NCBI RefSeq assembly: GCF_034274695.1 | Contig: NZ_CP128362.1 | Location: 4,962,501 to 5,026,500 of the forward strand | Source of the DNA: Chitinophaga sp. LS1 | GTDB taxonomy: Bacteria > Bacteroidota > Bacteroidia > Chitinophagales > Chitinophagaceae | Length of the DNA: 64,000 nt | Direction of reading: 5' to 3' | Shown: piece after piece, positions 1 through 64,000 of the stretch | Position numbering within the stretch: position 1 is the stretch's first letter | How the letters are laid out: each line of letters starts with the position of its first letter | Program-made: the position numbers and the translations under genes | The notes under the pieces: model-generated | Told to the model about the DNA's origin: nothing | Seen by the model: only the letters and a program-made list of their open reading frames with translations | Database searches by the model: none

Positions 1-384
1 ATCGATATTTACAAAAGACAGTTTAAACCAACAGCCCCGGACGAACATTACTTTAAAGCATCCCGCTGGTGGACGTTCATCTGGGGACTGTTTTGTATAG
101 TGGTAGCACAGTTTGCCAGCAAACTGGGTAGCCTGATAGAAGCGGTGAATGTACTGGGATCGCTGTTTTACGGCGTTATCCTGGGTATATTCCTTGTAGC
201 GTTTTATTGTAAGCGGATCGGTGGCACGGCTGTATTCTGGGCGGCAATAGTGTCGGAGATCCTGGTGATCATCGTATTTATTACCAATATTGTTTCATTC
301 CTGTGGCTCAATGCGATCGGGTGTATACTGGTGATCGTACTGGCCTGGATGATACAATTATTTCAGCCTTCACATGACAAATAA
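1..384 (+). CDS. Sodium/solute symporter (SSS family), C-terminal part only
   Basis: The reading frame is open from base 1, so the N-terminus lies outside the window; 127 residues remain before the TAA at 382. The visible part holds a short cytosolic loop rich in charged residues (IDIYKRQFKP) followed by about three hydrophobic membrane segments, as in the last helices of sodium:solute symporters. It would sit in the inner membrane and import a small solute with sodium; the substrate cannot be told from this fragment. The family call is from recognition of the loop plus helix pattern, not a search. The last codons (QPSHDK) recur in degenerate form downstream. Confidence 0.7.
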   Translation: MDIYKRQFKPTAPDEHYFKASRWWTFIWGLFCIVVAQFASKLGSLIEAVNVLGSLFYGVILGIFLVAFYCKRIGGTAVFWAAIVSEILVIIVFITNIVSFLWLNAIGCILVIVLAWMIQLFQPSHDK

Positions 385-579
385 CAGCAGGCTCATTTTT
401 AATAAATGCAGCCTTTCACATGACAAAATTTAGCCTGTTCTATCAGGTTTATTCTAATAAATGCAGCCGTTCACATGACTTGGAATAGTCTGGATACAAT
501 CAGGCATATGCTGATGATTGAAACCTTTACATTACGAACAATAGCCCGGTCTATCAGGCTTTTACTAAAAGATTGCAGC
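385..579. repeat. Degenerate copies of the 3' ends of both flanking convergent genes
   Basis: This spacer is built largely from echoes of its neighbours. The symporter end (cagccttcacatgacaaa) recurs at about 411-427 and 465-479, each copy followed by a stop in the same relative frame (SHDKI-stop, SHDLE-stop). On the other strand the end of the response-regulator gene (tctatcaggccgtttctaaa at its 3' end, plus-strand sense) recurs at about 433-465 and 544-577. Copies are imperfect, roughly 35-55 bp apart. No independent gene is visible. Confidence 0.65.
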
Positions 580-1239
580 CTATTCTATCAGGCCGTTTCT
601 AAAAGCATACATTACGAGGCCCACAATGTTTTTGGCCCCGGTTTTTTCCAGCAGTTTCTGGCGTAGTCCTTCCACTGTTCTTGGACTCAAAAAGATCTTT
701 TCAGAGATCTGCTGCGTAGTCAGTTCTTCACAGATCAGGCGCAGTACTTCCAGTTCGCGGTCGGTAAGGGGCACCTCGTTGTGGAAAGTAGGCTTGAACT
801 GTTGCTTTGTTTTGTGCATGACCTTCTTGAGGAGGGCCAGGTTCACATTTTCATTGAAATAAAAACCTTTCTCGTAGGTAGTACAAATAGCTTCGTAAAT
901 CTCACCTGGTTCTGCATTTTTAAGCAGGTAAGCATTCGCGCCCATTTCGATAAGATGCACGATAAAGTTGTCATCTTCATACATGGTGAGCACGATCACT
1001 TTTACGTGCGCATATTTTTCCCTAACTTTTTTGGTAGCTTCTATGCCATCCATGTTGGGCATTTTCAGATCCATGAGAATCACATCTGGTTGTTGTGTTT
1101 CCATGATTTCTAATAAATGAACTCCATCTTCAGCTTCAAACACCACACTGATGTTTTCATAGGGCTTGAGGGTATTGATCACCCCACTCCGGAAGATTTT
1201 ATGGTCGTCGGCAATAGCTACCTTAATGTTGTTTGTCAT
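580..1239 (-). CDS. NarL/FixJ-type response regulator
   Basis: 219 residues, full length for the family. The N-terminal receiver domain has the acidic pocket D11-D12, phospho-acceptor D57 (ILMDLKMPNMDG) and conserved K107. A LuxR-type helix-turn-helix follows at about 150-210 (LTDRELEVLRLI, SPRTVEGLRQKL). It should bind DNA as a dimer after phosphorylation. The kinase just upstream on the same strand (94-nt gap) is the obvious partner. The targets are unknown. The 3' end is echoed in the downstream spacer. Confidence 0.93.
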   Translation of the reverse strand: MTNNIKVAIADDHKIFRSGVINTLKPYENISVVFEAEDGVHLLEIMETQQPDVILMDLKMPNMDGIEATKKVREKYAHVKVIVLTMYEDDNFIVHLIEMGANAYLLKNAEPGEIYEAICTTYEKGFYFNENVNLALLKKVMHKTKQQFKPTFHNEVPLTDRELEVLRLICEELTTQQISEKIFLSPRTVEGLRQKLLEKTGAKNIVGLVMYAFRNGLIE

Positions 1240-1333
1240 AGAGGGAGCCAGTTTATATTGGTTGCGTAAATTGTCCCGATTTTCATTTCACGTGTCATTG
1301 CTCAGGGGACAAAGCTAGAATAAAATAATATGA

Positions 1334-2134
1334 TTACTCAGCGCGCTGGTAATTTTCTACTTTGATTTCGGCAATGGTACCGGTAGGTTGCCCGGCAGTG
1401 TAGCTGATAGTACCGCCTATGATGTTGAGGCGGCTTTCAATATTCTTGAGGCCCAGGCTGCCTGTTTTATGACGGGCCATTTCCAGGGAGTTGAGCAGCA
1501 GGCCATTTCCATTGTCTGCAACGTGGATGCTGAGCTGGGTAGGCGTAGTGTGATAGTTGATCTGCACCTGGGAGGCTTGTGCGTGTTTCAGAATATTGTT
1601 GATGAGTTCCTGTACGACGCGGTAGATATTAAGTGCTTTTTCGGGTTCCACAACGTGGTGGTTACTCTCTTCGGTGAAGTGGATCTGCACCTGTTTATTA
1701 CGGTTCATCATATTACAGAAGGAATCCAGCGCCCGGCTCAGTCCCAGGTTTTCAAGGGCCTGCGGGTGCAGGCTTTGTGAGATGAAGCGCAGGTGCTGGA
1801 TGATTGTATCTGTAAATTCTTTGGTCTCTTTGAGTTGTTCCTGTTCGCCATTGCCTGTTTTGAGCAATGGCTGCAACTGGTTGAGGTTGAGTTTGAGCAC
1901 GGAAAGTTGTGCGCCAACTTCATCGTGCAGATCTTCTGCGATGCGTTTGCGTTCCAGTTCCTGGCCCTGGAGAATGGCTACCAATCGTTCTTTTTGCAGT
2001 TGGAGGTCCTTGTCCCTGATCAGGAGTTTGTGTTGAATAACCTGTTTCTGCTGAAAGATAACGAGTACGATGACAAGGATGCCCATGGTGAGCATCACAG
2101 CCGTACCGATGATAACTACTTCGTAACTGTTCAT
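1334..2134 (-). CDS. NarX-type sensor histidine kinase
   Basis: 266 residues. One N-terminal membrane helix (about 5-28) is followed by a short coiled-coil, a HisKA_3 dimerisation/phosphoacceptor box with H70 (ERKRIAEDLHDEVG) and a HATPase_c domain with N, G1 and G2 signatures (NNILKHA, DNGNGL, GSLGLKNIESR). There is no periplasmic or PAS sensor domain, so the signal must come through the membrane helix or a partner protein. The start ATG overlaps the stop of the upstream membrane-protein gene by four bases (ATGA), indicating translational coupling; that membrane protein is the best candidate input module. Phosphorylates the downstream response regulator. Confidence 0.92.
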   Translation of the reverse strand: MNSYEVVIIGTAVMLTMGILVIVLVIFQQKQVIQHKLLIRDKDLQLQKERLVAILQGQELERKRIAEDLHDEVGAQLSVLKLNLNQLQPLLKTGNGEQEQLKETKEFTDTIIQHLRFISQSLHPQALENLGLSRALDSFCNMMNRNKQVQIHFTEESNHHVVEPEKALNIYRVVQELINNILKHAQASQVQINYHTTPTQLSIHVADNGNGLLLNSLEMARHKTGSLGLKNIESRLNIIGGTISYTAGQPTGTIAEIKVENYQRAE

Positions 2135-2805
2135 GACCTGAATTTTTGAGCTTTGAGGAGGCCGATGTAGATCAGTACTACTTCTGCAAAGCCGCCGATA
2201 AAGGTAATAGAAAGCGTGGCATTTTGTATACCTCTGTCAAATTGGGCAAAGCTGGAATGCTGCAAAAAATTATAAGCCAGGGACAACATAAAGTTGGAGC
2301 AATGGAAAATAAACAGGCCACTATTATACCAGAAGCTGGGAAGGTAATTGACAAAGATGGATTGTTTGACCAGGTCCTCGTCGCGCATGAGTTCCCAGAA
2401 ATAAATGACGCTATACAGTAACAGAAAGAGATTTTCTACGGAAAGTGCATAGGAGTTATAGGCCATTGGCCCCTCCAGGAAAAAGTAGTCAGTTATCGCA
2501 AAACAGGTGACGAGTCCAAAAACAATGAGAATAATTTTCTTGAGTAGCTGGTTTTTAATTACATGATGAAAGAAGATGGTAAGAATGAGGAATTGGATGA
2601 GTGACATGGGACTGAAAAACCACATGTTATTTCTCGAAATATGAGCGATCAGGTGCGAGCCGCTTGCGAAAACAGCACTGCTGATAAGATAGTAAAAGAT
2701 CCATCTGCCACCCTTATCGAGAATTTTGAATTTCATGATAAAGGGGATCAAAAGTAAAAATTCGACCCCCTCCATGATGTAGAAAAAAATCAGAAATGAA
2801 TTCAC
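2131..2805 (-). CDS. Multi-pass membrane protein, possible sensor partner
   Basis: 224 residues with about six or seven hydrophobic segments and short loops; no domain I can name. The frame opens with GTG at 2803-2805. It is wedged 12 nt after the upstream gene and overlaps the histidine kinase by 4 nt, so the four genes from 3234 down to 580 look like one transcript. Coupling to a kinase that lacks its own sensor domain suggests a 7TM-like input subunit; this is inference from gene order and topology only. Confidence 0.72.
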   Translation of the reverse strand: MNSFLIFFYIMEGVEFLLLIPFIMKFKILDKGGRWIFYYLISSAVFASGSHLIAHISRNNMWFFSPMSLIQFLILTIFFHHVIKNQLLKKIILIVFGLVTCFAITDYFFLEGPMAYNSYALSVENLFLLLYSVIYFWELMRDEDLVKQSIFVNYLPSFWYNSGLFIFHCSNFMLSLAYNFLQHSSFAQFDRGIQNATLSITFIGGFAEVVLIYIGLLKAQKFRS

Positions 2806-2817
2806 CTGCGTTTTGGT

Positions 2818-3234
2818 TTAAACGGTTCCTGTATCAGGGCAATTTGTCGGACATGGTAAACCCTGGTCCAGTGCTGCGAATTGGATAGGAGCTTCTGCGC
2901 CAACCTGGAGATTCATCTGCTTTGCTGCGGTTGAATCTTTGAAATGTACATTATGACCTTCGTTATTTACGGCATAAATAACCATCTTCTTCAGTTCCTT
3001 TTCAGGATGATCATGGTCGTCTCCGAAATAGATACGCAGTCCGATAATGTCTTCCTGACAATCAAGGAGTTGCTGTAGTTTTTCTTTTCCGAAGAAGTAG
3101 GCCTGAATGAAGTCAGGATTGTGTGGTTCTTTCTGACGTTTTTTGTTGCAGTAGTTGTCCCTTAAACGTCTCGCTTCGTCATGGTGAATGAATCCACCTG
3201 CATCTGGTGTGAAGTTCGGTTTAGTAGTACTCAT
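2818..3234 (-). CDS. Conserved-looking hypothetical protein, first gene of the two-component cluster
   Basis: 138 residues, soluble, no signal peptide. It is rich in His, Asp and Lys (FGDDHDHPEKELKK) and ends with a Cys pair motif (CPTNCPD), which may bind metal. I do not recognise the family. It begins with ATG and is led by a good -33/-7 pair, so it heads the leftward operon with the membrane protein, kinase and response regulator. Confidence 0.68.
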   Translation of the reverse strand: MSTTKPNFTPDAGGFIHHDEARRLRDNYCNKKRQKEPHNPDFIQAYFFGKEKLQQLLDCQEDIIGLRIYFGDDHDHPEKELKKMVIYAVNNEGHNVHFKDSTAAKQMNLQVGAEAPIQFAALDQGLPCPTNCPDTGTV

Positions 3235-3260
3235 ACGAATGCTGTTGTTTTAATTGGCGG

Positions 3261-3290
3261 TAAAATTATTATAAATAATCGCTTTTCAAA
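3261..3290 (-). promoter_or_regulatory. Bacteroidota-type promoter for the two-component cluster
   Basis: On the minus strand TTTG (3290-3287) is followed after 18 nt by TAATTTTA (3268-3261), one base off the -7 consensus TAnnTTTG. The start codon at 3234 lies 26 nt beyond. Confidence 0.5.
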
Positions 3291-3483
3291 GCTGTGCCTG
3301 GTATCCCATTTTAGTGCCATACGGGGGTGGTAAATGAATTTATCTTGTTTTGGGTCAGGCCGTTATGTGTTAAAAAATGGATGCTTTTATATATAATCTA
3401 ACGTATGGTTCCCTAAAAAATGCGTAGAACTACGTATTCTGAAAACAACGTATTCTAACGCTTGTTTAAAAAAAGATACTTCG

Positions 3484-3521
3484 TAATCTTTGCATTGTGG
3501 GGTATGGCTATCCTCACAATG
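3484..3521 (+). promoter_or_regulatory. Possible promoter and 5' leader hairpin upstream of the 3640 gene
   Basis: TAATCTTTG at 3484-3492 resembles the -7 element with one extra base. Immediately after, CATTGTG (3493-3499) and CACAATG (3515-3521) form a stem with several further possible pairs inside. The gene's ATG is at 3640, leaving a leader of over 100 nt. The rest of the 3235-3639 gap holds nothing else I can name. Confidence 0.35.
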
Positions 3522-3639
3522 CGAGCAAGCATCGGCAGGGCCTTTCTACCCAAAGTTTGTTCATTCCTAGTAGACATGCAGAGAAACACAACAAAATTTG
3601 AGGTTAACCGGGTTGGCCCCAATTTTTAAACTTACGACT

Positions 3640-4434
3640 ATGTGTTACCTATTAATTGGAAACATTTCTGCATTGCTCTCTGTTGACTGTACTGAACCGT
3701 TGGTAAACGCCCGGATCAGGGTTTATTTGCCGGATGGGCATTTATCAAATCGTTACCCCAATAAAAATACTTTTAGTGGCCCCAGACAGTTAACCCCATC
3801 AGAGGTGTTGAATAAGCACGATCGGTTATTGGCTGAAGGGGCCCTGGATCATCACGGCAATTTCAATCTTAGCTGGGAACAATTACACTTATTCACGGAA
3901 CCTTTAGAGTTGGACATCTGTTTACAGGGCATGCCCGAGGAGGCAGGCGAGCGGAAGGAGACACATTTCCATCTGAGCCGGCTGGTACCTCAATGGAAGC
4001 ATTCCTTACAGCGGTATGTAGCGGCTTATGCTTATGTAATTCCGGCTGAAAGCTGGGCACAGATCCGAGCCAGCTATGGTACATGGGTGATCGCCGGAAT
4101 AGTTAGGCGTACCCACGATAATGAGGGACAATCACAATTACGGGTAGAAGCGTACAATGCAGGTAACCACCGTATGCTGGCCTATAGCAGCACAGACGAT
4201 CGGGGGCGTTACCAGATCAGATTCAGTAGAAAGCAACTGTCCGGCAGGCAGTTGCTTGGCCCTGATGTTTATTTTAAAGTGTATAGAGATAAGCAGTTGC
4301 TTTGGGAAGAGCAGGCGGAAGTAGCAACATTGCCTGGGAGAAGAGCGGTGGATGCATGTAGTGTGATGAATATTACGATGCAGGGTGGGGTGGTGAAGAA
4401 GGCGATGAGTTGGTTGAATAAGTTGGTGGGCTAA
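3640..4434 (+). CDS. Hypothetical protein with two transthyretin-like beta modules
   Basis: 264 residues from the ATG at 3640; the frame is open to a TTG at 3598, which would add 14 residues. Two regions look like duplicated prealbumin/carboxypeptidase-regulatory-type beta modules: about 10-110 (VNARIRVYLPDG, HGNFNLSWEQL) and 150-235 (WVIAGIVRRT, LAYSSTDDRGRYQIRFSRKQL, DVYFKVYRDKQLL). Only a weak hydrophobic N-terminus is seen and no clear signal peptide, so location is uncertain. Stands alone, ended by two strong hairpins. No function is assigned; the modules usually act as structural or binding folds. Confidence 0.6.
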   Translation: MCYLLIGNISALLSVDCTEPLVNARIRVYLPDGHLSNRYPNKNTFSGPRQLTPSEVLNKHDRLLAEGALDHHGNFNLSWEQLHLFTEPLELDICLQGMPEEAGERKETHFHLSRLVPQWKHSLQRYVAAYAYVIPAESWAQIRASYGTWVIAGIVRRTHDNEGQSQLRVEAYNAGNHRMLAYSSTDDRGRYQIRFSRKQLSGRQLLGPDVYFKVYRDKQLLWEEQAEVATLPGRRAVDACSVMNITMQGGVVKKAMSWLNKLVG

Positions 4435-4441
4435 AATAATT

Positions 4442-4526
4442 GTGGGAGTTATAAAACGCCTTTGGCGTTTTATAACTCCCACCCGATTGCAATGTGGCAC
4501 TGCTGAAAACAGTGCCACATTGCAAT
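4442..4526. terminator. Two perfect back-to-back hairpins between convergent genes
   Basis: Hairpin 1 has 19-bp perfect arms at 4442-4460 and 4464-4482 with a 3-nt loop. Hairpin 2 has 17-bp perfect arms at 4486-4502 and 4510-4526 with a 7-nt loop, its right arm ending on the stop codon of the PI-PLC gene. Neither has a strong U-tract, but they separate two converging genes. Confidence 0.75.
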
Positions 4527-5494
4527 TAGAAGTTTGTATTTAAAATAGCCGTGGATCTTGTTGTATTTGCAAAATCCATAGGTACAATACCATACCTGCC
4601 AGCCGTATGCGTCGAAAAATAAGTGTCAATTTGTGGATTGATAGTGCCTGATACAGTAGTAATACTTGGAATACCGAAGATTAAAGGTTTGTAACCACTG
4701 GTATAATTAATATATAGGGTACTATTACTGGTCGTGCTGGATTCAGTAAATAATGCAGTCACATTACTCCACTTGGAAGCGTTGTCATTTACAATATAAT
4801 TATCCTGGATTTTCAAATTGGCGTTACCGTTATTAATGGTAAAAGTAGTGTTATCCGCCCAACTGGTGGCATCGATGCCTTTGGGTGTGGTGGTTGCCGC
4901 AAAGCGACGGAGCAATACGATCCTGCCTCTCACTTCTCCTAAGTTAGGCACAGTAGCATTCAGAACGATGTTGCCATATTTCGAAACATAGGTATCAAAA
5001 GTCTGTTCGAAAGTACGGGTGTTGTTGCTTGCATCATATTCTTCCTTTACACTCATCACAATCACTTCTTTTGGATGATTGGTCAGGAAGGTCTTGCAGG
5101 CAGTCAGTACATCATCGAAGTTCAGGTTCTGATAGATGGCCCCGTGGTGAATGGCGAAGGCATTGTCAATGTGCCTGCAGCGGATGTCGAGGTAGCGGAT
5201 ACCGGCTTCCAGCTGATCTGCAATAGAGAGATCCTGGCATTTGGCGGTACCAGATACTGGTTCTACGCGGGCACCGCTGTCGTGCGTACCGGGAATAGAG
5301 ATGGCTGCAATATTGGTGTTGTCTGCTAACGCCGTCATCCAGCTATTGGATGCAACACTTACAGCTGCTACAGTGCTGGTAGCTGCTACGGTGTTATTTA
5401 AACGGGGGGCAGGAATGTCCTGTTTCGAACAGCTGAACAGGACGAGGGATAACAGCATGGTAGTAGGAACATGCAGGAGCGATGACGCTTTCAT
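4526..5494 (-). CDS. Phosphatidylinositol-specific phospholipase C-like lipoprotein
   Basis: 322 residues from ATG at 5494; the frame extends to a TTG at 5521 but the ATG gives a proper lipoprotein signal (hydrophobic stretch then LFSC, Cys22). The PLC X-type barrel follows: first catalytic His in AISIPGTHDSG (about H71), LDIRCR, and the second in AIHHG (about H116/H117), then EVIVMSVKEE. By family it cleaves phosphatidylinositol or GPI-type lipids via a cyclic intermediate; as a lipoprotein it would act at the cell surface or periplasm. It is a single gene, convergent with its left neighbour. Confidence 0.85.
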   Translation of the reverse strand: MKASSLLHVPTTMLLSLVLFSCSKQDIPAPRLNNTVAATSTVAAVSVASNSWMTALADNTNIAAISIPGTHDSGARVEPVSGTAKCQDLSIADQLEAGIRYLDIRCRHIDNAFAIHHGAIYQNLNFDDVLTACKTFLTNHPKEVIVMSVKEEYDASNNTRTFEQTFDTYVSKYGNIVLNATVPNLGEVRGRIVLLRRFAATTTPKGIDATSWADNTTFTINNGNANLKIQDNYIVNDNASKWSNVTALFTESSTTSNSTLYINYTSGYKPLIFGIPSITTVSGTINPQIDTYFSTHTAGRYGIVPMDFANTTRSTAILNTNF

Positions 5495-5951
5495 TTGGTT
5501 TGTGCGTTTAATTTCAGGCAATAGGAAATGTTAACGCATGCATTGTACAGCTATAGGTAGCGTGACAGTGTAAACGTGTAACAGGTTGTAGGTTTGAATT
5601 TTCAGGTGCAAAATAATAAGGTTATAGATAAGTTGATAATGGGTGGGGCATCATTAACAAAAGGGTAATAATTGTAAGGGGGATGTTTTAATGAACCACT
5701 TATCATTAATAAAAAAGAAAGGATTTTTCTTTTTTATTAAATCAAATGATTTGGTTTCAAAAAGTATTTCTCAAAACGGGAGTGTAAAATATTTTGTGTA
5801 AACCCTTCCCCATTGTTTGAAACCCTGCCGGGATGGGGAAGGGGGAATGGCGCGGCAGCAGCGCCTTCCCCGGTTTTGGGGACTATTGAGATAATTCACC
5901 ACCATAGGCCATTAACACAGGAAATTTTACAGTCTCCTCAAAACTTATTTC
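5495..5951. other. Non-coding spacer with nested inverted repeats
   Basis: No gene is visible. It holds an AT-rich perfect inverted repeat with 15-bp arms (5706-5720 and 5726-5740), a G/C-rich pair cccttccccat (5804-5814) with atggggaaggg (5834-5844), and GGCGC/GCGCC around 5850-5866 inside a locally GC-rich block. These could be terminators for the PI-PLC side and xerD or a small structured element. Confidence 0.5.
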
Positions 5952-6848
5952 TCAAAACCTTGGATGGAACCTTTGTAACGTATCTCTTAAATACTCTCTA
6001 TCCAGATGCGTATAGATCTCCGTCGTAGTAATACTCTCATGTCCCAGCATTTCCTGCACTGCTCTTAAATCTGCCCCACCTTCTACCAGATGCGTAGCAA
6101 ATGAATGTCTGAACGTATGAGGTGATACCTGTTTCTCAATACCCGCCATTGCTGTCAACTCTTTTATCACTAAAAAGATCATCACACGGGTCAGTGCACT
6201 CCCTCTGCGATTTAAAAAAAGAATATCCTCCTGTCCGGGTTTACAAGGCATATGCACCCGCACTTCATCCTTATATATATTAATGTATTTAATGGCATCC
6301 CTTCCAATAGGGATCAATCTTTCCTTATCTCCTTTACCAATAACACGAATAAATCCCGCATCAAAGTGTAACTGTGATATTTGTAAACCCGTCACCTCGC
6401 TCACCCGCAATCCGCAGCTGTACATGGTTTCCAGTATAGCACGGTTACGTGCACCTTCAGGTGTACCTGTTTTGACCTGTGCAATAATGAGCTCTATTTC
6501 TTCAAAACTCAATACATCGGGGAGTTGTCGCTTTGTTTTTGGTGCTTCTAATAACTGTGTAGGATCCTGTTTGACGATGTCTTCTAATAAGAGGTATTTA
6601 TAAAAGGCTTTGATGCCGGAGATGATACGTGCCTGTGAGGTAGCAGTCATACCCAGTGTAGCGATCCACTGTACACAGGATTGTAAGTGTGTGAGTTCAA
6701 CCTGGTGGGGTGGGAGGGGGAGATTGGCAGACTGCAGGTATTGCACCAGTTTCTCTACATCACGAAGATAGGCTTCAATTGAGTTGCCGGAGAGGGAACG
6801 TTCGAGTTGTAAATAAGCCTTGAATCCTTTCAGATAGATATCCCACAT
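5952..6848 (-). CDS. xerD: Tyrosine recombinase XerD
   Basis: 298 residues, the normal length for XerC/XerD. An N-terminal SAM-like core-binding domain (1-95) precedes the catalytic domain with all six residues: R148 (SCGLRVSEV), K172 (GKGDKERL), H244 and R247 (HTFRHSF), H270 (MLGHESI) and nucleophile Y279 (TEIYTHL). It resolves chromosome dimers at dif together with a partner Xer, acting in the cytosol at the terminus. XerD rather than XerC is the usual call for this architecture in the phylum, but cannot be proven here. Monocistronic, facing ndk's terminator. Confidence 0.9.
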   Translation of the reverse strand: MWDIYLKGFKAYLQLERSLSGNSIEAYLRDVEKLVQYLQSANLPLPPHQVELTHLQSCVQWIATLGMTATSQARIISGIKAFYKYLLLEDIVKQDPTQLLEAPKTKRQLPDVLSFEEIELIIAQVKTGTPEGARNRAILETMYSCGLRVSEVTGLQISQLHFDAGFIRVIGKGDKERLIPIGRDAIKYINIYKDEVRVHMPCKPGQEDILFLNRRGSALTRVMIFLVIKELTAMAGIEKQVSPHTFRHSFATHLVEGGADLRAVQEMLGHESITTTEIYTHLDREYLRDTLQRFHPRF

Positions 6849-6900
6849 AGGTGCAAGTTAAGAAAACGGTTTCGAAAGCGAGCATTCGCCAGCGGGCATA

Positions 6901-7008
6901 AAATTCATGGCTGAATGGATGTCTGTTTTCAATAAAGCATTCATGGAAAAAGGGAATTCATCAACAGTGATGAAACCATTTTCAACAAATGATAAAACCC
7001 ATTTCCAA
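6901..7008 (-). repeat. Terminator-trailing repeat, ndk copy
   Basis: Read on the minus strand, directly after ndk's terminator, this stretch contains TGAAAATGGTTT, TGATGAATTCCC and CATGAATGCTTTATTGAAAA. The same order of motifs appears at 10649-10775 and, shorter, at 56980-57015. Unit length is about 52-55 bp with 2-3 degenerate units. Confidence 0.6.
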
Positions 7009-7010
7009 TA

Positions 7011-7044
7011 AAAAAGCGCCCTGTAAATTTACAGGACGCTCTTT
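7011..7044 (-). terminator. Rho-independent terminator of ndk
   Basis: Arms 7015-7027 and 7028-7040 (agcgccctgtaaa and its near-complement, one mismatch) lie between an A-tract and a T-tract, so it can work on both strands. It begins 19 nt after the ndk stop. Confidence 0.8.
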
Positions 7045-7062
7045 TGGAATATCTGAAATAGC

Positions 7063-7482
7063 TTAGAATTTCTCCAGGCCAGAGAAGAAGAAGTTACCTT
7101 CGATCTCAGCATTCTCGTCAGAATCAGAGCCGTGAACAGCATTACGACCGATTGACTCAGCATAAATTTTACGGATAGTACCTTCTTCAGCATTTGCTGG
7201 GTTGGTAGCACCGATCAGTTTGCGGAATTCTTCAACAGCGTTATCTTTTTCCAGGATAGCTGCTACGATATGACCACTGCTCATGAAATCAACCAGTTCA
7301 CCATAGAAAGGTCTTTCTTTGTGTACTGCATAGAATTCACCTGCTTTCTGAGCAGACAGTCTGGTCATCTTCATCGCTACGATGCGGAAACCAGCTTCGT
7401 TGATCTTGTTCAGGATACCACCGATATGACCGTTTTCTACGGCATCCGGCTTGATCATTGTAAAGGTTCTGTTGTTAGCCAT
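7063..7482 (-). CDS. ndk: Nucleoside diphosphate kinase
   Basis: 139 residues, typical length. It transfers the gamma-phosphate from ATP to NDPs through a phosphohistidine, H117, in the signature NAVHGSDS. The N-terminal [13 protein letters not shown] and the RPFYGEL and GATNP segments are the expected nucleotide-site motifs. Cytosolic and housekeeping. Transcribed alone, from a -7 element 36 nt upstream to its own terminator, and divergent from the nrnA-like gene. Confidence 0.97.
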
Positions 7483-7517
7483 AATATATTGAGTAACTAA
7501 TTAGCGGATTTTGCGCG

Positions 7518-7525
7518 CAAATGTA
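7518..7525 (-). promoter_or_regulatory. -7 element of the ndk promoter
   Basis: On the minus strand TACATTTG matches the TAnnTTTG consensus exactly, 36 nt before the ndk ATG. A clear -33 TTTG is not seen. Confidence 0.55.
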
Positions 7526-7745
7526 ACCAGATTTTAGGCAATCAGAAAAAAAAAGCGCCTGATACTCCTCACCGACAGAAAAAAAGAGCGAATTCTACTG
7601 TTAAAACAGGTATTTAGCCTATATTTTCGATCTTCTATAGGGAATTTTAAATCCTGCGACCAAAAATTTTGAAATTCTGTGCTAAATAGAGAACTTCGCA
7701 CTTCATTTTTCGGTAAAAACAGTTACATTATATTATTAATATAAA

Positions 7746-8750
7746 ATGAAGAGGATCGAGGAAATTAAGCCTTTGCTGGAAACCCCTAAAAGAGTGGTCA
7801 TAACAATGCATCAGAAACCGGATGCAGATGCAATGGGAAGTTCTCTGGCCTTGTACCATTATTTGAAGCAGAAAGGACACGACGTAACTGTTATTTCGCC
7901 TACCAATTTCCCGGATTTCTTAAATTGGATGCCGGGTTCACAGGAAGTGCTGGATTTCGAATCTTCGCAGGATAAAGCGATGAAGGCATTGGAGGGAGTA
8001 GAATTGTTGTTTTGTCTGGATTTCAATGCTTTGTACAGAACCAAGAACATGGAGCCTTATCTGGCGGCACTGCAATGTCAAAAAATTCTAATTGATCATC
8101 ACCTGGAGCCTCAGCCTGTATTTGAATATGGGGTGAGCGACACCACAGCGGCTTCTACGGCATTATTAGTGTATGAGACAATACACAAAATGGGAGAAGA
8201 GCGTTATATTAACGATGCAATGGCACAATGTATCTATGCAGGTACCATGACTGACACAGGTTCTTTCCGTTTTGCCTCTACATCATCCCGTGTACACCGT
8301 ATGGTGGCTGATTTGCTGGATCATGGTCTGAACCATGAGCTCATTCACCAGGCGATTTATGATAATTTCCTTGAAAACCGTCTCCGCTTTCTGGGCCATA
8401 GCCTGCTGAACCGGATGGAGGTTTATTATGAGTACAACACCGCCATGATCGCTATACCATATACTGATCTGAAGCGTTTTGACCTGCAGACGGGCGATAC
8501 TGAAGGTGTGGTCAACTTCCTGCTCTCTATCCAGGGCATCAAGATGGCGGCGCTGATCATAGATCGTCATCAGGAGGTAAAGCTGTCGTTCCGTTCCAAA
8601 GGAGACTTTGACGTGAATACCTTTGCCCGTAAGTATTTTGACGGCGGCGGCCATTTCCATGCAGCAGGTGGTCATAGTTCAGACTCCCTCGAAAGGACCG
8701 TACAGCGTTTTGTAGACGCGATCGCCGAAAACGAAGAAGCATTACAATAA
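7746..8750 (+). CDS. nrnA: DHH-family phosphoesterase (NrnA-like oligoribonuclease / pAp phosphatase)
   Basis: 334 residues, the usual size. The DHH domain shows QKPDADAMGSS (metal-binding Asp at 26 and 28), FCLDFNALYR, IDHHLEP and TDTGSFRF; the DHHA1 domain ends with GGGHFHAAGG. By family it degrades nanoRNAs and 3'-phosphoadenosine 5'-phosphate using Mn; it may also take cyclic-dinucleotide breakdown products, of interest because a diadenylate cyclase gene lies 2 kb away. Cytosolic. Followed after 27 nt by an FKBP gene in the same direction, so probably co-transcribed. Confidence 0.85.
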   Translation: MKRIEEIKPLLETPKRVVITMHQKPDADAMGSSLALYHYLKQKGHDVTVISPTNFPDFLNWMPGSQEVLDFESSQDKAMKALEGVELLFCLDFNALYRTKNMEPYLAALQCQKILIDHHLEPQPVFEYGVSDTTAASTALLVYETIHKMGEERYINDAMAQCIYAGTMTDTGSFRFASTSSRVHRMVADLLDHGLNHELIHQAIYDNFLENRLRFLGHSLLNRMEVYYEYNTAMIAIPYTDLKRFDLQTGDTEGVVNFLLSIQGIKMAALIIDRHQEVKLSFRSKGDFDVNTFARKYFDGGGHFHAAGGHSSDSLERTVQRFVDAIAENEEALQ

Positions 8751-8777
8751 GTCATTCAATCCTACTAATACAGTCAA

Positions 8778-9662
8778 ATGAAAAAGAACAATCAGTTGTT
8801 AGTTGCAGCATTAGGCCTGTTAATGGCCAGCTGCGGTGCCGGCGGTCAAAAAAAGACGCCCGGTGGCGTAGATTATATCGTTCATAAATCAGGTAGTGGT
8901 GCGCAGCTTAAAGTGGGTGACACTGTGCTGATGAACATATACCAGAAGCTGAATGATTCCCTTCTGGCTAAATCTGCTGATAGAAGCAATGGTGCGCCAG
9001 TTCCTGTACTGATCCAGAAGTCTCAGCAGAAATGGGACCTGATGGACGGTTTGGCTTCTCTGAAAGAAGGTGATAGCGCTACTTTTGCTATTCCTATAGA
9101 TTCCCTGCCTCAGCCACGTCCTCCTTTTGCTAAGAAAGGTGACAAGCTGAACGTTACTTTCGTGGTAGTAAGCAAATATTCCTCTGCTAAACAACTGGCG
9201 GAAGATCAGAAACTGATCAAGGAATACACTGCTAAAAATAACCTGCAGGTTACTCCTACTGCTGAAGGTGTGTATGTAGCTACCCAGGTAGCTGGTGGTG
9301 GCGAACAGCCTCAGCCAGGTGATACCGTTGTGGTAAACTACACTGGTAAACTGCTGAATGGTAAAGTTTTCGATTCTTCTGTTGATTCTACAATCAACCC
9401 AGGTAGAAAACTGGAACCTATCCGTTTCCCAATTGGTAAAGGTTATGTAATTAAAGGTTGGGATGCTGGTATCGCTTCTCTGAAGAAAGGTACAAAAGCT
9501 ATCCTGATCCTGCCTTCTGGTCTGGGTTATGGTTTACAGCCAACTCCGATGATCCCTTCTAACTCCGTACTGGTGTTTGATGTGGAACTGCTGGATATCA
9601 AGAAACCAACTGCTGCGCCTGCGGTTACTGCTGCACCGGCTGCACCAGCTAAGAAGAAATAG
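8778..9662 (+). CDS. FKBP-type peptidyl-prolyl isomerase, lipoprotein
   Basis: 294 residues with a lipoprotein signal (LLMASC, Cys19). An N-terminal FKBP-like region (about 30-130, probably non-catalytic) is followed by a canonical FKBP domain at about 160-278 with GDTVVVNYTGKLLNGKVFDS, IPFPIGKG-type and GLGYG motifs. The tail is Ala/Pro-rich and ends in lysines. It should speed proline isomerisation of periplasmic or outer-membrane proteins. Follows the nrnA-like gene closely and is closed by a terminator. Confidence 0.9.
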   Translation: MKKNNQLLVAALGLLMASCGAGGQKKTPGGVDYIVHKSGSGAQLKVGDTVLMNIYQKLNDSLLAKSADRSNGAPVPVLIQKSQQKWDLMDGLASLKEGDSATFAIPIDSLPQPRPPFAKKGDKLNVTFVVVSKYSSAKQLAEDQKLIKEYTAKNNLQVTPTAEGVYVATQVAGGGEQPQPGDTVVVNYTGKLLNGKVFDSSVDSTINPGRKLEPIRFPIGKGYVIKGWDAGIASLKKGTKAILILPSGLGYGLQPTPMIPSNSVLVFDVELLDIKKPTAAPAVTAAPAAPAKKK

Positions 9663-9686
9663 TAATTAGCTTCTTATAGAAAAAAG

Positions 9687-9722
9687 AAACCGTCTCATAA
9701 GTCAATTATGAGGCGGTTTTTT
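9687..9722 (+). terminator. Terminator of the FKBP gene
   Basis: Arms aaaccgtctcata (9687-9699) and tatgaggcggttt (9707-9719), one G-T pair, followed by a run of T. Confidence 0.8.
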
Positions 9723-9739
9723 ATTACAGCCTCATGCCG

Positions 9740-9826
9740 TTATCCTTTGGCCTGTGCTGATGTGTAGTTCAGCTTTTGTTTTACTTTCTTGTCCACCTCT
9801 TCCTTATCGTCCAGTGCGGCGTTGCT
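9740..9826 (-). pseudogene. Short 3' gene remnant
   Basis: On the minus strand 28 codons read as a plausible lysine-rich protein end (ALDDKEEVDKKVKQKL, then NYTSAQAKG and TAA), directly preceded by a stop and with no start. It looks like the surviving C-terminus of a lost gene. The family is not recognised. Confidence 0.35.
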
Positions 9827-9841
9827 CTAAAGCACAGAAAG

Positions 9842-10101
9842 ATGAGAAATGATTTGCTATTTTTAAACTATATAACACTTTTGCCGCCAAAAGACGAAAT
9901 TCCCGAATTGCCAGGCTCTGAATGAGATTACAGTTTTAGTGAGGAGAATGAAATAACCAAAGTCGATATTACCATTTTTAATGAATTGGTTGAACGTATG
10001 GAAAAATTGACGGAAGGCTTCAGGATCGGATGCTCATTGATGTTGAAAAATCCGGACGATCTGTTCGCCGATTCATCGCAGAATTAATTGAAACAAAATA
10101 A
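9842..10101 (+). pseudogene. Decayed small gene with in-frame stop and frameshift
   Basis: From ATG 9842 the frame reads 27 codons to a TGA at 9923, then continues in the same frame (DYSFSEENEITKVDI, FNELVERMEKLTEGF) to about 10021. There a one-base loss moves the coding sense to another frame (DRMLIDVEKSGRSVRRF, AELIETK) ending with TAA at 10099-10101. Together about 85 residues of soluble, charged, helical protein. I do not know the family. The break points argue for a pseudogene rather than two small genes. Confidence 0.45.
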
Positions 10102-10117
10102 ACCCAAAATAAAAATC

Positions 10118-10552
10118 ATGAGAGCAATTAATCCCTGGATCAACTTCAATGGCAATGCCGAAGAAGCATTCACTTTTTACAAATCAGTTTTTGGTGGCGA
10201 GTTTACAAAAATTACCCGTTTTAAAGACTTATCAGGCCCCGGGTTGCAGGTAGCCGAAGAGGAGGCAAATAAAATAATGTACATCGGCTTGCCACTAGGC
10301 AAAAACAATGTGTTAATAGCCAACGATGTTCCCGGATTTTTGGGGCCGGTAAGCGAAAATGAAAACCGGTCTAAAATATACGTGAATGCCGAAAGCCGGG
10401 AAGAAGCAGATAAAATATTTAACGGATTATCAACAGGCGGAGAAGTGGAAGGGCCCATTGGCGACAGCCCATGGGGTACCTATGCCGGAATGTTCAGGGA
10501 TAAATATGGTATTGAATGGATTGTAGAGTTTGACCCGGGTTATAACGGGTAG
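10118..10552 (+). CDS. VOC-superfamily (PhnB-like glyoxalase/bleomycin-resistance fold) protein
   Basis: 144 residues from ATG 10118; an upstream TTG at 10088 would overlap the decayed gene and is unlikely. The sequence INPWINFNGNAEEAFTFYKS then FGGEFTKI, and the end GMFRDKYGIEWIVEF, is the PhnB/3-demethylubiquinone-methyltransferase-like branch of VOC proteins. These are dimeric cytosolic proteins of mostly unknown substrate. The context (remnants upstream, repeats downstream) suggests a mobile or recently acquired locus. Confidence 0.8.
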   Translation: MRAINPWINFNGNAEEAFTFYKSVFGGEFTKITRFKDLSGPGLQVAEEEANKIMYIGLPLGKNNVLIANDVPGFLGPVSENENRSKIYVNAESREEADKIFNGLSTGGEVEGPIGDSPWGTYAGMFRDKYGIEWIVEFDPGYNG

Positions 10553-10615
10553 GGTTAACAGTGTCCTTTCAGTGGCGCACGCGTGCCGCGTGTGTAAAAA
10601 CGGTAACTCCCAACC

Positions 10616-10648
10616 AAAGAGGCTGCCCCTTTCGGAACAGCCTCTTTT
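10616..10648 (+). terminator. Terminator of the VOC gene
   Basis: Arms aaagaggctg (10616-10625) and cagcctcttt (10638-10647) followed by T. The repeat array at 10649 starts immediately after it. Confidence 0.75.
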
Positions 10649-10775
10649 CGCTGAAAATGGTTTTCATCTTCGTTGGTGAATTCCCTCTTTCATGAATGTT
10701 TTTCGCTGAAAATGGTTTTCATACCTATTGGTGAACTCCCTTATTCATGAATGTTTTTATTGAAAATGGTTTTCA
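10649..10775 (+). repeat. Terminator-trailing repeat, tandem array of about 2.3 units
   Basis: Units begin at 10649, 10704 and 10758 with (cg)ctgaaaatggttttcat, a period of 55 then 54 bp; each full unit continues with ttggtgaa, ctccc/ttccc and tcatgaatgttttt. Each unit carries the near-palindrome TGAAAATGGTTTTCA. The same family occurs after the ndk and hppD terminators. Confidence 0.8.
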
Positions 10776-10781
10776 TCCCCA

Positions 10782-11597
10782 TTATCCCGCATATCCATCT
10801 ACCAGTACCTCATACAACTTACTCTTCAGATCTTCCAGCGACACATCCTGTACTAAGTTGCCATCTTCAGCATAAGAGATCGTTCCCCTTTCTTCTGATA
10901 CCACAATAGCGAGGTTATCACTGTGTTCCGTAATCCCAACAGCAGAGCGATGTCTTAAACCTACCTGCATGGGAAGGTTCGGATTTTCTGACACCGGAAG
11001 AATCACCTTGGCGGCCAGGATCTTGTTTCCTACGATGATGAGCGCGCCATCATGCAACGGACTGCCTTTGCAGAAAATGCTTTCCAACAGTTTTGCATTG
11101 ATATTACTATCGAGAGAGATGCTGGAAGCGGTATCAAATTTCACACGATAAGAGTTTGACAACACGATCAGGGCACCTGTAGAGGTGGCAGCCATGCGGC
11201 TGACAGCGGTTACTACTTCGTCGATGATGTTTTCTTCTTCTTTATAGCTTTTGAATTTATCAGGTAAGAAGAGCTTTGTAAAGAAGCTATCTTTGCTCAG
11301 CGGTGCTTTTTTACCTAATACCAGCAGGAACTTGCGGATTTCGGGTTGAAAGATGATGATAATGGCGATCAGACCGATATTGATAAAGTTCTGCAGGATC
11401 AGGGTGAGGATCGGCATGTGCAGGAGCTCCACCATGAAATAGGCGAAGTATACCATGAGCAGGCCAACGAATATATTGAATGCCAGACTGCCTTTGAGCA
11501 GGCGATAGAGCTGTATCACAAGGAAGATTACAATCGCCAGGTCAAGGACATTTAACCAGTTGTAACGGTATCCGTAAAATTGAAACAAGTCATCCAT
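10782..11597 (-). CDS. cdaA: Diadenylate cyclase CdaA
   Basis: 271 residues. Three N-terminal membrane helices (about 10-85) lead into a DisA_N-type cyclase domain holding the two catalytic motifs: DGA (GSPLHDGALIIVGN) and RHR (GLRHRSAVGITE). It condenses two ATP to c-di-AMP at the inner membrane. The gene follows folP on the same strand (137-nt gap), a common Bacteroidota arrangement. There is no adjacent cdaR or glmM. Confidence 0.93.
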   Translation of the reverse strand: MDDLFQFYGYRYNWLNVLDLAIVIFLVIQLYRLLKGSLAFNIFVGLLMVYFAYFMVELLHMPILTLILQNFINIGLIAIIIIFQPEIRKFLLVLGKKAPLSKDSFFTKLFLPDKFKSYKEEENIIDEVVTAVSRMAATSTGALIVLSNSYRVKFDTASSISLDSNINAKLLESIFCKGSPLHDGALIIVGNKILAAKVILPVSENPNLPMQVGLRHRSAVGITEHSDNLAIVVSEERGTISYAEDGNLVQDVSLEDLKSKLYEVLVDGYAG

Positions 11598-11734
11598 AGA
11601 TTGTAAAAATAGTGAATATTAAATAGATATGGTTTAAATAGGAAATTCATTCCCAGGCATGAAGTGCTAAAACTGCATGTTTTTTAAAGTGGGTTTATTT
11701 CAGGCATTTTTAGGCAGAAACCTTTAAGCGGCTT

Positions 11735-12565
11735 TTAGAGACCTTTCATGTACTGATGTATCTTCACTGCTTCTACCGCAGCCTTCACATCATGTACCCT
11801 TAATATATGCGCGCCTGCCTGTAGGGAAAGTGTATTCAACACCGTTGTCCCGTTCAGCGCTTCCGCTGGTGTATTTTCCAGCAATTTATAAATCATCGAT
11901 TTTCTGGAAATGCCAATCAATAAAGGGCAATCCAATATATGAAAAGCATCTGTGTTTTTCAAAAGTGTATAATTATGTGCAATGGTTTTTCCAAAACCAA
12001 ATCCCGGGTCAATGATCAGGTCTTTGATTCCTGCCTGTAAGCATTCCGCTTTCTTTTGTATAAAATAATCCAGTACTTCCCGTGTCACATCTTCATACTG
12101 TGGCTGGTGCTGCATGCTCGCGGGCGTTCCCTGCATATGCATAGCAATATATGGTGCTTTTGTAGCTGCCGCCACTGCGATCATATCAGGATCCATATCT
12201 CCGGCACTGATATCATTGATAATCGCCGCTCCCGCAGCCATACACTGTTCTGCTACCTTTGCATAGAAGGTGTCGATAGAGATAATGACGTCCGGAAACT
12301 GCGCTACCAGTGCCTCGATAGCCGGTATCAGCCTGTCAATTTCCGTTTCTTTTCCTACAGTCAATGATCCTGGCCGGGTACTTTGAGCCCCTATATCCAG
12401 TATTTTAGCGCCTTCTGCCAGGTGCTGCGCTGCCTTTTCCAGTATTGCATCCAATTGTTTGGTGCGGCTGTCAGCAAAAAAAGAATCATCAGTGATATTG
12501 ATGATCCCCATCACCACCGGGGTTGACAGATCCAGTAATTTGCCTTTACAGTTAATTGTACTCAT
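11735..12565 (-). CDS. folP: Dihydropteroate synthase
   Basis: 276 residues from the ATG at 12565; another ATG three codons upstream (12574) sits too close to the strong AGGAGG, whose spacing (10 nt) favours 12565. Family motifs in order: MGIINITDDSF, DIGAQSTRPG, SIDTF, INDISAG, HMQGTP, IDPGFGFGKT, LIGISRKSMI, RVHDV. It joins p-aminobenzoate to the pterin pyrophosphate in folate synthesis and is the sulfonamide target. Leads into cdaA. Confidence 0.95.
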   Translation of the reverse strand: MSTINCKGKLLDLSTPVVMGIINITDDSFFADSRTKQLDAILEKAAQHLAEGAKILDIGAQSTRPGSLTVGKETEIDRLIPAIEALVAQFPDVIISIDTFYAKVAEQCMAAGAAIINDISAGDMDPDMIAVAAATKAPYIAMHMQGTPASMQHQPQYEDVTREVLDYFIQKKAECLQAGIKDLIIDPGFGFGKTIAHNYTLLKNTDAFHILDCPLLIGISRKSMIYKLLENTPAEALNGTTVLNTLSLQAGAHILRVHDVKAAVEAVKIHQYMKGL

Positions 12566-12623
12566 AATTGCCATTCCTCCTTTCCGTTTATCCTGTTTGC
12601 GTATTATTGATTATTTTGCCTTG

Positions 12624-12631
12624 CAAATTTA
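12624..12631 (-). promoter_or_regulatory. -7 element of the folP promoter
   Basis: On the minus strand TAAATTTG matches TAnnTTTG exactly, 58 nt upstream of the chosen start, leaving room for the unusual strong AGGAGG ribosome site. Confidence 0.5.
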
Positions 12632-12686
12632 GCTATAATGTGTTGATGTGCCGACAGGTAAACGGACACAATAAATTAAATTATCC

Positions 12687-13775
12687 ATGAAATTTCTCCT
12701 TAACCTATTAAGAATCATTGTAGGGGTGTTGTTCATCTTCTCCGGTCTGATCAAAGCGAACGATCCGCTGGGCCTGAGTTACAAAATGGACGAATTTTTT
12801 GAAGTATTGCACCTGGGCTTTATGTCGCACTACTCGCTGGTATACTCAGTGGCCATGAATACATTTGAAATTGTGTGTGGCGTGGCGATACTACTGGGGT
12901 ATAGAATGCGGCTGTTTTCGTGGCTCATATTGCTGCTCATAGCGTTCTTTACGTTTCTCACGGCGTATGCGCTGTTTAGCGGTACTGTGCGTGAGTGTGG
13001 CTGTTTTGGGGATTGTATCAAGTTGTCTCCGGCAGAAACTTTCTGGAAAGATGTGGCTTTGCTGGTGATGATCCTTGTCATCTTCCTGTATAGAAATAAG
13101 ATCGGACCATTGTTCGGTACCAGGGCCAATGGGGCATTGATGCTGTTGTCACTGGTCTTTTCATTAGGTATTCAGTGGTATACGCTGGCGCATTTGCCAG
13201 TGGTGGATTGCCTGGGATATAAGGTGGGTAATAATATTCCTGAGAAGATGAAATTGCCGCCGGGTGCACATCCGGATGTATTTGAGACGGTGCTGATCTA
13301 TAAAAAGGATGGTAAAGAAAAGGAGTTTACGACAGAGAATTTCCCATGGAACGACAGTACCTGGGTGTATGTAGACAGAAAGGACAAATTGATACAGGAA
13401 GGGGATGGTGAGCCACCGATCAAGGATTTCATACTCACAGATTTTGAAGGGGGGAACCAGACGGAGGCGATTTTGTCTGAGACCATGCCGGTGTATTTGT
13501 TCCTGGTGAAGGATGTGAAGGAGGCAGGAAAAGGTTGGGATGAGAAAATACATGCGTTGCAACAGCAACAGGCGCAGGGTAAATGTTATATTTATGGAGT
13601 GACGGCTTCTACGAAGGATCAGGTGGATGGTTTTGTGAAGGCCCATGGGTTGCAGTTCCAGTTTTTGAATATGGATGGAACAGCGATCAAGACGGCTGGT
13701 AGGGCGAATCCTTGTTTGATCCTTTTGGAAAAAGGGACGATTAAGGGGAAGTGGCATTATCATGATATTCCATAA
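12687..13775 (+). CDS. DoxX-family membrane protein with thioredoxin-like C-terminal part
   Basis: 362 residues. The N-terminal 130 residues form four helices of the DoxX type (LLRIIVGVLFIFSGLIKAND; GYRMRLFSWLILLLIAFFTF; Cys pair in RECGCFGDC), then a fifth helix at about 150-170. The C-terminal half is soluble (LFLVKDVKEAGKGWDEKI, YIYGVTAST, PCLILLEKGTIKGKWHYHDIP), resembling a redox/thioredoxin-like fold without an obvious CxxC. Bacteroidota carry this architecture near folP/cdaA. Divergent from folP. The function is not established; a membrane redox role is plausible. Confidence 0.8.
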   Translation: MKFLLNLLRIIVGVLFIFSGLIKANDPLGLSYKMDEFFEVLHLGFMSHYSLVYSVAMNTFEIVCGVAILLGYRMRLFSWLILLLIAFFTFLTAYALFSGTVRECGCFGDCIKLSPAETFWKDVALLVMILVIFLYRNKIGPLFGTRANGALMLLSLVFSLGIQWYTLAHLPVVDCLGYKVGNNIPEKMKLPPGAHPDVFETVLIYKKDGKEKEFTTENFPWNDSTWVYVDRKDKLIQEGDGEPPIKDFILTDFEGGNQTEAILSETMPVYLFLVKDVKEAGKGWDEKIHALQQQQAQGKCYIYGVTASTKDQVDGFVKAHGLQFQFLNMDGTAIKTAGRANPCLILLEKGTIKGKWHYHDIP

Positions 13776-13896
13776 AAGAGTAGTTGCTCTTTCCTGAAAA
13801 TGGATGTAAGCCTGCGGGATATTTGATATTGCCGCCGAAAGGGCCGGTTTACGGAATGTAGAGGTATCGCAATTTGCCATTTGCTATAGACAGATT

Positions 13897-14946
13897 ATGC
13901 TGAGATTTTTCTTACGGAAAATAGCTTACGGAATACTGGTGCTACTCGGTGTAGTGGCACTGGTATTTTTTTTATTCAATGTGCTGCCGGGGGATCCTGC
14001 GAGATTGACCCTTGGCCAGAGGGCAGATGTGGCGTCGTTGGAGAATGTGCGGAAGGAGTTGCATCTGGATAAGCCGGTAGCGGTACAGTTTCTCTTGTAC
14101 CTGAATGACTTATCGCCCATTTCGGTGCATGCACAGGAAGAGGCGGCTAATTTACACTATATAAGTCTCCTGCATTTAAGTGGGGATCGACTGTTGGTAT
14201 TGAAGACCCCTTATTTAAGAAGATCCTACCAGGGAAAGAAAGATGTGTGGGAAATGCTTACAGAAGCGCTGCCAGGTACATTGGTTTTGTCCATAGCGGC
14301 CATCCTGTTTGCAACCATAGCGGGGATCGGGTTAGGTATTTTATCAGCCGTAAAAAAGGATACCTGGATGGATACGGGGGCAGTATTTGGCAGTGTGGTC
14401 GGGATATCGGCGCCATCGTTTTTTATGGGAATAGTGCTGGCGTATATGTTTGGCTTTGTACTGAGTGATTATACAGGGCTGCATATGACGGGGAGTTTGT
14501 TTGATTATGACGCCTTTTCGGGGAGAACGCTGACATTAAAGAACTTGATTTTACCCGCTATTACATTGGGTATCCGGCCATTGGCGATCATTGTGCAGTT
14601 GACAAGGGGAGCGATGCTGGATGTATTGCACCAGGATTATATCCGTACGGCCTATGCCAAAGGCCTGCAGAAAAGGACGGTGATTTTCAGGCATGCTTTG
14701 CGGAATGCCCTGAACCCGGTGGTGACGGCAATTACGGGGTGGTTTGCAGAGTTGTTGGCCGGGGCGTTTTTTGTGGAATATATATTTGGATGGAAGGGGA
14801 TCGGGAAAATGACGGTGGATGCGTTGGAGAAGTTTGATTTTCCTGTGCTGATGGGGGCGGTGTTGTTTACGGCGGGGATATTTGTGGTAATTAATCTATT
14901 GGCAGATGTGTTGTATAGCGCGATTGATCCGAGAATTAAATTATAA
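13897..14946 (+). CDS. ABC transporter permease, DppB/OppB type
   Basis: 349 residues with an N-terminal helix (IAYGILVLLGVVALVFFLF), the NVLPGDPARLTLGQRA signature, a large loop, then five membrane helices and the permease EAA-type loop (DYIRTAYAKGLQKRTVIFRHALRNAL). It should form half of the inner-membrane channel of a dipeptide/oligopeptide or nickel importer. No other subunit is adjacent, so the partners lie elsewhere. Closed by a terminator. Confidence 0.88.
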   Translation: MLRFFLRKIAYGILVLLGVVALVFFLFNVLPGDPARLTLGQRADVASLENVRKELHLDKPVAVQFLLYLNDLSPISVHAQEEAANLHYISLLHLSGDRLLVLKTPYLRRSYQGKKDVWEMLTEALPGTLVLSIAAILFATIAGIGLGILSAVKKDTWMDTGAVFGSVVGISAPSFFMGIVLAYMFGFVLSDYTGLHMTGSLFDYDAFSGRTLTLKNLILPAITLGIRPLAIIVQLTRGAMLDVLHQDYIRTAYAKGLQKRTVIFRHALRNALNPVVTAITGWFAELLAGAFFVEYIFGWKGIGKMTVDALEKFDFPVLMGAVLFTAGIFVVINLLADVLYSAIDPRIKL

Positions 14947-14961
14947 ATTGTGTTGTAAATC

Positions 14962-14988
14962 AAGGCCCTAAGGGGCCTTTTTTATTTT
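14962..14988 (+). terminator. Terminator of the permease gene
   Basis: aaggccc (14962-14968) pairs with gggcctt (14973-14979), followed by seven T and further T-rich sequence. Confidence 0.8.
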
Positions 14989-15021
14989 AATCTACTTTTT
15001 TAAAAAAAAGTGGGCATCTTT

Positions 15022-15047
15022 TGTAACAAACCCTTCCACGAGTCGTC
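15022..15047 (+). promoter_or_regulatory. Likely ECF-sigma (autoregulated) promoter
   Basis: TGTAAC (15022-15027) and CGTC (15044-15047) separated by exactly 16 nt, the layout of ECF promoters, 30 nt ahead of an ECF sigma gene. No TAnnTTTG element is nearby. Confidence 0.5.
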
Positions 15048-15076
15048 TTCCTTATATAAACGCACTGGTATAACAT

Positions 15077-15592
15077 ATGTCTCTTGCAATATTTGAATCA
15101 CAAGTCGTCCCGGTCAGGCAAAAGCTCTATCGCTTTGCTTACCACCTGCTGGGAAACGAAGAAGACGCAAGGGACATTACCCAGGATGCGATGGTGAAGG
15201 TCTGGCAACAGAAAGACCGCATGGCCGAGCTGCAGAACATGGAAGCATGGTGCATGCGAATAGTCAGAAACCTGGCTTTGGATAAGCTAAAATCCAAAAA
15301 GCACCGTAGAGCAGAAGAGCTGGACAAGGCTGTCGAAATAGCTGTCACACATCAGGACAATCCGCATGAAGCAGCTGCGAAGCAGGATGTCATGAACAGC
15401 GTCCATCGGATCATGCGGGCGTTGCCGGAAAAATACCGTACTATTATGCAGCTGCGTGATATAGACGGTCATACTTATCAGGAAATCGCTGATATTCTGG
15501 AACTCGACCTAAGTGACGTGAAAGTGAATTTACATCGTGCCCGCAAATCAGTACGTGAACAATTACAAAAACTGCAAGTGTATGGAGTATAA
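15077..15592 (+). CDS. ECF-family RNA polymerase sigma factor
   Basis: 171 residues. Region 2 spans about 22-90 (AYHLLGNEEDARDITQDA, VWQQKD, MRIVRNLALDKLKSKKHRR) and region 4 about 110-165 (ALPEKYRTIMQLRDIDGHTY, EIADILELDLSDVKVNLHRAR). It directs core polymerase to a small regulon. Its 3' end overlaps the start of the next gene by 11 bases, the usual link to an anti-sigma factor, and an ECF-like promoter lies upstream. The two DUF4252 genes downstream are likely targets, by association known for such loci in the phylum. Confidence 0.93.
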   Translation: MSLAIFESQVVPVRQKLYRFAYHLLGNEEDARDITQDAMVKVWQQKDRMAELQNMEAWCMRIVRNLALDKLKSKKHRRAEELDKAVEIAVTHQDNPHEAAAKQDVMNSVHRIMRALPEKYRTIMQLRDIDGHTYQEIADILELDLSDVKVNLHRARKSVREQLQKLQVYGV

Positions 15593-16274
15593 TGAGATCA
15601 GAGGATTGCTAATCCGGTATTGGGAAGGAGAAACTTCGCTGGAAGAAGAGGACCTGTTGCGCAGTTTTTTTGCTGAGAATCGACAGGGATTGCCTGCGGA
15701 TTTGCAGGAGGCAGCGCCGCTGTTCGGGTATTTTGCTGCAGAAGCAGGGAAGGAGGTGCCGGAAATGGGATGGGAGATATTGGAAGGAATGAAGGAGGAG
15801 CCGGAGGTAGCAGGTGAGATGGCGGAAGAAGTGAGGGAAGGGCTGGAGGTAGCAGGTAAGATGCCGGAAGAAATGAGAGAGGTACCGGAGGTAGGAAGTC
15901 AGATGCCGGAAGCCGTGAGGGAGGTGCCGGAGGTGAATGCTGAAGTCGTTGAGGAAAATACATCCCGGTCTACGGTAGTTGTTTCCATGCCTCGTCCTTA
16001 CCAGCACTGGATGAAATATGCGGCGGTATTGCTTTTAGGAGTAGGATTGGTATATAGCGGCCGTCAGTTCAAAACAAAACAGGAGGAAGGTCGTAATCCT
16101 GATAGGATGGCGCAGGCCTTGAACCAGGCTGATACCTATGAAGATTCTAAAGAAGCATATGCTGCGACAAAGAAAGCGTTGGAGTTGTTGGCGAAGAACC
16201 TGAATAAGGGGACGGCACAGGCGAAGAAGATCGCTTATTTTAATGAGGCGACAGAGTATATAAAGGCGGATTAG
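15582..16274 (+). CDS. Probable anti-sigma factor with 14-residue tandem repeats
   Basis: 230 residues from the ATG inside the sigma gene's last codons (MEYNEIRGLLIRYWEGETSL). The N-terminal 50 residues look like an anti-sigma cytosolic domain. Residues about 60-120 are 4-5 tandem 14-residue acidic repeats (PEVAGEMAEEVREG, LEVAGKMPEEMREV, PEVGSQMPEAVREV), then one membrane helix (MKYAAVLLLGVGLVYSG) and a helical outer tail. It probably holds the sigma factor at the membrane. The gene's last codons are echoed six times downstream. Confidence 0.72.
   Translation: MEYNEIRGLLIRYWEGETSLEEEDLLRSFFAENRQGLPADLQEAAPLFGYFAAEAGKEVPEMGWEILEGMKEEPEVAGEMAEEVREGLEVAGKMPEEMREVPEVGSQMPEAVREVPEVNAEVVEENTSRSTVVVSMPRPYQHWMKYAAVLLLGVGLVYSGRQFKTKQEEGRNPDRMAQALNQADTYEDSKEAYAATKKALELLAKNLNKGTAQAKKIAYFNEATEYIKAD
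15759..15950 (+). repeat. 42-bp in-frame tandem repeat inside the anti-sigma-like gene
   Basis: Units start at 15759, 15801, 15843, 15885 and 15927 (partial), each 42 bp and coding 14 residues. The first unit is the most diverged. Because the period is a multiple of 3, copy-number change would not break the frame. Confidence 0.75.
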
Positions 16275-16282
16275 GGGAAATA

Positions 16283-16544
16283 AATGAAGTAGTAGCTTAT
16301 ATCGACGCGGAAGAGCAAATGAGGTAGTCGCTATTTCAGATTGGAAGAAATAAATGGGGTAGTCGCTATATCAAAGCGAATGAGCAAATGAGGTAGTCGT
16401 TATTTGAGATTGGAAGAAATAAATGAAGTAGTAGTTTATATCGAAGCGGATAAAAAAATGATGCCGCAGCTTATATCATATAAAAAACTCTTTAAAACCC
16501 TGAAAAATCAGGCGATTAATGATTTGAGAGAACTTGAAACGTAA
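16283..16544 (+). repeat. Six echo copies of the upstream gene's 3' end, period about 35 bp
   Basis: The gene's last codons starting AATGAGGCGACAGAG (16242) recur with AATGARGTAGT-type starts at 16283, 16318, 16353, 16387, 16422 and AATGATGCCGC at 16457. Spacing is 41 then 34-35 bp. Several copies keep the residue pattern NE-V-V-A-Y-I-(D/E)-A. The 16422 copy stays open for 40 codons to a TAA at 16542-16544. Confidence 0.75.
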
Positions 16545-16592
16545 CAAAGACAAATCAGGCCATTCTAATTCCTTTATTATAAAATTTAAACA

Positions 16593-17114
16593 ATGAAACG
16601 GTTATGTTTATTGCTGTTGCTAATAACAGCAGGTACGGGCCTTTTTGCCCAACAGGTAAGTGTGATCGACCGCTTTTTTCAAAAGTATGAAAACGACCAG
16701 AGCTTTACCCTGGTCAGCGTCACACCGAAAATGTTCTCCATGTTCAGCAAATTTGATATCAATTCTGCTGAAGGGAAAAGCTTTATGACGATCGTCAAAA
16801 AGCTCAAAGGACTGAGAATCCTTGTAAAAGAAAACGCCAAAGAAGGGAGTAAACTTTACCAGGAAGCGGCTTCCATGCTCACGAAAGAGTACGAAGAATT
16901 AATGACCGTACGCAGTGACGGAGAGCTTGTAAAATTCATGGTAAAAGAAAACAGTAAGGGAAATATTGCGGAATTAGTCATGCTCGTGGGTGGCAAGGAT
17001 GAATTCGTCGCAATGAGCCTCTTAGGTGATATCGACCTGAACGAAATCAGCCAGATTGCCAATGATGTGAATATTGGCGGTATGGATAAATTGAAAGCGT
17101 TAAACAAGAAGTAA
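16593..17114 (+). CDS. DUF4252 secreted protein (first of two)
   Basis: 173 residues with a classical signal peptide (MKRLCLLLLLITAGTGLFAQ). The mature part (FFQKYENDQSFTLVSVTPKMF, KKLKGLRILV, ELVKFMVKE, LVMLVGGKDEFVAMSLLGDI) fits the DUF4252 family of Bacteroidota periplasmic or surface proteins of unknown role, typically encoded beside ECF sigma/anti-sigma genes as here. Probable member of the sigma factor's regulon. Confidence 0.85.
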   Translation: MKRLCLLLLLITAGTGLFAQQVSVIDRFFQKYENDQSFTLVSVTPKMFSMFSKFDINSAEGKSFMTIVKKLKGLRILVKENAKEGSKLYQEAASMLTKEYEELMTVRSDGELVKFMVKENSKGNIAELVMLVGGKDEFVAMSLLGDIDLNEISQIANDVNIGGMDKLKALNKK

Positions 17115-17300
17115 GTATTAAACAGGAAAAGTGTGCGGTAACTAACGCATAGATGATTAAGCCCTCCGTAAGGAAAGCACTGAAATCTGGAGGTGTTCAA
17201 TAGCTAAAGCACAGAATGAGAAAGTTAGAAACGGAAGTACTGAATGAGAAAATGTTCAATAGCTAAAGCACTGAGTTAAAAAAAGCATTACCTAAATCGC
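17115..17300 (+). repeat. Imperfect repeats between the two DUF4252 genes
   Basis: The gene end ttaaacaagaagtaa is followed at once by ttaaacaggaaaagt, and gttcaatagctaaagcac occurs twice (about 17197 and 17250). No gene or terminator is apparent. Confidence 0.45.
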
Positions 17301-17321
17301 TCTGAATTAAAAACAACCCTT

Positions 17322-17852
17322 ATGAAACATTGCCTTGTATTATCAATCGTATGCTGCTTACTGCTCGGTACAAGCACTACACACGCACAGGATCGCCTGC
17401 TCACACAATTCTACAATGCCCATAGAGGCGTAGCCCTGACTTTAAAAATGGGTATTGGCAGATTGCCGCTACGCATAGTAAGAGGCTTTATTCCAAATGA
17501 GCAGGGTGAAGACGGCGTAAATGCAAAGAAACTTTTCTCAAAGATCCGCAAGATGAAGGTCTATATCATGCAGGGATATGACGGGCCTATTCCGGGCAGT
17601 GACCTGACCTGCCTGAAACAAAAGCTGATCGACAAAGAAAACTTTGATTTACTGATGGAAGTAAGGGATCATGGAAATATAGTGCATGTACTGAATAAGG
17701 GGACGGAGGAAAATCTGGGGAATGTGGTGTTATTGATTCAGGATGAGAAAGACATGATCATGGTGCATTTACATACCAGTTTGCGTTTTGAGGATATCAA
17801 TGGGTTGATTAAGGAGTTTAATAAGAAGCCAAAGGCAATGGCTAGTTTATAG
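17322..17852 (+). CDS. DUF4252 secreted protein (second of two)
   Basis: 176 residues, signal peptide MKHCLVLSIVCCLLLGTSTT then HAQ. The mature region (FYNAHRGVALTLKMGIGRL, KKLFSKIRKMKVYIMQGYDG, NVVLLIQDEKDMIMVHLHTSL, FEDINGLIKEF) is a diverged paralogue of the preceding protein. Same direction, about 200 nt apart. Function unknown; likely under the same ECF sigma factor. Confidence 0.75.
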   Translation: MKHCLVLSIVCCLLLGTSTTHAQDRLLTQFYNAHRGVALTLKMGIGRLPLRIVRGFIPNEQGEDGVNAKKLFSKIRKMKVYIMQGYDGPIPGSDLTCLKQKLIDKENFDLLMEVRDHGNIVHVLNKGTEENLGNVVLLIQDEKDMIMVHLHTSLRFEDINGLIKEFNKKPKAMASL

Positions 17853-17870
17853 TCCACAACCGGTAGAGAG

Positions 17871-17893
17871 CATTAGCTGCAGCTAATGTTTTC
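17871..17893 (+). terminator. Palindromic terminator after the second DUF4252 gene
   Basis: CATTAGCTGCAGCTAATG (17871-17888) is a perfect 18-bp palindrome followed by a short T run. Confidence 0.6.
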
Positions 17894-17919
17894 GCCGTTT
17901 AGAGAAGATGGTAAATCAG

Positions 17920-18048
17920 AAAAAAAATGACCCTTACGGATCACCACTTTGTTTGCCAGAGATTCGCTCAGGAACTTATACGAGAAAAAAAATGACCCTT
18001 ACGGATCACCACTTTCTTAACCAGGGATTCACTCAGGACAACTAATTC
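17920..18048 (-). repeat. Two echo copies of the DUF721 gene's 3' end
   Basis: On the minus strand, after the gene's GTGGTGATCCGGTAAG end, GTGGTGATCCGTAAGGGTCA occurs twice (around 18012 and 17947), each preceded by a matching block CCTGAGYGAATCYCTGG. Translated, the copies read LSESLVKKVVIRKGHFFS and LSESLANKVVIRKGHFFS, against LGEQVVREVVIR at the real C-terminus. Confidence 0.75.
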
Positions 18049-18336
18049 TTACCGGATCACCACCTCCCTCACTACCTGCTCACCCAGCATCTCATTTACC
18101 AACTTAATAATCTTATCTTTTGAATAGGAGAGTTCCTGCTTCAATGGCGCTACACTGGTAGAGATCAACAACTTCCCATCTATCAGCTGAATACTTTCGG
18201 TATACCTGGAAATCGTCTTACCCATAATTTGTTCCCAATTCTCCCTGATCCGTACTTCTGTAAGCCGTGGTTTCATCCGGCTTTTGTCCATAAAATCTCT
18301 GAGGGCATCTCCCATTGTCGTAATACCGTAGCGCAT
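18049..18336 (-). CDS. DUF721 (DciA-like) protein
   Basis: 95 residues, basic: DALRDFMDKSRMKPRLTEVR, IRENWEQIMGKTISRYTESI, KLLISTSVAPLKQELSYSKD. This is the DUF721/DciA fold, whose proteobacterial members load the replicative helicase; the short Bacteroidota form is encoded next to recF, as here (16 nt after it). It probably acts on DNA at replication forks. The last codons are echoed downstream. Confidence 0.83.
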   Translation of the reverse strand: MRYGITTMGDALRDFMDKSRMKPRLTEVRIRENWEQIMGKTISRYTESIQLIDGKLLISTSVAPLKQELSYSKDKIIKLVNEMLGEQVVREVVIR

Positions 18337-18352
18337 GCGGCAAAGATACGGA

Positions 18353-19429
18353 TTACTCCATCTCTACCAATTGAAAACCTGCTTCTTTTTCATTAAATGC
18401 ATCGAGTAATCTTGTAGCATGTGTATCAGTGATAAATACCTGTCCATACTCAGTACCGCTTACCAGCTGGATAAGCCGTGAAACACGCTCCTGGTCCAGT
18501 TTTTCAAACACATCATCGAGCAACAGTAATGGTGCAAAGCCTTTGTGTTTTCTAATCACTTCATACTGCGCCAGTTTCAGTGCAAATAAAAAACTTTTAC
18601 GCTGTCCCTGCGATGCGCTTGTTTTCATAGCATGGTCATCCAACAGAAACAGCAGATCATCTCTGTGAATACCACCTGTAGTACGCTGCATCATTGTATC
18701 CTTATAGCGATTCGCATGCAGTAGTTGTGCGAAAGACTGCTCATGAAGGCCGCAGAGATAATGAATGTTCACCACTTCATGCTGGCCGGCGATATAATCA
18801 TATAATAATTGTACCTGTTGTATGAATGCCGGCAAAAAATTTCTACGCCATTCATATATAGGTGTACCATGTTGAATCAGCTGATCGTCAAAAACATCGA
18901 GCAGGAGGTCCTGGCCGGCGGCAGGGGGGGCTTTGAGCAGACTGTTGCGCTGCTGTAGGATCTTTTGGTAAGAAATGAGATGATCGAGGTAGCCGGGGTG
19001 TAGCTGACAGAGCAGGGCATCCAGCCACTTCCGGCGTTCTTCGCTACCTCCCAGGATGATTTCGGCATCGTCGGGGGCGATCATGACAGCGGGAAACTTC
19101 CCGATATGCATGGAGAAGCGCTCATATGATTCGTCATTGAGTACGATGTCCTTTTTGCCGTCTTTGACGGTGCATACGATATGTTCTTCATGGCCTTCCT
19201 TGTCGAGCAGGGCGTCGATACGGAAGCCATTGGTGTTGTATTGGGTATTCTGGGCTTCGCTGCTGGTAAAGTAGCTTTTGGTGAAGCAGAGGTAGTAAAT
19301 GGCATCCAGGAGGTTCGTCTTGCCGGAGCCGTTGCGCCCGGTAATGCCAACGATCCTTTGGGTAAACCGGTGATCAGCCCGGGTATAGTTCTTAAATTGT
19401 ACTAATGTTATCTTTTTGAGCGACAGCAA
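18353..19429 (-). CDS. recF: DNA replication and repair protein RecF
   Basis: 358 residues, normal length. Walker A GITGRNGSGKTNLLDAIYYL, an ABC/SMC-type signature (SQGQRKSFLFALKLA) and Walker B (APLLLLDDVFEKLD) are present. The ATPase binds gapped DNA and helps load RecA at stalled forks. Forms a leftward pair with the DUF721 gene and is divergent from pdhA. Confidence 0.95.
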   Translation of the reverse strand: MLSLKKITLVQFKNYTRADHRFTQRIVGITGRNGSGKTNLLDAIYYLCFTKSYFTSSEAQNTQYNTNGFRIDALLDKEGHEEHIVCTVKDGKKDIVLNDESYERFSMHIGKFPAVMIAPDDAEIILGGSEERRKWLDALLCQLHPGYLDHLISYQKILQQRNSLLKAPPAAGQDLLLDVFDDQLIQHGTPIYEWRRNFLPAFIQQVQLLYDYIAGQHEVVNIHYLCGLHEQSFAQLLHANRYKDTMMQRTTGGIHRDDLLFLLDDHAMKTSASQGQRKSFLFALKLAQYEVIRKHKGFAPLLLLDDVFEKLDQERVSRLIQLVSGTEYGQVFITDTHATRLLDAFNEKEAGFQLVEME

Positions 19430-19531
19430 ATTATATTTTTTTTAACGCCTATATGGCAGGTGCCTATTATATTATTATGGTATGTATTTCCAGCAAAGTT
19501 GCAAAGTATTTAGTTTTTAGGATTTTCCTGT

Positions 19532-19539
19532 TATATTTG
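19532..19539 (+). promoter_or_regulatory. -7 element of the pdhA promoter
   Basis: TATATTTG matches TAnnTTTG exactly, ending 18 nt before the GTG start, so the leader is very short. Confidence 0.6.
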
Positions 19540-19557
19540 CGGACAAATTAAGAAACA

Positions 19558-20568
19558 GTGGCTACAAAAACAGACGTAAAGACGAAGTTCACCAAAGAGA
19601 CGTATTTGTACTGGTATGAATTGATGCTCTTGCTGCGCCGCTTTGAGGAAAAAGCCGGCCAATTATATGGAATGCAGAAGATTCGCGGTTTTTGCCACCT
19701 GTACATTGGACAGGAAGCGATTGCTGCGGGTTGTATGACTGCAACTAAACCGGAGGATAAATTCATCACTGCTTACCGTGACCACGCACTGGCGATTGCC
19801 AAGGGTATGTCTCCGGATGCTTGTATGGCTGAACTTTATGGTAAGGCTACAGGTTGTTCTAAGGGTAAGGGTGGTAGTATGCACTTTTTCTCTTTAGAGC
19901 ATAACTTTTTCGGCGGACATGGAATCGTGGGCGCTCAGATTGGTACCGGTGCTGGCCTTGCATTTGCTGAGAGATACAAAGGTACTGACAATGTAGCAGT
20001 TGTCTTCTTCGGAGATGGTGCTGCCCGTCAGGGTATGCTGCATGAGACATTCAATATGGCCATGCTGTGGAAACTGCCAGTAATTTTCATTTGCGAAAAT
20101 AACATGTACGCAATGGGTACTTCAGTAGAACGTACATCCAACGTACTGGACATCTATAAGTTAGCTAACGCTTACGACATGCCGAGCGATACCATCGACG
20201 GTATGAGCTGCGAAGCTGTGCACGAAGGTATGGAAAGAGCTGTAAAGCGTGCGCGCACCGGCGAAGGTCCATCCTTACTGGAAATCAAGACTTACCGCTA
20301 CCGTGGTCACTCCATGAGTGATCCTGCTAAGTATCGTACTAAGGAAGAAGTAGAAGAATACAAAGAAAGAGATCCGCTGACTGTAGTGCTGAAGACCATT
20401 CAGAAAAACAAATGGGCGACAGATGCAGAAATCGAAGCAATCACCGAGAAGGTTAAACAACAGGTTGAACATTGCGTAGAATTTGCAGAAAATTCTCCAT
20501 GGCCTTCTGACGATGAACTGCTGAAAGATGTATACACACAACAGGATTATCCTTTCATTGTTGACTAA
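19558..20568 (+). CDS. pdhA: Pyruvate dehydrogenase E1 component, alpha subunit
   Basis: 336 residues starting with GTG, which fits the -7 element just upstream. The thiamine-diphosphate motif runs from FFGDGAARQGMLHETFNMA to FICENNMYAMGT, with the KGKGGSMH and RYRGHSMSDPAKYR segments of the E1 alpha family. With an E1 beta subunit encoded elsewhere it decarboxylates pyruvate and passes the acetyl group to lipoyl-E2. Single gene, followed by a terminator. Confidence 0.95.
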   Translation: MATKTDVKTKFTKETYLYWYELMLLLRRFEEKAGQLYGMQKIRGFCHLYIGQEAIAAGCMTATKPEDKFITAYRDHALAIAKGMSPDACMAELYGKATGCSKGKGGSMHFFSLEHNFFGGHGIVGAQIGTGAGLAFAERYKGTDNVAVVFFGDGAARQGMLHETFNMAMLWKLPVIFICENNMYAMGTSVERTSNVLDIYKLANAYDMPSDTIDGMSCEAVHEGMERAVKRARTGEGPSLLEIKTYRYRGHSMSDPAKYRTKEEVEEYKERDPLTVVLKTIQKNKWATDAEIEAITEKVKQQVEHCVEFAENSPWPSDDELLKDVYTQQDYPFIVD

Positions 20569-20579
20569 GTGATATTTAA

Positions 20580-20637
20580 TAGGTTAGCGGTCGCGTCCGT
20601 GCATGAAATGGCATGGGAGATTCGCTAACCTTTTTTA
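20580..20637 (+). terminator. Terminator of pdhA
   Basis: aggttagcg (20581-20589) pairs with cgctaacct just before a run of six T; the long loop can pair further. The -7 element of the next promoter starts inside the T-run. Confidence 0.65.
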
Positions 20638-20643
20638 TATTTG
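20636..20643 (+). promoter_or_regulatory. -7 element for the TPR membrane-protein gene
   Basis: TATATTTG, an exact match, 68 nt before the ATG and overlapping the T-run of the pdhA terminator. Confidence 0.55.
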
Positions 20644-20710
20644 CGGGAATATGGCAATCAGGCCGTACCTGTACCCTAACAAGAAATACTTTTAAACGAT
20701 CACATTTACA

Positions 20711-21412
20711 ATGACCGAAACAAAAAATAAGGCCGCTGAAACTGCTCCTGTAACTAAGGACTTCGACTTGCAAGGCTCTGTACACAAGGCTGAAGATTTC
20801 TATTACAAGAACAAGAACGTCATCAACATCGCCGTAATCGTTATCCTGGTGGTGATAGGCGGTACTTTTGCCTACAACAGGTTCATTAAAGCACCTAACG
20901 AGAAGAAAGCAGCGGACATGGTATTCCACGCACAGAAAGCTTTTGAAAAGGATTCATTTAACCTGGCCCTGAACGGAGACGGTAACAACGACGGCTTCTT
21001 ACAGGTAATCAAAAAATATGGCGGTACCAAAACTGGTCAACTGTCAAAATACTATGCTGGCCTTTGCTATGTAAAAACAGGCAAATTCCAGGAAGGTATC
21101 GATATGCTGAAAGATTTCAATGCAGGTGATCAACTGGTACAGGCTATGGCTTATGGCATAACCGGTGATGCTTACATGGAACTGAAGAATACAGAAGAAG
21201 GTATCAAATATTACAAGAAAGCTGGTCAGTACAGCGACAACGATTTTACCGGTCCAACTTACCTGTTCCGTGCAGGTGTAGCCCTGGAACTGGCTGGTAA
21301 AAACGACGAAGCGATCTCCATCTACAAAGAGATCCGCGAAAAATATCCTCAGTCAAACGAAGGTCGCGAGATGGATAAATATCTGGCGAGACTGGGTGCA
21401 GTTAGAGAATAA
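20711..21412 (+). CDS. Single-pass membrane protein with TPR repeats
   Basis: 233 residues. A charged N-terminus (about 1-35) leads to one membrane helix (VINIAVIVILVVIGGTFAYN) and a periplasmic part with tetratricopeptide-like helices (SKYYAGLCYVKTGKFQEGI, AYGITGDAYMELKNTEEGI, FRAGVALELAGKNDEAISI). The layout resembles YfgM-type proteins that work with periplasmic chaperones and the Sec translocon. Followed 63 nt later by ribH in the same direction; the conserved pairing may be only positional. Confidence 0.8.
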   Translation: MTETKNKAAETAPVTKDFDLQGSVHKAEDFYYKNKNVINIAVIVILVVIGGTFAYNRFIKAPNEKKAADMVFHAQKAFEKDSFNLALNGDGNNDGFLQVIKKYGGTKTGQLSKYYAGLCYVKTGKFQEGIDMLKDFNAGDQLVQAMAYGITGDAYMELKNTEEGIKYYKKAGQYSDNDFTGPTYLFRAGVALELAGKNDEAISIYKEIREKYPQSNEGREMDKYLARLGAVRE

Positions 21413-21475
21413 TTTCGGAAGAGGAGGATGCAACATTGAATGGTGTATTCTTACTCCCGGTAGAATATATTCAAC

Positions 21476-21979
21476 ATGTCAATACATAATCAAAGTTTAT
21501 TGGACGATACTGGCATTCTCGGAATTGAGGATGCCAGTGTTGTTATAGTGTATACCGAATGGAATGATACTGTCATCAATGAGTTGGTGGCTGGCTGTGA
21601 TAAGACACTTGCCGGATATAAAGTATCTAAAGTTGCTAAAGTAAAAGTACCGGGGGCATTTGAACTGCCTTTCGCTGCGAAACAATATTGGGAGCATACC
21701 CAGAGCACCGGTGCACAGCCTGGCGCTATTATTGCATTTGGTTGTGTGATCCGTGGGGAGACACCGCATTTCGATTACGTTTGTAAAGGGGTCACAGAAG
21801 GGTTGATGCAGCTGAACCTGGAATTGCCGGTACCTGTTATCTTCGGGATTTTGACGGTGGATAATATGGAGCAGGCGACGGACAGATTGGGTGGTAAGCA
21901 TGGACATAAAGGTGAAGAGGCTGCGCTGACTGCATTGAAGATGATCAGTATGATGCGGAAGTTGCAGCAGGGTAAGTAA
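21476..21979 (+). CDS. ribH: 6,7-dimethyl-8-ribityllumazine synthase
   Basis: 167 residues. Motifs SVVIVYTEWNDTVI, VPGAFELPFAAK, AFGCVIRGETPHFDYVC (with the catalytic His) and PVIFGILTVDNMEQATDR are complete. It makes lumazine from ribitylaminouracil and a C4 phosphate, the next-to-last step of riboflavin synthesis, as a cytosolic capsid-like oligomer. No other rib gene is adjacent and no FMN riboswitch is visible upstream. Confidence 0.96.
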   Translation: MSIHNQSLLDDTGILGIEDASVVIVYTEWNDTVINELVAGCDKTLAGYKVSKVAKVKVPGAFELPFAAKQYWEHTQSTGAQPGAIIAFGCVIRGETPHFDYVCKGVTEGLMQLNLELPVPVIFGILTVDNMEQATDRLGGKHGHKGEEAALTALKMISMMRKLQQGK

Positions 21980-22110
21980 TGCTTTGTGGCCTTACTTGCG
22001 GGCTGGTGAATGATCGGCATGATAGGATAGAATTTACAGCAGGGCTGGTAAATCTCTTGTAGCTTGACGGCTGGTATAATGGGGAAGTTGCAGCAGACAA
22101 TTTAAATTTT
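21980..22110 (+). repeat. Echo copies of the ribH 3' end
   Basis: The gene end aagttgcagcagggtaagtaa is echoed as atttacagcagggctggtaa (about 22033) and gaagttgcagcagacaattt (about 22085). The motif gggctggt(g/a)aat also recurs between. Copies are imperfect, about 50-70 bp apart. Confidence 0.5.
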
Positions 22111-22155
22111 CAAGTAGCTAGCAGGTTTCATATGCTACATATAAAGACTAACTCG

Positions 22156-22875
22156 ATGAACGTTCATCTTTTTATCCCCTGCTTTGTAGATCAGTTATTT
22201 CCCGAAACAGCCTTCAATATGGTCAAAGTATTGGAGAAACTGGGTTGTAACGTCAGTTACAATGCAAACCAAACCTGCTGTGGACAGCCTGCTTTTAATG
22301 CAGGGTATTGGGATGAGTCGAGAGCTGTGGCGACCAAGTTTGTAAAGGATTTTCACACTTTTGACTACATCGTGGCACCCAGCGGCTCCTGCACAGGGTT
22401 TGTACGCAATTACTATGGGAAGCTGTTCGACAATTCTGCCGCTCACAATGATGTAAAACTGTTGCGCAAGCAGCTGTATGAATTTACAGAGTTTCTGACG
22501 GAGGTACTGCATGTATCTGATTTAGGCGCTACGCTGAATGGGGTAGCTACCTATCATGATTCCTGTGCAGCGCTGAGGGAATGTCATATCAAACAGGGGC
22601 CAAGAAACCTCCTGAGTAAGGTGAAAGGACTGGAACTGACGGAGATGAACGATTGTGAGACCTGCTGTGGTTTTGGAGGTACTTTTGCTGTGAAATACGA
22701 ACCTATTTCGATTGGAATGGGTGAGCAGAAGGTTCACAATGCAATAGCCACAGGGGCGGAATACCTGATATCTACGGATCTTTCCTGCCTGATGCACCTG
22801 GATGGGTATATCAAAAAACATAACCTGAATATTAAAACCATGCATATTGCCGATGTATTGGCGAGTGGCTGGTAA
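22156..22875 (+). CDS. lutA: LutA-like cysteine-rich (Fe-S) oxidoreductase subunit
   Basis: 239 residues from the ATG at 22156; an ATG eight codons earlier (22132) is open but the MNVHLFIPCFVDQLFPE start matches the family. Two CCG domains show the cysteine pattern: FIPC, TCCGQPAFNAGYW, HDSCAALRE and CETCCGFGGTF. By family this is subunit A of the L-lactate utilisation complex, passing electrons from lactate oxidation. lutB and lutC are not adjacent here, so the role in lactate use is inferred. The 3' end is echoed downstream. Confidence 0.85.
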   Translation: MNVHLFIPCFVDQLFPETAFNMVKVLEKLGCNVSYNANQTCCGQPAFNAGYWDESRAVATKFVKDFHTFDYIVAPSGSCTGFVRNYYGKLFDNSAAHNDVKLLRKQLYEFTEFLTEVLHVSDLGATLNGVATYHDSCAALRECHIKQGPRNLLSKVKGLELTEMNDCETCCGFGGTFAVKYEPISIGMGEQKVHNAIATGAEYLISTDLSCLMHLDGYIKKHNLNIKTMHIADVLASGW

Positions 22876-23000
22876 AAGGATATGAACTGATAGCTAAATC
22901 CTGCCAATGTACTGGCCAGTGATAGGTAATTCAGTAACCATGACTTGAATATTAATACCGTGCATACTGCTGATGTAGTAGCTGGTAATTTTAAAACTTT
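22876..23000 (+). repeat. Two echo copies of the lutA 3' end
   Basis: The gene end encodes HNLNIKTMHIADVLASGW. Downstream, 22900-22929 resembles its last third (aatgtactggccagtgatag against gatgtattggcgagtggctg), and 22937-22990 is a fuller copy in an open frame reading HDLNINTVHTADVVAG then NFKTFF and a stop. Confidence 0.7.
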
Positions 23001-23006
23001 CTTTTG

Positions 23007-23420
23007 ATGAATTATTGGTTAGTTAAATCGGAACCGTTTAAATATTCCTGGGAGCAGTTTGAAAAAGATGGAAAGACGTTTTGGGATGGAGTGAGAAACT
23101 ACCAGGCCAGGAATAATATGAAGGCGATGAAGAAGGGTGACCAGGTGTTGTTCTATCATAGCAATGAGGGACTGGCGGTAGTAGGGATTGCAAAAGTGGC
23201 GAAGGAGTCTTATCAGGATCCGACTACACCTGATCCTAATTGGGTGGTGGTAGATCTGCAACCGGTGAAGCCTTTTAAAGAGCATGTGACACTGGCGCAA
23301 ATGAAGGCGGAGAAGAGATTGGCGGATTTTCAGCTGATCAGACAGGGAAGGCTTTCAGTATGTGCCGTGACGGAAGATGAATACAATACGATCCTCGAAT
23401 TGGGAGGGATGAAGAAATAG
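23007..23420 (+). CDS. EVE-domain protein
   Basis: 137 residues (a second ATG one codon upstream is equally possible). The fold signatures NYWLVKSEPFKYSWEQFEKD, WDGVRNYQARNNMKAMKKGD and VLFYHSNEGLAVVGIAKVAK are those of EVE domains, PUA-like pockets thought to bind modified cytosine or other bases in nucleic acid. Stand-alone EVE proteins are common housekeeping genes in bacteria. No restriction gene is nearby. Confidence 0.9.
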   Translation: MNYWLVKSEPFKYSWEQFEKDGKTFWDGVRNYQARNNMKAMKKGDQVLFYHSNEGLAVVGIAKVAKESYQDPTTPDPNWVVVDLQPVKPFKEHVTLAQMKAEKRLADFQLIRQGRLSVCAVTEDEYNTILELGGMKK

Positions 23421-24118
23421 TTCGAAGTTGGCCTGCGGCAGCATGGGAATACTCAAATTCATAGCCAACAATAAGTTCAGCGAGATAATTAACTTCTGAA
23501 TACCAGGAGAAATTATGGTACAAAATCCTTTCTGATAAAGGATTCTGACTTATTTCGATTCCTCTTTCTCTTAATAACTACTCACTAACTTTTTAATGTT
23601 ACCCTAATTTTGTATCAACCGGACATCAGCTTCAAAAAAAGTTTTTAATAGTTGAAAATGTTTTTATCGACGATGAAAAACATTTTTCGCAGGAATTGAC
23701 TGTTACTAAGTTGCATTGTAAAGAATAAATTGTAAATTGAACACTATATACCTTATCACTTCCAATACTTAAATGTTACCCATTGGAGGCAGAGACTTAA
23801 GCAATCATATACAAGGAATATGCGTATGAACCTACTTATGATCCCACAGGTATCATGGCCAGCTACTTTCAGAACCCATTATTATTAAAGAGTAATAATA
23901 GTTCGTTAATTCAGTCTTTAAACACGCTCGCCGCTTTGTAGGATTTTCTATGTACATCTGAGAGATTTTTTAAACCCAAATAAAAACAAACATGAAAAGT
24001 TGTTGTCCCCTATCCTGATTTCATTTGGCTTATATGCAGCAAATTAGGTCATGCTGCAGATTAGTTTAATTTTACAGGCGTCTTTCATAGCAAAAGGTGC
24101 TTGTCTAATTCCGGTGGA
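23421..24118. other. Long AT-rich spacer with remnants of coding sequence
   Basis: No intact gene is visible. It holds a stem (aaaatgttttt at 23655-23665 with its complement at 23676-23686); a 46-codon open stretch without a start at 23801-23941 (EYAYEPTYDPTGIMASYFQN); and an ATG at 23992 followed in a shifted frame by a signal-like stretch (LLSPILISFGLYAA). These look like decayed gene pieces. A 16-base motif at 23428-23443 is shared with 35041-35056. Confidence 0.45.
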
Positions 24119-26761
24119 ATGAGTTTTTATAAACACGTATTTGTTTACCTGATATTATTTGCCTCCTTTACTGTGCACGCCCAACAAACCGGTAAAATAT
24201 ATGGCCAGCTGTCTGATACCGTTAGCCATCAACAGCTCAAAAACGCATTTATTACTATCACACAGGATAATATTATCAGGAAATCCATCTTCTCAGATCA
24301 TACAGGTGGTTTCAGCGCTGACAATATTCCTTTTGGGCAGTACACCTTAAACATTTCCTTTCAGGGCCTCGCCCCTATGCAAAAAGCTTTTACCATAGAC
24401 GGCAATCAAAAGGTAGTAAACATGGATACCATCTATATGTTCATCCGGGTAAAAGAACTGGATACTATTGTAGTACAGGAACCTCCCATCGTGATAAAGA
24501 AAGATACCCTTGAATATAACTCCAGTGGCTTCAAAACAAAAGAATATGCTGCACTTGTAGAACTGCTTAAAATGCTTCCAGGTATACAGATCCGGAATGA
24601 TGGCACTATTACTATCAATGGTCAGCCTGTGGACCAGATCACAGTAGACGGTGAGCCCTTCTTCTCAGGTGAACCTTCTAAAGCACTTGAACACCTGCCC
24701 GCAGAGATTGTAAAAAAGATCCAGGTATATGCTACCAACTTCAACAACAATATGCCCGGGCCACCGCCCCCACCGGGTTTCTCGGGCAGCAAAACGCTGA
24801 ACATTGTATTGAAGGCGGACAAAAGAAAAGGTAACTTCGGTAAAGCTGGTGCAGGTGCCGGTACAGGAAATACCTACATCCTGAGTGGTGACCTGAACCA
24901 TATGAATGGCGGTCAGCAGCTTTCTATCATTGCAGATGCAGGTAATGTAGACAAAGAGAAAACCGGCACTGATCCCATACATAGCAATGGGATCAGACGG
25001 GTGATGAACGGCGGCGTGAACTACCGTGACAGCCGTAATGCTTTATTTAAGTTTGCCGGCAACTATCTGGCCAATGACACCCGCAGCGAAATTGAATCCA
25101 GATCACAGATACTCAACATATTTCCAGGTGACTCCTCTACTTCCCTGAGCCAGTTTACCACCGGAGTAAACAATATGTACGCACACCGCTTTAATGGTAA
25201 GATAGATATTAATCCGGATGAGCTGACTACACTCAGTATCATACCGATGGTAAATCTGCAAAGTTCGGATAATACCAGTGTGCAACAAAGTACTCAACAT
25301 TATGCAAGTTCAGGTGAGCCGCTCTATCAATCATCCGGTACAAGCAATTCTAATAGTAATAACACACAGCTAAGTTCAAATTTCCAACTCACCCATCGTG
25401 CTAAAAAGATGGGTGAATTGCTGATGGCAAACCTGAACATACGCAATAATGAAAACAAGCGTAGCTCTTTGAACGAAACCCTGACGGAATATACATCCTA
25501 CAGCAAAAATATTCATCAGCTGTCGGACAATAAAAGCGGTAGCTTCAATGTCGGTGCCAATATGATGTATACCATACCACTGGGAGAAAAATATAATTTC
25601 ACAGCACAGGGTAGTTATGGTTTTAACAGAGACAATAACATCTACAACACCTACAAATTCAATGATGCCAACCAACACTATGATCAGCTGGATTCCAGCC
25701 AGAGTAATAACTTCGTCAGCAACTATCACAGCGGGTTAGCACAGGCTTCCATCAGGGGGCAGGCAGGCAAACTAAATATCACTTTGGGTGGAGGCCTGCA
25801 AGGCGACTGGCTGCTGACAGACAATGTGAGTGAACACATAAAACTTTCCCGTCGCTTTATCAACCTGCTACCACAGGTGATGGTGAGTATTAGCCCGAAA
25901 GGTGGAAAAACATTGATGTTGGGTTATAACGGCAGGCCAATGGCGATATCTATACAGCAATTACAACCCGTGACCGTAACATCAGATTCTCTCTTTATAC
26001 AGGAAGGCAATCCTGATCTGAAACAACCGTATACCCACTCCCTTAATCTGAGTTACAATGCCATTAAGATGGGCACTATGCAGCTCTTTACCATCAGCAT
26101 GGGTGCCAGTGTCACAGAACATAGCATTGCGCAGTCTACCACCTTACTCGATAATGGTGGCCAGCTAACTAAACCAGTGAACCTGGAAGGTGCGCAAAGT
26201 GGTAACATCACACTCAATTACTCAACTTCTGCACTGAAGGGCAGGTTGATTATCAATATGATGGGAACTGCTGCATATTCAAAGAGTCCTGTGTTAAGCA
26301 ATGGTGCACGGAATGACAGTCGTACCTTCACTACCAATAGTGATTTGACCTGTACCTACAATGACCAGAAAGGCTGGGATCTGAGTCTCAGTGTTGGCCC
26401 GGGGTATAATATGATGACGACAAGTAGTGGCGTAACGACCAACTATTTCCAAACTGGTATCACTGGTAAAGGATTCTATTCATGGAAGAACCTGGAAAGC
26501 GGGTTATCCTGGTATTATAACTTCAACAGCAGTCTGCCCTCAAATTACCAGCCCGATTTTCCCATTCTTTCACCGGTGGTACGCTACCGGTTTTTAAAAA
26601 ACAGGGCGTTGCAGGCGAGTTTGACATGTGTGGATCTGTTGAATCAGCAGTCTGGTGCCAGCAGGAGTGTGAGTGCTTCGATGGTTGCTGATTCATGGAC
26701 AAGGACGAGGGGACGTTACTTACTAATCAGTTTGATATACAATTTCAGACATTTCAAATAG
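24119..26761 (+). CDS. Outer-membrane beta-barrel protein with carboxypeptidase-regulatory domain
   Basis: 880 residues from ATG 24119; a TTG at 24101 extends the frame but the ATG gives a clean signal peptide (FVYLILFASFTVHAQQ). Residues about 25-110 are a CarboxypepD_reg-like module (GKIYGQLSDTVSHQQLKNAF). A plug-like region follows (LLKMLPGIQIRNDGTITING) with a proline cluster PGPPPPPGFSG, then a long beta-strand-rich barrel to the C-terminus (RGRYLLISLIYNFRHFK). This is the TonB-receptor-like 'outer membrane beta-barrel family' of Bacteroidota. The ligand is unknown and no SusD partner is encoded nearby. Confidence 0.85.
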   Translation: MSFYKHVFVYLILFASFTVHAQQTGKIYGQLSDTVSHQQLKNAFITITQDNIIRKSIFSDHTGGFSADNIPFGQYTLNISFQGLAPMQKAFTIDGNQKVVNMDTIYMFIRVKELDTIVVQEPPIVIKKDTLEYNSSGFKTKEYAALVELLKMLPGIQIRNDGTITINGQPVDQITVDGEPFFSGEPSKALEHLPAEIVKKIQVYATNFNNNMPGPPPPPGFSGSKTLNIVLKADKRKGNFGKAGAGAGTGNTYILSGDLNHMNGGQQLSIIADAGNVDKEKTGTDPIHSNGIRRVMNGGVNYRDSRNALFKFAGNYLANDTRSEIESRSQILNIFPGDSSTSLSQFTTGVNNMYAHRFNGKIDINPDELTTLSIIPMVNLQSSDNTSVQQSTQHYASSGEPLYQSSGTSNSNSNNTQLSSNFQLTHRAKKMGELLMANLNIRNNENKRSSLNETLTEYTSYSKNIHQLSDNKSGSFNVGANMMYTIPLGEKYNFTAQGSYGFNRDNNIYNTYKFNDANQHYDQLDSSQSNNFVSNYHSGLAQASIRGQAGKLNITLGGGLQGDWLLTDNVSEHIKLSRRFINLLPQVMVSISPKGGKTLMLGYNGRPMAISIQQLQPVTVTSDSLFIQEGNPDLKQPYTHSLNLSYNAIKMGTMQLFTISMGASVTEHSIAQSTTLLDNGGQLTKPVNLEGAQSGNITLNYSTSALKGRLIINMMGTAAYSKSPVLSNGARNDSRTFTTNSDLTCTYNDQKGWDLSLSVGPGYNMMTTSSGVTTNYFQTGITGKGFYSWKNLESGLSWYYNFNSSLPSNYQPDFPILSPVVRYRFLKNRALQASLTCVDLLNQQSGASRSVSASMVADSWTRTRGRYLLISLIYNFRHFK

Positions 26762-26794
26762 CCATAATTTTTTTTAAACCCAAAAATCCCTCAC

Positions 26795-27328
26795 ATGAAA
26801 AAAACAATCATTTTGCTCTTGCTTTGTGCCTGTTCCATGATTGCCAAAGCAGATCCCCCTTCCAAGTATTACATTGTATCAGCCACTAATATTGTAGGCT
26901 ACGTTGTAATCCAGACGACTAATATTGGTATTACGACTTCCCAGACCACCTCACCGGGTGTGACGGAAAGCTGGACCAATACTGCACCAGGTGGTTACTA
27001 CACCAATCCTTCCGGACAGTTTTCTTATGGTGCATATTGGTCTGATCCAACCTTGTTTACGCCTGTGACAATACAGGTATTGTCAGGTTACACTGCGACT
27101 GTTTATAATGCCAATTCAGGATCTCAATCAGTGCGGATTGGGCTTGCGTTTACAAAGCCTAATGGTACAGAGACGTACTTTTATGGGCCTTCTGTGACAG
27201 TGGGATATGGGCAGACCGCAACGGCAAGTATTCCGGCGGGGGCTTATACCTATACGGCGGCATTGCCGATTGCTTCAGGAGAGGTTTATCCTACGCCGAT
27301 GAGGATATTCCTGACTTATGGTGATTAA
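26795..27328 (+). CDS. Secreted hypothetical protein
   Basis: 177 residues with a signal peptide (MKKTIILLLLCACSMIAKA). The mature part is rich in Thr, Ser, Tyr and Gly with beta-strand character (TNIVGYVVIQTTNIGITTSQ; FYGPSVTVGYGQTATASIPA). I do not recognise the family. It follows the barrel protein by 33 nt and may be co-transcribed. The end is a bidirectional terminator. Confidence 0.7.
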   Translation: MKKTIILLLLCACSMIAKADPPSKYYIVSATNIVGYVVIQTTNIGITTSQTTSPGVTESWTNTAPGGYYTNPSGQFSYGAYWSDPTLFTPVTIQVLSGYTATVYNANSGSQSVRIGLAFTKPNGTETYFYGPSVTVGYGQTATASIPAGAYTYTAALPIASGEVYPTPMRIFLTYGD

Positions 27329-27332
27329 AAAA

Positions 27333-27366
27333 AATAAGGTTGCAGTCAATGGGCTGCAACCTTATT
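27333..27366. terminator. Bidirectional terminator
   Basis: Perfect 13-bp arms aataaggttgcag (27333-27345) and its complement (27354-27366), with A-run before and T-rich sequence after; serves the secreted-protein gene and the PAP2 gene facing it. Confidence 0.8.
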
Positions 27367-27388
27367 CATAAGATTTTATCAATAACTT

Positions 27389-28267
27389 TTACATCGTGGC
27401 TGCTCTCGCCGCCAATGCCTTCTTCCGTTCCATTTCCCGCTGATGCCGGAATACACTTTTCGTCACAAAATACCCTAACGACGCCCCTACCCATACATCA
27501 CTACTCCAATGCCTGATCTGGTACATTCTCGTAGCACCAGTGGCAATCGCAATACTATACGTCACCCACGGCACCCACGGATGTTTCTCCCCATAGATCT
27601 CTGCCAGTGCAGTCGCCACCGTAGTCACCGTATTCATATGCCCTGAAGGGAATGACGTATGCTGCTTATTCATGGTAAACGGACGATTGTAATCAAACGG
27701 AGAATCAAAATAAGTAGGTCGTCCACGACGAATAACAGACTTGGCAGTCGTATAGAGCAGTGTTGAAATCAATAGGGATTTTGCTGACATGAGCCCCGCA
27801 TTCTCCAGTTTCCGGTCCTTTGCGATCACTCCCGCCAGGTACATCCCACCAATCAGATAAGGGGAATACGCATTGCCAAATGGCTCGATTTGCCCGGTAA
27901 TAGCATTCCATCCACCGGTATGATTGCGCAGCAGGAACTGCTTCACTTCATAATCAGCTGTGGTCATCAATATGCCTGCACCTCCCACAACTACACCCAG
28001 GCGTATAAAATCGCGCTTCTCCCAATGAGCAGGGCGGGACACCGTATATTTTAAATCTGTCCAGATACTCTTCAGGTATACACCATTGATGCGGTAACTG
28101 ATAGCAGTATCTTCCTCCGTCAGGGGTTTATTATGCTGTAAACTATCCAGCTGTTTTTTAGCGATGGCGCTATCTGCTGGCACATGGGTTGTATCGTTCT
28201 GAGCACTGGCTGTTGTATGTAATAATATAATCAGCGAACAGAAAATAAGCGTATAAATGATCTTCAA
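27389..28267 (-). CDS. PAP2-superfamily phosphatase
   Basis: 292 residues, TTG start, signal peptide (LIFCSLIILLHTTASAQ). The three acid-phosphatase motifs are present: K(S)VIRRGRP, FPSGHMNT and R(H)WSSDVWVGASLGY, following several hydrophobic segments. It would dephosphorylate undecaprenyl-PP or another lipid phosphate in the periplasm or outer envelope. It is divergent from the sirtuin gene with a short gap. Confidence 0.87.
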   Translation of the reverse strand: MKIIYTLIFCSLIILLHTTASAQNDTTHVPADSAIAKKQLDSLQHNKPLTEEDTAISYRINGVYLKSIWTDLKYTVSRPAHWEKRDFIRLGVVVGGAGILMTTADYEVKQFLLRNHTGGWNAITGQIEPFGNAYSPYLIGGMYLAGVIAKDRKLENAGLMSAKSLLISTLLYTTAKSVIRRGRPTYFDSPFDYNRPFTMNKQHTSFPSGHMNTVTTVATALAEIYGEKHPWVPWVTYSIAIATGATRMYQIRHWSSDVWVGASLGYFVTKSVFRHQREMERKKALAARAATM

Positions 28268-28358
28268 GGCTGGTCCATTTAGAAAATAATATATAAAGTT
28301 ACGTTAAATGTTAAAACCAGTATATTCGAATCAGAAAATCATAAAAAACATTCATTGT

Positions 28359-29063
28359 ATGAAACTTCGGATGGTTGTATTAACAGGAGCGGGCATCAGC
28401 GCAGAGAGCGGCTTAAGAACGTTCCGTGACAGCGATGGACTGTGGGAGGGTTATAATGTATACGAAGTGGCCTCTCCGGATGGCTGGAAGAAGGATCCCC
28501 AGCTGGTGCTTGACTTTTATAATATGCGCAGACAGGATATCCTGAAGGCGCAACCCAATGCCGCACATACAGGGCTGGCGGACCTTCAGGGGCATTTTGA
28601 CCTGCACATCATTACCCAGAATATAGATGACCTGCATGAAAGAGGTGGTGCCACACAGGTTTGGCATTTACATGGAGAGATCACTAAAATGAGGAGTGTA
28701 TTGGATACAGAACGTACTTACCCTTATAATGACGATATCAAATTGGGTGATCTGGCAGCAGATGGTGGTCAGTTACGACCTTTCATTGTATGGTTTGGAG
28801 AGGAAGTACCGATGATAGAACAGGCAGTTCAGCTGGTCAGACAAGCGGATATTTTTGTGGTGATTGGTACGTCATTGCTGGTGTATCCGGCAGCAGGATT
28901 ACTGGATATTGTGCCGCGACATGTACCCGTGTACGTAATAGATAAAAATCTGCCGCAGGTAAAGCAGCGGCCGTATTTGCATCTGATAGAAAAACCTGCT
29001 ACAGAAGGGGTAAAAGAATTTAAAGAACTGGTGCAGACATACATTCAGAGCCAGCAAAACTGA
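28359..29063 (+). CDS. cobB: NAD-dependent protein deacylase (sirtuin), zinc-less form
   Basis: 234 residues from the ATG at 28359 (MKLRMVVLTGAGISAESG); the frame opens 17 codons earlier without a reason to start there. NAD-binding GAGISAESGLRTFR, catalytic TQNIDDLHERGG and HLHGE, and the C-terminal GTSLLVYPAAG are intact. The four zinc cysteines of classical sirtuins are missing: from residue 2 on there is no Cys at all, and the region between HLHGE and VWFGE is short. Removes acyl groups from lysines in the cytosol. The 3' end is echoed downstream. Confidence 0.9.
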   Translation: MKLRMVVLTGAGISAESGLRTFRDSDGLWEGYNVYEVASPDGWKKDPQLVLDFYNMRRQDILKAQPNAAHTGLADLQGHFDLHIITQNIDDLHERGGATQVWHLHGEITKMRSVLDTERTYPYNDDIKLGDLAADGGQLRPFIVWFGEEVPMIEQAVQLVRQADIFVVIGTSLLVYPAAGLLDIVPRHVPVYVIDKNLPQVKQRPYLHLIEKPATEGVKEFKELVQTYIQSQQN

Positions 29064-29135
29064 TATTCATTTTCGGTAAACTGATATTCAGACAAAGCAA
29101 AACTGATATTCATTTCCGGCAAAGCTAATATTCAG
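29053..29135 (+). repeat. Echo copies of the sirtuin gene's 3' end, period 43 bp
   Basis: The gene end cattcagagccagcaaaactga is repeated as tattcagacaaagcaaaactg at about 29086, with agcaaaactgatattcatt at 29053 and 29096 (43 bp apart) and a third, weaker ggcaaagctaatattcag at about 29118. Confidence 0.65.
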
Positions 29136-29188
29136 CTAATCATAACCATCCTTCATTTCCATCAAAACTCATATCCACTACTAATATT

Positions 29189-29218
29189 AAAGGCTGACCA
29201 TTTGGTCAGCCTTTTCCT
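29189..29218. terminator. Terminator between sirtuin and saccharopine-dehydrogenase-like genes
   Basis: Perfect 12-bp arms aaaggctgacca (29189-29200) and tggtcagccttt (29203-29214). Confidence 0.75.
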
Positions 29219-29253
29219 TGAATGAGGGTCATTTACCATAGGAAAATATTATT

Positions 29254-30579
29254 CTATTCGAAACTCTCCTCAAATCGAATATTATACTCTTCCAGTTCTT
29301 TCAGAACAGGATTATAAATATCAGGTGTGACAGGTATCTGCAAACCAGTAAGGTTCACTTTACCTTGTAAAATCATCTTTGCCATAATGCCCAACGGCAG
29401 TCCCACAGTCTTTGCCATAGCGGTACGCAGGTGATCTTCACCCTGTACTATCATGTAACTATGCAACCTTGTAGTGATACCTCTGCGTTCGAATTCTATC
29501 TCATGGATCATCACGATCATATCCTTGTCAGTCGGTTCCATAGCCAGTTTGGACTCTACGATGTTCTGCAGCACGCCGGCGTTTGTAAGTGTACCCTGGT
29601 GGATCGTTTCCCCATTCAGTAAACCTAAAAACTTCAGCTGACGAATGATCTTGGACTTGGCAGATATACCAAGAAAGTGAGCGATGTTTTCTTCATTACT
29701 CAGGTCCTTCGCTGGTTTCAGGTTCTGACTCGCCCATTGATAATAGGTCATATCATCCGTCTGAATCTTTGTGTTATCATCCGTAAGTCCCAGTTTTACG
29801 AGAGTACTCCATCCTTCGCAGAAGTCAGGATACCGCAGGGTAGCGCGCATGAAGGTCTGGATATCTTCCAGCTTATAAGCTTTCATATACGCCAGTGAAT
29901 CCCTGTTAGGATACCATGCGAGTTTGCCCAGGGTAGGGATCTGTATAGTTTTGCTCTGATCAAACAGGTGCTGATAATCTGTTTCTTTGACCTTCCCTTT
30001 CTCCTTATAGATAGCGCCTGAACTACCTGCCATCACGATATTGCGGGCATTCCACGAGATCTTGTACTGCCATGGATTATCATTACTCTCGGGAGAAATG
30101 AGTCCGCCGCAATAAGATTTAAACGAGGAAATTTGCCCGCCTTTCTTTTCGATAGAATGGATCAGTTTCATGGCGCTCATGTGATCGATACCGGGATCCA
30201 GTCCCATTTCGTACATGAACAGCAGACCGGCGTCTTCAATTTCTTTTTCCAGCGCTTTTATTTCCGGATCGATATAAGATGCGGTGAGCAGATTTTTGCC
30301 AAATTTCAGGCAGTCCTTTGCTACAATAATGTGTAGGGGTGGAGGGAGCAGAGATATTACAAGATCAGTTTCCTGTATGAGCTGTTGTCTGGCTGCTTCA
30401 TCCTGGATGTTGATAGCTGCTGGGGTTACATAGTACGACTTGCCGGTTTTTGACCTGATCAGCATCAGGTCATGATCCGCTACGGTCACATGCCACTTCT
30501 GCCGGGGAGCATTTACCAGCAGATAATCGATCAGGCAGGTGGCCGATTTACCAGCACCAAACAATAAAATATTCTTCAT
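29254..30579 (-). CDS. Saccharopine dehydrogenase-family oxidoreductase
   Basis: 441 residues. The N-terminal Rossmann motif (ILLFGAGKSATCLIDYLL), ISLLPPPLHIIVAKDCLKFG, and the central YEMGLDPGIDHMSAMKLIHS segment are those of saccharopine reductase/dehydrogenase proteins. It acts on lysine-linked or related amino-acid imines with NAD(P). The exact substrate (saccharopine or carboxynorspermidine-like) cannot be fixed from sequence alone. Single gene. Confidence 0.85.
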   Translation of the reverse strand: MKNILLFGAGKSATCLIDYLLVNAPRQKWHVTVADHDLMLIRSKTGKSYYVTPAAINIQDEAARQQLIQETDLVISLLPPPLHIIVAKDCLKFGKNLLTASYIDPEIKALEKEIEDAGLLFMYEMGLDPGIDHMSAMKLIHSIEKKGGQISSFKSYCGGLISPESNDNPWQYKISWNARNIVMAGSSGAIYKEKGKVKETDYQHLFDQSKTIQIPTLGKLAWYPNRDSLAYMKAYKLEDIQTFMRATLRYPDFCEGWSTLVKLGLTDDNTKIQTDDMTYYQWASQNLKPAKDLSNEENIAHFLGISAKSKIIRQLKFLGLLNGETIHQGTLTNAGVLQNIVESKLAMEPTDKDMIVMIHEIEFERRGITTRLHSYMIVQGEDHLRTAMAKTVGLPLGIMAKMILQGKVNLTGLQIPVTPDIYNPVLKELEEYNIRFEESFE

Positions 30580-30672
30580 GTTACCTAAATATATTCTTTA
30601 CTATGGTTTACGGAACAGGGATTTAACATCAGTGGTAATAGTAATGTTCGAAATTTTAGGAAATTTCGAATT

Positions 30673-30680
30673 TATATTTG
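30673..30680 (+). promoter_or_regulatory. Isolated -7 element far upstream of gyrA
   Basis: TATATTTG, an exact consensus match, 300 nt before gyrA. It could be a second gyrA promoter or start a small RNA. The rest of the 30580-30980 gap is AT-rich with no gene visible. Confidence 0.35.
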
Positions 30681-30937
30681 ACTCTTTAACTGCGCTTTGT
30701 CCCACGAGAATCTGATTTTCATAGGGTTAAAAACAAATTGTTTGCCAATATTTCATTTCTCCTATATAGTAATTATTTATGATATAGCATAAATATTGGC
30801 AGTGAGTGCAATTTAAAAGATTATTCAGACTCAGCTACAAAAAATATTTATTATCGCATTGTGTTTTAGCGCAATATGACAATCCCTTTTTTATTCACAT
30901 TTAATGTCAAAATGGCCGTATTTCGGCCTGAAATGGC

Positions 30938-30945
30938 TATATTTG
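30938..30945 (+). promoter_or_regulatory. -7 element of the gyrA promoter
   Basis: TATATTTG 35 nt before the gyrA ATG. A hairpin-capable aaatggccgta/ttcggcctgaaat block precedes it. Confidence 0.55.
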
Positions 30946-30980
30946 CGCTCATTTGTTTTTAAAGCAAAACAACCATCTAA

Positions 30981-33581
30981 ATGTCAGAAAATACTGAAAA
31001 TTCTCAGGACGGAAGGATTGTCCAGATTAACATCGAGGAGCAGATGAAAACGGCTTACATCGATTACTCCATGTCAGTAATCGTAGGTCGTGCGCTTCCT
31101 GATGTAAGGGACGGTTTGAAACCCGTGCACCGCAGGGTGTTGTTTGGTATGAGTGAGCTGGGTAACAACAGCAATAAACCCTACAAGAAATCAGCCCGTA
31201 TTGTGGGTGAGGTAATGGGTAAATACCATCCTCACGGTGATGCTTCCATTTATGACACCATTGTACGTCTTGCACAGCCCTGGACACTGCGTTACATCCT
31301 TGTAGACGGTCAGGGTAACTTCGGTTCCGTGGATGGTGATGCGCCAGCGGCCATGCGTTATACGGAAATCCGTCTGCAGAAAATTGCAGAAGCCATGTTG
31401 GAAGATCTCGACAAAGAAACAGTGGATTTCTCCCTGAACTTTGACGATACCCTCGAAGAACCTACTGTATTGCCAACCCGCATCCCTAACCTGTTGGTGA
31501 ACGGTGCATCTGGTATCGCTGTAGGTATGGCTACGAACATCATGCCCCACAACCTTACCGAGGTGGTGGATGGTCTGATCGCTTACATCGAAAATAAAGA
31601 GATCACCAGTGAAGAGCTGATTAAATATGTGAAGGCGCCTGACTTCCCAACCGGTGGTATCATCTACGGTTATGAAGGTGTAAAACAGGGTTTTGAAACA
31701 GGCCGTGGCCGTGTGGTAGTACGTGGTAAAGTCAATGTAGAAACTACCAAAGCCGGTCGTGAACGCCTGGTGATCTATGAACTGCCTTACCAGATCAACA
31801 AGGCGGTACTGCACCAGAAGATTGCACAACTGGCCGATGATAAGATCATAGAAGGGATCGCTGAAGTACGCGATGAAAGTGACCGTGAAGGTATGCGCCT
31901 GGTAATCGATCTGAAACGTGAAGCGATTGCAAACGTTGTGATCAACCAGCTGTATAAATATTCTGAGCTGCAGACTTCTTATGGTATCAACAACGTGGCG
32001 CTTGTAAAAGGTCGTCCACGCGTATTGGCACTGAAAGAACTATTGTCTGAATTTGTTGAGTTCCGCCATGAAGTAGTGGTGAGAAGAACACGTTTCGACC
32101 TGCGTAAAGCAGAAGAAAAAGCACACATCTTACAGGGTTACCTGATCGCTCTCGATCACCTGGATGAAGTGATTGCTTTGATCCGTGGTTCACGTACACC
32201 TGAAGAGGCGAAAGACGGACTGATCTCTCAGTTCGAACTGAGCGAGCTTCAGGCAAAAGCAATCCTGGAACTGCGTTTACAACGTCTGACAGGTATGGAG
32301 CGTGATAAGATCAAGGAAGAATTTGATGAGATCATGAAACTGATCAGCCATCTGAAAGACGTATTGAACGACGAAGGAATGCGTTTCAAAATTATCCGTG
32401 AAGAACTGGAAGATGTAAAGAAACGTTTTGGCGACGAGCGTAAAACTGAAATTCAGTACCTGGCCAGCGAAATGAGAATGGAAGATATCATCGCAGAAGA
32501 AGATGTGGTGATCACCATTTCACACCTGGGTTATATCAAACGTACTTCTGCATACGACTACCGTCAGCAGAAACGTGGAGGCCGTGGCGCACTGGGTGGC
32601 AAGACCCGTGAAGAAGATTATATCGAGCACCTGTTCGTAGCGTCTACCCACCATACCATGTTGTTCTTTACAGAAAAAGGACGTTGCTACTGGCTGAAAG
32701 TTTACGAAATTCCGGAAGGAGAGAAGAGCGGTAAGGGTAGAGCGATTCAGAACCTGATCAACCTGCCTACCGACGATAAGATCCGTGCGATCATTGATAT
32801 TAAGGACCTGGGTGATAAAGACTTTATCAACAGCAATTATATCGTACTCTGTACAGCAAATGGTATCATCAAGAAAACCATGCTGGAAGAGTTCTCCCGC
32901 CCACGTCAGAACGGTGTAAACGCAATTACCATCAATGAAGGCGACCAGTTGCTGGAAGCTAAGCTGACAAATGGTAACAGCGAAATCATGATGGCGATCA
33001 AGAGTGGCCGTGCAATCCGCTTCCCTGAAAACACAGTACGTGATACAGGTCGTGGTGCGATCGGTGTAAGAGGTATCGAAGTGGACAATGATAAGGACGA
33101 GGTAGTTGGTATGATTTGTGTAAATAAAGACGAAAATCGTACGGTACTGGTGGTTTCTGAGAACGGTTTTGGTAAGCGTACAGATATCGAAGAGTATAGA
33201 GTCACCAACCGTGGCGGTAAGGGTGTAAAAACCATTAACGTAACGGAAAAAACCGGTCGTCTGATTGCTATCCTGGACGTAACTGAAAAGGATGACCTGA
33301 TGATCACCTGTAAATCAGGTATCACTATCCGTATGGCAGTAGGCGATATCCGCGAAGCGGGCAGGGCTACCCAGGGTGTGAGACTGATCCGCCTGGATGA
33401 TACTGATCAGATTGCGGCAGTAGCCCGTCTGGATGAGCAGGAAGAACAGGGGGTAGAGCAGGACCTGGAAAACGTTGAGCAGGAGATCGCTCAGCAGGAA
33501 ATCAGTGATGCTGAAGCCACCAGCGGTGAAGAGACAACTGATGAAGATCAGGCCCCTACAGAGGAAGCACCTAATGAATAA
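30981..33581 (+). CDS. gyrA: DNA gyrase subunit A
   Basis: 866 residues. The winged-helix/tower domain carries the catalytic Tyr127 (APAAMRYTEIRL) and the quinolone region HPHGDASIYD at 83-92; position 88, equal to E. coli Ser83, is Ala. The C-terminal pinwheel has the GyrA box (QKRGGRGALGG) and repeated beta-blades (GKRTDIEEYRVTNRGGKGVK). The tail from about 830 is strongly acidic. With GyrB it introduces negative supercoils using ATP. Transcribed alone, followed by a TPR gene. Confidence 0.97.
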   Translation: MSENTENSQDGRIVQINIEEQMKTAYIDYSMSVIVGRALPDVRDGLKPVHRRVLFGMSELGNNSNKPYKKSARIVGEVMGKYHPHGDASIYDTIVRLAQPWTLRYILVDGQGNFGSVDGDAPAAMRYTEIRLQKIAEAMLEDLDKETVDFSLNFDDTLEEPTVLPTRIPNLLVNGASGIAVGMATNIMPHNLTEVVDGLIAYIENKEITSEELIKYVKAPDFPTGGIIYGYEGVKQGFETGRGRVVVRGKVNVETTKAGRERLVIYELPYQINKAVLHQKIAQLADDKIIEGIAEVRDESDREGMRLVIDLKREAIANVVINQLYKYSELQTSYGINNVALVKGRPRVLALKELLSEFVEFRHEVVVRRTRFDLRKAEEKAHILQGYLIALDHLDEVIALIRGSRTPEEAKDGLISQFELSELQAKAILELRLQRLTGMERDKIKEEFDEIMKLISHLKDVLNDEGMRFKIIREELEDVKKRFGDERKTEIQYLASEMRMEDIIAEEDVVITISHLGYIKRTSAYDYRQQKRGGRGALGGKTREEDYIEHLFVASTHHTMLFFTEKGRCYWLKVYEIPEGEKSGKGRAIQNLINLPTDDKIRAIIDIKDLGDKDFINSNYIVLCTANGIIKKTMLEEFSRPRQNGVNAITINEGDQLLEAKLTNGNSEIMMAIKSGRAIRFPENTVRDTGRGAIGVRGIEVDNDKDEVVGMICVNKDENRTVLVVSENGFGKRTDIEEYRVTNRGGKGVKTINVTEKTGRLIAILDVTEKDDLMITCKSGITIRMAVGDIREAGRATQGVRLIRLDDTDQIAAVARLDEQEEQGVEQDLENVEQEIAQQEISDAEATSGEETTDEDQAPTEEAPNE

Positions 33582-33711
33582 TTGATAAAATTACCGCAAT
33601 TTGCCTGTGCGAACTAATGGTTAAGCAGCGGTTGGTTGTATTTATATAATAAAATGCTGAACTCGTAAATAATACCTTAACCATACTTATAGCAAATAAA
33701 AAAAATTGATC

Positions 33712-34965
33712 ATGAAAAAACTATTGGTATCATTTGTCTTTTGCAGTGCAGGATTAGCAGCTGTCGCTCAGCGTGCTAAAGTGAATAGTGCTGAGGAGGC
33801 GTTGAAAAGCAAAGATTACGCTAAAGCAACGGCTGACATTCAGGCTGCCCTGGAAAATGATAAGACCAAGAACGAGGCAAAGACTTTTTATGTAAAAGGT
33901 AAGATCCTGGAAGCACAGGCTACTGAGCATAAGAGCTCTGCTGAAGCACTGGAAGCATTCGATGCATATAAGAAAGCACTGGAAATCAATCCTAAATTGC
34001 CAGAAGCTCTGCTGGAACTGAATCAGCGCATGTTCAACCTGTATGCTACTATTGGTAACGCAGGTTATGGTAACCTGAACGATCAGAAATGGGATTCTGC
34101 TTATATCCACTTCAAAGAAGCGTTCTCTGTTGCAGAATTCTACAACAGCAAGAGCCTGGGTGGTTCCATTCCAACTGATACATCTATGACCTTCTACACT
34201 GGTTACGCTGCTAGCCAGGCAGGACAGAAAGATGATGCGATCACTTACCTGAGAAAAGCTGCTGACCTGCAGTTCAAAACTGAACCTGCGCTGTATGTAA
34301 TCCTGGCTCAGGCTTACGAAGAAAAAGGTAACAATGAAGGTTGGCTGAAAGCAATCGAAGAAGGTAAAACTGCTTTCCCTAAGGACAAGCGTTTTAGCGA
34401 TATGGAGATGATCTACTACTCCAAAACCGGCAAGACCAACGAACTGCTGGCTATCCTGGAGAAGAAGATGGCTGAAAATCCAAATGATTTCAATACAGTA
34501 CTGGATTACGGTATCCGTGTAGATAACGTAGCTAACCCACGTGCAGAAGATGGTAAAGATGCTGCTAAACCAGCTAATTACGAAGAACTGATGGGTAAAG
34601 CAGAAGGTGCTTATAAGAAAGCAATCGAGCTGAAAGCGGATGATGCTACTGCAAACTTCCAGCTGGGTGCTCTGTACTTCAACCGTGCGGTTGGTTTCAA
34701 CAAGGAACTGAACGATATGGATAGCAAGCAACAGAATTCACCTAAGGCAAAAGAACTGCAGACTAAAGTACAGGCCCTGATGGATCAGTCACTGCCTTAC
34801 TTTGAGAAAGCTGACCAGAACTTCACTGCGAAGGCTTCATCATTAGATGCAAGCGATAAGCAAACTTACCAGAGCTGCCTGTATGCATTACAGAAGATCT
34901 ATGCAATCAAGAATGATAATGCAAAGGTAGAAGTAACTAAGAAGAAGCTGGATTCACTGAACTAA
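33712..34965 (+). CDS. Secreted tetratricopeptide-repeat protein
   Basis: 417 residues from the second ATG (MKKLLVSFVFCSAGLAAVAQ), which gives a standard signal peptide; another ATG lies two codons upstream. Several TPR pairs follow (EEALKSKDYAKATADIQAAL, AYKKALEINPKLPEALLEL, DDAITYLRKAADLQFKTEPA, NFQLGALYFNRAVGFNKEL). It is probably a periplasmic scaffold. No partner is indicated by the neighbours. Ends at a strong terminator. Confidence 0.82.
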   Translation: MKKLLVSFVFCSAGLAAVAQRAKVNSAEEALKSKDYAKATADIQAALENDKTKNEAKTFYVKGKILEAQATEHKSSAEALEAFDAYKKALEINPKLPEALLELNQRMFNLYATIGNAGYGNLNDQKWDSAYIHFKEAFSVAEFYNSKSLGGSIPTDTSMTFYTGYAASQAGQKDDAITYLRKAADLQFKTEPALYVILAQAYEEKGNNEGWLKAIEEGKTAFPKDKRFSDMEMIYYSKTGKTNELLAILEKKMAENPNDFNTVLDYGIRVDNVANPRAEDGKDAAKPANYEELMGKAEGAYKKAIELKADDATANFQLGALYFNRAVGFNKELNDMDSKQQNSPKAKELQTKVQALMDQSLPYFEKADQNFTAKASSLDASDKQTYQSCLYALQKIYAIKNDNAKVEVTKKKLDSLN

Positions 34966-34988
34966 TTATAAGGGTTCCAGGTATATAA

Positions 34989-35020
34989 CAAAGGCCCGTA
35001 GCATTCGCTACGGGCCTTTG
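34989..35020 (+). terminator. Terminator of the TPR gene
   Basis: Perfect 14-bp arms caaaggcccgtagc (34989-35002) and gctacgggcctttg (35007-35020) with a 4-nt loop. Confidence 0.8.
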
Positions 35021-35040
35021 TTATTGTGATAGGTTTAGAA

Positions 35041-35056
35041 TTGGCCTGCGGCAGCA
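35041..35056 (+). repeat. Short dispersed repeat shared with 23428-23443
   Basis: ttggcctgcggcagca occurs identically at both sites, each just downstream of a gene. Confidence 0.4.
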
Positions 35057-35097
35057 AGGAAGAATTCTCTTTTTGGCTGGCGTGGGTTTGAAATTAA

Positions 35098-35469
35098 TTA
35101 CCTCGCAGGATGTGTTACAAAGTGAAACGCCCAGAATGCTGCCAGCAGCATAAATAGTATAATGATACAGATGATCGCCAGTTGTGTATGACTCGCTATC
35201 TGATCTTTCTTTTGTTTTCTGTTTTTTAATTTCTTCATCATCTGCCATTTCATCTGGCGCAGATACACTGGAATAATTTCCTTCTTCTCAAACGCACTTA
35301 AGCCTTCCACTGCTTCACTGCACAATTCACAATCTGACAGATGCAACTCCACTTCATGCTGCTTCTCTGCCGACAACTTCCCCTGCACATAATCCAGCAG
35401 CTCCTGCTGACTCGGACACTGTGTCGTCGTGAACAAATCATTATATGCATCATTCATAAAATCGTCCAT
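35098..35469 (-). CDS. Anti-sigma factor with zinc-finger-type N-terminus
   Basis: 123 residues. The N-terminal part has the zf-HC2 pattern (CPSQQELLDYVQGKLS, HEVELHLSDCELC), a basic linker (QMKWQMMKKLKNRKQKKDQ) and one membrane helix near the end (LAIICIIILFMLLAAFWAFH). It starts 2 nt after the sigma gene. By family it binds and inactivates the ECF sigma factor at the membrane. The periplasmic tail is only about ten residues, so the signal may be cytosolic or membrane-borne. Confidence 0.82.
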   Translation of the reverse strand: MDDFMNDAYNDLFTTTQCPSQQELLDYVQGKLSAEKQHEVELHLSDCELCSEAVEGLSAFEKKEIIPVYLRQMKWQMMKKLKNRKQKKDQIASHTQLAIICIIILFMLLAAFWAFHFVTHPAR

Positions 35470-35471
35470 GA

Positions 35472-36041
35472 TTATTGCTTTCCTTGTTTGCTTAATAACA
35501 ACTTCAAATTTCTTTTCCCGTTTTGAATATAGCTCTTTACCTGTAGCAAACTATATCCTGTCTTTTCCGTAATCTCTGAATAAGAGCATTTTTCAAGATA
35601 GAACAATTTTACGCAGATACGTTGTTCATCATTCAACTGTTCCAGTGCCTGTTCCATATTAGTAAGGAGCACTTCTTTCTCTGCTAAGTTAGCTTTTTCT
35701 TCAGGAGGGGCAGGATCGTTCAGGTGTTTTTCGTTTACTTCTTCCTGTCTTACATGGTTGCGTTGTCTGAGTTGCATGAGACAATGGTTTTTGGTGACCA
35801 TATAAATCCATGCCCTGAAAAACTGTACCTGGTGTTTGTTGATATCTGCTAATACTTTCAAAAAGATCTGTTGTACACTATCCCTTGCATCTTCCTCATT
35901 TTTAAGGTATTTCATGCACATACCGAGTAGGAGGATGGCATACCTGTCAAAGAGGATGCCTACCCATTGGCTGTTGTCATCGGATTTGTACCGTTGCAGC
36001 AGTTCTTCGTCTGTTAATTCCTGGCTGTTCTTGATATTCAC
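35472..36041 (-). CDS. ECF-family RNA polymerase sigma factor
   Basis: 189 residues from the GTG at 36041 (VNIKNSQELTDEELLQRYK). The frame runs on to an ATG at 36161, but those 40 codons cross a strong terminator hairpin and do not look coding. Region 2 (ILFDRYAILLLGMCMKYL, NEEDARDSVQQIFLKVLADI) and region 4 (LNDEQRICVKLFYLEKCSYS, EITEKTGYSLLQVKSYIQNG) are both recognisable. Paired with the zinc-finger anti-sigma gene 2 nt downstream. Confidence 0.88.
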   Translation of the reverse strand: MNIKNSQELTDEELLQRYKSDDNSQWVGILFDRYAILLLGMCMKYLKNEEDARDSVQQIFLKVLADINKHQVQFFRAWIYMVTKNHCLMQLRQRNHVRQEEVNEKHLNDPAPPEEKANLAEKEVLLTNMEQALEQLNDEQRICVKLFYLEKCSYSEITEKTGYSLLQVKSYIQNGKRNLKLLLSKQGKQ

Positions 36042-36094
36042 GCGATAAAGATAGAAACTTATAATATATAGATGCAGGGTTGGAGGAATTCCAT

Positions 36095-36136
36095 AAAAAA
36101 AAGGGGGCGCTACCCAAGGTAGCGCCCCCTTTTTTC
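36095..36136. terminator. Strong bidirectional terminator just upstream of the sigma gene
   Basis: Perfect 12-bp GC-rich arms gggggcgctacc (36103-36114) and ggtagcgccccc (36118-36129), 3-nt loop, flanked by eight A and a T-run. It lies 54 nt upstream of the sigma factor's start, where no gene end is near. Confidence 0.85.
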
Positions 36137-36349
36137 TTTGAAAATAGTTCGTCCAGGCCATAATTTGATATGACTCTATAGGATTAAAATTTTCTTTTCG
36201 TGCTTATAGCAACAATCGTTTGTACTTAGAGTCTTAAATCAGTTTTTTCTACAGGCTGAAAAAGCACCAATAAAAGGTCGATTTTTGTAACTTAGTAATC
36301 TTATTGAGATGGGGGTAATGCCTCAAGCTCGCGCAGGCGTCTGAGATAA

Positions 36350-37526
36350 TTATTTATCTGCGCCTGCTTTCTTTTTTAGCCACTCCTGATTATCAGGTTC
36401 CATATATGGCACTCTATTTTTGAGTATAAAATAAGCGGCAATTAGGATTTTGTGTGAAATTGCAATAAGTGCTCGTTTTTTGCCTCTTCGTATACTCAAA
36501 GTATAATATTTTCTTTTCAGATAAGTATCTTTCGTATGTGCTGCAGCCCATGCTGCTTCCACGAGTGCGGTTTTAAGGGATCTGTTGCCATGATTGATTC
36601 TTTCACTTTTCTTTTTCCGGCACTTTCATTATTACCAGGACATAAACCACACCAACTAGCCAAATGATGCTGATTAGGGAACGCATGCATATCTGTACCT
36701 ATTTCGGCTAAGATGGCGGTAGCTGTTTGTTTTTGTACTCCGGGAATAGTCTGAAGTAATTTTACTTCTTCCTCCCATTTTTTAAGTACTGATCTATACG
36801 GTTATCCACCTGACCAAGTAGGTCATTTAGCTGTAAAATAACAGTTTTAGACAGGCTGAGCATAAAACGGTGATGCTCATTAAGATGGCCTTCTAATGCA
36901 AGAATAAGCTCTTGTTTTTTGATTTTGAGCCTACCTTTTGCCAAATTGGCCAATATCATAGGATCCTGTTCTCCTTCAATAATGGCAGTGATCATTGACC
37001 AGCCACTTACACCGAATACATCACTGACTACAGTGCTCAATTTGATATTGGCTGTCTCTAAAATGTTCTGTAACCGGTTATATTCACTGGACCGCTGTCC
37101 TATTACTTTACGTTTGTATCGGTACAATTCCCGTAATTCGCGAGTGTATTGCGGTGGAATAAAACTTCCCTTTAGTAGCCCGCTTAGCAATAATTTTGCA
37201 ATCCAGGCACTGTCATTGCGATCGGTCTTATGCCCCGGCACATATTTAATATGCCGGGCATTGACCAGAATAAGTTCAAAGTGAGGTTCCAGTATATTAA
37301 AAACAGGCTTCCAGTAAACCCCCGTGCTCTCCATTGCGACATGTGTAATGCCGGATTCTTCAAGCCAAGCTACCAGGTCCCTAAGTGAACTTGTGAAAGT
37401 GCTAAAAGTGCGGGTTTGTTCTTCCAACCCATTTCCTCTGATGGTGGCTACTACATTCTCCTGGTGAACATCGAGGCCACAGCCGCGACTCACAACCTGT
37501 TCAAAACTGATATGTGATTGTTCCAT
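36350..37526 (-). pseudogene. IS110-family transposase, broken by two frameshifts
   Basis: On the minus strand the N-terminal DEDD part (GLDVHQENVVATIRGNGLEE, HVAMESTGVYWKPVF, YVPGHKTDRNDSAWIAKLLL) is open from 37526 to a stop at 36762. The sense then continues in another frame (WEEEVKLLQTIPGVQKQTAT, FPNQHHLASWCGLCPGNNES), and after a second shift near 36600 in a third (NRSLKTALVEAAWAAAHTKD) to a stop at 36350. Both shifts are single missing A bases in A-tracts. The rebuilt protein is about 390 residues, full length. Element ends are not recognisable. Confidence 0.85.
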
Positions 37527-37610
37527 GGTAGTACTTTTGTCGAAGGTACCACCATTTTCATAGTCGTTTGTGAACCCGGTTCATGAGGGTTTTTTATGAA
37601 GAAGAAATAA

Positions 37611-38708
37611 TTACAAACTATCCAGTGCAGACTGTGCTTTATCTTTCATCGGCCCATTCATCCGCACTACTTCTTTAAACATCCTGCGGGCTTTTCCTGT
37701 CTGCCCTTTGCTACGATAGCAGACAGCCAGTTGATAACGGGACAGCTCCCCATATTTGGATTTACTATCTGAAAGGTGTTTATACCTCGAAATCGCTTCG
37801 TTTAAGTCACCTTGCTGATGGTAGACCATCGCTGCCTTGTACAGGAATTCATCCGTACCTGTGGGTTGTACATCGGCGGTCTTTTTATCATCGTCATCAT
37901 CCTTTTCCTTCTCTTTTTTAGGAGCAGGAGGGGTTTCTTTTTTCTCTGCTACCGGGGCAGGTGTTTCTTTAGCCGGTTGCAAAGTGGATTTTTCCTCCTT
38001 TTTGGCCGGTGGTGAAGTAGACTTATCGTCCTTTTGCTCTGCAGGAGGAGTTTTCTTTACAGAATCTTTTGGAGGAGCCGGTTTTGGTGCTACTGGCGCC
38101 GATGCCGCTTTGATGGTGTCTTTTTTCACCACAGGGATTGGTTTTACCTCCCCTGGCACAGGTTGCCTCCGTTGCAATGTATCTGCTACAGGAGCAGCAT
38201 GAGCCGTAGCTGCCGCCCTTTCCGTTGCCTGTACGACCGGCTGACTCTGACTCGTCTGAATTGGTTCTATCACTTTGTCAGCTGCCGCTAACTGCTGTAC
38301 CGGATTCATTGCCCTGAACCGATTCTGATGCTGTACCAGATAAACCCCGCCAGCACCCAGTGCTACGGCTGCGACTACCCAGAAATATATCAGGAAACTC
38401 TCTTTCTTCTGCTCCAACCGCTGATACCGTTCTACCTTCTGTGTAGTCGATACCTTGCGCACACTATTGCGGATATACTGCTGTATATTCACTGACAAGG
38501 GTTGGTACTGCTCTCTATGTTTCGCCTGCGATAATGCCTGCAACGCATCAAAGCAAAGATCACAATCCACCAGGTGCTGTTCCAGCAAATGTTTTTCCAG
38601 GTCTGTGAGTCGCCCGTCTAAATAACGGGGCAATTGGTCCCTGTTCATACACCGAACCGTGCTGAAGATCTTGAGTATCTTATCGTTATTTTCCAAATTA
38701 CTGCTCAT
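37611..38708 (-). CDS. Zinc-finger anti-sigma-like protein with TPR tail
   Basis: 365 residues. The N-terminal zf-HC2-like part (MNRDQLPRYLDGRLTDLEKH, LVDCDLCFDALQAL) is followed by one membrane helix (IYFWVVAAVALGAGGVYLV), a long Pro/Ala/Lys-rich linker (about 150-265) with a run of Asp, and a C-terminal TPR pair (AAMVYHQQGDLNEAISRYKH, RSKGQTGKARRMFKEVVRM). It overlaps the upstream sigma-like gene by 11 nt. Likely a transmembrane anti-sigma factor whose envelope part uses TPRs to sense or bind proteins. Confidence 0.78.
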   Translation of the reverse strand: MSSNLENNDKILKIFSTVRCMNRDQLPRYLDGRLTDLEKHLLEQHLVDCDLCFDALQALSQAKHREQYQPLSVNIQQYIRNSVRKVSTTQKVERYQRLEQKKESFLIYFWVVAAVALGAGGVYLVQHQNRFRAMNPVQQLAAADKVIEPIQTSQSQPVVQATERAAATAHAAPVADTLQRRQPVPGEVKPIPVVKKDTIKAASAPVAPKPAPPKDSVKKTPPAEQKDDKSTSPPAKKEEKSTLQPAKETPAPVAEKKETPPAPKKEKEKDDDDDKKTADVQPTGTDEFLYKAAMVYHQQGDLNEAISRYKHLSDSKSKYGELSRYQLAVCYRSKGQTGKARRMFKEVVRMNGPMKDKAQSALDSL

Positions 38709-39273
38709 TGGATTGTTTCATGAGTATTGAAGCCATATGCTGTTTAGCATTTTTCAGGATCTGCCTGGCTTTTTCGATGGAATACTTCTTACTCCCGGCC
38801 AACTGGGCCAAAGGCTGCTGTTCCAGGTAAAATTTCGTCAGGAATAATTTCTCCTCAGCGGGCAATTGACTAATCACCACATTCATCTGCGCTAAGAGCT
38901 GCTGCTGTTCCTTTTGGTTCATAGCAGCATGTTCAATCCTGTTTTCGACTTGCTGGATTTCTCTGGATTCAGTTGTAGAGAAGAAGGGCAGATTCCTGTC
39001 AGACTTATCCTGAATGGCCTTTACATTGTAATGGATCCACTCATTCACCTTATGAATGGTTTGGGTCTTCAAAGAATTACTCAGGCGCTGTAGCAGCACC
39101 GGAAACACTTCATCCGCGCCCCTTCCGGGGGCGGTATTTAAATAAGGCAGGCATACAGCCACCATGAGGTGACTATACCTTTCCAAAAGAACACCTTCGG
39201 CTTCCTGGTCTTTCAACTTTCTCGCCCGGGATATTAATTCTTTGTCCGACAAATTAGTTAACTGCTGTAGCAT
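38698..39273 (-). CDS. Sigma-70-like (diverged ECF) factor
   Basis: 191 residues from ATG 39273 (MLQQLTNLSDKELISRARKL); the frame is open 22 codons further upstream. An N-terminal region-2-like helical domain and a region-4-like end (QLPAEEKLFLTKFYLEQQPL, SIEKARQILKNAKQHMASIL) are weakly conserved. The 11-nt overlap with a zinc-finger membrane protein copies the layout of the 15-kb sigma/anti-sigma pair. Polymerase binding and DNA recognition are inferred; the region 2 core helix is hard to see. Confidence 0.68.
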   Translation of the reverse strand: MLQQLTNLSDKELISRARKLKDQEAEGVLLERYSHLMVAVCLPYLNTAPGRGADEVFPVLLQRLSNSLKTQTIHKVNEWIHYNVKAIQDKSDRNLPFFSTTESREIQQVENRIEHAAMNQKEQQQLLAQMNVVISQLPAEEKLFLTKFYLEQQPLAQLAGSKKYSIEKARQILKNAKQHMASILMKQSNEQ

Positions 39274-39344
39274 AGTGTTACCTATATTTACATATGAGAA
39301 CCCAAAAGGTTTCATTAGACATATAATTATTTTAGACAATTAAT

Positions 39345-40106
39345 ATGCCATATGCAATTACGGTGGTGCCTGTCATGCCTTTAAGGGCAGAACCTGCCCA
39401 CAGAAGTGAAATGATCTCACAGGCATTGTGGGGAGAATGCGTAACCATCACAGCACACGGACAAGATGGCTGGGTAAAGGTAAAATGTCAGTACGATGAA
39501 TATGAGGGGTGGGTGACTGTTAACCACCTGGAAATCATAGAAGAAGAATTATTTAATGCGCCCTATACACACTACACTGCCAAATGGGCCAACACTGTCA
39601 GCATGAACGGTCAGCCTATGCAGGTGCCTTTGGGCTGCTTAGTAAAAACCACCGATGAGGCTGTAACAGTTTGGGGAAAGTATACGGTACAATTTGAGGA
39701 AAGCCTTTTAAAACCATTTTTGGACGAGGCAGGCCTGCGTGAACGGGCATTTCAGTTCCTGAATACAGCCTATTTATGGGGCGGAAAGTCTGTATACGGC
39801 GTGGATTGTTCCGGCTTTACACAGACGGTTTTTAAGACGCTTGGGATCTCATTAATGAGGGATGCTTATCAGCAGGCGGCACAGGGTACGGTGGTAGATT
39901 TTTTACAGGAGGTGAGATTGGGAGACCTGGCGTTTTTTGACAATGAAGCGGGTAGGATCACGCATGTGGGAATTCTGTTGAATGATCAGGAGATCATACA
40001 TTCATCTGGTAGGGTAAGGGTAGATCCAATAGATAATCAGGGGATCATTAATTCAGAGACAGGAGTGCGTACCCACAACCTCAGAATCATCAAACGATAT
40101 ATCTAA
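39345..40106 (+). CDS. NlpC/P60-family peptidoglycan hydrolase with SH3-like domain
   Basis: 253 residues, no signal peptide. The N-terminal half is SH3b-like (WGECVTITAHGQDGWVKVKC, EGWVTVNHLEI). The C-terminal NlpC/P60 domain has the catalytic Cys in YGVDCSGFTQTVFKTLGI, His in THVGILLNDQ, and a downstream HSSG. By family it is a gamma-D-Glu-diamino-acid endopeptidase acting on cell-wall peptides. The absence of a signal peptide points to a recycling role in the cytosol, as in YkfC-like enzymes. Divergent from the sigma-like gene. Confidence 0.88.
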   Translation: MPYAITVVPVMPLRAEPAHRSEMISQALWGECVTITAHGQDGWVKVKCQYDEYEGWVTVNHLEIIEEELFNAPYTHYTAKWANTVSMNGQPMQVPLGCLVKTTDEAVTVWGKYTVQFEESLLKPFLDEAGLRERAFQFLNTAYLWGGKSVYGVDCSGFTQTVFKTLGISLMRDAYQQAAQGTVVDFLQEVRLGDLAFFDNEAGRITHVGILLNDQEIIHSSGRVRVDPIDNQGIINSETGVRTHNLRIIKRYI

Positions 40107-40135
40107 AACAATACGCCGATTTGTATGGCCGGCTT

Positions 40136-40178
40136 GCAACAAAAAAGGTTTTGCCGGAGGCAAAACCTTTTTTGTTGC
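40136..40178 (+). terminator. Terminator of the NlpC/P60 gene
   Basis: Perfect 20-bp arms at 40136-40155 and 40159-40178 with loop gga. Confidence 0.85.
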
Positions 40179-40188
40179 ACTTTTTTAA

Positions 40189-40223
40189 TTTAAAAGGGGG
40201 GCTGGCTGGCGCTCCCTTTTAAA
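40189..40223 (-). terminator. Terminator of ppa
   Basis: Perfect 10-bp arms tttaaaaggg (40189-40198) and cccttttaaa (40214-40223), 2 nt beyond the ppa stop on the minus strand. Confidence 0.65.
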
Positions 40224-40225
40224 AA

Positions 40226-40765
40226 CTACTTATTGAACTTCTTCTTGTAGCCTTCAATGCTCTCAAGAATAATCCTTTCAGCAACTTCTTTATTCTGGAA
40301 TTCAGCCACTTTAACTTCCTTATGCTCGAGTCTCTTGTACTCTTCAAAGAAGTGACGCATTTCAGCTGTGAAATGAGGCGGTAATTCAGAAATATCGTTA
40401 ATATAGTTCACACTCATATCATTTGCAGCTACAGCGATGATCTTATCATCTGCCTCACCACCATCGATCATCTGCATTACACCGATAACCTTTGCTTCCA
40501 TAATACACATTGGCACTACATCCACCTGTGACAGGATCAGGATATCCAATGGATCATGATCATCACAATATGTCTGAGGAATAAAGCCATAGTTTGCAGG
40601 GTAGTATACGGAAGAATACAGCACTCTGTCTAATTTAAGCAGACCAGTTTCCTTGTCCAGCTCATATTTAGCGCGGCAGCCTTTTGGTATTTCAATAATC
40701 GCATTTACGACTTTGGGTGATTCAGATCCTGTGCTGACTTGATGCCAGGGATTGTTCGTCGTCAT
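40226..40765 (-). CDS. ppa: Inorganic pyrophosphatase (family I)
   Basis: 179 residues from ATG 40765 (an ATG two codons upstream is possible). Signature residues are in place: [18 protein letters not shown], the metal-binding [11 protein letters not shown], and [20 protein letters not shown]. It splits pyrophosphate to drive biosynthesis, in the cytosol. Single gene with its own terminator. Confidence 0.95.
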
Positions 40766-40964
40766 CTTCAAAACTATTTATTTGTTTATTATTATTTTGG
40801 TGTCGCCGGCATCGTCAATATTACAAAAAGAAAGAAGCTGTCCAAGTCGGTTGCGGGACTTAGGTCAGCTGTTTAACTTTATGCAATGTGGAATTTAACT
40901 TTTGCTGGCGCGTAGCAAAAATAAGGAACTCAACTGTAAATCCAAACTTACAGGGATGTTAGGA

Positions 40965-41450
40965 CTATTTTTGGTCCGGAGACTGTACTCCAACCGAATC
41001 CGGCTGCATCGCGCTGGCAGAATCCATGATCGGGGTAGCCGGAGGCATATAATTAGGAATTATACTTTCTAATGACAGCGATATTTTCCACTGGCCATTC
41101 TCTTTCACCAACAGTAAACGCTCCTGCTGTTTAGAGGAAGAGTTAAGCACGGTCACTGTCGCTTTATCTCCATTTTCCTCTGCATTTACGACCTCTATAC
41201 CCGCTTTTTTGATCTTTTCTCTTTCTGTCTCATTCCTGCGGGCATCAAAAAATGAATATAACTGAATCACCTGCTGCGATTCCCTCGTCGCGTAATCTCT
41301 GGCGAGATCGAAGTTAGATTCCTGAATAGCATGCATAAAATTCAGTGCTACCTCCTGTGGGGAAGCCCGCTTTTTGCAACCGCTCAGTACAACACCGGAT
41401 ATTAAAACCAGGACAAGAAAGCGCAGATAATTGGTCATGCAATTGTTCAT
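40965..41450 (-). CDS. Lipoprotein of the DUF4878/NTF2-like type
   Basis: 161 residues from ATG 41450 (another four codons on). The frame is open to 41768 but that part overlaps phoH and is not coding. Lipobox LSGC after a hydrophobic stretch; then VALNFMHAIQESNFDLARDY, KIKKAGIEVVNAEENGDKAT, and LLVKENGQWKISLSLE, the pattern of small NTF2-like DUF4878 lipoproteins. Envelope protein of unknown role. Sits downstream of phoH on the same strand. Confidence 0.78.
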   Translation of the reverse strand: MNNCMTNYLRFLVLVLISGVVLSGCKKRASPQEVALNFMHAIQESNFDLARDYATRESQQVIQLYSFFDARRNETEREKIKKAGIEVVNAEENGDKATVTVLNSSSKQQERLLLVKENGQWKISLSLESIIPNYMPPATPIMDSASAMQPDSVGVQSPDQK

Positions 41451-41643
41451 TATAGATAAGAGGTAACAAAAATAGGAGGAAAGTAGAAATTTACAAAAAA
41501 GCGATAATGAGTTAGTGGCCATGGTTGCAGACTTGTATTCCCTAAAAGAATAATTGTTGTGTCTGGCCATCGGTACAGGTTCGTGTTGTTGTTCAATTCG
41601 CATAATAAAAAGTGAACATACAATAAACACTGTTAAGGAAGTG

Positions 41644-42690
41644 TTAATTATCCCTGCGCTCCTCTTTTTCTTTATCTCTGTCCCGGTCTCTGTCCCTTTC
41701 CCTGTTACGGTGATTTTGATTTTGTTGCTGGTATTGTTCCTCTTTTTCTTTTGCCGCATCGTATGCACGTATAATCGCTTTTACCAGGCGGTGTCTTACC
41801 ACATCTTCTTCATCCAGTTCCAGATAGCCAATACCATCTACGTTACGGAGAATACGACTGGCTTTTGTCAGACCTGACTGCTGATTTTTGGGCAGATCCA
41901 CCTGCGTCATATCACCGGTGATGATCGCTTTTGCACTTGGACCGATACGGGTCAGGAACATTTTCATCTGTAGGTCGGTCGCATTCTGCGCTTCATCCAG
42001 AATAATGAAGGAGTTGTCCAGTGTACGGCCACGCATGTATGCCAGCGGAGCAATTTCAATGACACGGTTGGTCATATAATAGCTCAGTTTATCTGCAGGG
42101 ATCATGTCGTCGAGGGCATCGTACAGTGGGCGCAGGTATGGATCAATCTTTTCTTTGAGATCGCCTGGGAGGAAGCCAAGGTTTTCACCAGCTTCTACGG
42201 CAGGACGGGTAAGGATGATTTTCCTGACAGCCTTATTTTTCAGAGCACGAACAGCAAGTGCCACAGCAGTATACGTCTTACCGGTACCAGCAGGGCCGAT
42301 GGCGAAGATGATGTCATTCTTTTCTGCCATCGCTACCATCTTTTTCTGATTGGCGGTCCTTGCTCTTACATTGCGGCCGTTAGGACCAAATACGAGGATT
42401 TCGTTGGAATTACGGTCTTTGAAGTTATCAACCGCTTCTTCGTCTCCTAAAATTTGTTCAAAGTAATTTTCACTAAGGTTACCATTGCGCTCAAGGTAAG
42501 AAATGATTTGAGTGATTTTTTCCTGTGCTGTCGCTACTTCTTCCGGTGCACCGGAGATTTTGAGTTGAGTACCCCGGGAGAGAATCTTTAACAGCGGGAA
42601 TTTTTTCTTCAGCAGGTCGAGCTTTCCATTGTTGACCCCAAAAAATTCTATAGGGTTAATGCTGTCTAAGTTGATGATTGATTCTGTCAA
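41644..42690 (-). CDS. phoH: PhoH-like ATPase
   Basis: 348 residues, TTG start. An N-terminal KH-like part (INPIEFFGVNNGKLDLLKKK) precedes the PhoH ATPase core with Walker A (FAIGPAGTGKTYTAVALAVR), Walker B (SFIILDEAQNAT) and the GDMTQVDLPKNQQSGL motif. The C-terminal 25 residues are a low-complexity Arg/Asp/Glu/Lys run after a Gln-rich stretch. Probably an RNA helicase/ribosome-associated NTPase in RNA metabolism. The acidic-basic tail is unusual for PhoH. Confidence 0.92.
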   Translation of the reverse strand: MTESIINLDSINPIEFFGVNNGKLDLLKKKFPLLKILSRGTQLKISGAPEEVATAQEKITQIISYLERNGNLSENYFEQILGDEEAVDNFKDRNSNEILVFGPNGRNVRARTANQKKMVAMAEKNDIIFAIGPAGTGKTYTAVALAVRALKNKAVRKIILTRPAVEAGENLGFLPGDLKEKIDPYLRPLYDALDDMIPADKLSYYMTNRVIEIAPLAYMRGRTLDNSFIILDEAQNATDLQMKMFLTRIGPSAKAIITGDMTQVDLPKNQQSGLTKASRILRNVDGIGYLELDEEDVVRHRLVKAIIRAYDAAKEKEEQYQQQNQNHRNRERDRDRDRDKEKEERRDN

Positions 42691-43066
42691 GTGTTGTCTT
42701 ATTTAAGAGTGAAAAGGGACTGCCGGTCAAATCACGCACGGCTGTCATAAAAGCTGTGACAATAACCACGCCAAAGCCTGTTTCTTACATAGTTCTCTTA
42801 CTTTGTCAGGATGATGATATGCAGCCGCAACGATCATTTCGTATTCAATGTTAAAAAACTGTAAGCATTTTGCAAAATGCCCCTTTTGATTTATTACCAA
42901 AATTAATGGGAAAACGACCTCAATGCAATTTTTAACAGGGAATATTCACAGGAAGTTCAAAAGAATAAATGAAAAGATTGTGATTGCGCTATGGGCTTGT
43001 AGAAAAATATCTACCAAAAAATAATAATATATTCCTTATTTTTAAGACCTTATCCTACAGAAAATT
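42691..43066. other. Divergent spacer between phoH and the PAS kinase
   Basis: 376 nt, AT-rich to the right. Must hold both promoters, but I see no consensus -7 element and no gene. A weak gctgtcat/gctgtgac direct repeat lies near 42745-42760. Confidence 0.4.
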
Positions 43067-45247
43067 ATGAATGATGCCATTATAAACAAGGCACTCGCTT
43101 CGTTTGTACCGGCACTGTTACTAGACCTTTATGGAAACCTGTTATCGGCCAATGATAAGGCCAGGGGACTTGTGCAGTTACCGGGGGGGAATGTAGAAAA
43201 AGTCCATTATGATCACCTGTTCGGAGAGAGAACGGGCGTATACTGGGGAGCATTATTAGCAACCTTTCAAAACGGACTAAAAGCCTGCGTGGAATTTGCA
43301 GGTCCGGATGGCCAATGGACAGCATGGCAGTTGTTGGCCCAGGATGAATATTTTGTACTACTGGGGCATGAAACAGCCCAGCCAGATAAACTATTTTTTC
43401 ACCTTCCATTGGGTATTCAACAATTCTCAGTGGATGGCTACCCTATAAAAAGCAACGCTTTACAACAAGCTGTCTGGGGCCCTCATCACCCTGTTTTTAT
43501 ACAGCCTGGATACAATATCCTCCGGGACCCGGTATATCGCCAGATCGGCCTTAGCCAACTATTTGAGGAAGTAGCCGAAACCGGCCGGTCCGCTAAAAAA
43601 GAGATCTTACTCCGCTACCAGGAAAATACCGTTGGCGATTCCATCCGGCTATCTCCCTGTTATTATGAGGCGATCGTTTTCCCGGCTTTCAACCAGCAAC
43701 GACAAATTACAGATCTATACCTGCTGCTCAAGGAAGTTACGGCGCAAAAATTGACCCTCATGGGTTTGGAAAAGAGTGCCCGCCTGCTGGAAAGTGTCGT
43801 GGAGCACCTGCCTATCGGCTATGTACAGTTCGATCACCATGGTTTCATGCGCCGGATCAATCACACTCACCGGGAGTTTTTGAAGGTACGGCCAGGCCTT
43901 GTAGAAGGCGCTTACAACATCATGAGCGATCCTTTTGCCCGTTTGTATGGGTTTAACGAACTGTTTATGACGGTAGTGACAGAGAATAAAATGGTCCGCA
44001 AAGAAATTGAAGTCGACTTCTCTGCCGAGACCATCTTTACAGACATGTCGGAGGTCCGCTGGATGGACTATACCCTTTTCCCACTCCAGGACCCAGTAAA
44101 TAAAAAGACAATCGTCGTTGCACTCATCAACGATATCACTGACAAGAAGCTTGAACATTTCATGCGTACTGAGCTGCAGCGTAATACAGAACAACTGCAC
44201 CTCTTCTTCGACGCTGTTGATATGGGATACGCCACCCTGGAGCGCGACGGCCGGGTCAACTTCATCAACAGAAAGGCTGCACAAATGGCCGGTGTGGAAA
44301 TTCAGCCAGGGAGTAATATCTTTGACATTATCCCTGAGTTTAGAACGCCGTCTCCATTTTTGGACAGATTGGCACAGGCAATGAAAAGTACTGTATCAGA
44401 ATCTTTCAGCAGTTACTTTTACAGGGTAGACAAGTGTTACGATTTCCTTGTCACACCTATGCGTGACAACACTGTCTCCGTTTTCATCCGGGATATTACC
44501 GGTAGCCGTAAACTGCAAAAAGAATTACACAGGGCAAATAGTCAGCTGAGTAAGCTGAACCGGAACTTATTGAATCAAAACCAGCAGCTGGAAGACTTTG
44601 CGCATATCACTTCGCACAACCTGCGGGCGCCCATCGCCAACCTGAAAGCACTGATGCAACTGCACAATCATTCCGATGAAGAAGAGGAGAAGATCGAATA
44701 CCTGGGTATGCTCGAATCTGTGATCAACAAAACAGATGAGACACTCAATGACCTGGTAAACGTAGTGCAGATACGAAAAGAAACGGATATCCAGCAGGAA
44801 GTGATTTCGTTCGAAGAGAGACTGGAATATGTATTGCATGTACTGATGCAGGAAGTGAACCAGAGCGGTCTGCGCATTACCACAGACTTTCAGGAAGCAT
44901 CAATGATCAGGTTTCCCCGTATATATTTAGACAGCATTCTGCAAAACCTGATCACCAACGCCATCCGTTACCGCATGCCCGATGTGCCGCCAACCCTGCA
45001 CTTCAGCAGCCGGAAAGAGAAAGGCATGATCACGCTCACTGCGGAAGACAATGGAATGGGGATTGATATGAACCGCTTTGGCAGCAAGCTATTTGGGTTC
45101 AGGAAAACCTTTCATAAAAATGCTGACGCAAAGGGAATCGGCTTATTTATTACCAAAACTCAGGTAGAAGCAATGGGAGGAAGTATAAGTGCAGAAAGTA
45201 GACCTGGCTGGGGTACCAAATTTATTATTACCTTTAAAACCGAATAA
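43067..45247 (+). CDS. PAS-domain hybrid-type sensor histidine kinase (soluble)
   Basis: 726 residues, no membrane segment. Three to four PAS-like domains occupy about 1-480 (SARLLESVVEHLPIGYVQFD; LFFDAVDMGYATLERDGRVN). A coiled-coil linker leads to a HisKA-like box with the phospho-His in HITSHNLRAPIANLKALMQL, then HATPase_c (LITNAIRYR, EDNGMGIDMNRFG, DAKGIGLFITKTQVEAMGGS). The HNLRAPI variant resembles phytochrome-type kinases. A single-domain response regulator follows after 8 nt, its obvious partner. Confidence 0.9.
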   Translation: MNDAIINKALASFVPALLLDLYGNLLSANDKARGLVQLPGGNVEKVHYDHLFGERTGVYWGALLATFQNGLKACVEFAGPDGQWTAWQLLAQDEYFVLLGHETAQPDKLFFHLPLGIQQFSVDGYPIKSNALQQAVWGPHHPVFIQPGYNILRDPVYRQIGLSQLFEEVAETGRSAKKEILLRYQENTVGDSIRLSPCYYEAIVFPAFNQQRQITDLYLLLKEVTAQKLTLMGLEKSARLLESVVEHLPIGYVQFDHHGFMRRINHTHREFLKVRPGLVEGAYNIMSDPFARLYGFNELFMTVVTENKMVRKEIEVDFSAETIFTDMSEVRWMDYTLFPLQDPVNKKTIVVALINDITDKKLEHFMRTELQRNTEQLHLFFDAVDMGYATLERDGRVNFINRKAAQMAGVEIQPGSNIFDIIPEFRTPSPFLDRLAQAMKSTVSESFSSYFYRVDKCYDFLVTPMRDNTVSVFIRDITGSRKLQKELHRANSQLSKLNRNLLNQNQQLEDFAHITSHNLRAPIANLKALMQLHNHSDEEEEKIEYLGMLESVINKTDETLNDLVNVVQIRKETDIQQEVISFEERLEYVLHVLMQEVNQSGLRITTDFQEASMIRFPRIYLDSILQNLITNAIRYRMPDVPPTLHFSSRKEKGMITLTAEDNGMGIDMNRFGSKLFGFRKTFHKNADAKGIGLFITKTQVEAMGGSISAESRPGWGTKFIITFKTE

Positions 45248-45255
45248 ATCCCTGT

Positions 45256-45651
45256 ATGCAACTGCTCAATATGATCTTTATTGTTGACGATGACCCGATT
45301 CATCAGCAAATAGCGAACCTGATGATCAAACGACAAGGGATCGGGGAGAAGGTGAAGGCATTTTCTGAAGCACAGGACGCGCTCAAGTACCTGCGCGAAT
45401 ACATTTACGAGCCGGACCTGCTGCCAGACCTGATTTTGCTTGATCTGAACATGCCAGTCATGGATGGCTGGGATTTCCTGAATGATTATGCCGGATTCTA
45501 TGAGCAACTACCAAAGAAGATCGGCATTTTTGTACTCACTTCCTCTATCGATGATAGTGATAGAAAGAAGGTAGACGATTATGCTTTTGTAAAAGGGTAC
45601 CTCACGAAACCTTTATCCAGCGAGATTATCAACAAGCTCCAGGCGGAGTAA
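45256..45651 (+). CDS. Single-domain response regulator
   Basis: 131 residues, receiver domain only: acidic residues in IFIVDDDPIHQQIA, phospho-Asp in ILLDLNMPVMDGWDFL, Thr/Ser in FVLTSSI and Lys in YLTKPLS. No output domain, so it works as a CheY-like relay or through protein contacts. Co-transcribed with the PAS kinase. Confidence 0.92.
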   Translation: MQLLNMIFIVDDDPIHQQIANLMIKRQGIGEKVKAFSEAQDALKYLREYIYEPDLLPDLILLDLNMPVMDGWDFLNDYAGFYEQLPKKIGIFVLTSSIDDSDRKKVDDYAFVKGYLTKPLSSEIINKLQAE

Positions 45652-45655
45652 AAAT

Positions 45656-45686
45656 AAAAAATCCCGCCATTTATAGTGGGCGGGAC
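45656..45686 (-). terminator. Terminator of rpe
   Basis: tcccgcca (45662-45669) pairs with tgggcggga (one bulge, to 45685). On the minus strand it is followed by a T-rich run. Confidence 0.65.
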
Positions 45687-45707
45687 CAAATATGTGTTTG
45701 AACACGA

Positions 45708-46367
45708 TTATGCATACTTCAGTGCCTTAATGGCTTCAGCAGGATCCGGGGCATTGAATACCGAACTGCCAGCTACCAATACATCGGCTCCGGCCGCTAT
45801 TATATCCGCAGCATTGTCCGCAGTAATACCTCCATCTACTTCAATTAATGCATGTGCCTGATGAGCATCTATCAGGGCGCGTAACTGCTTTATTTTAGTC
45901 AATGACTGGTCTATGAAGTGCTGACCGCCGAAACCGGGGTTCACGCTCATGATGAGCACGAGGTCGACGTCTTTGATCACATTTTCCAGCAGCTGTACGG
46001 GTGTATGTGGGTTCAGGGCTACGCCTGCCTGCATGCCGAGGTTTTTGATCTGCTGGATATTGCGATGTAAGTGGGTACATGCTTCATAGTGTACGGTTAG
46101 AATGTCTGCACCGGCCTTTTTGAAGTCTTCCGCATACTTCTCCGGTTCTTCTATCATCAGGTGCACATCACAGATCTTGCGGGCTGCTCTTTTTATATGG
46201 GAAATGACGGGGAGTCCAAAGCTGATATTAGGCACAAAACGTCCGTCCATTACATCGAGGTGCAACCAGTCCGCCTCACTGTTATTCAGCATGTCTACTT
46301 CCTTGCCGAGCTCCAGGAAATTGGAGGCAAGGAGGGAGGGGGCTATAAGGGTGGTCTTCTTTTTCAA
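45708..46367 (-). CDS. rpe: Ribulose-phosphate 3-epimerase
   Basis: 219 residues with TTG start. Family motifs: LIAPSLLASNFLELGKEVDM, WLHLDVMDGRFVPNISFG, DVHLMIEEPEKY, VLIMSVNPGFGGQ, IEVDGGITADNA. Interconverts ribulose 5-phosphate and xylulose 5-phosphate in the pentose phosphate pathway using a bound metal. It follows the TPR lipoprotein gene on the same strand. Confidence 0.95.
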   Translation of the reverse strand: MKKKTTLIAPSLLASNFLELGKEVDMLNNSEADWLHLDVMDGRFVPNISFGLPVISHIKRAARKICDVHLMIEEPEKYAEDFKKAGADILTVHYEACTHLHRNIQQIKNLGMQAGVALNPHTPVQLLENVIKDVDLVLIMSVNPGFGGQHFIDQSLTKIKQLRALIDAHQAHALIEVDGGITADNAADIIAAGADVLVAGSSVFNAPDPAEAIKALKYA

Positions 46368-46400
46368 AGGAACAACGTTTTTTTGAGTGACGAATGTAAC

Positions 46401-47405
46401 TTATTTCTGTATGTTGGCCAGCGCCTCTTTGGCTTCTTTGAAGTCTTTCTTAAAGGTTACAGCCTTGGAATAATCGTCGATAGCGGCCTGTTTACGGCCT
46501 AGTTTTTCGTTGCACCTGCCACGGTAGTAATAGGCTTCACCATCGGTCGGCCCTGACTTACAGGCCATGTTAAAGTAGTTGTAAGCCGGCTGCCATTCCT
46601 GCTGTCTGAAATAGATCATTCCTAAAGCAAAATAGTTGTCTCCATCTTCCGCATCGATATTGATGGCATTTTTGAATGCCGTGATGGCTTCTGCCATTTT
46701 ACTTTCCTGCTCATAGAACTTACCCATAGCGTAGAGCGCGTCATCATTGGTCGAATCCATTCTGGCTGCCAGCTGATAGTACTGCAATGAAGCGGGTGCA
46801 TGCCGCTGAGCCAGCAGATCGCCCAGCTCCATCACCGCATCGTAGTCACTTTGTAAACCTGCCTGATCCACAGCTGTACGCAGGTATTGGATGGCGAGGG
46901 TGGTATCTTTATTCTCTTCTGCGATCTTCGCTTTCAGATAATAGGCTTTATCGTGATTGGCAGGATCATTGGCCAGTTTAGAAGCCAGGCTGTCTGCGCG
47001 TTTGTATTGTTTATCTTCGATCAGGGCGGTGGCGAGGCGGTATTGCAGGTAAGCATACTTTGGCGCCAGGTGCTGGGCTTTTTCGAAGTTGGCCACTGCT
47101 TCTTTGTAGTTGGCGATTAAAATAGCGGCTTCTCCTGCACCTGCCCAATAGTCAGGAACGTTGGGCTTGAGCTGTGCAGCTTTTTCAAAGTCTTTTTGTG
47201 CCAGCGCCGGGTCTGTGTTGAATAATAGTAGGGCTCTTCTGAAATGCAGGTCTGCATTGTCAGGAAATTTATTGAGAGAATCTGTCAACGGCTGTATCAT
47301 AGGCGCATAGAGCGCGGAATCTTTTGTTGCATCTGCTGAATGCCCTGCGGAGTTGGAGTTGCAGGCAAACAGGATCGGCAATGCAAAAACGGCCAGGTAT
47401 TTCAT
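46401..47405 (-). CDS. TPR-repeat lipoprotein
   Basis: 334 residues. Lipobox LFAC (MKYLAVFALPILFAC). At least six TPR units follow (ADLHFRRALLLFNTDPALAQ, YKEAVANFEKAQHLAPKYAY, DALYAMGKFYEQESKMAEAI, DNYFALGMIYFRQQEWQPAY, EAYYYRGRCNEKLGRKQAAI). An envelope scaffold of unknown partner. The gene ends 33 nt before rpe; the thr operon terminator lies just upstream. Confidence 0.83.
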   Translation of the reverse strand: MKYLAVFALPILFACNSNSAGHSADATKDSALYAPMIQPLTDSLNKFPDNADLHFRRALLLFNTDPALAQKDFEKAAQLKPNVPDYWAGAGEAAILIANYKEAVANFEKAQHLAPKYAYLQYRLATALIEDKQYKRADSLASKLANDPANHDKAYYLKAKIAEENKDTTLAIQYLRTAVDQAGLQSDYDAVMELGDLLAQRHAPASLQYYQLAARMDSTNDDALYAMGKFYEQESKMAEAITAFKNAINIDAEDGDNYFALGMIYFRQQEWQPAYNYFNMACKSGPTDGEAYYYRGRCNEKLGRKQAAIDDYSKAVTFKKDFKEAKEALANIQK

Positions 47406-47423
47406 ACAGCAATATTAAAATAA

Positions 47424-47461
47424 AAAAGAACTTGTATCAAAAGAAAGATACAAGTTCTTTT
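47424..47461 (-). terminator. Terminator of the thrABC operon
   Basis: Perfect 15-bp arms aaaagaacttgtatc (47424-47438) and its complement (47447-47461), beginning 13 nt after the thrC stop, with a T-rich run on the minus strand. Confidence 0.85.
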
Positions 47462-47474
47462 AAGTAGAAAACCT

Positions 47475-48761
47475 TTATTGCTGCATCAGCCAGCCTTTCA
47501 GGGCTGCGTAGTCATTCGGGAGTTGTACAGACTCTTTTTCCAGTGAATACAGGTATTGTACGCTCTCCGGAGTTACAATCTGTGATTGCAGACTGGTGGG
47601 TGCGGTGTCTGCGAATTTTACCGGGTGAGCGGTTTCGAGGAACACACCGGTTGTATCGGCGCCTGCCAGGTACTTTTGCAGACCCAGGTAGCCTACGGCA
47701 CCATGTGGATCCAGCATATAGTGATGTTTACTCCATACAGCTTCCATGGTGGCTACAGTCGCCTTATCATCGAAACTGTAAGCCGTGAGCTTTTCTTTCA
47801 GTGCCGGCAGGCTGTTGGTAAATAGTTGCAGTATTCTTACAAAGTTGCTCGGATCGGCTACGTCCATCGCGTTGGAAAGCGTAGGCTTTGCCTGTCCTGG
47901 TTCGTACTGGCCATTTTCCATGAAACGGGGTACGGTATCATTCACATTTGTACTGGCTACAAAATGTTTTACCGGCAGTCCCATAGCGGCAGCCATCATA
48001 CCTGCGCAGATGTTACCGAAGTTACCGGAAGGTACAGAGAACACCACCTCTTTTTGCAGTTGTTTATAAGCCAGCAGGTAATAGAACATCTGTGGCAGCC
48101 AGCGGGCTACGTTGATAGAGTTCGCGCTGGTGAGGAGGCTGTGTGCCTGTAGTTCTGCATCCAGGAAAGCGGTTTTCACCATACGCTGACAGTCATCGAA
48201 GGTGCCGGCTATTTCCAGGGCAGTGATATTCTTACCCAGTGTAGTCAGTTGTTTTTCCTGCAGGGTGCTCACTTTACCACTTGGGTAGAGGATCACCACT
48301 TTCACACCTGGTACATCGTAGAAGCCATTGGCTACAGCGCCGCCGGTATCGCCGGAAGTAGCTACCAGCACGGTTACGGGGCGGGTATCATTCCTGCGGA
48401 AATAACCGAGACAACCAGCCATAAAGCGGGCGCCTACGTCCTTGAAGGCGAGGGTAGGACCATGCCAGAGTTCAAGGGAATAAATATTGTCGTGAACAGG
48501 TGCAACAGGGAAAGGGAAGCTCAATGTATCGGCAATGATCTTACGCAGCACATCATCAGGGATCTCTTCACCTACAAAAGGTTTGATGGCAGCATAGCCG
48601 ATTTCAACTTCGCTGAGCGTACCGATATTTTCGAAGAAGCTTTTTTCAAATGCAGGAATGTGCTCCGGGAAGTACAAACCTTTGTCTGGCGCAAGGCCTG
48701 CTACTACTGCATCTTCGAACGATACGATATGATCTTTATTCTGTAAACTATAGTATTTCAT
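47475..48761 (-). CDS. thrC: Threonine synthase
   Basis: 428 residues. The PLP lysine lies in HGPTLAFKDVGARFM, with the phosphate-binding ATSGDTGGAVANGFY and VPSGNFGNICAGMMA. Converts O-phosphohomoserine to threonine. Third gene of the thrA-thrB-thrC operon, 6 nt after thrB, so it shares the leader-peptide control upstream of thrA. Confidence 0.96.
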   Translation of the reverse strand: MKYYSLQNKDHIVSFEDAVVAGLAPDKGLYFPEHIPAFEKSFFENIGTLSEVEIGYAAIKPFVGEEIPDDVLRKIIADTLSFPFPVAPVHDNIYSLELWHGPTLAFKDVGARFMAGCLGYFRRNDTRPVTVLVATSGDTGGAVANGFYDVPGVKVVILYPSGKVSTLQEKQLTTLGKNITALEIAGTFDDCQRMVKTAFLDAELQAHSLLTSANSINVARWLPQMFYYLLAYKQLQKEVVFSVPSGNFGNICAGMMAAAMGLPVKHFVASTNVNDTVPRFMENGQYEPGQAKPTLSNAMDVADPSNFVRILQLFTNSLPALKEKLTAYSFDDKATVATMEAVWSKHHYMLDPHGAVGYLGLQKYLAGADTTGVFLETAHPVKFADTAPTSLQSQIVTPESVQYLYSLEKESVQLPNDYAALKGWLMQQ

Positions 48762-48767
48762 TTGTGA

Positions 48768-49703
48768 TTACGCTTTTGATATTTTCACACCTTCCGTATT
48801 GATTTTGGATACATGGATTTTATAATCCACGCCCAGGGGTGCATATACGGTATTCATCATCTCTGCTACATTGCGGGCATTGGCTTCACCTTTGCTCAGC
48901 ATGAATACAGAAGGACCGGAGCCGGAGATACCACCACCTAGTGCACCTGCTTCCTTACATTTTACTTTCAGTTCATAGAAAGCAGGAATGAGGATCGCAC
49001 GTACCGGTTCTACAATCACATCTTCCAGAGAACGGCTGATGAGGTCATAGTTTTCCTGGTAGAGGCCTGCTACGAGTGCGCCGACGTTGCCCCACTGGCG
49101 GATAGCATCTGTCATGAGCACTTTTTGTTTCAGGATCTCGCGGGCATCGGAAGTTTTCACTTCAATCTGGGGATGGATGACCGTCACCCAGAGTTCTGAT
49201 GGTGTATGGAGGCTTGTAATATCAAGCGGTTTATAACTTCTTACGAGGGTGAAGCCACCCAGGATAGCGGGGGCTACGTTGTCTGCGTGTGCAGCGCCAC
49301 TGGCCAGTCTTTCACCTTCCATTGCAAAGCGTACGAGTTGCTTACGTGTGAATGGTTCGCCCAGCAGATGGTTCGCACCTACTACAGCGCCTGCGCTACT
49401 GGCGGCACTGGAGCCAATGCCACTACCTGGCGTGATATTCTTAAATAATTCCAGCTCTATACCTGCATCCGGATTTCCAAGCTTTTGCAACAATGCCTGT
49501 ATTGCCACGCCACATACGTTCTGCGCCGGGTCTGTAGACAGATTGGCACCATGTACTTTTGTGATAGTCACGCCTGGTTTGTCACTCCTGCGCATGATGA
49601 ATTCATCGCCGGGTGCTTCCATGGCCAACCCGATCACATCAAAGCCACAGGCTACATTGGCTACCGTTGCGGGGGCAAATACTTTTATACAATCATTTTC
49701 CAT
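48768..49703 (-). CDS. thrB: Homoserine kinase
   Basis: 311 residues from ATG 49703 (MENDCIKVFAPATVANVACG); the frame is open to 49769 but that would overlap thrA. GHMP-kinase ATP motif PGSGIGSSAASSAGAVVGAN is clear, and the C-terminal GGGISGSGPSVFML completes the fold. Phosphorylates homoserine with ATP. Middle gene of the thr operon, 37 nt after thrA. Confidence 0.95.
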   Translation of the reverse strand: MENDCIKVFAPATVANVACGFDVIGLAMEAPGDEFIMRRSDKPGVTITKVHGANLSTDPAQNVCGVAIQALLQKLGNPDAGIELELFKNITPGSGIGSSAASSAGAVVGANHLLGEPFTRKQLVRFAMEGERLASGAAHADNVAPAILGGFTLVRSYKPLDITSLHTPSELWVTVIHPQIEVKTSDAREILKQKVLMTDAIRQWGNVGALVAGLYQENYDLISRSLEDVIVEPVRAILIPAFYELKVKCKEAGALGGGISGSGPSVFMLSKGEANARNVAEMMNTVYAPLGVDYKIHVSKINTEGVKISKA

Positions 49704-49740
49704 CAGTCTTTGCTTTGTGATTGAACATTTAAGATAAACA

Positions 49741-52188
49741 TTATCTGGCAGAACGGATAATATCTGCAAAGATACCAGAAGCGGTTACATCTGCCCCTGC
49801 GCCTGCACCTTTAACGATGAGTGGCTGGTCAGCATAGCGGTTAGTGGTATAGAGCACAATGTTATCTTTTCCAAGCAGGTTGTAGAAAGGATGATCTGGT
49901 GCTACGGACTGCAGACCTACAGAAGCTTTGCCATTTTCATAGCGGGCTACGAACTTCAGGCGTTTGCCTTCTTTCACAGCAGCTTCATAGAGACCTTTGA
50001 AGTGAGCGGCATGTACATCCAGTTGTTCGTAGAAGTCAGCAACAGATGGTGCGTTCAGTGCTTCGGCAGGCAGGAAGGAATGGTTAGTGATGTCTTCCAG
50101 TTCCATTCTGGCGCCACTTTCACGGGCCAGTATCAGGATCTTGCGCATTACATCCACACCACTCAGATCGATACGTGGATCTGGTTCAGTATATCCTTCG
50201 TCCTGTGCAGCTTTTACCACTTCACGGAAGCTTGCGCCATCCACAAAGTTGTTGAACACGAAGTTCAGGCTACCACTCAGTACGGCTTCGATGCTGTTTA
50301 CTTTATCACCGCTGCGGATCAGGTCATTCAGGGTGTTGATCACCGGCAGACCAGCGCCTACGTTGGTTTCGAACAGGAAAGATGCGTTGAATTTACGTGC
50401 TGTTTCTTTCAGGCTCTTATAATAGTTGTAGTCAGAAGAACAGGCGATCTTGTTGCAGGTTACTACAGAGATACCGTGTTGCAGGAAGTCGCCGTATATC
50501 GCTGCTACTTCAGGACTGGCAGTGTTATCAACGAATACGCTGTTGCGGAGGTTGAGGGATTTGATCTTTTGTGCAAATCCTTTCATATCGGAGCTTTCGC
50601 CGTTTTCCAGCAACTGGCGCCATTCAGGCAGGTTGATGGAAGCATGGCCGAAAGCCATTTTCTTACTGTTGGCAATACCTGCAACGCGTACGTGCAGACC
50701 GAGTTCATTCATGAGGAAGTTGTGCTGTTGGTTCAGTTGTTCCAGCAGTTTGCCACCTACGTTGCCCACCCCGGCGATGAATACGTTCACCTGTTTCAGC
50801 GGGGCTTCGAAGAATGCTTCGTGGATCACGTTCAGCGCTTTCTTCACATCGTTTTTATTGATCACTACAGAGATGTTCTTTTCAGTAGAACCCTGTGCGA
50901 TGGCGCGGATGTTTACACCGTTACGACCCAGTGCAGCAAAGAGTTTGCCGCTGGTACCATGGTGGTTTTTCATCTTATCACCAACTACCGCCACGATGCT
51001 CATATCTCTTTCAACCACGAGGGGTTGTATACGTTTTTCCTGTATTTCCTGTGCGAATTCGCTATCTACCGCCTGTTTGGATTTCAGCATATCTGCTTCG
51101 TGGATACCTACAGTGATAGAGTGTTCAGAAGAGCTCTGTGTGATGAGGATCACATTGATCTTTTCCTGGAGCAGGGCTTCGAACAGGCGTTTGGAGAAGC
51201 CTGGTATACCTACCATGCCGCTACCTTCGAGGGTAAGCAGGGCGATCTTCTGGATACCGCTGATACCTGTTACAGGGTAGTTGCGGCCATTGCCATCGGG
51301 TGTATGGATCAGTGTACCATAATCTTCCGGAGAAAAAGTGTTCTTGATCCAGATAGGTATTTTCTTGTCCATCACCGGTTGGATGGTAGGCGGGTAGATC
51401 ACCTTGGCGCCGAAGTGAGACAGTTCCATGGCTTCAGCATAGCTGATGTGGGGGATAGGAATAGCCTGTGATACGAGACGAGGGTCGGCGGTCATCATAC
51501 CGCTTACATCGGTCCAGATATCGAGTACCTCAGCGTTGAGGGCAGCTGCGATAATAGCAGCGGTGTAGTCGGAACCACCTCTGCCGAGGGTCGTGGTTTC
51601 GCCATCAGCGGTAGCGGCTACAAAGCCCGGGAGTACCACGTAGGTAGCGCTTTCCTGCTGAAAATACTGGTTAGTCTGATGATTGGTAGCGAGGAAGTTT
51701 ACAGCGGCGTTACCAAAGTTACCATCGGTCACGATCAGTTCACGGCTGTCTTTCCATGCGGCAGAAAGGCCGCTGACTTTGAGTTTTTCGGCTAGCAGGT
51801 AAGAAGATACCAGTTCACCGAAGCTCATGATTTTATCCAACGATCTTGCGCTCAGTTCACCTACCTGGAAGATACCGTCACACAGTGTTTCCAGTACGTT
51901 AACGCGCTTTTTCACCTGAGAGATAATGCTGCTCTGCGCAGTGATAGGGAAGAGGGTTCGGATAGTGTCGAGGTGTTTGTTTTCAATCTCCTCCAATACA
52001 GTTTTATATTGTTCCTGTCCTTGTCCGGCGAGAGTACCTACCTGTATGAGTTTGTCGGTGATGCCGCTCATAGCAGAAGCTACGATGGTAAGACGTCCGT
52101 TTTGTTTTCTATTTTTTACGATCTCGCAAACCTGTTCTATCGCCTGGGCGCTTCCCATGGAGGTACCGCCGAATTTTAATACTTGCAT
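49741..52188 (-). CDS. thrA: Bifunctional aspartokinase / homoserine dehydrogenase I
   Basis: 815 residues, full length. Aspartokinase domain (KFGGTSMGSAQAIEQ, TTLGRGGSDYTAAIIAAALN), two ACT-like regulatory domains in the middle, and a homoserine dehydrogenase domain (VFIAGVGNVGGKLLEQL, VTCNKIACSSDYNYYKSL, FETNVGAGLPVINTL). It catalyses the first and third steps from aspartate toward threonine and is by family feedback-inhibited by threonine. The gene is preceded by a Thr/Ile-rich leader and hairpins, so transcription is likely attenuated by charged tRNA levels. Confidence 0.97.
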   Translation of the reverse strand: MQVLKFGGTSMGSAQAIEQVCEIVKNRKQNGRLTIVASAMSGITDKLIQVGTLAGQGQEQYKTVLEEIENKHLDTIRTLFPITAQSSIISQVKKRVNVLETLCDGIFQVGELSARSLDKIMSFGELVSSYLLAEKLKVSGLSAAWKDSRELIVTDGNFGNAAVNFLATNHQTNQYFQQESATYVVLPGFVAATADGETTTLGRGGSDYTAAIIAAALNAEVLDIWTDVSGMMTADPRLVSQAIPIPHISYAEAMELSHFGAKVIYPPTIQPVMDKKIPIWIKNTFSPEDYGTLIHTPDGNGRNYPVTGISGIQKIALLTLEGSGMVGIPGFSKRLFEALLQEKINVILITQSSSEHSITVGIHEADMLKSKQAVDSEFAQEIQEKRIQPLVVERDMSIVAVVGDKMKNHHGTSGKLFAALGRNGVNIRAIAQGSTEKNISVVINKNDVKKALNVIHEAFFEAPLKQVNVFIAGVGNVGGKLLEQLNQQHNFLMNELGLHVRVAGIANSKKMAFGHASINLPEWRQLLENGESSDMKGFAQKIKSLNLRNSVFVDNTASPEVAAIYGDFLQHGISVVTCNKIACSSDYNYYKSLKETARKFNASFLFETNVGAGLPVINTLNDLIRSGDKVNSIEAVLSGSLNFVFNNFVDGASFREVVKAAQDEGYTEPDPRIDLSGVDVMRKILILARESGARMELEDITNHSFLPAEALNAPSVADFYEQLDVHAAHFKGLYEAAVKEGKRLKFVARYENGKASVGLQSVAPDHPFYNLLGKDNIVLYTTNRYADQPLIVKGAGAGADVTASGIFADIIRSAR

Positions 52189-52265
52189 GTCTGTAATTGT
52201 TAATACGTAAAGATCCTATCGCTTTTGCTGCTGGTTACCACTTGTGGTGGTCGTTGGATGATATG

Positions 52266-52339
52266 TGAAAATTAACCCCGGAGCGGGGTAATAATTGTGG
52301 TAGTAATAATAGTGCTGAAACCTGCACCGGAGATGGTGC
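52266..52339 (-). promoter_or_regulatory. Probable thr attenuator (hairpins in the thrA leader)
   Basis: On the minus strand a first stem GCACC/GGTGC (52339-52324) lies just before the Thr/Ile codon run and a second, CCCCG-CTC-CGGGG (52288-52276), overlaps the leader's last codons and is followed by TTAATTTT, like a short intrinsic terminator. A further ACCAC/GTGGT stem is at 52248-52237. The layout is that of an amino-acid attenuator. Confidence 0.55.
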
Positions 52340-52376
52340 GGGATGCAGAAGAGGAGTATGTAACTATTGGTAGCAC
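52272..52376 (-). CDS. thrL: thr operon leader peptide (Thr/Ile-rich)
   Basis: 34 codons if the GTG at 52376 is the start (no ATG exists in the leader; the start is uncertain). The key feature is a run of nine codons for T-I-I-T-T-T-I-I-T (52313-52287), then PLRG and TAA at 52274. Thr and Ile are the two amino acids whose tRNAs control the classical thr attenuator of enterobacteria. The stop falls at the base of a terminator-like hairpin. It ends 83 nt before thrA. Confidence 0.65.
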   Translation of the reverse strand: MLPIVTYSSSASRTISGAGFSTIITTTIITPLRG

Positions 52377-52403
52377 TATTTTATATAATTTACTATTCGC
52401 AAA

Positions 52404-52435
52404 CAAAAGTCCGGAATTACTTTTGAATTAGCAAA
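52404..52435 (-). promoter_or_regulatory. Promoter of the thr leader and operon
   Basis: On the minus strand TTTG (52435-52432), 20-nt spacer, GACTTTTG (52411-52404), one base from TAnnTTTG. The leader GTG is 27 nt downstream. Confidence 0.5.
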
Positions 52436-52504
52436 TGAATTGTCAGAATTTTGAAATAATTTAAAATGAAGGGCGGTTTTTTGTAAAAATTTCCGGGTAA
52501 TGGT

Positions 52505-52517
52505 TTGTCCTGGACAA
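52505..52517. promoter_or_regulatory. Inverted repeat upstream of the hmgA leader promoter
   Basis: ttgtcc-t-ggacaa, a perfect 6+6 palindrome, 27 nt before the -7 element. Because the promoter lacks a TTTG at -33, an activator site is plausible. Confidence 0.45.
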
Positions 52518-52544
52518 CAAAGCGTGTAATATTCAGTAATTCAC

Positions 52545-52552
52545 TACATTTG
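52545..52552 (+). promoter_or_regulatory. -7 element of the hmgA leader promoter
   Basis: TACATTTG, an exact consensus match, ending 17 nt before the ATG of the 33-codon leader ORF. Confidence 0.6.
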
Positions 52553-52568
52553 TTCCAACCACGTTACG

Positions 52569-52670
52569 ATGCCTTATTTTCGCAACTTCACATATTATAT
52601 CGATAAGCGCCGCTGGAAATACTGTTTTCTGCTGGCAGCTTTGGCCATGGACGCCGCTTTCGTTTTTTAA
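52569..52670 (+). CDS. 33-residue leader peptide ahead of hmgA
   Basis: ATG to TAA, 33 codons. The first half is strongly aromatic and basic (MPYFRNFTYYIDKRRW), the second half is KYCFLLAALAMDAAFVF. The same length and the motif KYCFL-x4-LAMDA occur in the ORF ahead of hppD. Between the two, codons for K, C, F, D and A differ only at third positions, which argues for selection on the peptide. It starts 17 nt after a -7 element, at the very 5' end of the transcript, and ends 45 nt before hmgA. I infer a regulatory leader peptide; no known family is recognised. Confidence 0.65.
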   Translation: MPYFRNFTYYIDKRRWKYCFLLAALAMDAAFVF

Positions 52671-52715
52671 CGTTTGTCATAAAATTGTAACTCCACACAT
52701 CAAAACATATTTGTA

Positions 52716-53873
52716 ATGCCTCATTATTGTAAGCTGGGAGAGATCCCGCACAAGCGTCATACCCAGTTCCGCAAACCGGATGGGTCGTTGTACTCCGAAC
52801 AGTTATTTTCCACTGAAGGCTTTTCTTCCAATTCTACGTTGTTGTATCATTGTCATCCTCCTACAGAAATTGTAAAGGTAGATACGCCATTTTCGGTAGC
52901 GCCAAAAGTAGCGGAAGAGAAGATGCTCAAGCACCGGAGTTTTCAGGGATTTAATATCATGCCTAAAAAAGATTTTCTGCAAAGCAGGAAACCGGTATTG
53001 GTGAATAGTGATCTGCACATCGTATTAGCGGCTCCGCAGGAGAGTATGACGGAGTACTTTTATAAAAATGCGGATGCAGATGAAATGATCTTTGTGCATG
53101 AAGGGAGTGGTACACTGCTTACACAGTATGGACAGTTGTCATTTTCCTATGGTGATTACCTGGTGGTACCACGCGGCACCATTTACCAGGTACACTTCAA
53201 TACGGCAGACAACAGGCTGTTTATCGTAGAATCATTTAGTCCTATTCGTTATCCGCAGCGGTATTTAAGCAAGTTTGGGCAGTTGCTGGAACATGCGCCT
53301 TATTGTGAGCGGGACATCCGCCAGCCGGAGAACCTGGTAACGGTGGATCAGGCAGGTGATTATTTAATTAAGATAAAAAAGAAAGGCATGATGTATCCTA
53401 TACACTATGCGCATCATCCATTTGATGTGATAGGGTGGGATGGATGCGAGTATCCGTTTGCCTTTTCCATACACGATTTCGAGCCGATTACGGGGCGCGT
53501 GCACCAGCCACCACCGGTGCATCAGACATTTGAAGGGCATAATTTTGTGGTGTGTTCATTTGTACCAAGAATGTATGATTACCACCCGGCGTCTATACCT
53601 GCGCCTTACAATCATAGTAATATTGATAGTGATGAAGTGCTGTATTATGTAGATGGTGATTTTATGAGTCGCAAGCATGTGACAAGAGGAATGATCACGT
53701 TACATCCCGGTGGTATTCCACATGGACCACATCCGGGCGCGGTGGAGAAGAGTATCGGGAAAACGGAAACGAAAGAGCTGGCGGTGATGGTGGATACTTT
53801 TCATCCATTGCAGATTACAGAAGAGGCGTTGGGAATAGAGGATGAAAGTTATACTATGAGTTGGAAGGAGTAG
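52716..53873 (+). CDS. hmgA: Homogentisate 1,2-dioxygenase
   Basis: 385 residues, shorter than animal enzymes but usual for the phylum. The cupin barrel carries NHSNIDSDEVLYYVDGDFMS and LHPGGIPHGPHPGA, the iron-binding His/Glu region; YHPASIPAPYN precedes it. It opens the homogentisate ring to maleylacetoacetate in tyrosine/phenylalanine breakdown. The next upstream enzyme of the pathway, hppD, is encoded 1.9 kb further on in the same direction with a matching leader peptide, indicating shared control. Confidence 0.94.
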   Translation: MPHYCKLGEIPHKRHTQFRKPDGSLYSEQLFSTEGFSSNSTLLYHCHPPTEIVKVDTPFSVAPKVAEEKMLKHRSFQGFNIMPKKDFLQSRKPVLVNSDLHIVLAAPQESMTEYFYKNADADEMIFVHEGSGTLLTQYGQLSFSYGDYLVVPRGTIYQVHFNTADNRLFIVESFSPIRYPQRYLSKFGQLLEHAPYCERDIRQPENLVTVDQAGDYLIKIKKKGMMYPIHYAHHPFDVIGWDGCEYPFAFSIHDFEPITGRVHQPPPVHQTFEGHNFVVCSFVPRMYDYHPASIPAPYNHSNIDSDEVLYYVDGDFMSRKHVTRGMITLHPGGIPHGPHPGAVEKSIGKTETKELAVMVDTFHPLQITEEALGIEDESYTMSWKE

Positions 53874-53958
53874 GGGGATCAGATTTAGTTTAAGCAGGGG
53901 GGTATTGCTGCAAGCAGTCGTGTTTAACGCTTTAGCCGGCCAGAGGCCCTTCCCAAAA

Positions 53959-53998
53959 AAAGAGCGTGTATCTTATGTTGAAGGTACACGCTCTTTTA
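53959..53998 (+). terminator. Hairpin downstream of hmgA
   Basis: aaagagcgtgta (53959-53970) pairs with tacacgctcttt (53985-53996), followed by T-rich sequence. Confidence 0.7.
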
Positions 53999-54108
53999 TT
54001 CGGATACCTGATGGAGCCGGATTTCCATTTTATGCGGGTCCAGGGAGTTTCATTTATTTTTGATCCATCCTGATTTTCTATATTGCATAACAATAAAACG
54101 GGAACAAA

Positions 54109-55101
54109 ATGGAATTTAGACAATTAGGCGAAAGCGAACTGAAGGTAAGCGCCATTACATTTGGCGCATGGGCAATTGGTGGATGGATGTGGGGCGGCGC
54201 AGAGCGGAAAGACGCTGTGGAAGCGATCAAAGCATCTATTGATGAAGGTGTTACTTCTATTGATACGGCACCCATTTATGGCCAGGGATTAAGCGAAGAA
54301 ATTGTAGGCGAAGCGCTGAAAGGAACAGACCGTAGCAAGGTACAGCTCCTCACTAAATTTGGTATGCGCTGGGATCTGGCAAAAGGTGAGTTTGGTTTTA
54401 AGAGCAAAGACAACAGCGGGAAAGATATTGATATCTACAAATATGCAGGGAAGGAAAGTGTGATCCTTGAGTGTGAGAATAGTCTGAAGAGACTGGGTAC
54501 AGATTATATCGATCTGTTACAGATTCACTGGCCAGACCCGACAACACCGATTGAAGAAACTTTCGAAGCTGTGGCACAATTAAAACAACAGGGTAAGATC
54601 CGCGAAGCAGGTGTATGTAACTACAATGTGGAGCAGATGAAGAAAGCAGACAGCGTGGTAAAACTCGCTTCCAACCAGGTGCCTTTCAGCATGGTAGAGC
54701 GGAATATCGAAAAGGAAACAGTACCTTATTGCATAGAAAACAAAAAAGGTATTTTGGCATACAGTCCGCTGCAGCGGGGGGTGCTGACAGGGAAGATCAA
54801 ACCGGGGCATCAGTTCGGAGAGGGCGATACCCGTGCGGGATCTAAATACTACAAGGAAGATAACCTGGTTCGTATCAATGCATTCCTTGACCAGATCCGC
54901 CCGATGGCAGAAAGTAAGAATGTAACACTGGCTCAGTTGGTGATCCGCTGGACGATTGAAAGGCCGGGTATTACAGTAGCGTTGGTAGGTGCCCGGGATG
55001 CGAATCAGGCGATACAGAATGCAAGAGCTATTCATGTAAAACTGGGTGCAGAGGAGATCAAGTATATCAATGATAAATTATATCAGCTGGAATTGATTTA
55101 A
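54109..55101 (+). CDS. Aldo/keto reductase
   Basis: 330 residues. Catalytic tetrad region: TSIDTAPIYGQGLSEEIVGE (Asp, Tyr), VQLLTKFGMRWD (Lys), and IDLLQIHWPDPTTPIEE (His). The C-terminal NADPH-binding VALVGARDANQAIQNARAIH matches the YajO/YghZ-type branch. It reduces an aldehyde or ketone with NADPH. It sits between hmgA and hppD but has its own spacing and no shared leader, so a link to tyrosine breakdown is not shown. Confidence 0.9.
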   Translation: MEFRQLGESELKVSAITFGAWAIGGWMWGGAERKDAVEAIKASIDEGVTSIDTAPIYGQGLSEEIVGEALKGTDRSKVQLLTKFGMRWDLAKGEFGFKSKDNSGKDIDIYKYAGKESVILECENSLKRLGTDYIDLLQIHWPDPTTPIEETFEAVAQLKQQGKIREAGVCNYNVEQMKKADSVVKLASNQVPFSMVERNIEKETVPYCIENKKGILAYSPLQRGVLTGKIKPGHQFGEGDTRAGSKYYKEDNLVRINAFLDQIRPMAESKNVTLAQLVIRWTIERPGITVALVGARDANQAIQNARAIHVKLGAEEIKYINDKLYQLELI

Positions 55102-55207
55102 TTCATGTAGCGTTAGCAATTTCCTGCAAGTTCGGTACATCTTGCTATTAAAAGGGTACTTCATTATTGTAGAGATATTGAGGTGCCCTTTTTGAGTAGT
55201 TTGCTGG

Positions 55208-55394
55208 TCGAAGGAGCATCGAAGAAGCATCGAAGGAGCATCGAAGAAGCGTCGAAGAAGCATCGAAGAAGCATCGAAGAAGTATCGAAGAAGCGTCGAA
55301 GGAGCATCGAAGAAGTATCGAAGAAGCATCGAAGAAGTATCGAAGAAGCATCGAAGAAGTATCGAAGAAGCGTCGAAGAAGCATCGAAGATAGA
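55208..55394. repeat. 17-copy 11-bp tandem array
   Basis: Consensus TCGAAGAAGCA; TCGAAG starts at 55208, 55219 and every 11 bases to 55384 without a break. Variation is confined to three positions (A/G at 7, C/T at 10, A/G at 11). Both strands are open across it, giving 11-residue repeats, but these translations are by-products of the period. Lies between the aldo/keto reductase gene and the hppD leader. Confidence 0.92.
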
Positions 55395-55424
55395 TTAGCA
55401 AAACAATAAAACAAATACGGGTAA

Positions 55425-55491
55425 TGTATCAAGCTGATACACTACCACAAATGTGATATTTTGTTTTATTCAAAAGGAATGCATATTATTG
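55425..55491 (+). promoter_or_regulatory. Operator-like palindrome and promoter of the hppD leader
   Basis: TGTATCA-AGC-TGATACA (55425-55441) is a perfect 7+7 palindrome. Then TTTG (55460-55463), a 20-nt spacer and TATTATTG (55484-55491), one base off consensus. The leader ATG is 17 nt beyond, the same spacing as at hmgA. Confidence 0.6.
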
Positions 55492-55507
55492 CACTAGCAA
55501 CTATTTC

Positions 55508-55609
55508 ATGTTCAATACGCGCACATACCACTCTTCCAAATCAGACCAGCGTCACAGCAAGTACTGCTTCCTGATGTCCACGCTGGCCATGGATGCTGTA
55601 ATCGCCTGA
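55508..55609 (+). CDS. 33-residue leader peptide ahead of hppD
   Basis: ATG to TGA, 33 codons, the same length as the hmgA leader. The N-terminal half is hydrophilic (MFNTRTYHSSKSDQRHS), the C-terminal half is KYCFLMSTLAMDAVIA. It shares KYCFL-x4-LAMDA with the hmgA leader at an equivalent position, with synonymous codon changes. The stop codon is followed immediately by a hairpin. Location at the extreme 5' end of the transcript and 140 nt before hppD suggest cis-acting control; function inferred. Confidence 0.65.
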   Translation: MFNTRTYHSSKSDQRHSKYCFLMSTLAMDAVIA

Positions 55610-55650
55610 TTACAGATATGCGCCCGATTTTCACTATTACATATCTGTAA
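55610..55650 (+). promoter_or_regulatory. Hairpin directly after the hppD leader stop codon
   Basis: ttacagatatg (55610-55620) and catatctgtaa (55640-55650) form a perfect 11-bp stem with a 19-nt loop, starting at the base after TGA. No U-run follows, so it is not a plain terminator. Confidence 0.6.
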
Positions 55651-55749
55651 CCTCTCCTTGTAATGATGCCAATGCTTATGCGCATTGCTTTCATTCATTC
55701 ACATACACATACACCAAAACTTTCTACATCTCTTAAAAATCAAACCACC

Positions 55750-56886
55750 ATGAGTACTGCTCCTGATGCTGCCCTGGCAGCAGCTCCTGCCAATGTAAAA
55801 GACTTTTTACCATTGAACGGCACTGACTACGTTGAATTCTACGTAGGGAATGCAAAACAGGCCGCCCACTATTACAAAACCGCTTTCGGCTTCCAGTCCC
55901 TCGCTTATGCAGGCCCGGAAACAGGTGTGAAAGATCGCTCCTCCTATGTACTGGTGCAAAACAAACTCCGTTTTGTACTGACCACGCCGCTTCAGCCTAA
56001 CAACGACCTGGCTGCACACATTGCCGCCCACGGTGATGGTGTAAAAGTACTCGCGCTATGGGTAGACGATGCCCGCTCTGCATTTGAAGAAACTGTAAAG
56101 AGAGGTGCTAAACCTTACATGGAGCCAAAAGAGGAGAAAGATGAATTTGGTACCGTAGTACGCAGTGGTATTCACGCTTATGGCGATACCGTACACCTTT
56201 TTGTAGAAAGAAAGAACTACAACGGTCCTTTCCTGCCAGGTTACAAAGAATGGAAATCAACTTACAACCCAACCGATACCGGTCTTCAATATGTAGACCA
56301 TTGCGTAGGCAATGTGGGTTGGAATGAAATGAATACCTGGGTAGACTTCTACGAACAGGTAATGGGTTTCCGGAACCTGCTCAGCTTCGATGATAAAGAC
56401 ATTTCTACCGAATATTCTGCCCTCATGAGTAAGGTAATGAGCAATGGCAACGGTCGTGTGAAATTCCCGATCAATGAGCCTGCAGAAGGTAAGAAGAAAT
56501 CGCAGATCGAAGAATACCTCGATTTCTATGGTGGTCCGGGCGTACAGCACGTAGCCATCGCAACCAATAATATTATTCAGACAGTAACCGACCTGCAGGA
56601 CAGGGGTGTAGAATTCCTGAAAGTTCCGGGATCTTACTACGATACCCTGCTGGACAGGGTAGGAGAGATCGACGAAGACCTGCAGCCACTGAGAGAGCTG
56701 GGTATTCTCGTAGATCGTGACGACGAAGGTTACCTGTTACAGATATTCACCAAACCCGTACAGGACAGACCCACTGTTTTCTTTGAAATCATCCAGCGCA
56801 AGGGCGCCCAGTCATTTGGTAAGGGCAACTTCAAGGCTTTGTTTGAATCTATTGAAAGAGAGCAGGCATTAAGAGGTAACCTGTAA
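55750..56886 (+). CDS. hppD: 4-hydroxyphenylpyruvate dioxygenase
   Basis: 378 residues from ATG 55750 (MSTAPDAALAAAPANVKDFL); the frame opens further up at 55663 but that part lies in the leader. Two VOC halves: LNGTDYVEFYVGNAKQAAHY and VDHCVGNVGWNEMNTWVDFY (first iron His), GPGVQHVAIATNNI (second His), and LLQIFTKPVQDRPTVFFEII (Glu). It turns 4-hydroxyphenylpyruvate into homogentisate, the substrate of HmgA. Ends at a terminator followed by the dispersed repeat. Confidence 0.95.
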   Translation: MSTAPDAALAAAPANVKDFLPLNGTDYVEFYVGNAKQAAHYYKTAFGFQSLAYAGPETGVKDRSSYVLVQNKLRFVLTTPLQPNNDLAAHIAAHGDGVKVLALWVDDARSAFEETVKRGAKPYMEPKEEKDEFGTVVRSGIHAYGDTVHLFVERKNYNGPFLPGYKEWKSTYNPTDTGLQYVDHCVGNVGWNEMNTWVDFYEQVMGFRNLLSFDDKDISTEYSALMSKVMSNGNGRVKFPINEPAEGKKKSQIEEYLDFYGGPGVQHVAIATNNIIQTVTDLQDRGVEFLKVPGSYYDTLLDRVGEIDEDLQPLRELGILVDRDDEGYLLQIFTKPVQDRPTVFFEIIQRKGAQSFGKGNFKALFESIEREQALRGNL

Positions 56887-56944
56887 AAATTCGGGTAGGT
56901 CTATTCTATCGAAGATCCGCCGTTCTATTGTTGTTTTAGCAAGT

Positions 56945-56976
56945 AGGGCTGTTCCGTACGGAACAGCCCTTTATTT
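56945..56976 (+). terminator. Terminator of hppD
   Basis: Perfect 12-bp arms agggctgttccg (56945-56956) and cggaacagccct (56959-56970), then TTATTTTT. Confidence 0.85.
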
Positions 56977-56979
56977 TTC

Positions 56980-57015
56980 GTTAAAATGGTTTTCTACAAA
57001 AACTCCCTGTTTAAT
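56980..57015 (+). repeat. Terminator-trailing repeat, hppD copy
   Basis: gttaaaatggttttctac then aactccctgttta directly after the terminator, matching units at 10649-10775 and, inverted, 6901-7008. The rest of the gap to 57223 shows no convincing gene. Confidence 0.5.
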
Positions 57016-57223
57016 TTTTCCTACTATCACCCTCATGATATTTCCAGGCTTCCTTCCTCACTTTTCCAAAAATCCCCCCTATTTGATAGTTTAACATTTC
57101 CTTGACAACCAGTACTTTACCCCCAACAGCCGCGACTATGGCGCTGATGCCTCCGGCATGCCACATTCGGGGGATTGCTATTGTTGCAAATTTTGAAATA
57201 ATTTGCATGACAGATCGTTGTTT

Positions 57224-57442
57224 ATGAGAATACAAACATTACTAGGCGCGTTATTTCTATTGGCAGGAATTTTTCAAATGATTACAGCTGTGCTGATCTA
57301 TCAGGGAGAGCGCCACTACATACTCCGTTTTGCAAATCGCAAGGTCGGAATCGTGATATACGCTATTTTTTCAATATTATTGTTTTATCTTGCATATAGA
57401 ACGTTCAATGCGCAACCGGGCGCCACACCGGCTAAACCGTAA
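57224..57442 (+). CDS. Small two-helix membrane protein
   Basis: 72 residues from ATG 57224 (MRIQTLLGALFLLAGIFQMI); an upstream ATG at 57203 is open but less likely. Two membrane helices (about 5-25 and 40-60, RKVGIVIYAIFSILLFYLAY) join through a short loop, and the tail is Pro/Ala-rich. No family recognised. It lies 29 nt before the L,D-transpeptidase gene and may be co-transcribed. Confidence 0.62.
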   Translation: MRIQTLLGALFLLAGIFQMITAVLIYQGERHYILRFANRKVGIVIYAIFSILLFYLAYRTFNAQPGATPAKP

Positions 57443-57471
57443 ACGTGAAATAATAAAGGGTTAAAATATCT

Positions 57472-58230
57472 ATGAAGCAGGTCGTTTTAGCAGTAATGAT
57501 ACTACTTGGGGTAGGAAAAGTGTTTGCCCAGCAGCAGTCATTTCTGGACAACCAGAAGATGTTCCCGAAAGTAGGCTTAGCCTACAGGGATAAGGAGGAG
57601 CAGTTAAAGAAGGAGTTTGAAAAGAAAGGCCTGGAATACCCGGCTAAATACATCTTCCTCCGGTCGTTCAAACTGGATAGTGAACTGGAAATCTGGGTGA
57701 AAAATAAGGCTACCGACACTTTTCGTCTCTTTAAATCTTACCGGGTATGTACCCTGTCAGGCAAAATGGGCCCTAAACGCAAAGAAGGGGACCAGCAGGT
57801 ACCAGAAGGGTTCTATTATATCAATGACTTCAATCCGAATAGTAACTACCACCTTTCACTGGGTATCAATTATCCGAACTTCTCCGACAAGATCCTCAGC
57901 GATCCGAAGAAACCGGGCAATGAGATCTATATCCATGGTAGCTGTCTGACCATCGGTTGCATTCCGCTCACCGATGAATTTATTGATGAAGTATACATCC
58001 TGGCTGTCAATGCCAAGAACGCTGGTCAGGACTTCATTCCGGTACACGTATTCCCGGTTAAGTTCGGCCGCACCCGTTCTTTGGAATACCTGCAGGGCGT
58101 AAAACTGAACCCGGAAGATAAGACGTCTACCAAGTTCTGGGCGGACCTTAAAACCGCATACGATTACTTTGAACAGCACCACCGTCTCCCGGTTGTCCTT
58201 GTAGACAACAAAGGCCAATATGTTATGTAA
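57472..58230 (+). CDS. L,D-transpeptidase-family protein (YafK type)
   Basis: 252 residues, signal peptide (MKQVVLAVMILLGVGKVFAQ). The YkuD domain carries EIYIHGSCLTIGCIPLTDEF, i.e. the HG...GC catalytic motif of the YafK/DpaA branch. Members either cross-link peptidoglycan or cut lipoproteins from it in the periplasm; the sequence alone does not choose. Follows the small membrane protein and ends at a terminator. Confidence 0.88.
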   Translation: MKQVVLAVMILLGVGKVFAQQQSFLDNQKMFPKVGLAYRDKEEQLKKEFEKKGLEYPAKYIFLRSFKLDSELEIWVKNKATDTFRLFKSYRVCTLSGKMGPKRKEGDQQVPEGFYYINDFNPNSNYHLSLGINYPNFSDKILSDPKKPGNEIYIHGSCLTIGCIPLTDEFIDEVYILAVNAKNAGQDFIPVHVFPVKFGRTRSLEYLQGVKLNPEDKTSTKFWADLKTAYDYFEQHHRLPVVLVDNKGQYVM

Positions 58231-58248
58231 GAAATTCATTGCTTCCAT

Positions 58249-58286
58249 AAAAAGCGCTCCTACCGCCGGTAAGAGCGCTTTTTGCT
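58249..58286 (+). terminator. Terminator of the L,D-transpeptidase gene
   Basis: Perfect 11-bp arms aaaaagcgctc (58249-58259) and gagcgcttttt (58273-58283) with inner tacc/ggta pairing. Confidence 0.85.
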
Positions 58287-58396
58287 TTTATATCCCCCTT
58301 TCTTTTTGTAACTTTTCCTTCCGCTTATTTATTTTTTCTATGAAAAGTCAGTTTTTTTTCGAAACTTGAGACTAAAGGTCAAATCAATTTACTATT

Positions 58397-58972
58397 ATGA
58401 ACAGAAGAGAAGCCATTCGGAACGTTGCCATTCTCTTAGGGTCGGCAATTTCCGCGTCCACGTTGTCAGCCCTTGAAGGCTGTAATCCAAAAGGCCCCGA
58501 CAATTATGCGTTGCAGGCGCCTGAAACCCAAAAGATGCTGGCCGGGATTGTAGATACGATCATCCCTGAAACCGATACACCTGGTGCCAAAGCTGCCAAA
58601 GTAGACGAGTTTATTGCCCTCATGCTGAATGATTGCTACAAACCAGAAGACCAGAAACTGGTATTGGATGGTCTGAAAAAGATCGATGAGTCAGCACAAA
58701 AGCAATTCAAAAAGCCATTCGTAGACCTGAGCGCAGATCAGAAAACTACCATTCTGACTGATATCGACAAGGAACGTGTTGCTTACAATAAACGTGAAAA
58801 CAAAAAGGAAAAGGATCCCACGCACTATTTCCAGATCCTGAAAGAACTGACCCTCGTCGGGTATTTCACCTCCGAAGCCGGTGCTACCAAAGCACTCCGT
58901 TATGTACCGGTACCTGGCAAATACGAAGGTTGTATACCTTATACTAAAGGGGAGAAAGCCTGGGCTATGTAG
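58397..58972 (+). CDS. Gluconate 2-dehydrogenase subunit 3-family protein
   Basis: 191 residues. The N-terminus MNRREAIRNVAILLGSAISA resembles a Tat-type signal, then LEGC. The body (MLAGIVDTIIPETDTPGAKA, FIALMLNDCYKPEDQKLVLD, YFQILKELTLVGYFTSEAGA) is the small, subunit-3 fold that pairs with GMC-type dehydrogenases, here encoded 238 nt downstream. It probably carries the complex across the inner membrane. Its last codons (GEKAWAM-stop) seed a tandem repeat. Confidence 0.88.
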   Translation: MNRREAIRNVAILLGSAISASTLSALEGCNPKGPDNYALQAPETQKMLAGIVDTIIPETDTPGAKAAKVDEFIALMLNDCYKPEDQKLVLDGLKKIDESAQKQFKKPFVDLSADQKTTILTDIDKERVAYNKRENKKEKDPTHYFQILKELTLVGYFTSEAGATKALRYVPVPGKYEGCIPYTKGEKAWAM

Positions 58973-59154
58973 TTATTCAACAGGTGTAAAAAACCTGGAC
59001 TATGTAGTTATTCAACAGGTGTAAAAACCTGGACTATGTAGTCAATCAACAGGTGTAAAAGCCTGGGCTATGTAGTTATTCAACAGGTGTAAAAAACCTG
59101 GACTATGCAGTCAATCGACAGGTGTAAAAAACCTGGGCTATGCAGTCAATTAAC
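58959..59154 (+). repeat. Tandem repeat seeded in the 3' end of the subunit gene
   Basis: Units start cctgg(g/a)ctatg at 58959, 58994, 59028, 59062, 59097 and 59132 (partial), 34-35 bp each; the first contains the gene's stop codon. Between units lies attcaacaggtgtaaaa. Units stay 85% or more alike by eye, more uniform than the other echoes. Not a CRISPR: units abut with no spacers. Confidence 0.92.
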
Positions 59155-59210
59155 GTTAAATAGATAAGACTCGTTCGCGCACATTAATTCATCAACTCAA
59201 GTAGAATTCC

Positions 59211-60908
59211 ATGAATCTGAATACTAAGGCTCAGGAGCAGAACACGTATGATGCCATCGTGATCGGCTCTGGCGTAAGTGGTGGCTGGGCTGCCAAGGAA
59301 ATGACAGAAAAAGGTCTCAAAGTGCTCATGCTGGACAGGGGCAAACAATTAGAACACGTTAAGGACTACGATACTGCCACCAAGGCTCCATGGGAGTTCC
59401 CACACCGTGGTAAAATTACTACTGAACAGAGAGAAACGCATCCTAAACTAAGCCGTGACTATCCATATAGTGAATACAATGAGCGCTTCTGGCTCAATGA
59501 TTCCAAATCGCCTTACAATGAGGTAAAACGTTTTGACTGGTTCCGTCCTGATATCGTGGGTGGTAAATCCATCATGTGGGGCCGTCAGTCTTACCGCTTG
59601 AGCGATATCGATTTTGGCGCCAATGCCAAAGATGGTATTGCTGTCGACTGGCCGATCCGCTACAAGGATATCGCGCCATGGTATGATTATGTAGAGAAAT
59701 TCGCGGGTATCAGTGGGCAGGCAGAAGGCTTGCCACAACTACCGGATGGCCAGTTTATGCCAGCGATGGAAATGAACTGCGTGGAGAAAGAAGTGAAGAA
59801 ACGCATTGAATCCAGTTTCAAAGGCCGTATCATGACTATGGGTCGTGTGGCGAATATTACCAAACCACTGCCTGGCCGTACCAATTGCCAGTACCGTAAC
59901 CTTTGTAGCCGTGGTTGTCCGTTTGGCGCTTACTTCAGCACCCAGTCTTCTACGCTGCCTGCAGCGATGGCGACGGGCAACCTCACCTTACGTCCGGATA
60001 GCATTGTGAATTCCATCATCTATGATGAGAAAGCAGGCAAAGCAACCGGTGTACGGGTGATCGATTCACATACAAAACAGATGACGGAATTTTATGCAAA
60101 AGTCATCTTCGTAAATGGGTCCACCCTGGGTACCACCTTTGTATTGCTGAACTCTACCTCCAGCCGTTTCCAGAATGGTTTGGGCAATGACAGTGGCGTA
60201 CTGGGTAAATACCTGATGGATCACCACTTCCGTACCGGTGCATCTGGCAGGGCAGAGGGCTTTGACGATAAATATTACTTTGGCCGCCGTGCAAACGGTA
60301 TCTATATTCCACGCTATCGCAATATTGGTAGTGACAAACGTGATTACCTGCGTGGATTTGGTTATCAGGGTGGCGCCAGCCGTGAAGGTTGGGCACGTGG
60401 AGTAGCCGAACTGGGAGTAGGTAAAGATTTCAAAGATATGCTGTCAGAACCGGGCAACTGGTCCGTAGGTCTTGGTGGTTTTGGCGAATGTCTGCCTTAC
60501 GAATCGAACCAGGTAACCCTCGATACATCTGTAAAAGACGATTGGGGACAGCCCGTACTGAAGTTCGATGCAGAGTTCAAAGAGAATGAAAAGAAGATGC
60601 GTGTGGATATGATGAACGATGCGGCAGAAATGCTGGAAGCAGCTGGTATGAAGGATGTCAGGACTTATGACGCCGGTTCTTATCCTGGTATGGCGATCCA
60701 TGAAATGGGTACCGCACGTATGGGCCGTGATCCTAAAACGTCTATCCTGAATGGGTACAACCAGATGCATGCCGTAAAGAATGTGTTTGTGACAGATGGT
60801 GCGTGTATGACATCGGCAGCCTGCGTAAATCCTTCGCTCACATATATGGCGCTCACGGCACGTGCAGTCGACTATATGTATAAGGAACTGAAGAAAGGTA
60901 ATATCTAA
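59211..60908 (+). CDS. GMC-family oxidoreductase
   Basis: 565 residues. FAD-binding Rossmann motif AIVIGSGVSGGWAAKEMTEK, ...LMLDRG; GGKSIMWGRQSYR; a Cys-rich segment (NLCSRGCPFGAYFS); and the C-terminal catalytic His in HEMGTARMGRDP with NPSLTYMALTARAV. By family it oxidises a sugar or alcohol; with the adjacent subunit-3 protein it likely forms a periplasmic sugar 3-dehydrogenase or gluconate dehydrogenase-like complex. A decayed copy of its 5' end follows directly. Confidence 0.92.
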   Translation: MNLNTKAQEQNTYDAIVIGSGVSGGWAAKEMTEKGLKVLMLDRGKQLEHVKDYDTATKAPWEFPHRGKITTEQRETHPKLSRDYPYSEYNERFWLNDSKSPYNEVKRFDWFRPDIVGGKSIMWGRQSYRLSDIDFGANAKDGIAVDWPIRYKDIAPWYDYVEKFAGISGQAEGLPQLPDGQFMPAMEMNCVEKEVKKRIESSFKGRIMTMGRVANITKPLPGRTNCQYRNLCSRGCPFGAYFSTQSSTLPAAMATGNLTLRPDSIVNSIIYDEKAGKATGVRVIDSHTKQMTEFYAKVIFVNGSTLGTTFVLLNSTSSRFQNGLGNDSGVLGKYLMDHHFRTGASGRAEGFDDKYYFGRRANGIYIPRYRNIGSDKRDYLRGFGYQGGASREGWARGVAELGVGKDFKDMLSEPGNWSVGLGGFGECLPYESNQVTLDTSVKDDWGQPVLKFDAEFKENEKKMRVDMMNDAAEMLEAAGMKDVRTYDAGSYPGMAIHEMGTARMGRDPKTSILNGYNQMHAVKNVFVTDGACMTSAACVNPSLTYMALTARAVDYMYKELKKGNI

Positions 60909-60915
60909 AATATAG

Positions 60916-60946
60916 AAAGGCTGACCCGAAAAGTCAGCCTTTTTTA
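60916..60946 (+). terminator. Terminator of the GMC gene
   Basis: Perfect 10-bp arms aaaggctgac (60916-60925) and gtcagccttt (60933-60942), then T-run. Confidence 0.8.
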
Positions 60947-60956
60947 ATTAACCTAT

Positions 60957-61133
60957 ATGAACCTCAACATTAGAGCAACAAAAGAAAATACCCTTTAATG
61001 CAATTGTAGTGGGTTCCGGTATCAGTGTAGGATGGGCAGCGAAGGAGTCGTGTGAAAAAGGGCTCAAAACGATGTATTGGAAAGAGGCAACAATGTGGAG
61101 GACAAAGAAAATCCATATAGGTAGATACAACTC
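60957..61133 (+). pseudogene. Decayed duplicate of the GMC gene's 5' end
   Basis: From ATG 60957 the frame reads MNLNIRATKENTL and stops; one frame over it continues FNAIVVGSGISVGWAAKE, CEKGLKT, then shifts again to VLERGNNVEDKENPY. These match the start of the intact GMC protein (MNLNTKAQEQNTYDAIVIGS, GWAAKEMTEKGLKVLMLDRG). It is a partial paralogue broken by at least two frameshifts, lying right after the parent's terminator. Confidence 0.7.
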
Positions 61134-61184
61134 ATACAAGGTACACATTGTTATAATGGATCGAAGGATGCAACTATAGATTAG

Positions 61185-61346
61185 CCAGACGATTCTGAAA
61201 TTACTGTGCCTGTGGGAAGTTTTTTATTGGATCAATTTGTAACAAATATTTATGCTATTGATATTACCCTCCTTAAAAATGAAACGGTAATTTTAGATAC
61301 AACAATTACCAAAGGGAAATTTGAAAAAAATAAAAATCGACTCTAA
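61185..61346 (+). pseudogene. Startless open fragment
   Basis: 53 codons (PDDSEITVPVGSFLLDQFVT, then IYAIDITLLKNETVILDTT) between a TAG and a TAA, without a start codon. Looks like the C-terminal end of a lost protein of beta-strand type. It overlaps the start of the next frame. The family is not recognised. Confidence 0.3.
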
Positions 61347-61878
61347 ACAGATCCTTGCCTTAGCCGCCACTTTCTATCAGGCTTATATGTCCTTTTACAG
61401 GTTTCCCGGCGATTCCCGTGGGGAGTTTATCACCTACTTTAAAGAACGGGAAGATGAGATGAATTGCCTCCAAGCATTCATAGAACGATGCCAGCAGGAG
61501 AAGGTACCCATTCGATTCGAAAAGTATCCACCCCTCAGGTGGGAACAACGTTTACAATACAGGCTCTTTCAAAAGCGGTCTTTAACTGAAAGGGAACTTG
61601 GTACCGCTGCTTTCTTTTGCCGGGAGCTCCTACAGGTTATTGCAGATCCATCTGCGGAAGCCATCAAAAAAACAAAATTCTTTCATAATTGTTCCCCTTT
61701 TTGCCGCTGTGTGCTATTCCCTCATTTGACGTTACGGCAAATTCACAATGCTCACCGCATTGATTTTTATTATCATACCTTTTTCTGGACATCCTTTTCA
61801 CTAAAGGAAATCCTGTCAGCCAAACAAAAACTGGTATCTATTTATATAAAGAACCCTAATAAACAGCACCAATATTAA
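61321..61878 (+). CDS. Hypothetical protein
   Basis: 185 residues, TTG start (no ATG nearby), no signal peptide. Mostly helical and basic: ILALAATFYQAYMSFYRFPG, WEQRLQYRLFQKRSLTEREL, FFHNCSPFCRCVLFPHLTLR with a CxxxCxC cluster, then a long basic helix near the end. I do not recognise it. It is flanked by fragments on both sides, so it may itself be a remnant, though the frame is long and codon use looks normal. Confidence 0.45.
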   Translation: MKKIKIDSKQILALAATFYQAYMSFYRFPGDSRGEFITYFKEREDEMNCLQAFIERCQQEKVPIRFEKYPPLRWEQRLQYRLFQKRSLTERELGTAAFFCRELLQVIADPSAEAIKKTKFFHNCSPFCRCVLFPHLTLRQIHNAHRIDFYYHTFFWTSFSLKEILSAKQKLVSIYIKNPNKQHQY

Positions 61879-61906
61879 TTGCACCCGAAATCTTTAAATT
61901 TAAACC

Positions 61907-61999
61907 ATGAATCTTTTAAAACGCGCATTATCCCTTGCCGTGGTGTGTATCCTGTGCAGTCATAAAACCTATCGTCTGAAAGTGGGGCACAACGTCTGA
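61907..61999 (+). pseudogene. Truncated 5' end of a secreted-protein gene
   Basis: ATG and a signal-peptide-like start (MNLLKRALSLAVVCILC) run only 30 codons before a stop that lies inside the converging PorP/SprF-like gene. It looks like a gene cut off when the neighbour was placed there. Confidence 0.35.
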
Positions 62000-63027
62000 C
62001 GCCTGCTTTCGTTCCTGCTACTTAAAAATCCTCTATAAGAAACGATCACCTCCAGGCCGCCTCTTCTTTGCGAAGCAGCGGCCAGTTTGTCGACATTTAC
62101 ATCATAACTCAATCCAAAGAGAAAGTTATACATCTCCATCCTGACAACAGGTATGATCGCATCATTCTTCCTGTACAACAAACCTATCGTAAAATTCTTA
62201 GACAGATCTATTTCGTCTGATAAGTCCCAGCTATACATCGCTCCAAATTGCATGGTACTGACACCGACTGCATCCACAGGAATTATTCTCCTGAATTGTC
62301 TGAAGTAATCTGCATATAAAATAAACCTGTTCACCTCACTGGTAGGTACAGATAAACCTGCATTGAGAGACACTTTTTTATTTAAAGTAATTTTATTTCC
62401 TTTAAAGAAACCCACCTGCGGACTATTCAAATGGTACCCTGCTGCGCCTACAAACAAATCCACCTCATTCTTCAACGTTCCATTATAACTCACGCCCGCA
62501 GCCATATCAAAATAATTCACGCTGGTCATATCAAACGTTTGTCTGGAAGAAGGCAGGATACTGAACGCACCATTGCTACCCATTACAAACTGATCGTTGA
62601 ATTGTAACTTACTGGGATCAAACCGTTGTTGCATGAGTCCACCCATAAATGCAACAGAGATATAAGAGACCTTTTCTCTCCCGATATAAAAGCTACTATT
62701 CACCGCAGGCATAATCTGCGTAGTACTGAACTCCGAAGTGCCTGCTACATCCCGCAATACCTGCAAGCCATAAGTGACGGTACTGTTCTCTGAAAACAAT
62801 GCATGGAAAGGGGTTTTATACTCTGCACTCAATCCAAAAGTTCTGTAGGGTACCGTCACACTTTCCCATTGATTTCGATAAGAAGCAGTGACCCGCACGT
62901 CTCCTTCAAAGATACCTGCCAATGCGGGATTTCTAAGCAACGGCTGGTCGTAATATTGAGAGTAGCCCACATCCTGTGCGCTTAATTTCAGGCTATATAA
63001 AAATAAAAAGACGATGATCTTTTTCAT
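61969..63027 (-). CDS. PorP/SprF-family type IX secretion system membrane protein
   Basis: 352 residues, signal peptide (VFLFLYSLKLSAQ). Begins DVGYSQYYDQPLLRNPALAG, the PorP/SprF hallmark, followed by outer-membrane beta strands (VRVTASYRNQWESVTVPYRT, EVNRFILYADYFRQF). Such proteins help anchor or export T9SS type-B cargo and are often encoded directly after that cargo, as here (10 nt). Confidence 0.92.
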   Translation of the reverse strand: MKKIIVFLFLYSLKLSAQDVGYSQYYDQPLLRNPALAGIFEGDVRVTASYRNQWESVTVPYRTFGLSAEYKTPFHALFSENSTVTYGLQVLRDVAGTSEFSTTQIMPAVNSSFYIGREKVSYISVAFMGGLMQQRFDPSKLQFNDQFVMGSNGAFSILPSSRQTFDMTSVNYFDMAAGVSYNGTLKNEVDLFVGAAGYHLNSPQVGFFKGNKITLNKKVSLNAGLSVPTSEVNRFILYADYFRQFRRIIPVDAVGVSTMQFGAMYSWDLSDEIDLSKNFTIGLLYRKNDAIIPVVRMEMYNFLFGLSYDVNVDKLAAASQRRGGLEVIVSYRGFLSSRNESRRQTLCPTFRR

Positions 63028-63037
63028 ACTACATACT

Positions 63038-64000
63038 TTAGAATAATGTTACATTCCCTTTCAATGTATAAGGGGTACCATTCTCGCAGACAACTTCTAC
63101 GGTGTAGACATACACACCTGTATCTGCTTTCTTGCCGTTGATATACCCGTTCCAGCCAAACTCACTGCTGTTTGGTGCGAAGTTGCTCCGCTCGTACATT
63201 ACCCTGCCCCAGCGGTTAAATACCCTGAAAGATTTCACGGCAGAGATACCGCTGGCGCGTACCATCAGTATCCTGTTTTCCGGCAGACCATCAGGTGTAA
63301 AAGCATTGGGAACAAAGACCTGTGCCTCTTTACAGAAGGCCCGTACACAGATCGTATCGCTGCCACTACAACCGTATATATTGGTGGCTTTTACGGCATA
63401 ACAGGCATCGTTCTTAACTGTCAATAAAGGTTTGTCACACAGTGCATCATTGCATTGCAGATCATCGGCCGGTGTCCAGATGTAGCTTTGCATAGGCAGG
63501 ATACCGGGTTCACTGGCGTTCGTCAGGACAGGATCGGGTTGGATGTTGAACCCGGTAGGAAGAATAAGTGTATCTGTTGCAAAATGTAGGATCGGGTAGT
63601 TCCCGATTTCAATCAACGTATCTGTGGTAGATGCACAACCTGTTTCACTGGAAGTCACGGTTATGGCATATCTGCCTGCATCAGTCAGTGCTACCTTGTC
63701 AATGCCGGCATGTGTACCATTCACGGGAAAACCGCGGCCGGGGCCTGTCCAGAGATAGGTCAGGGTAGAGTTATCACCAATACCGCTGGTGGCGCTTAAG
63801 TACAGCTCATCGCCTACACAGAGTGGGTTGCGGGTACTGATCACAGGTTTTGACGGAGACCGGTTGATTACCACAATAAAGCTATCGGCGGCGGAGATAC
63901 AGTTGTGTTGAGTGGCATACACCACATAGGTACCTGCATCCGAAACGCTGGCGGAAGGGAATGTCACGACAGAATTATTCACCGTATCCGGGTAAGGGCC
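63038..64000 (-). CDS. T9SS type-B sorting-domain protein (partial, runs off the window)
   Basis: The frame is open to the right edge (321 codons seen); the N-terminus is missing. Ig/PKD-like repeats (ASVSDAGTYVVYATQHN; LTDAGRYAITVTSSETG) precede a gliding-motility-type C-terminal domain (VFVPNAFTPDGLPENRILMV, FRVFNRWGRVMYERSNF, DTGVYVYTVEVVCENGTPYT, LKGNVTLF). It would be exported through the type IX system and held at the surface, with the adjacent PorP/SprF-like protein as partner. Confidence 0.92.
   Translation of the reverse strand, partial: GPYPDTVNNSVVTFPSASVSDAGTYVVYATQHNCISAADSFIVVINRSPSKPVISTRNPLCVGDELYLSATSGIGDNSTLTYLWTGPGRGFPVNGTHAGIDKVALTDAGRYAITVTSSETGCASTTDTLIEIGNYPILHFATDTLILPTGFNIQPDPVLTNASEPGILPMQSYIWTPADDLQCNDALCDKPLLTVKNDACYAVKATNIYGCSGSDTICVRAFCKEAQVFVPNAFTPDGLPENRILMVRASGISAVKSFRVFNRWGRVMYERSNFAPNSSEFGWNGYINGKKADTGVYVYTVEVVCENGTPYTLKGNVTLF

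Follow-up and report, generated by a model that had tools for sequence, protein, structure and literature searches.

Conserved leader peptides ahead of tyrosine-breakdown genes in Chitinophagaceae are candidate nascent-peptide sensors

Introduction

To our knowledge, metabolite sensing by a natural peptide still inside the ribosome is rare; examples are TnaC, which responds to tryptophan, and SpeFL, which responds to ornithine. TnaC sits ahead of tnaA, where Rho-dependent termination is relieved by the free amino acid; SpeFL is about 34 codons long. In sections of PMC8429421, TnaC is described as stalling once the stop codon occupies the A site and SpeFL as stalling at termination, and the conserved TnaC residues are given in part of PMC10941005 as Trp12, Asp16, Ile19 and Pro24. 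Classical attenuator leaders (thrL, trpL type) also head amino-acid operons as short ORFs, with flavobacterial cases mentioned in a section of PMC9723704.

The leaders described here, found ahead of hmgA and hppD, would on the best reading, one of analogy, work like TnaC yet not be a TnaC. As in the Escherichia coli tryptophanase operon, a short leader ORF precedes an aromatic amino-acid breakdown gene, the conserved residues are not a codon run (for the hmgA type, Trp and Asp are among them) and a C-rich spacer may suit Rho. Unlike TnaC, the hmgA type has Trp16 and Asp12 with no conserved Pro near the end, the hppD type has no Trp, and the genes and phylum differ; the comparison is by residue features. 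SpeFL is similar in length, in its amino-acid catabolic gene and, as proposed here, in capturing a ligand in the tunnel, but belongs to different genes and another lineage. The attenuator leaders differ further: the hppD type lacks a run of regulated codons, there is no general terminator, most of the peptide is conserved and the target is catabolic.

Results

The window (the whole 64,000-nt stretch of Chitinophaga sp. LS1 DNA that was analysed) holds both ORFs of the original prediction, each of 33 codons plus stop (Table 1). Both start 17 nt past a −7 box, as had been noted, so that 16 nt separate box and ATG; the −7 consensus is given as TAnnTTTG in a section of PMC9723704. The shared motifs KYCFL and LAMDA are present, with a gap of three residues where four had been counted. 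Within the shared block, the Lys, Cys, Phe, Asp and Ala codons do differ at third positions only, and one Leu shows a first-position difference (TTG/CTG) that is still synonymous. The matched 33-codon length, remarked on earlier, is a coincidence: relatives span 21 to 45 residues. Since these two are the only convincing copies in the 8.67-Mb genome, and relatives occupy the same site in other genomes, the pair is beyond chance. NCBIfam and Pfam gave nothing above cut-off for the leader peptides, which were also too short for an informative protein-database search. The aldo/keto reductase gene between the two units is context, outside the leader system. A thr-type attenuator seems to adjoin, within the window.

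Table 1 Features of the two leader units and their surroundings, in window coordinates
Feature	Position	Strand	Details
−7 promoter box upstream of hmgA leader	52545..52552	+	TACATTTG
hmgA leader peptide ORF	52569..52670	+	33 aa, MPYFRNFTYYIDKRRWKYCFLLAALAMDAAFVF
Spacer, leader stop to hmgA	52671..52715	+	45 nt
hmgA, homogentisate 1,2-dioxygenase	52716..53873	+	Pfam HgmA_N, 53.6 bits versus cut-off 20.2
Aldo/keto reductase gene between the two units	54109..55101	+	Pfam Aldo_ket_red, E=1e-71
−7 promoter box upstream of hppD leader	55484..55491	+	TATTATTG
hppD leader peptide ORF	55508..55609	+	33 aa, MFNTRTYHSSKSDQRHSKYCFLMSTLAMDAVIA
Perfect 11-bp inverted repeat directly 3' of hppD leader stop	55610..55650	+	Arms 55610–55620 and 55640–55650
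hppD, 4-hydroxyphenylpyruvate dioxygenase	55750..56886	+	Pfam Glyoxalase, Glyoxalase_5 (HPPD N-terminal); start set at 55750, ORF open from ATG at 55663

Homologues lie upstream of the same genes elsewhere, as had been predicted, at 30–255 nt from hmgA and up to 221 nt from hppD. Among 177 distinct leaders fetched, the next gene is in view for 167: hmgA (102), hppD (59), tyrosine phenol-lyase (5) and a PLP decarboxylase (1). The other ten have no gene in the fetched stretch; eight lie before hmgA by coordinates, one is at a contig end and one at the end of the locus. In one set sorted by type, leaders of the hmgA type precede hmgA in 69/69 cases with a gene in view, and those of the hppD type precede hppD in 30/30 (median leader-to-gene spacing for this type, 67.5 nt); the phenol-lyase and decarboxylase targets both carry hppD-type leaders. 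In the genus, a leader lies no more than 400 nt from every one of the 60 hmgA copies, which come from 59 genomes. The hppD gene, found in 60/60 genomes, is preceded by a leader of its own in 20/21 copies lying far from hmgA—the exception being a contig break—and in 0/40 copies within about 1.2 kb behind hmgA. The sequences support one leader per transcription unit in the genus.

The postulated tyrosine link gains a further target in tyrosine phenol-lyase, but fits less well with the decarboxylase, which is annotated as a histidine decarboxylase. The phenol-lyase assignment draws on the NCBIfam equivalog TIGR02618, with 3/4 tested above cut-off. Leaders occur at 5/30 phenol-lyase loci scanned, or 5/15 of those not in tandem behind a paralogue. 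Regions ahead of the phenol-lyase paralogues (tryptophanase family) have a leader in 0/20 cases. This says little about tyrosine versus tryptophan, because the ten paralogues tested reach no equivalog cut-off; they fit only a broad tryptophanase subfamily, whose cut-off of 285 phenol-lyase passes too.

The collection comprises 132 distinct peptides of three related types: the hmgA type (consensus MPxxRNFTYWIDKRxWKYxFLL), the hppD/phenol-lyase type (MxPDYPHKxFxDKRxNYCLLMEALAMDS) and a Chitinophaga form. One carrier of the hmgA type is C. pinensis strain YS-16. Heterozygosity at codon positions 1/2/3 is 0.14/0.11/0.48, 0.27/0.16/0.51 and 0.03/0.05/0.36 for the three types in turn, and close pairs give the dN/dS far below 1 that was foreseen (0.166, 0.065 and 0.061; 57, 10 and 139 pairs), in a set gathered with regular expressions in which some residues are held constant. 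The codons of those residues remain free: Arg5 is written with five codons and Leu21 with six, and Arg swaps between CGN and AGR. Deletions in two loci (L107 and L039) are in-frame, keeping the reading frame. At the level of sequence, selection preserves the amino-acid sequence of the leader, not the RNA. With their fixed place at the head of the unit, this peptide-level selection marks the leaders as conserved cis-acting leader peptides.

That the conserved block is instead an RNA or DNA element, such as a riboswitch or operator, is very improbable. It would suit the perfect inverted repeat after the window's hppD leader, a repeat found elsewhere in very close relatives only, and the somewhat better than shuffled folding of the Chitinophaga form (mean z −1.47 for leader and −1.27 for spacer; 16 sampled). 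Set against it are the free third codon positions and Arg swaps, the weak folding of hmgA-type (mean z −0.15) and hppD-type (−0.44) leaders (16 sampled each), and Rfam, which found no match at gathering score across 52000–57000 and two sub-threshold matches; on these grounds we rejected an RNA element.

Strong purifying selection on the peptide would also be expected of a trans-acting small protein, for example an enzyme regulator, left upstream through operon history. We judge this improbable: the two types each stay in cis with their own gene, hppD lying behind hmgA goes without a leader, and the tail past position 25 varies (3–20 residues in the hmgA type, 3–17 in the hppD type).

Profiles of the two types match with a probability of 93.8% when Chitinophaga forms are included. 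Pure hmgA-type and hppD-type profiles reach 23% (E=0.0009), and their score of 15.8 compares with a maximum of 9.85 among 60 column-shuffled versions. Support is moderate for a common origin of the two types, as judged from these profiles.

A TAnnNTTG box precedes hmgA-type leaders in 35/70 cases versus 5.6 expected from shuffles, and the other two types in 29/31 and 18/55 (3.0 and 4.0 in shuffles). With a promoter box so often directly upstream, the leader is probably the first ORF of the mRNA. Such a position would be compatible with a generic translation booster, in which the ribosome finishes the leader and re-initiates on the main gene, as proposed by Korolev et al. 2016; part of that paper reports spacings peaking at 11–14 bp in Bacteroidetes (PMC4833913). 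The spacings given above for the hmgA and hppD types fall well outside this range, on which ground re-initiation was rejected, and a booster leaves the conserved amino-acid sequence unexplained; we hold it to be a slim prospect.

Classical transcription attenuation, in which scarce charged tRNA stalls the ribosome at Tyr/Phe codons and a terminator/antiterminator switch follows, has more in its favour. The hmgA leader had been described as rich in Tyr and Phe, which is true of the hmgA type (31.6% Tyr+Phe+Trp) and a trait of that type only. The thr-type attenuator that seems to adjoin would agree with such a switch, as would terminator-like hairpins, which exceed shuffles in all three types: 6/69 spacers for the hmgA type, 4/30 for the hppD type and 14/44 for the Chitinophaga form, against expectations of 0.7, 0.7 and 2.0. 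Yet the 24/143 spacers with such a hairpin do not make it general—119/143 are without—and the lack of a general terminator between leader and gene speaks against attenuation, as does a spacer length that is not conserved. The hppD type is 13.6% aromatic, with Tyr5, Phe10 and Tyr17 scattered and no codon run, and the fixed positions of the leaders include Arg, Asn, Asp, Lys and Pro. Attenuation was rejected as the general mechanism on hairpin scarcity and peptide composition, and we regard it as unlikely.

Spacers of at least 45 nt show a modest C>G skew among related sequences (means of +0.19, +0.13 and +0.26 for the three types in turn; 64, 29 and 44 spacers), versus −0.07, +0.02 and +0.03 in three controls. 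A full Rho site would be hard to fit in places, as some spacers are as short as 30 nt.

Among 244 Chitinophagaceae genomes, 151 have the leader family at E≤0.05, where about 12 chance matches are expected, and 141 of the 151 also match at E≤0.001. Class-level searches of 345 genomes gave zero matches outside Chitinophagaceae at E≤0.001. At order level there were 12 matches, all in Chitinophagaceae genomes, and among the genomes listed 8 Chitinophagaceae had no match. No wider spread across Bacteroidia was found in these searches; a leader-like ORF was seen in 0/27 hmgA upstream regions of other families. Profile scan and regular-expression collection point to the same places in 211/217 cases. 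Of the remaining six, three are genuine variants or incomplete reads; the other three are weak matches outside Chitinophagaceae, at loci where none of hmgA, hppD, phenol-lyase or decarboxylase was seen. Outside Chitinophaga, conservation is overstated because loci were picked by profile match.

A detectable leader is absent from 66 of the 208 Chitinophagaceae genomes that have hmgA. Upstream of hmgA, 15/21 leader-less and 4/44 leader-bearing copies have an ORF of 100 codons or more on the same strand that ends within 150 nt, a comparison that is not clean because the leader itself adds to the distance; with the limit at 600 nt, 19/44 leader-bearing copies have such an ORF, in many cases a short way ahead of the leader. 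There is a weak indication that leader-less hmgA sit inside operons.

Discussion

The original prediction of a regulatory leader-peptide family linked to tyrosine genes finds support in homologue positions and dN/dS. On balance, the leaders are probably cis-acting nascent-peptide sensors of tyrosine or a derivative, controlling tyrosine breakdown in Chitinophagaceae. Being the first ORF on the transcript, the leader would be translated first, and inside the exit tunnel the growing peptide, acting with L-tyrosine or a metabolite made from it, would stall the ribosome near codons 22–28. Past the conserved core the tail is variable (3–20 residues), which makes a stall at the stop codon unlikely; any stall would more probably be internal. 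RNA polymerase would then continue into hmgA, hppD or phenol-lyase, possibly since the stalled ribosome covers a C-rich, G-poor stretch and blocks Rho loading, or else holds the start region open. Weighing against this reading are the hmgA genomes that lack a leader, the small share of phenol-lyase loci that carry one, the decarboxylase target, the shortest spacers, and the folding and hairpins of the Chitinophaga form. The sequences compared here are our basis for inferring translation, stalling, the ligand, the direction of regulation and the part played by Rho.

L-tyrosine itself is a reasonable candidate for the sensed ligand, at somewhat less than even chances. A shade more tentative is a picture in which this one amino acid is recognised within the exit tunnel by two distinct arrest peptides, the hmgA type and the hppD/phenol-lyase type. 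Jointly they may control the homogentisate and phenol routes for breaking down tyrosine, shifting from gene to gene when pathways are rearranged. A literature search, with most subscription journals outside its reach, found no description of these leaders among the papers listed, which does not establish their absence in print.

The 132 peptides, in three types and with at least three target genes, form a comparative set for small-molecule recognition by nascent chains. The system could supply a natural tyrosine sensor, and would show how a large Bacteroidota lineage controls tyrosine breakdown.

Leader peptides of the window and their relatives

Re-reading the window recovered both short ORFs of the original prediction, one ahead of hmgA and one ahead of hppD; these are the only convincing leader copies in the 8.67-Mb genome, which its relatives place in Chitinophaga (nearest named among those fetched, [Flexibacter] sp. 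ATCC 35208). Each ORF start in the window lies 16 nt from a preceding −7-like box, and both boxes resemble TAnnTTTG, given as the Bacteroidota −7 consensus in PMC9723704. The inverted repeat behind the hppD leader is retained, with small changes, in close relatives (loci L061–L063). The TCGAAGAAGCA array sits just 5′ of the hppD promoter box. Upstream of the hmgA leader, the thr attenuator candidate comprises a 44-aa ORF (52272–52406; C-terminal end TIITTTIITPLRG) and a structured leader (fold z-score −3.09) in which T-rich sequence comes after a GC-rich hairpin; the gene names thr and aspartokinase–homoserine dehydrogenase are putative.

Features of the window and of related loci
Feature	Location	Strand	Description
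Leader before hmgA	52569–52670		short ORF
Leader before hppD	55508–55609		short ORF
Inverted repeat	55610–55650		perfect, 11 bp; immediately after hppD leader stop
Tandem array	55208–55390		11-bp unit TCGAAGAAGCA; 16.6 copies, 88% matches
Likely thr attenuator	52200–52420	−	precedes aspartokinase–homoserine dehydrogenase-like ORF
Leader–hmgA–hppD unit	genome G039, contig C7, 53334–55943	+	doubled, opposite orientation
Leader–hmgA–hppD unit	genome G039, contig C7, 68874–71483	−	doubled, opposite orientation
Phenol-lyase with tandem or opposite paralogue	loci L296–L298, L300, L302, L304–L316, L318–L320		

Three leader types can be distinguished: an hmgA type (MPxxRNFTYWIDKRxWKYxFLL, then a free tail), an hppD type (MxPDYPHKxFxDKRxNYCLLMEALAMDS) and a Chitinophaga form (...YYFLMATLAMDS), found before hppD or hmgA–hppD operons. 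Setting aside 13 leaders without a gene in view, the hmgA type precedes hmgA in 69/69 cases and, in the same leader set, the hppD type precedes hppD in 30/30; the gene after the Chitinophaga form is hmgA in 28 cases and hppD in 16. In one clade a conserved TTG would fit as the start, with no ATG nearby. Loci L107 and L039 have lost several codons inside the leader, with frame and C-terminal motif intact.

Heterozygosity differs among codon positions 1, 2 and 3 as coding sequence predicts, the observed value being matched by 0, 0 and 3 of 20,000 permutations for the three types. Close pairs give dN/dS of 0.166, 0.065 and 0.061, values in which dN is lowered by the residues that the leader-collecting patterns fix; a profile scan agreed with the pattern-collected set at 211 of 217 places. 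By these measures selection acts on the peptide, not the RNA.

Distribution in Chitinophagaceae

A two-peptide profile matched all 60 Chitinophaga genomes at E ≤ 1, and every one of the 76 best matches (to E = 0.0087) is followed by hmgA or hppD; one of these, at a contig end (genome G006), is assigned via its own locus (L027). A leader lies within 400 nt of hmgA in 60/60 copies from 59 genomes. Of 21 hppD copies separated from hmgA by >1.4 kb or carried on a different contig, 20 have a leader of their own, the exception being the contig break of G006; of 40 copies within ~1.2 kb behind hmgA, none has one. Gene order thus suggests that the leader accompanies the transcription unit. One Chitinophaga genome carries that unit doubled (G039).

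Across the family, a broader profile matched 151 of 244 genomes and 73 of 101 genera at E ≤ 0.05 (~12 genome matches expected by chance), and 141 genomes at E ≤ 0.001. hmgA occurs in 208: leader and hmgA coincide in 142, with hmgA alone in 66, leader alone in 9 and neither in 27. Among 345 Bacteroidia genomes (eight of them Chitinophagaceae), neither of two profiles gave a match outside the family at E ≤ 0.001; for 0.001 < E < 0.01 there were 8 and 2, against ~3.4 expected each, none with a target gene at its locus. hmgA is common across the class (106/119 genomes), and 0/27 of its upstream regions from other families held a leader-like ORF. In an order-level search, 12/12 matches fell within Chitinophagaceae.

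Phenol-lyase and decarboxylase targets

Nine genomes combine a leader match with the absence of hmgA, and these were examined deliberately. Two have the leader before hppD (L281, L290), five before tyrosine phenol-lyase (L282–L284, L287, L288) and one before a PLP decarboxylase (L285); the match in G101 (L289) is weak and hard to interpret, and G081 has a weak second match (L286) that is interrupted by a stop. The phenol-lyase identity rests on the closest solved structures and on NCBIfam equivalog TIGR02618 (cut-off 720.7 bits), against which three of four proteins scored 750, 760 and 737 and the fourth, truncated, 706. By annotation the decarboxylase is a histidine decarboxylase (473.5 bits against a cut-off of 305); a lone hppD-type leader lies 46 nt ahead of it (genome G135; L285/L341), and it is the one target without a clear tyrosine tie.

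Surveyed gene-first, phenol-lyase or relatives occur in 64 of 244 Chitinophagaceae genomes. In 15 of the best 30 loci (each ≥77% identical to the query) the gene follows a paralogue in tandem, in 6 a paralogue lies on the opposite strand, and in 9 the gene stands alone; the 5 leader-bearing loci, all in genomes without hmgA, are among those 9. The paralogues (~45–53% identical) had a leader in 0/20 upstream regions; ten tested fit a broad tryptophanase subfamily, none reaching any NCBIfam equivalog cut-off, and they are possibly a third kind of lyase. Seventeen further regions comprised fifteen with hppD or hmgA leaders (two re-reads), the decarboxylase re-read and one that stopped short of its known leader.

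Mechanism and ligand

Promoter boxes before the leaders exceed shuffled expectation. Were the box to occupy −12 to −5, as in PMC9723704, hppD-type transcripts would start at the leader start codon or within a few bases of it, and hmgA-type transcripts ~12–15 nt before it.

The 143 leader–gene spacers show no general terminator, which makes a classical attenuator a poor fit; a reinitiation leader also fits poorly. Hairpins occur in 24, above shuffles; structure is otherwise slight, with a mild folding tendency in the Chitinophaga form alone. Lengths vary widely (30–230, 5–213 and 86–255 nt for the three types, the 5-nt minimum resting on an assumed start), and C exceeds G relative to three controls. 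This would agree, if only suggestively, better with a Rho loading region masked by a stalled ribosome than with hairpin switching.

hmgA and hppD act on the homogentisate route of tyrosine, and phenol-lyase acts on tyrosine itself. Being common to all three, L-tyrosine is the simplest ligand, and we name it tentatively. With 4-hydroxyphenylpyruvate or homogentisate as ligand, phenol-lyase would have no obvious place among the targets; the decarboxylase is left unexplained.

No description of the family was found among the papers listed in the literature searches. The leaders lack, as a conserved feature, the terminal proline of TnaC, and are not TnaC. They almost certainly form a real coding family linked to tyrosine breakdown, and very probably regulate in cis. 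Sensing through the nascent chain, as originally suggested, is the reading we moderately favour, and the leaders would then operate much as TnaC and SpeFL do.
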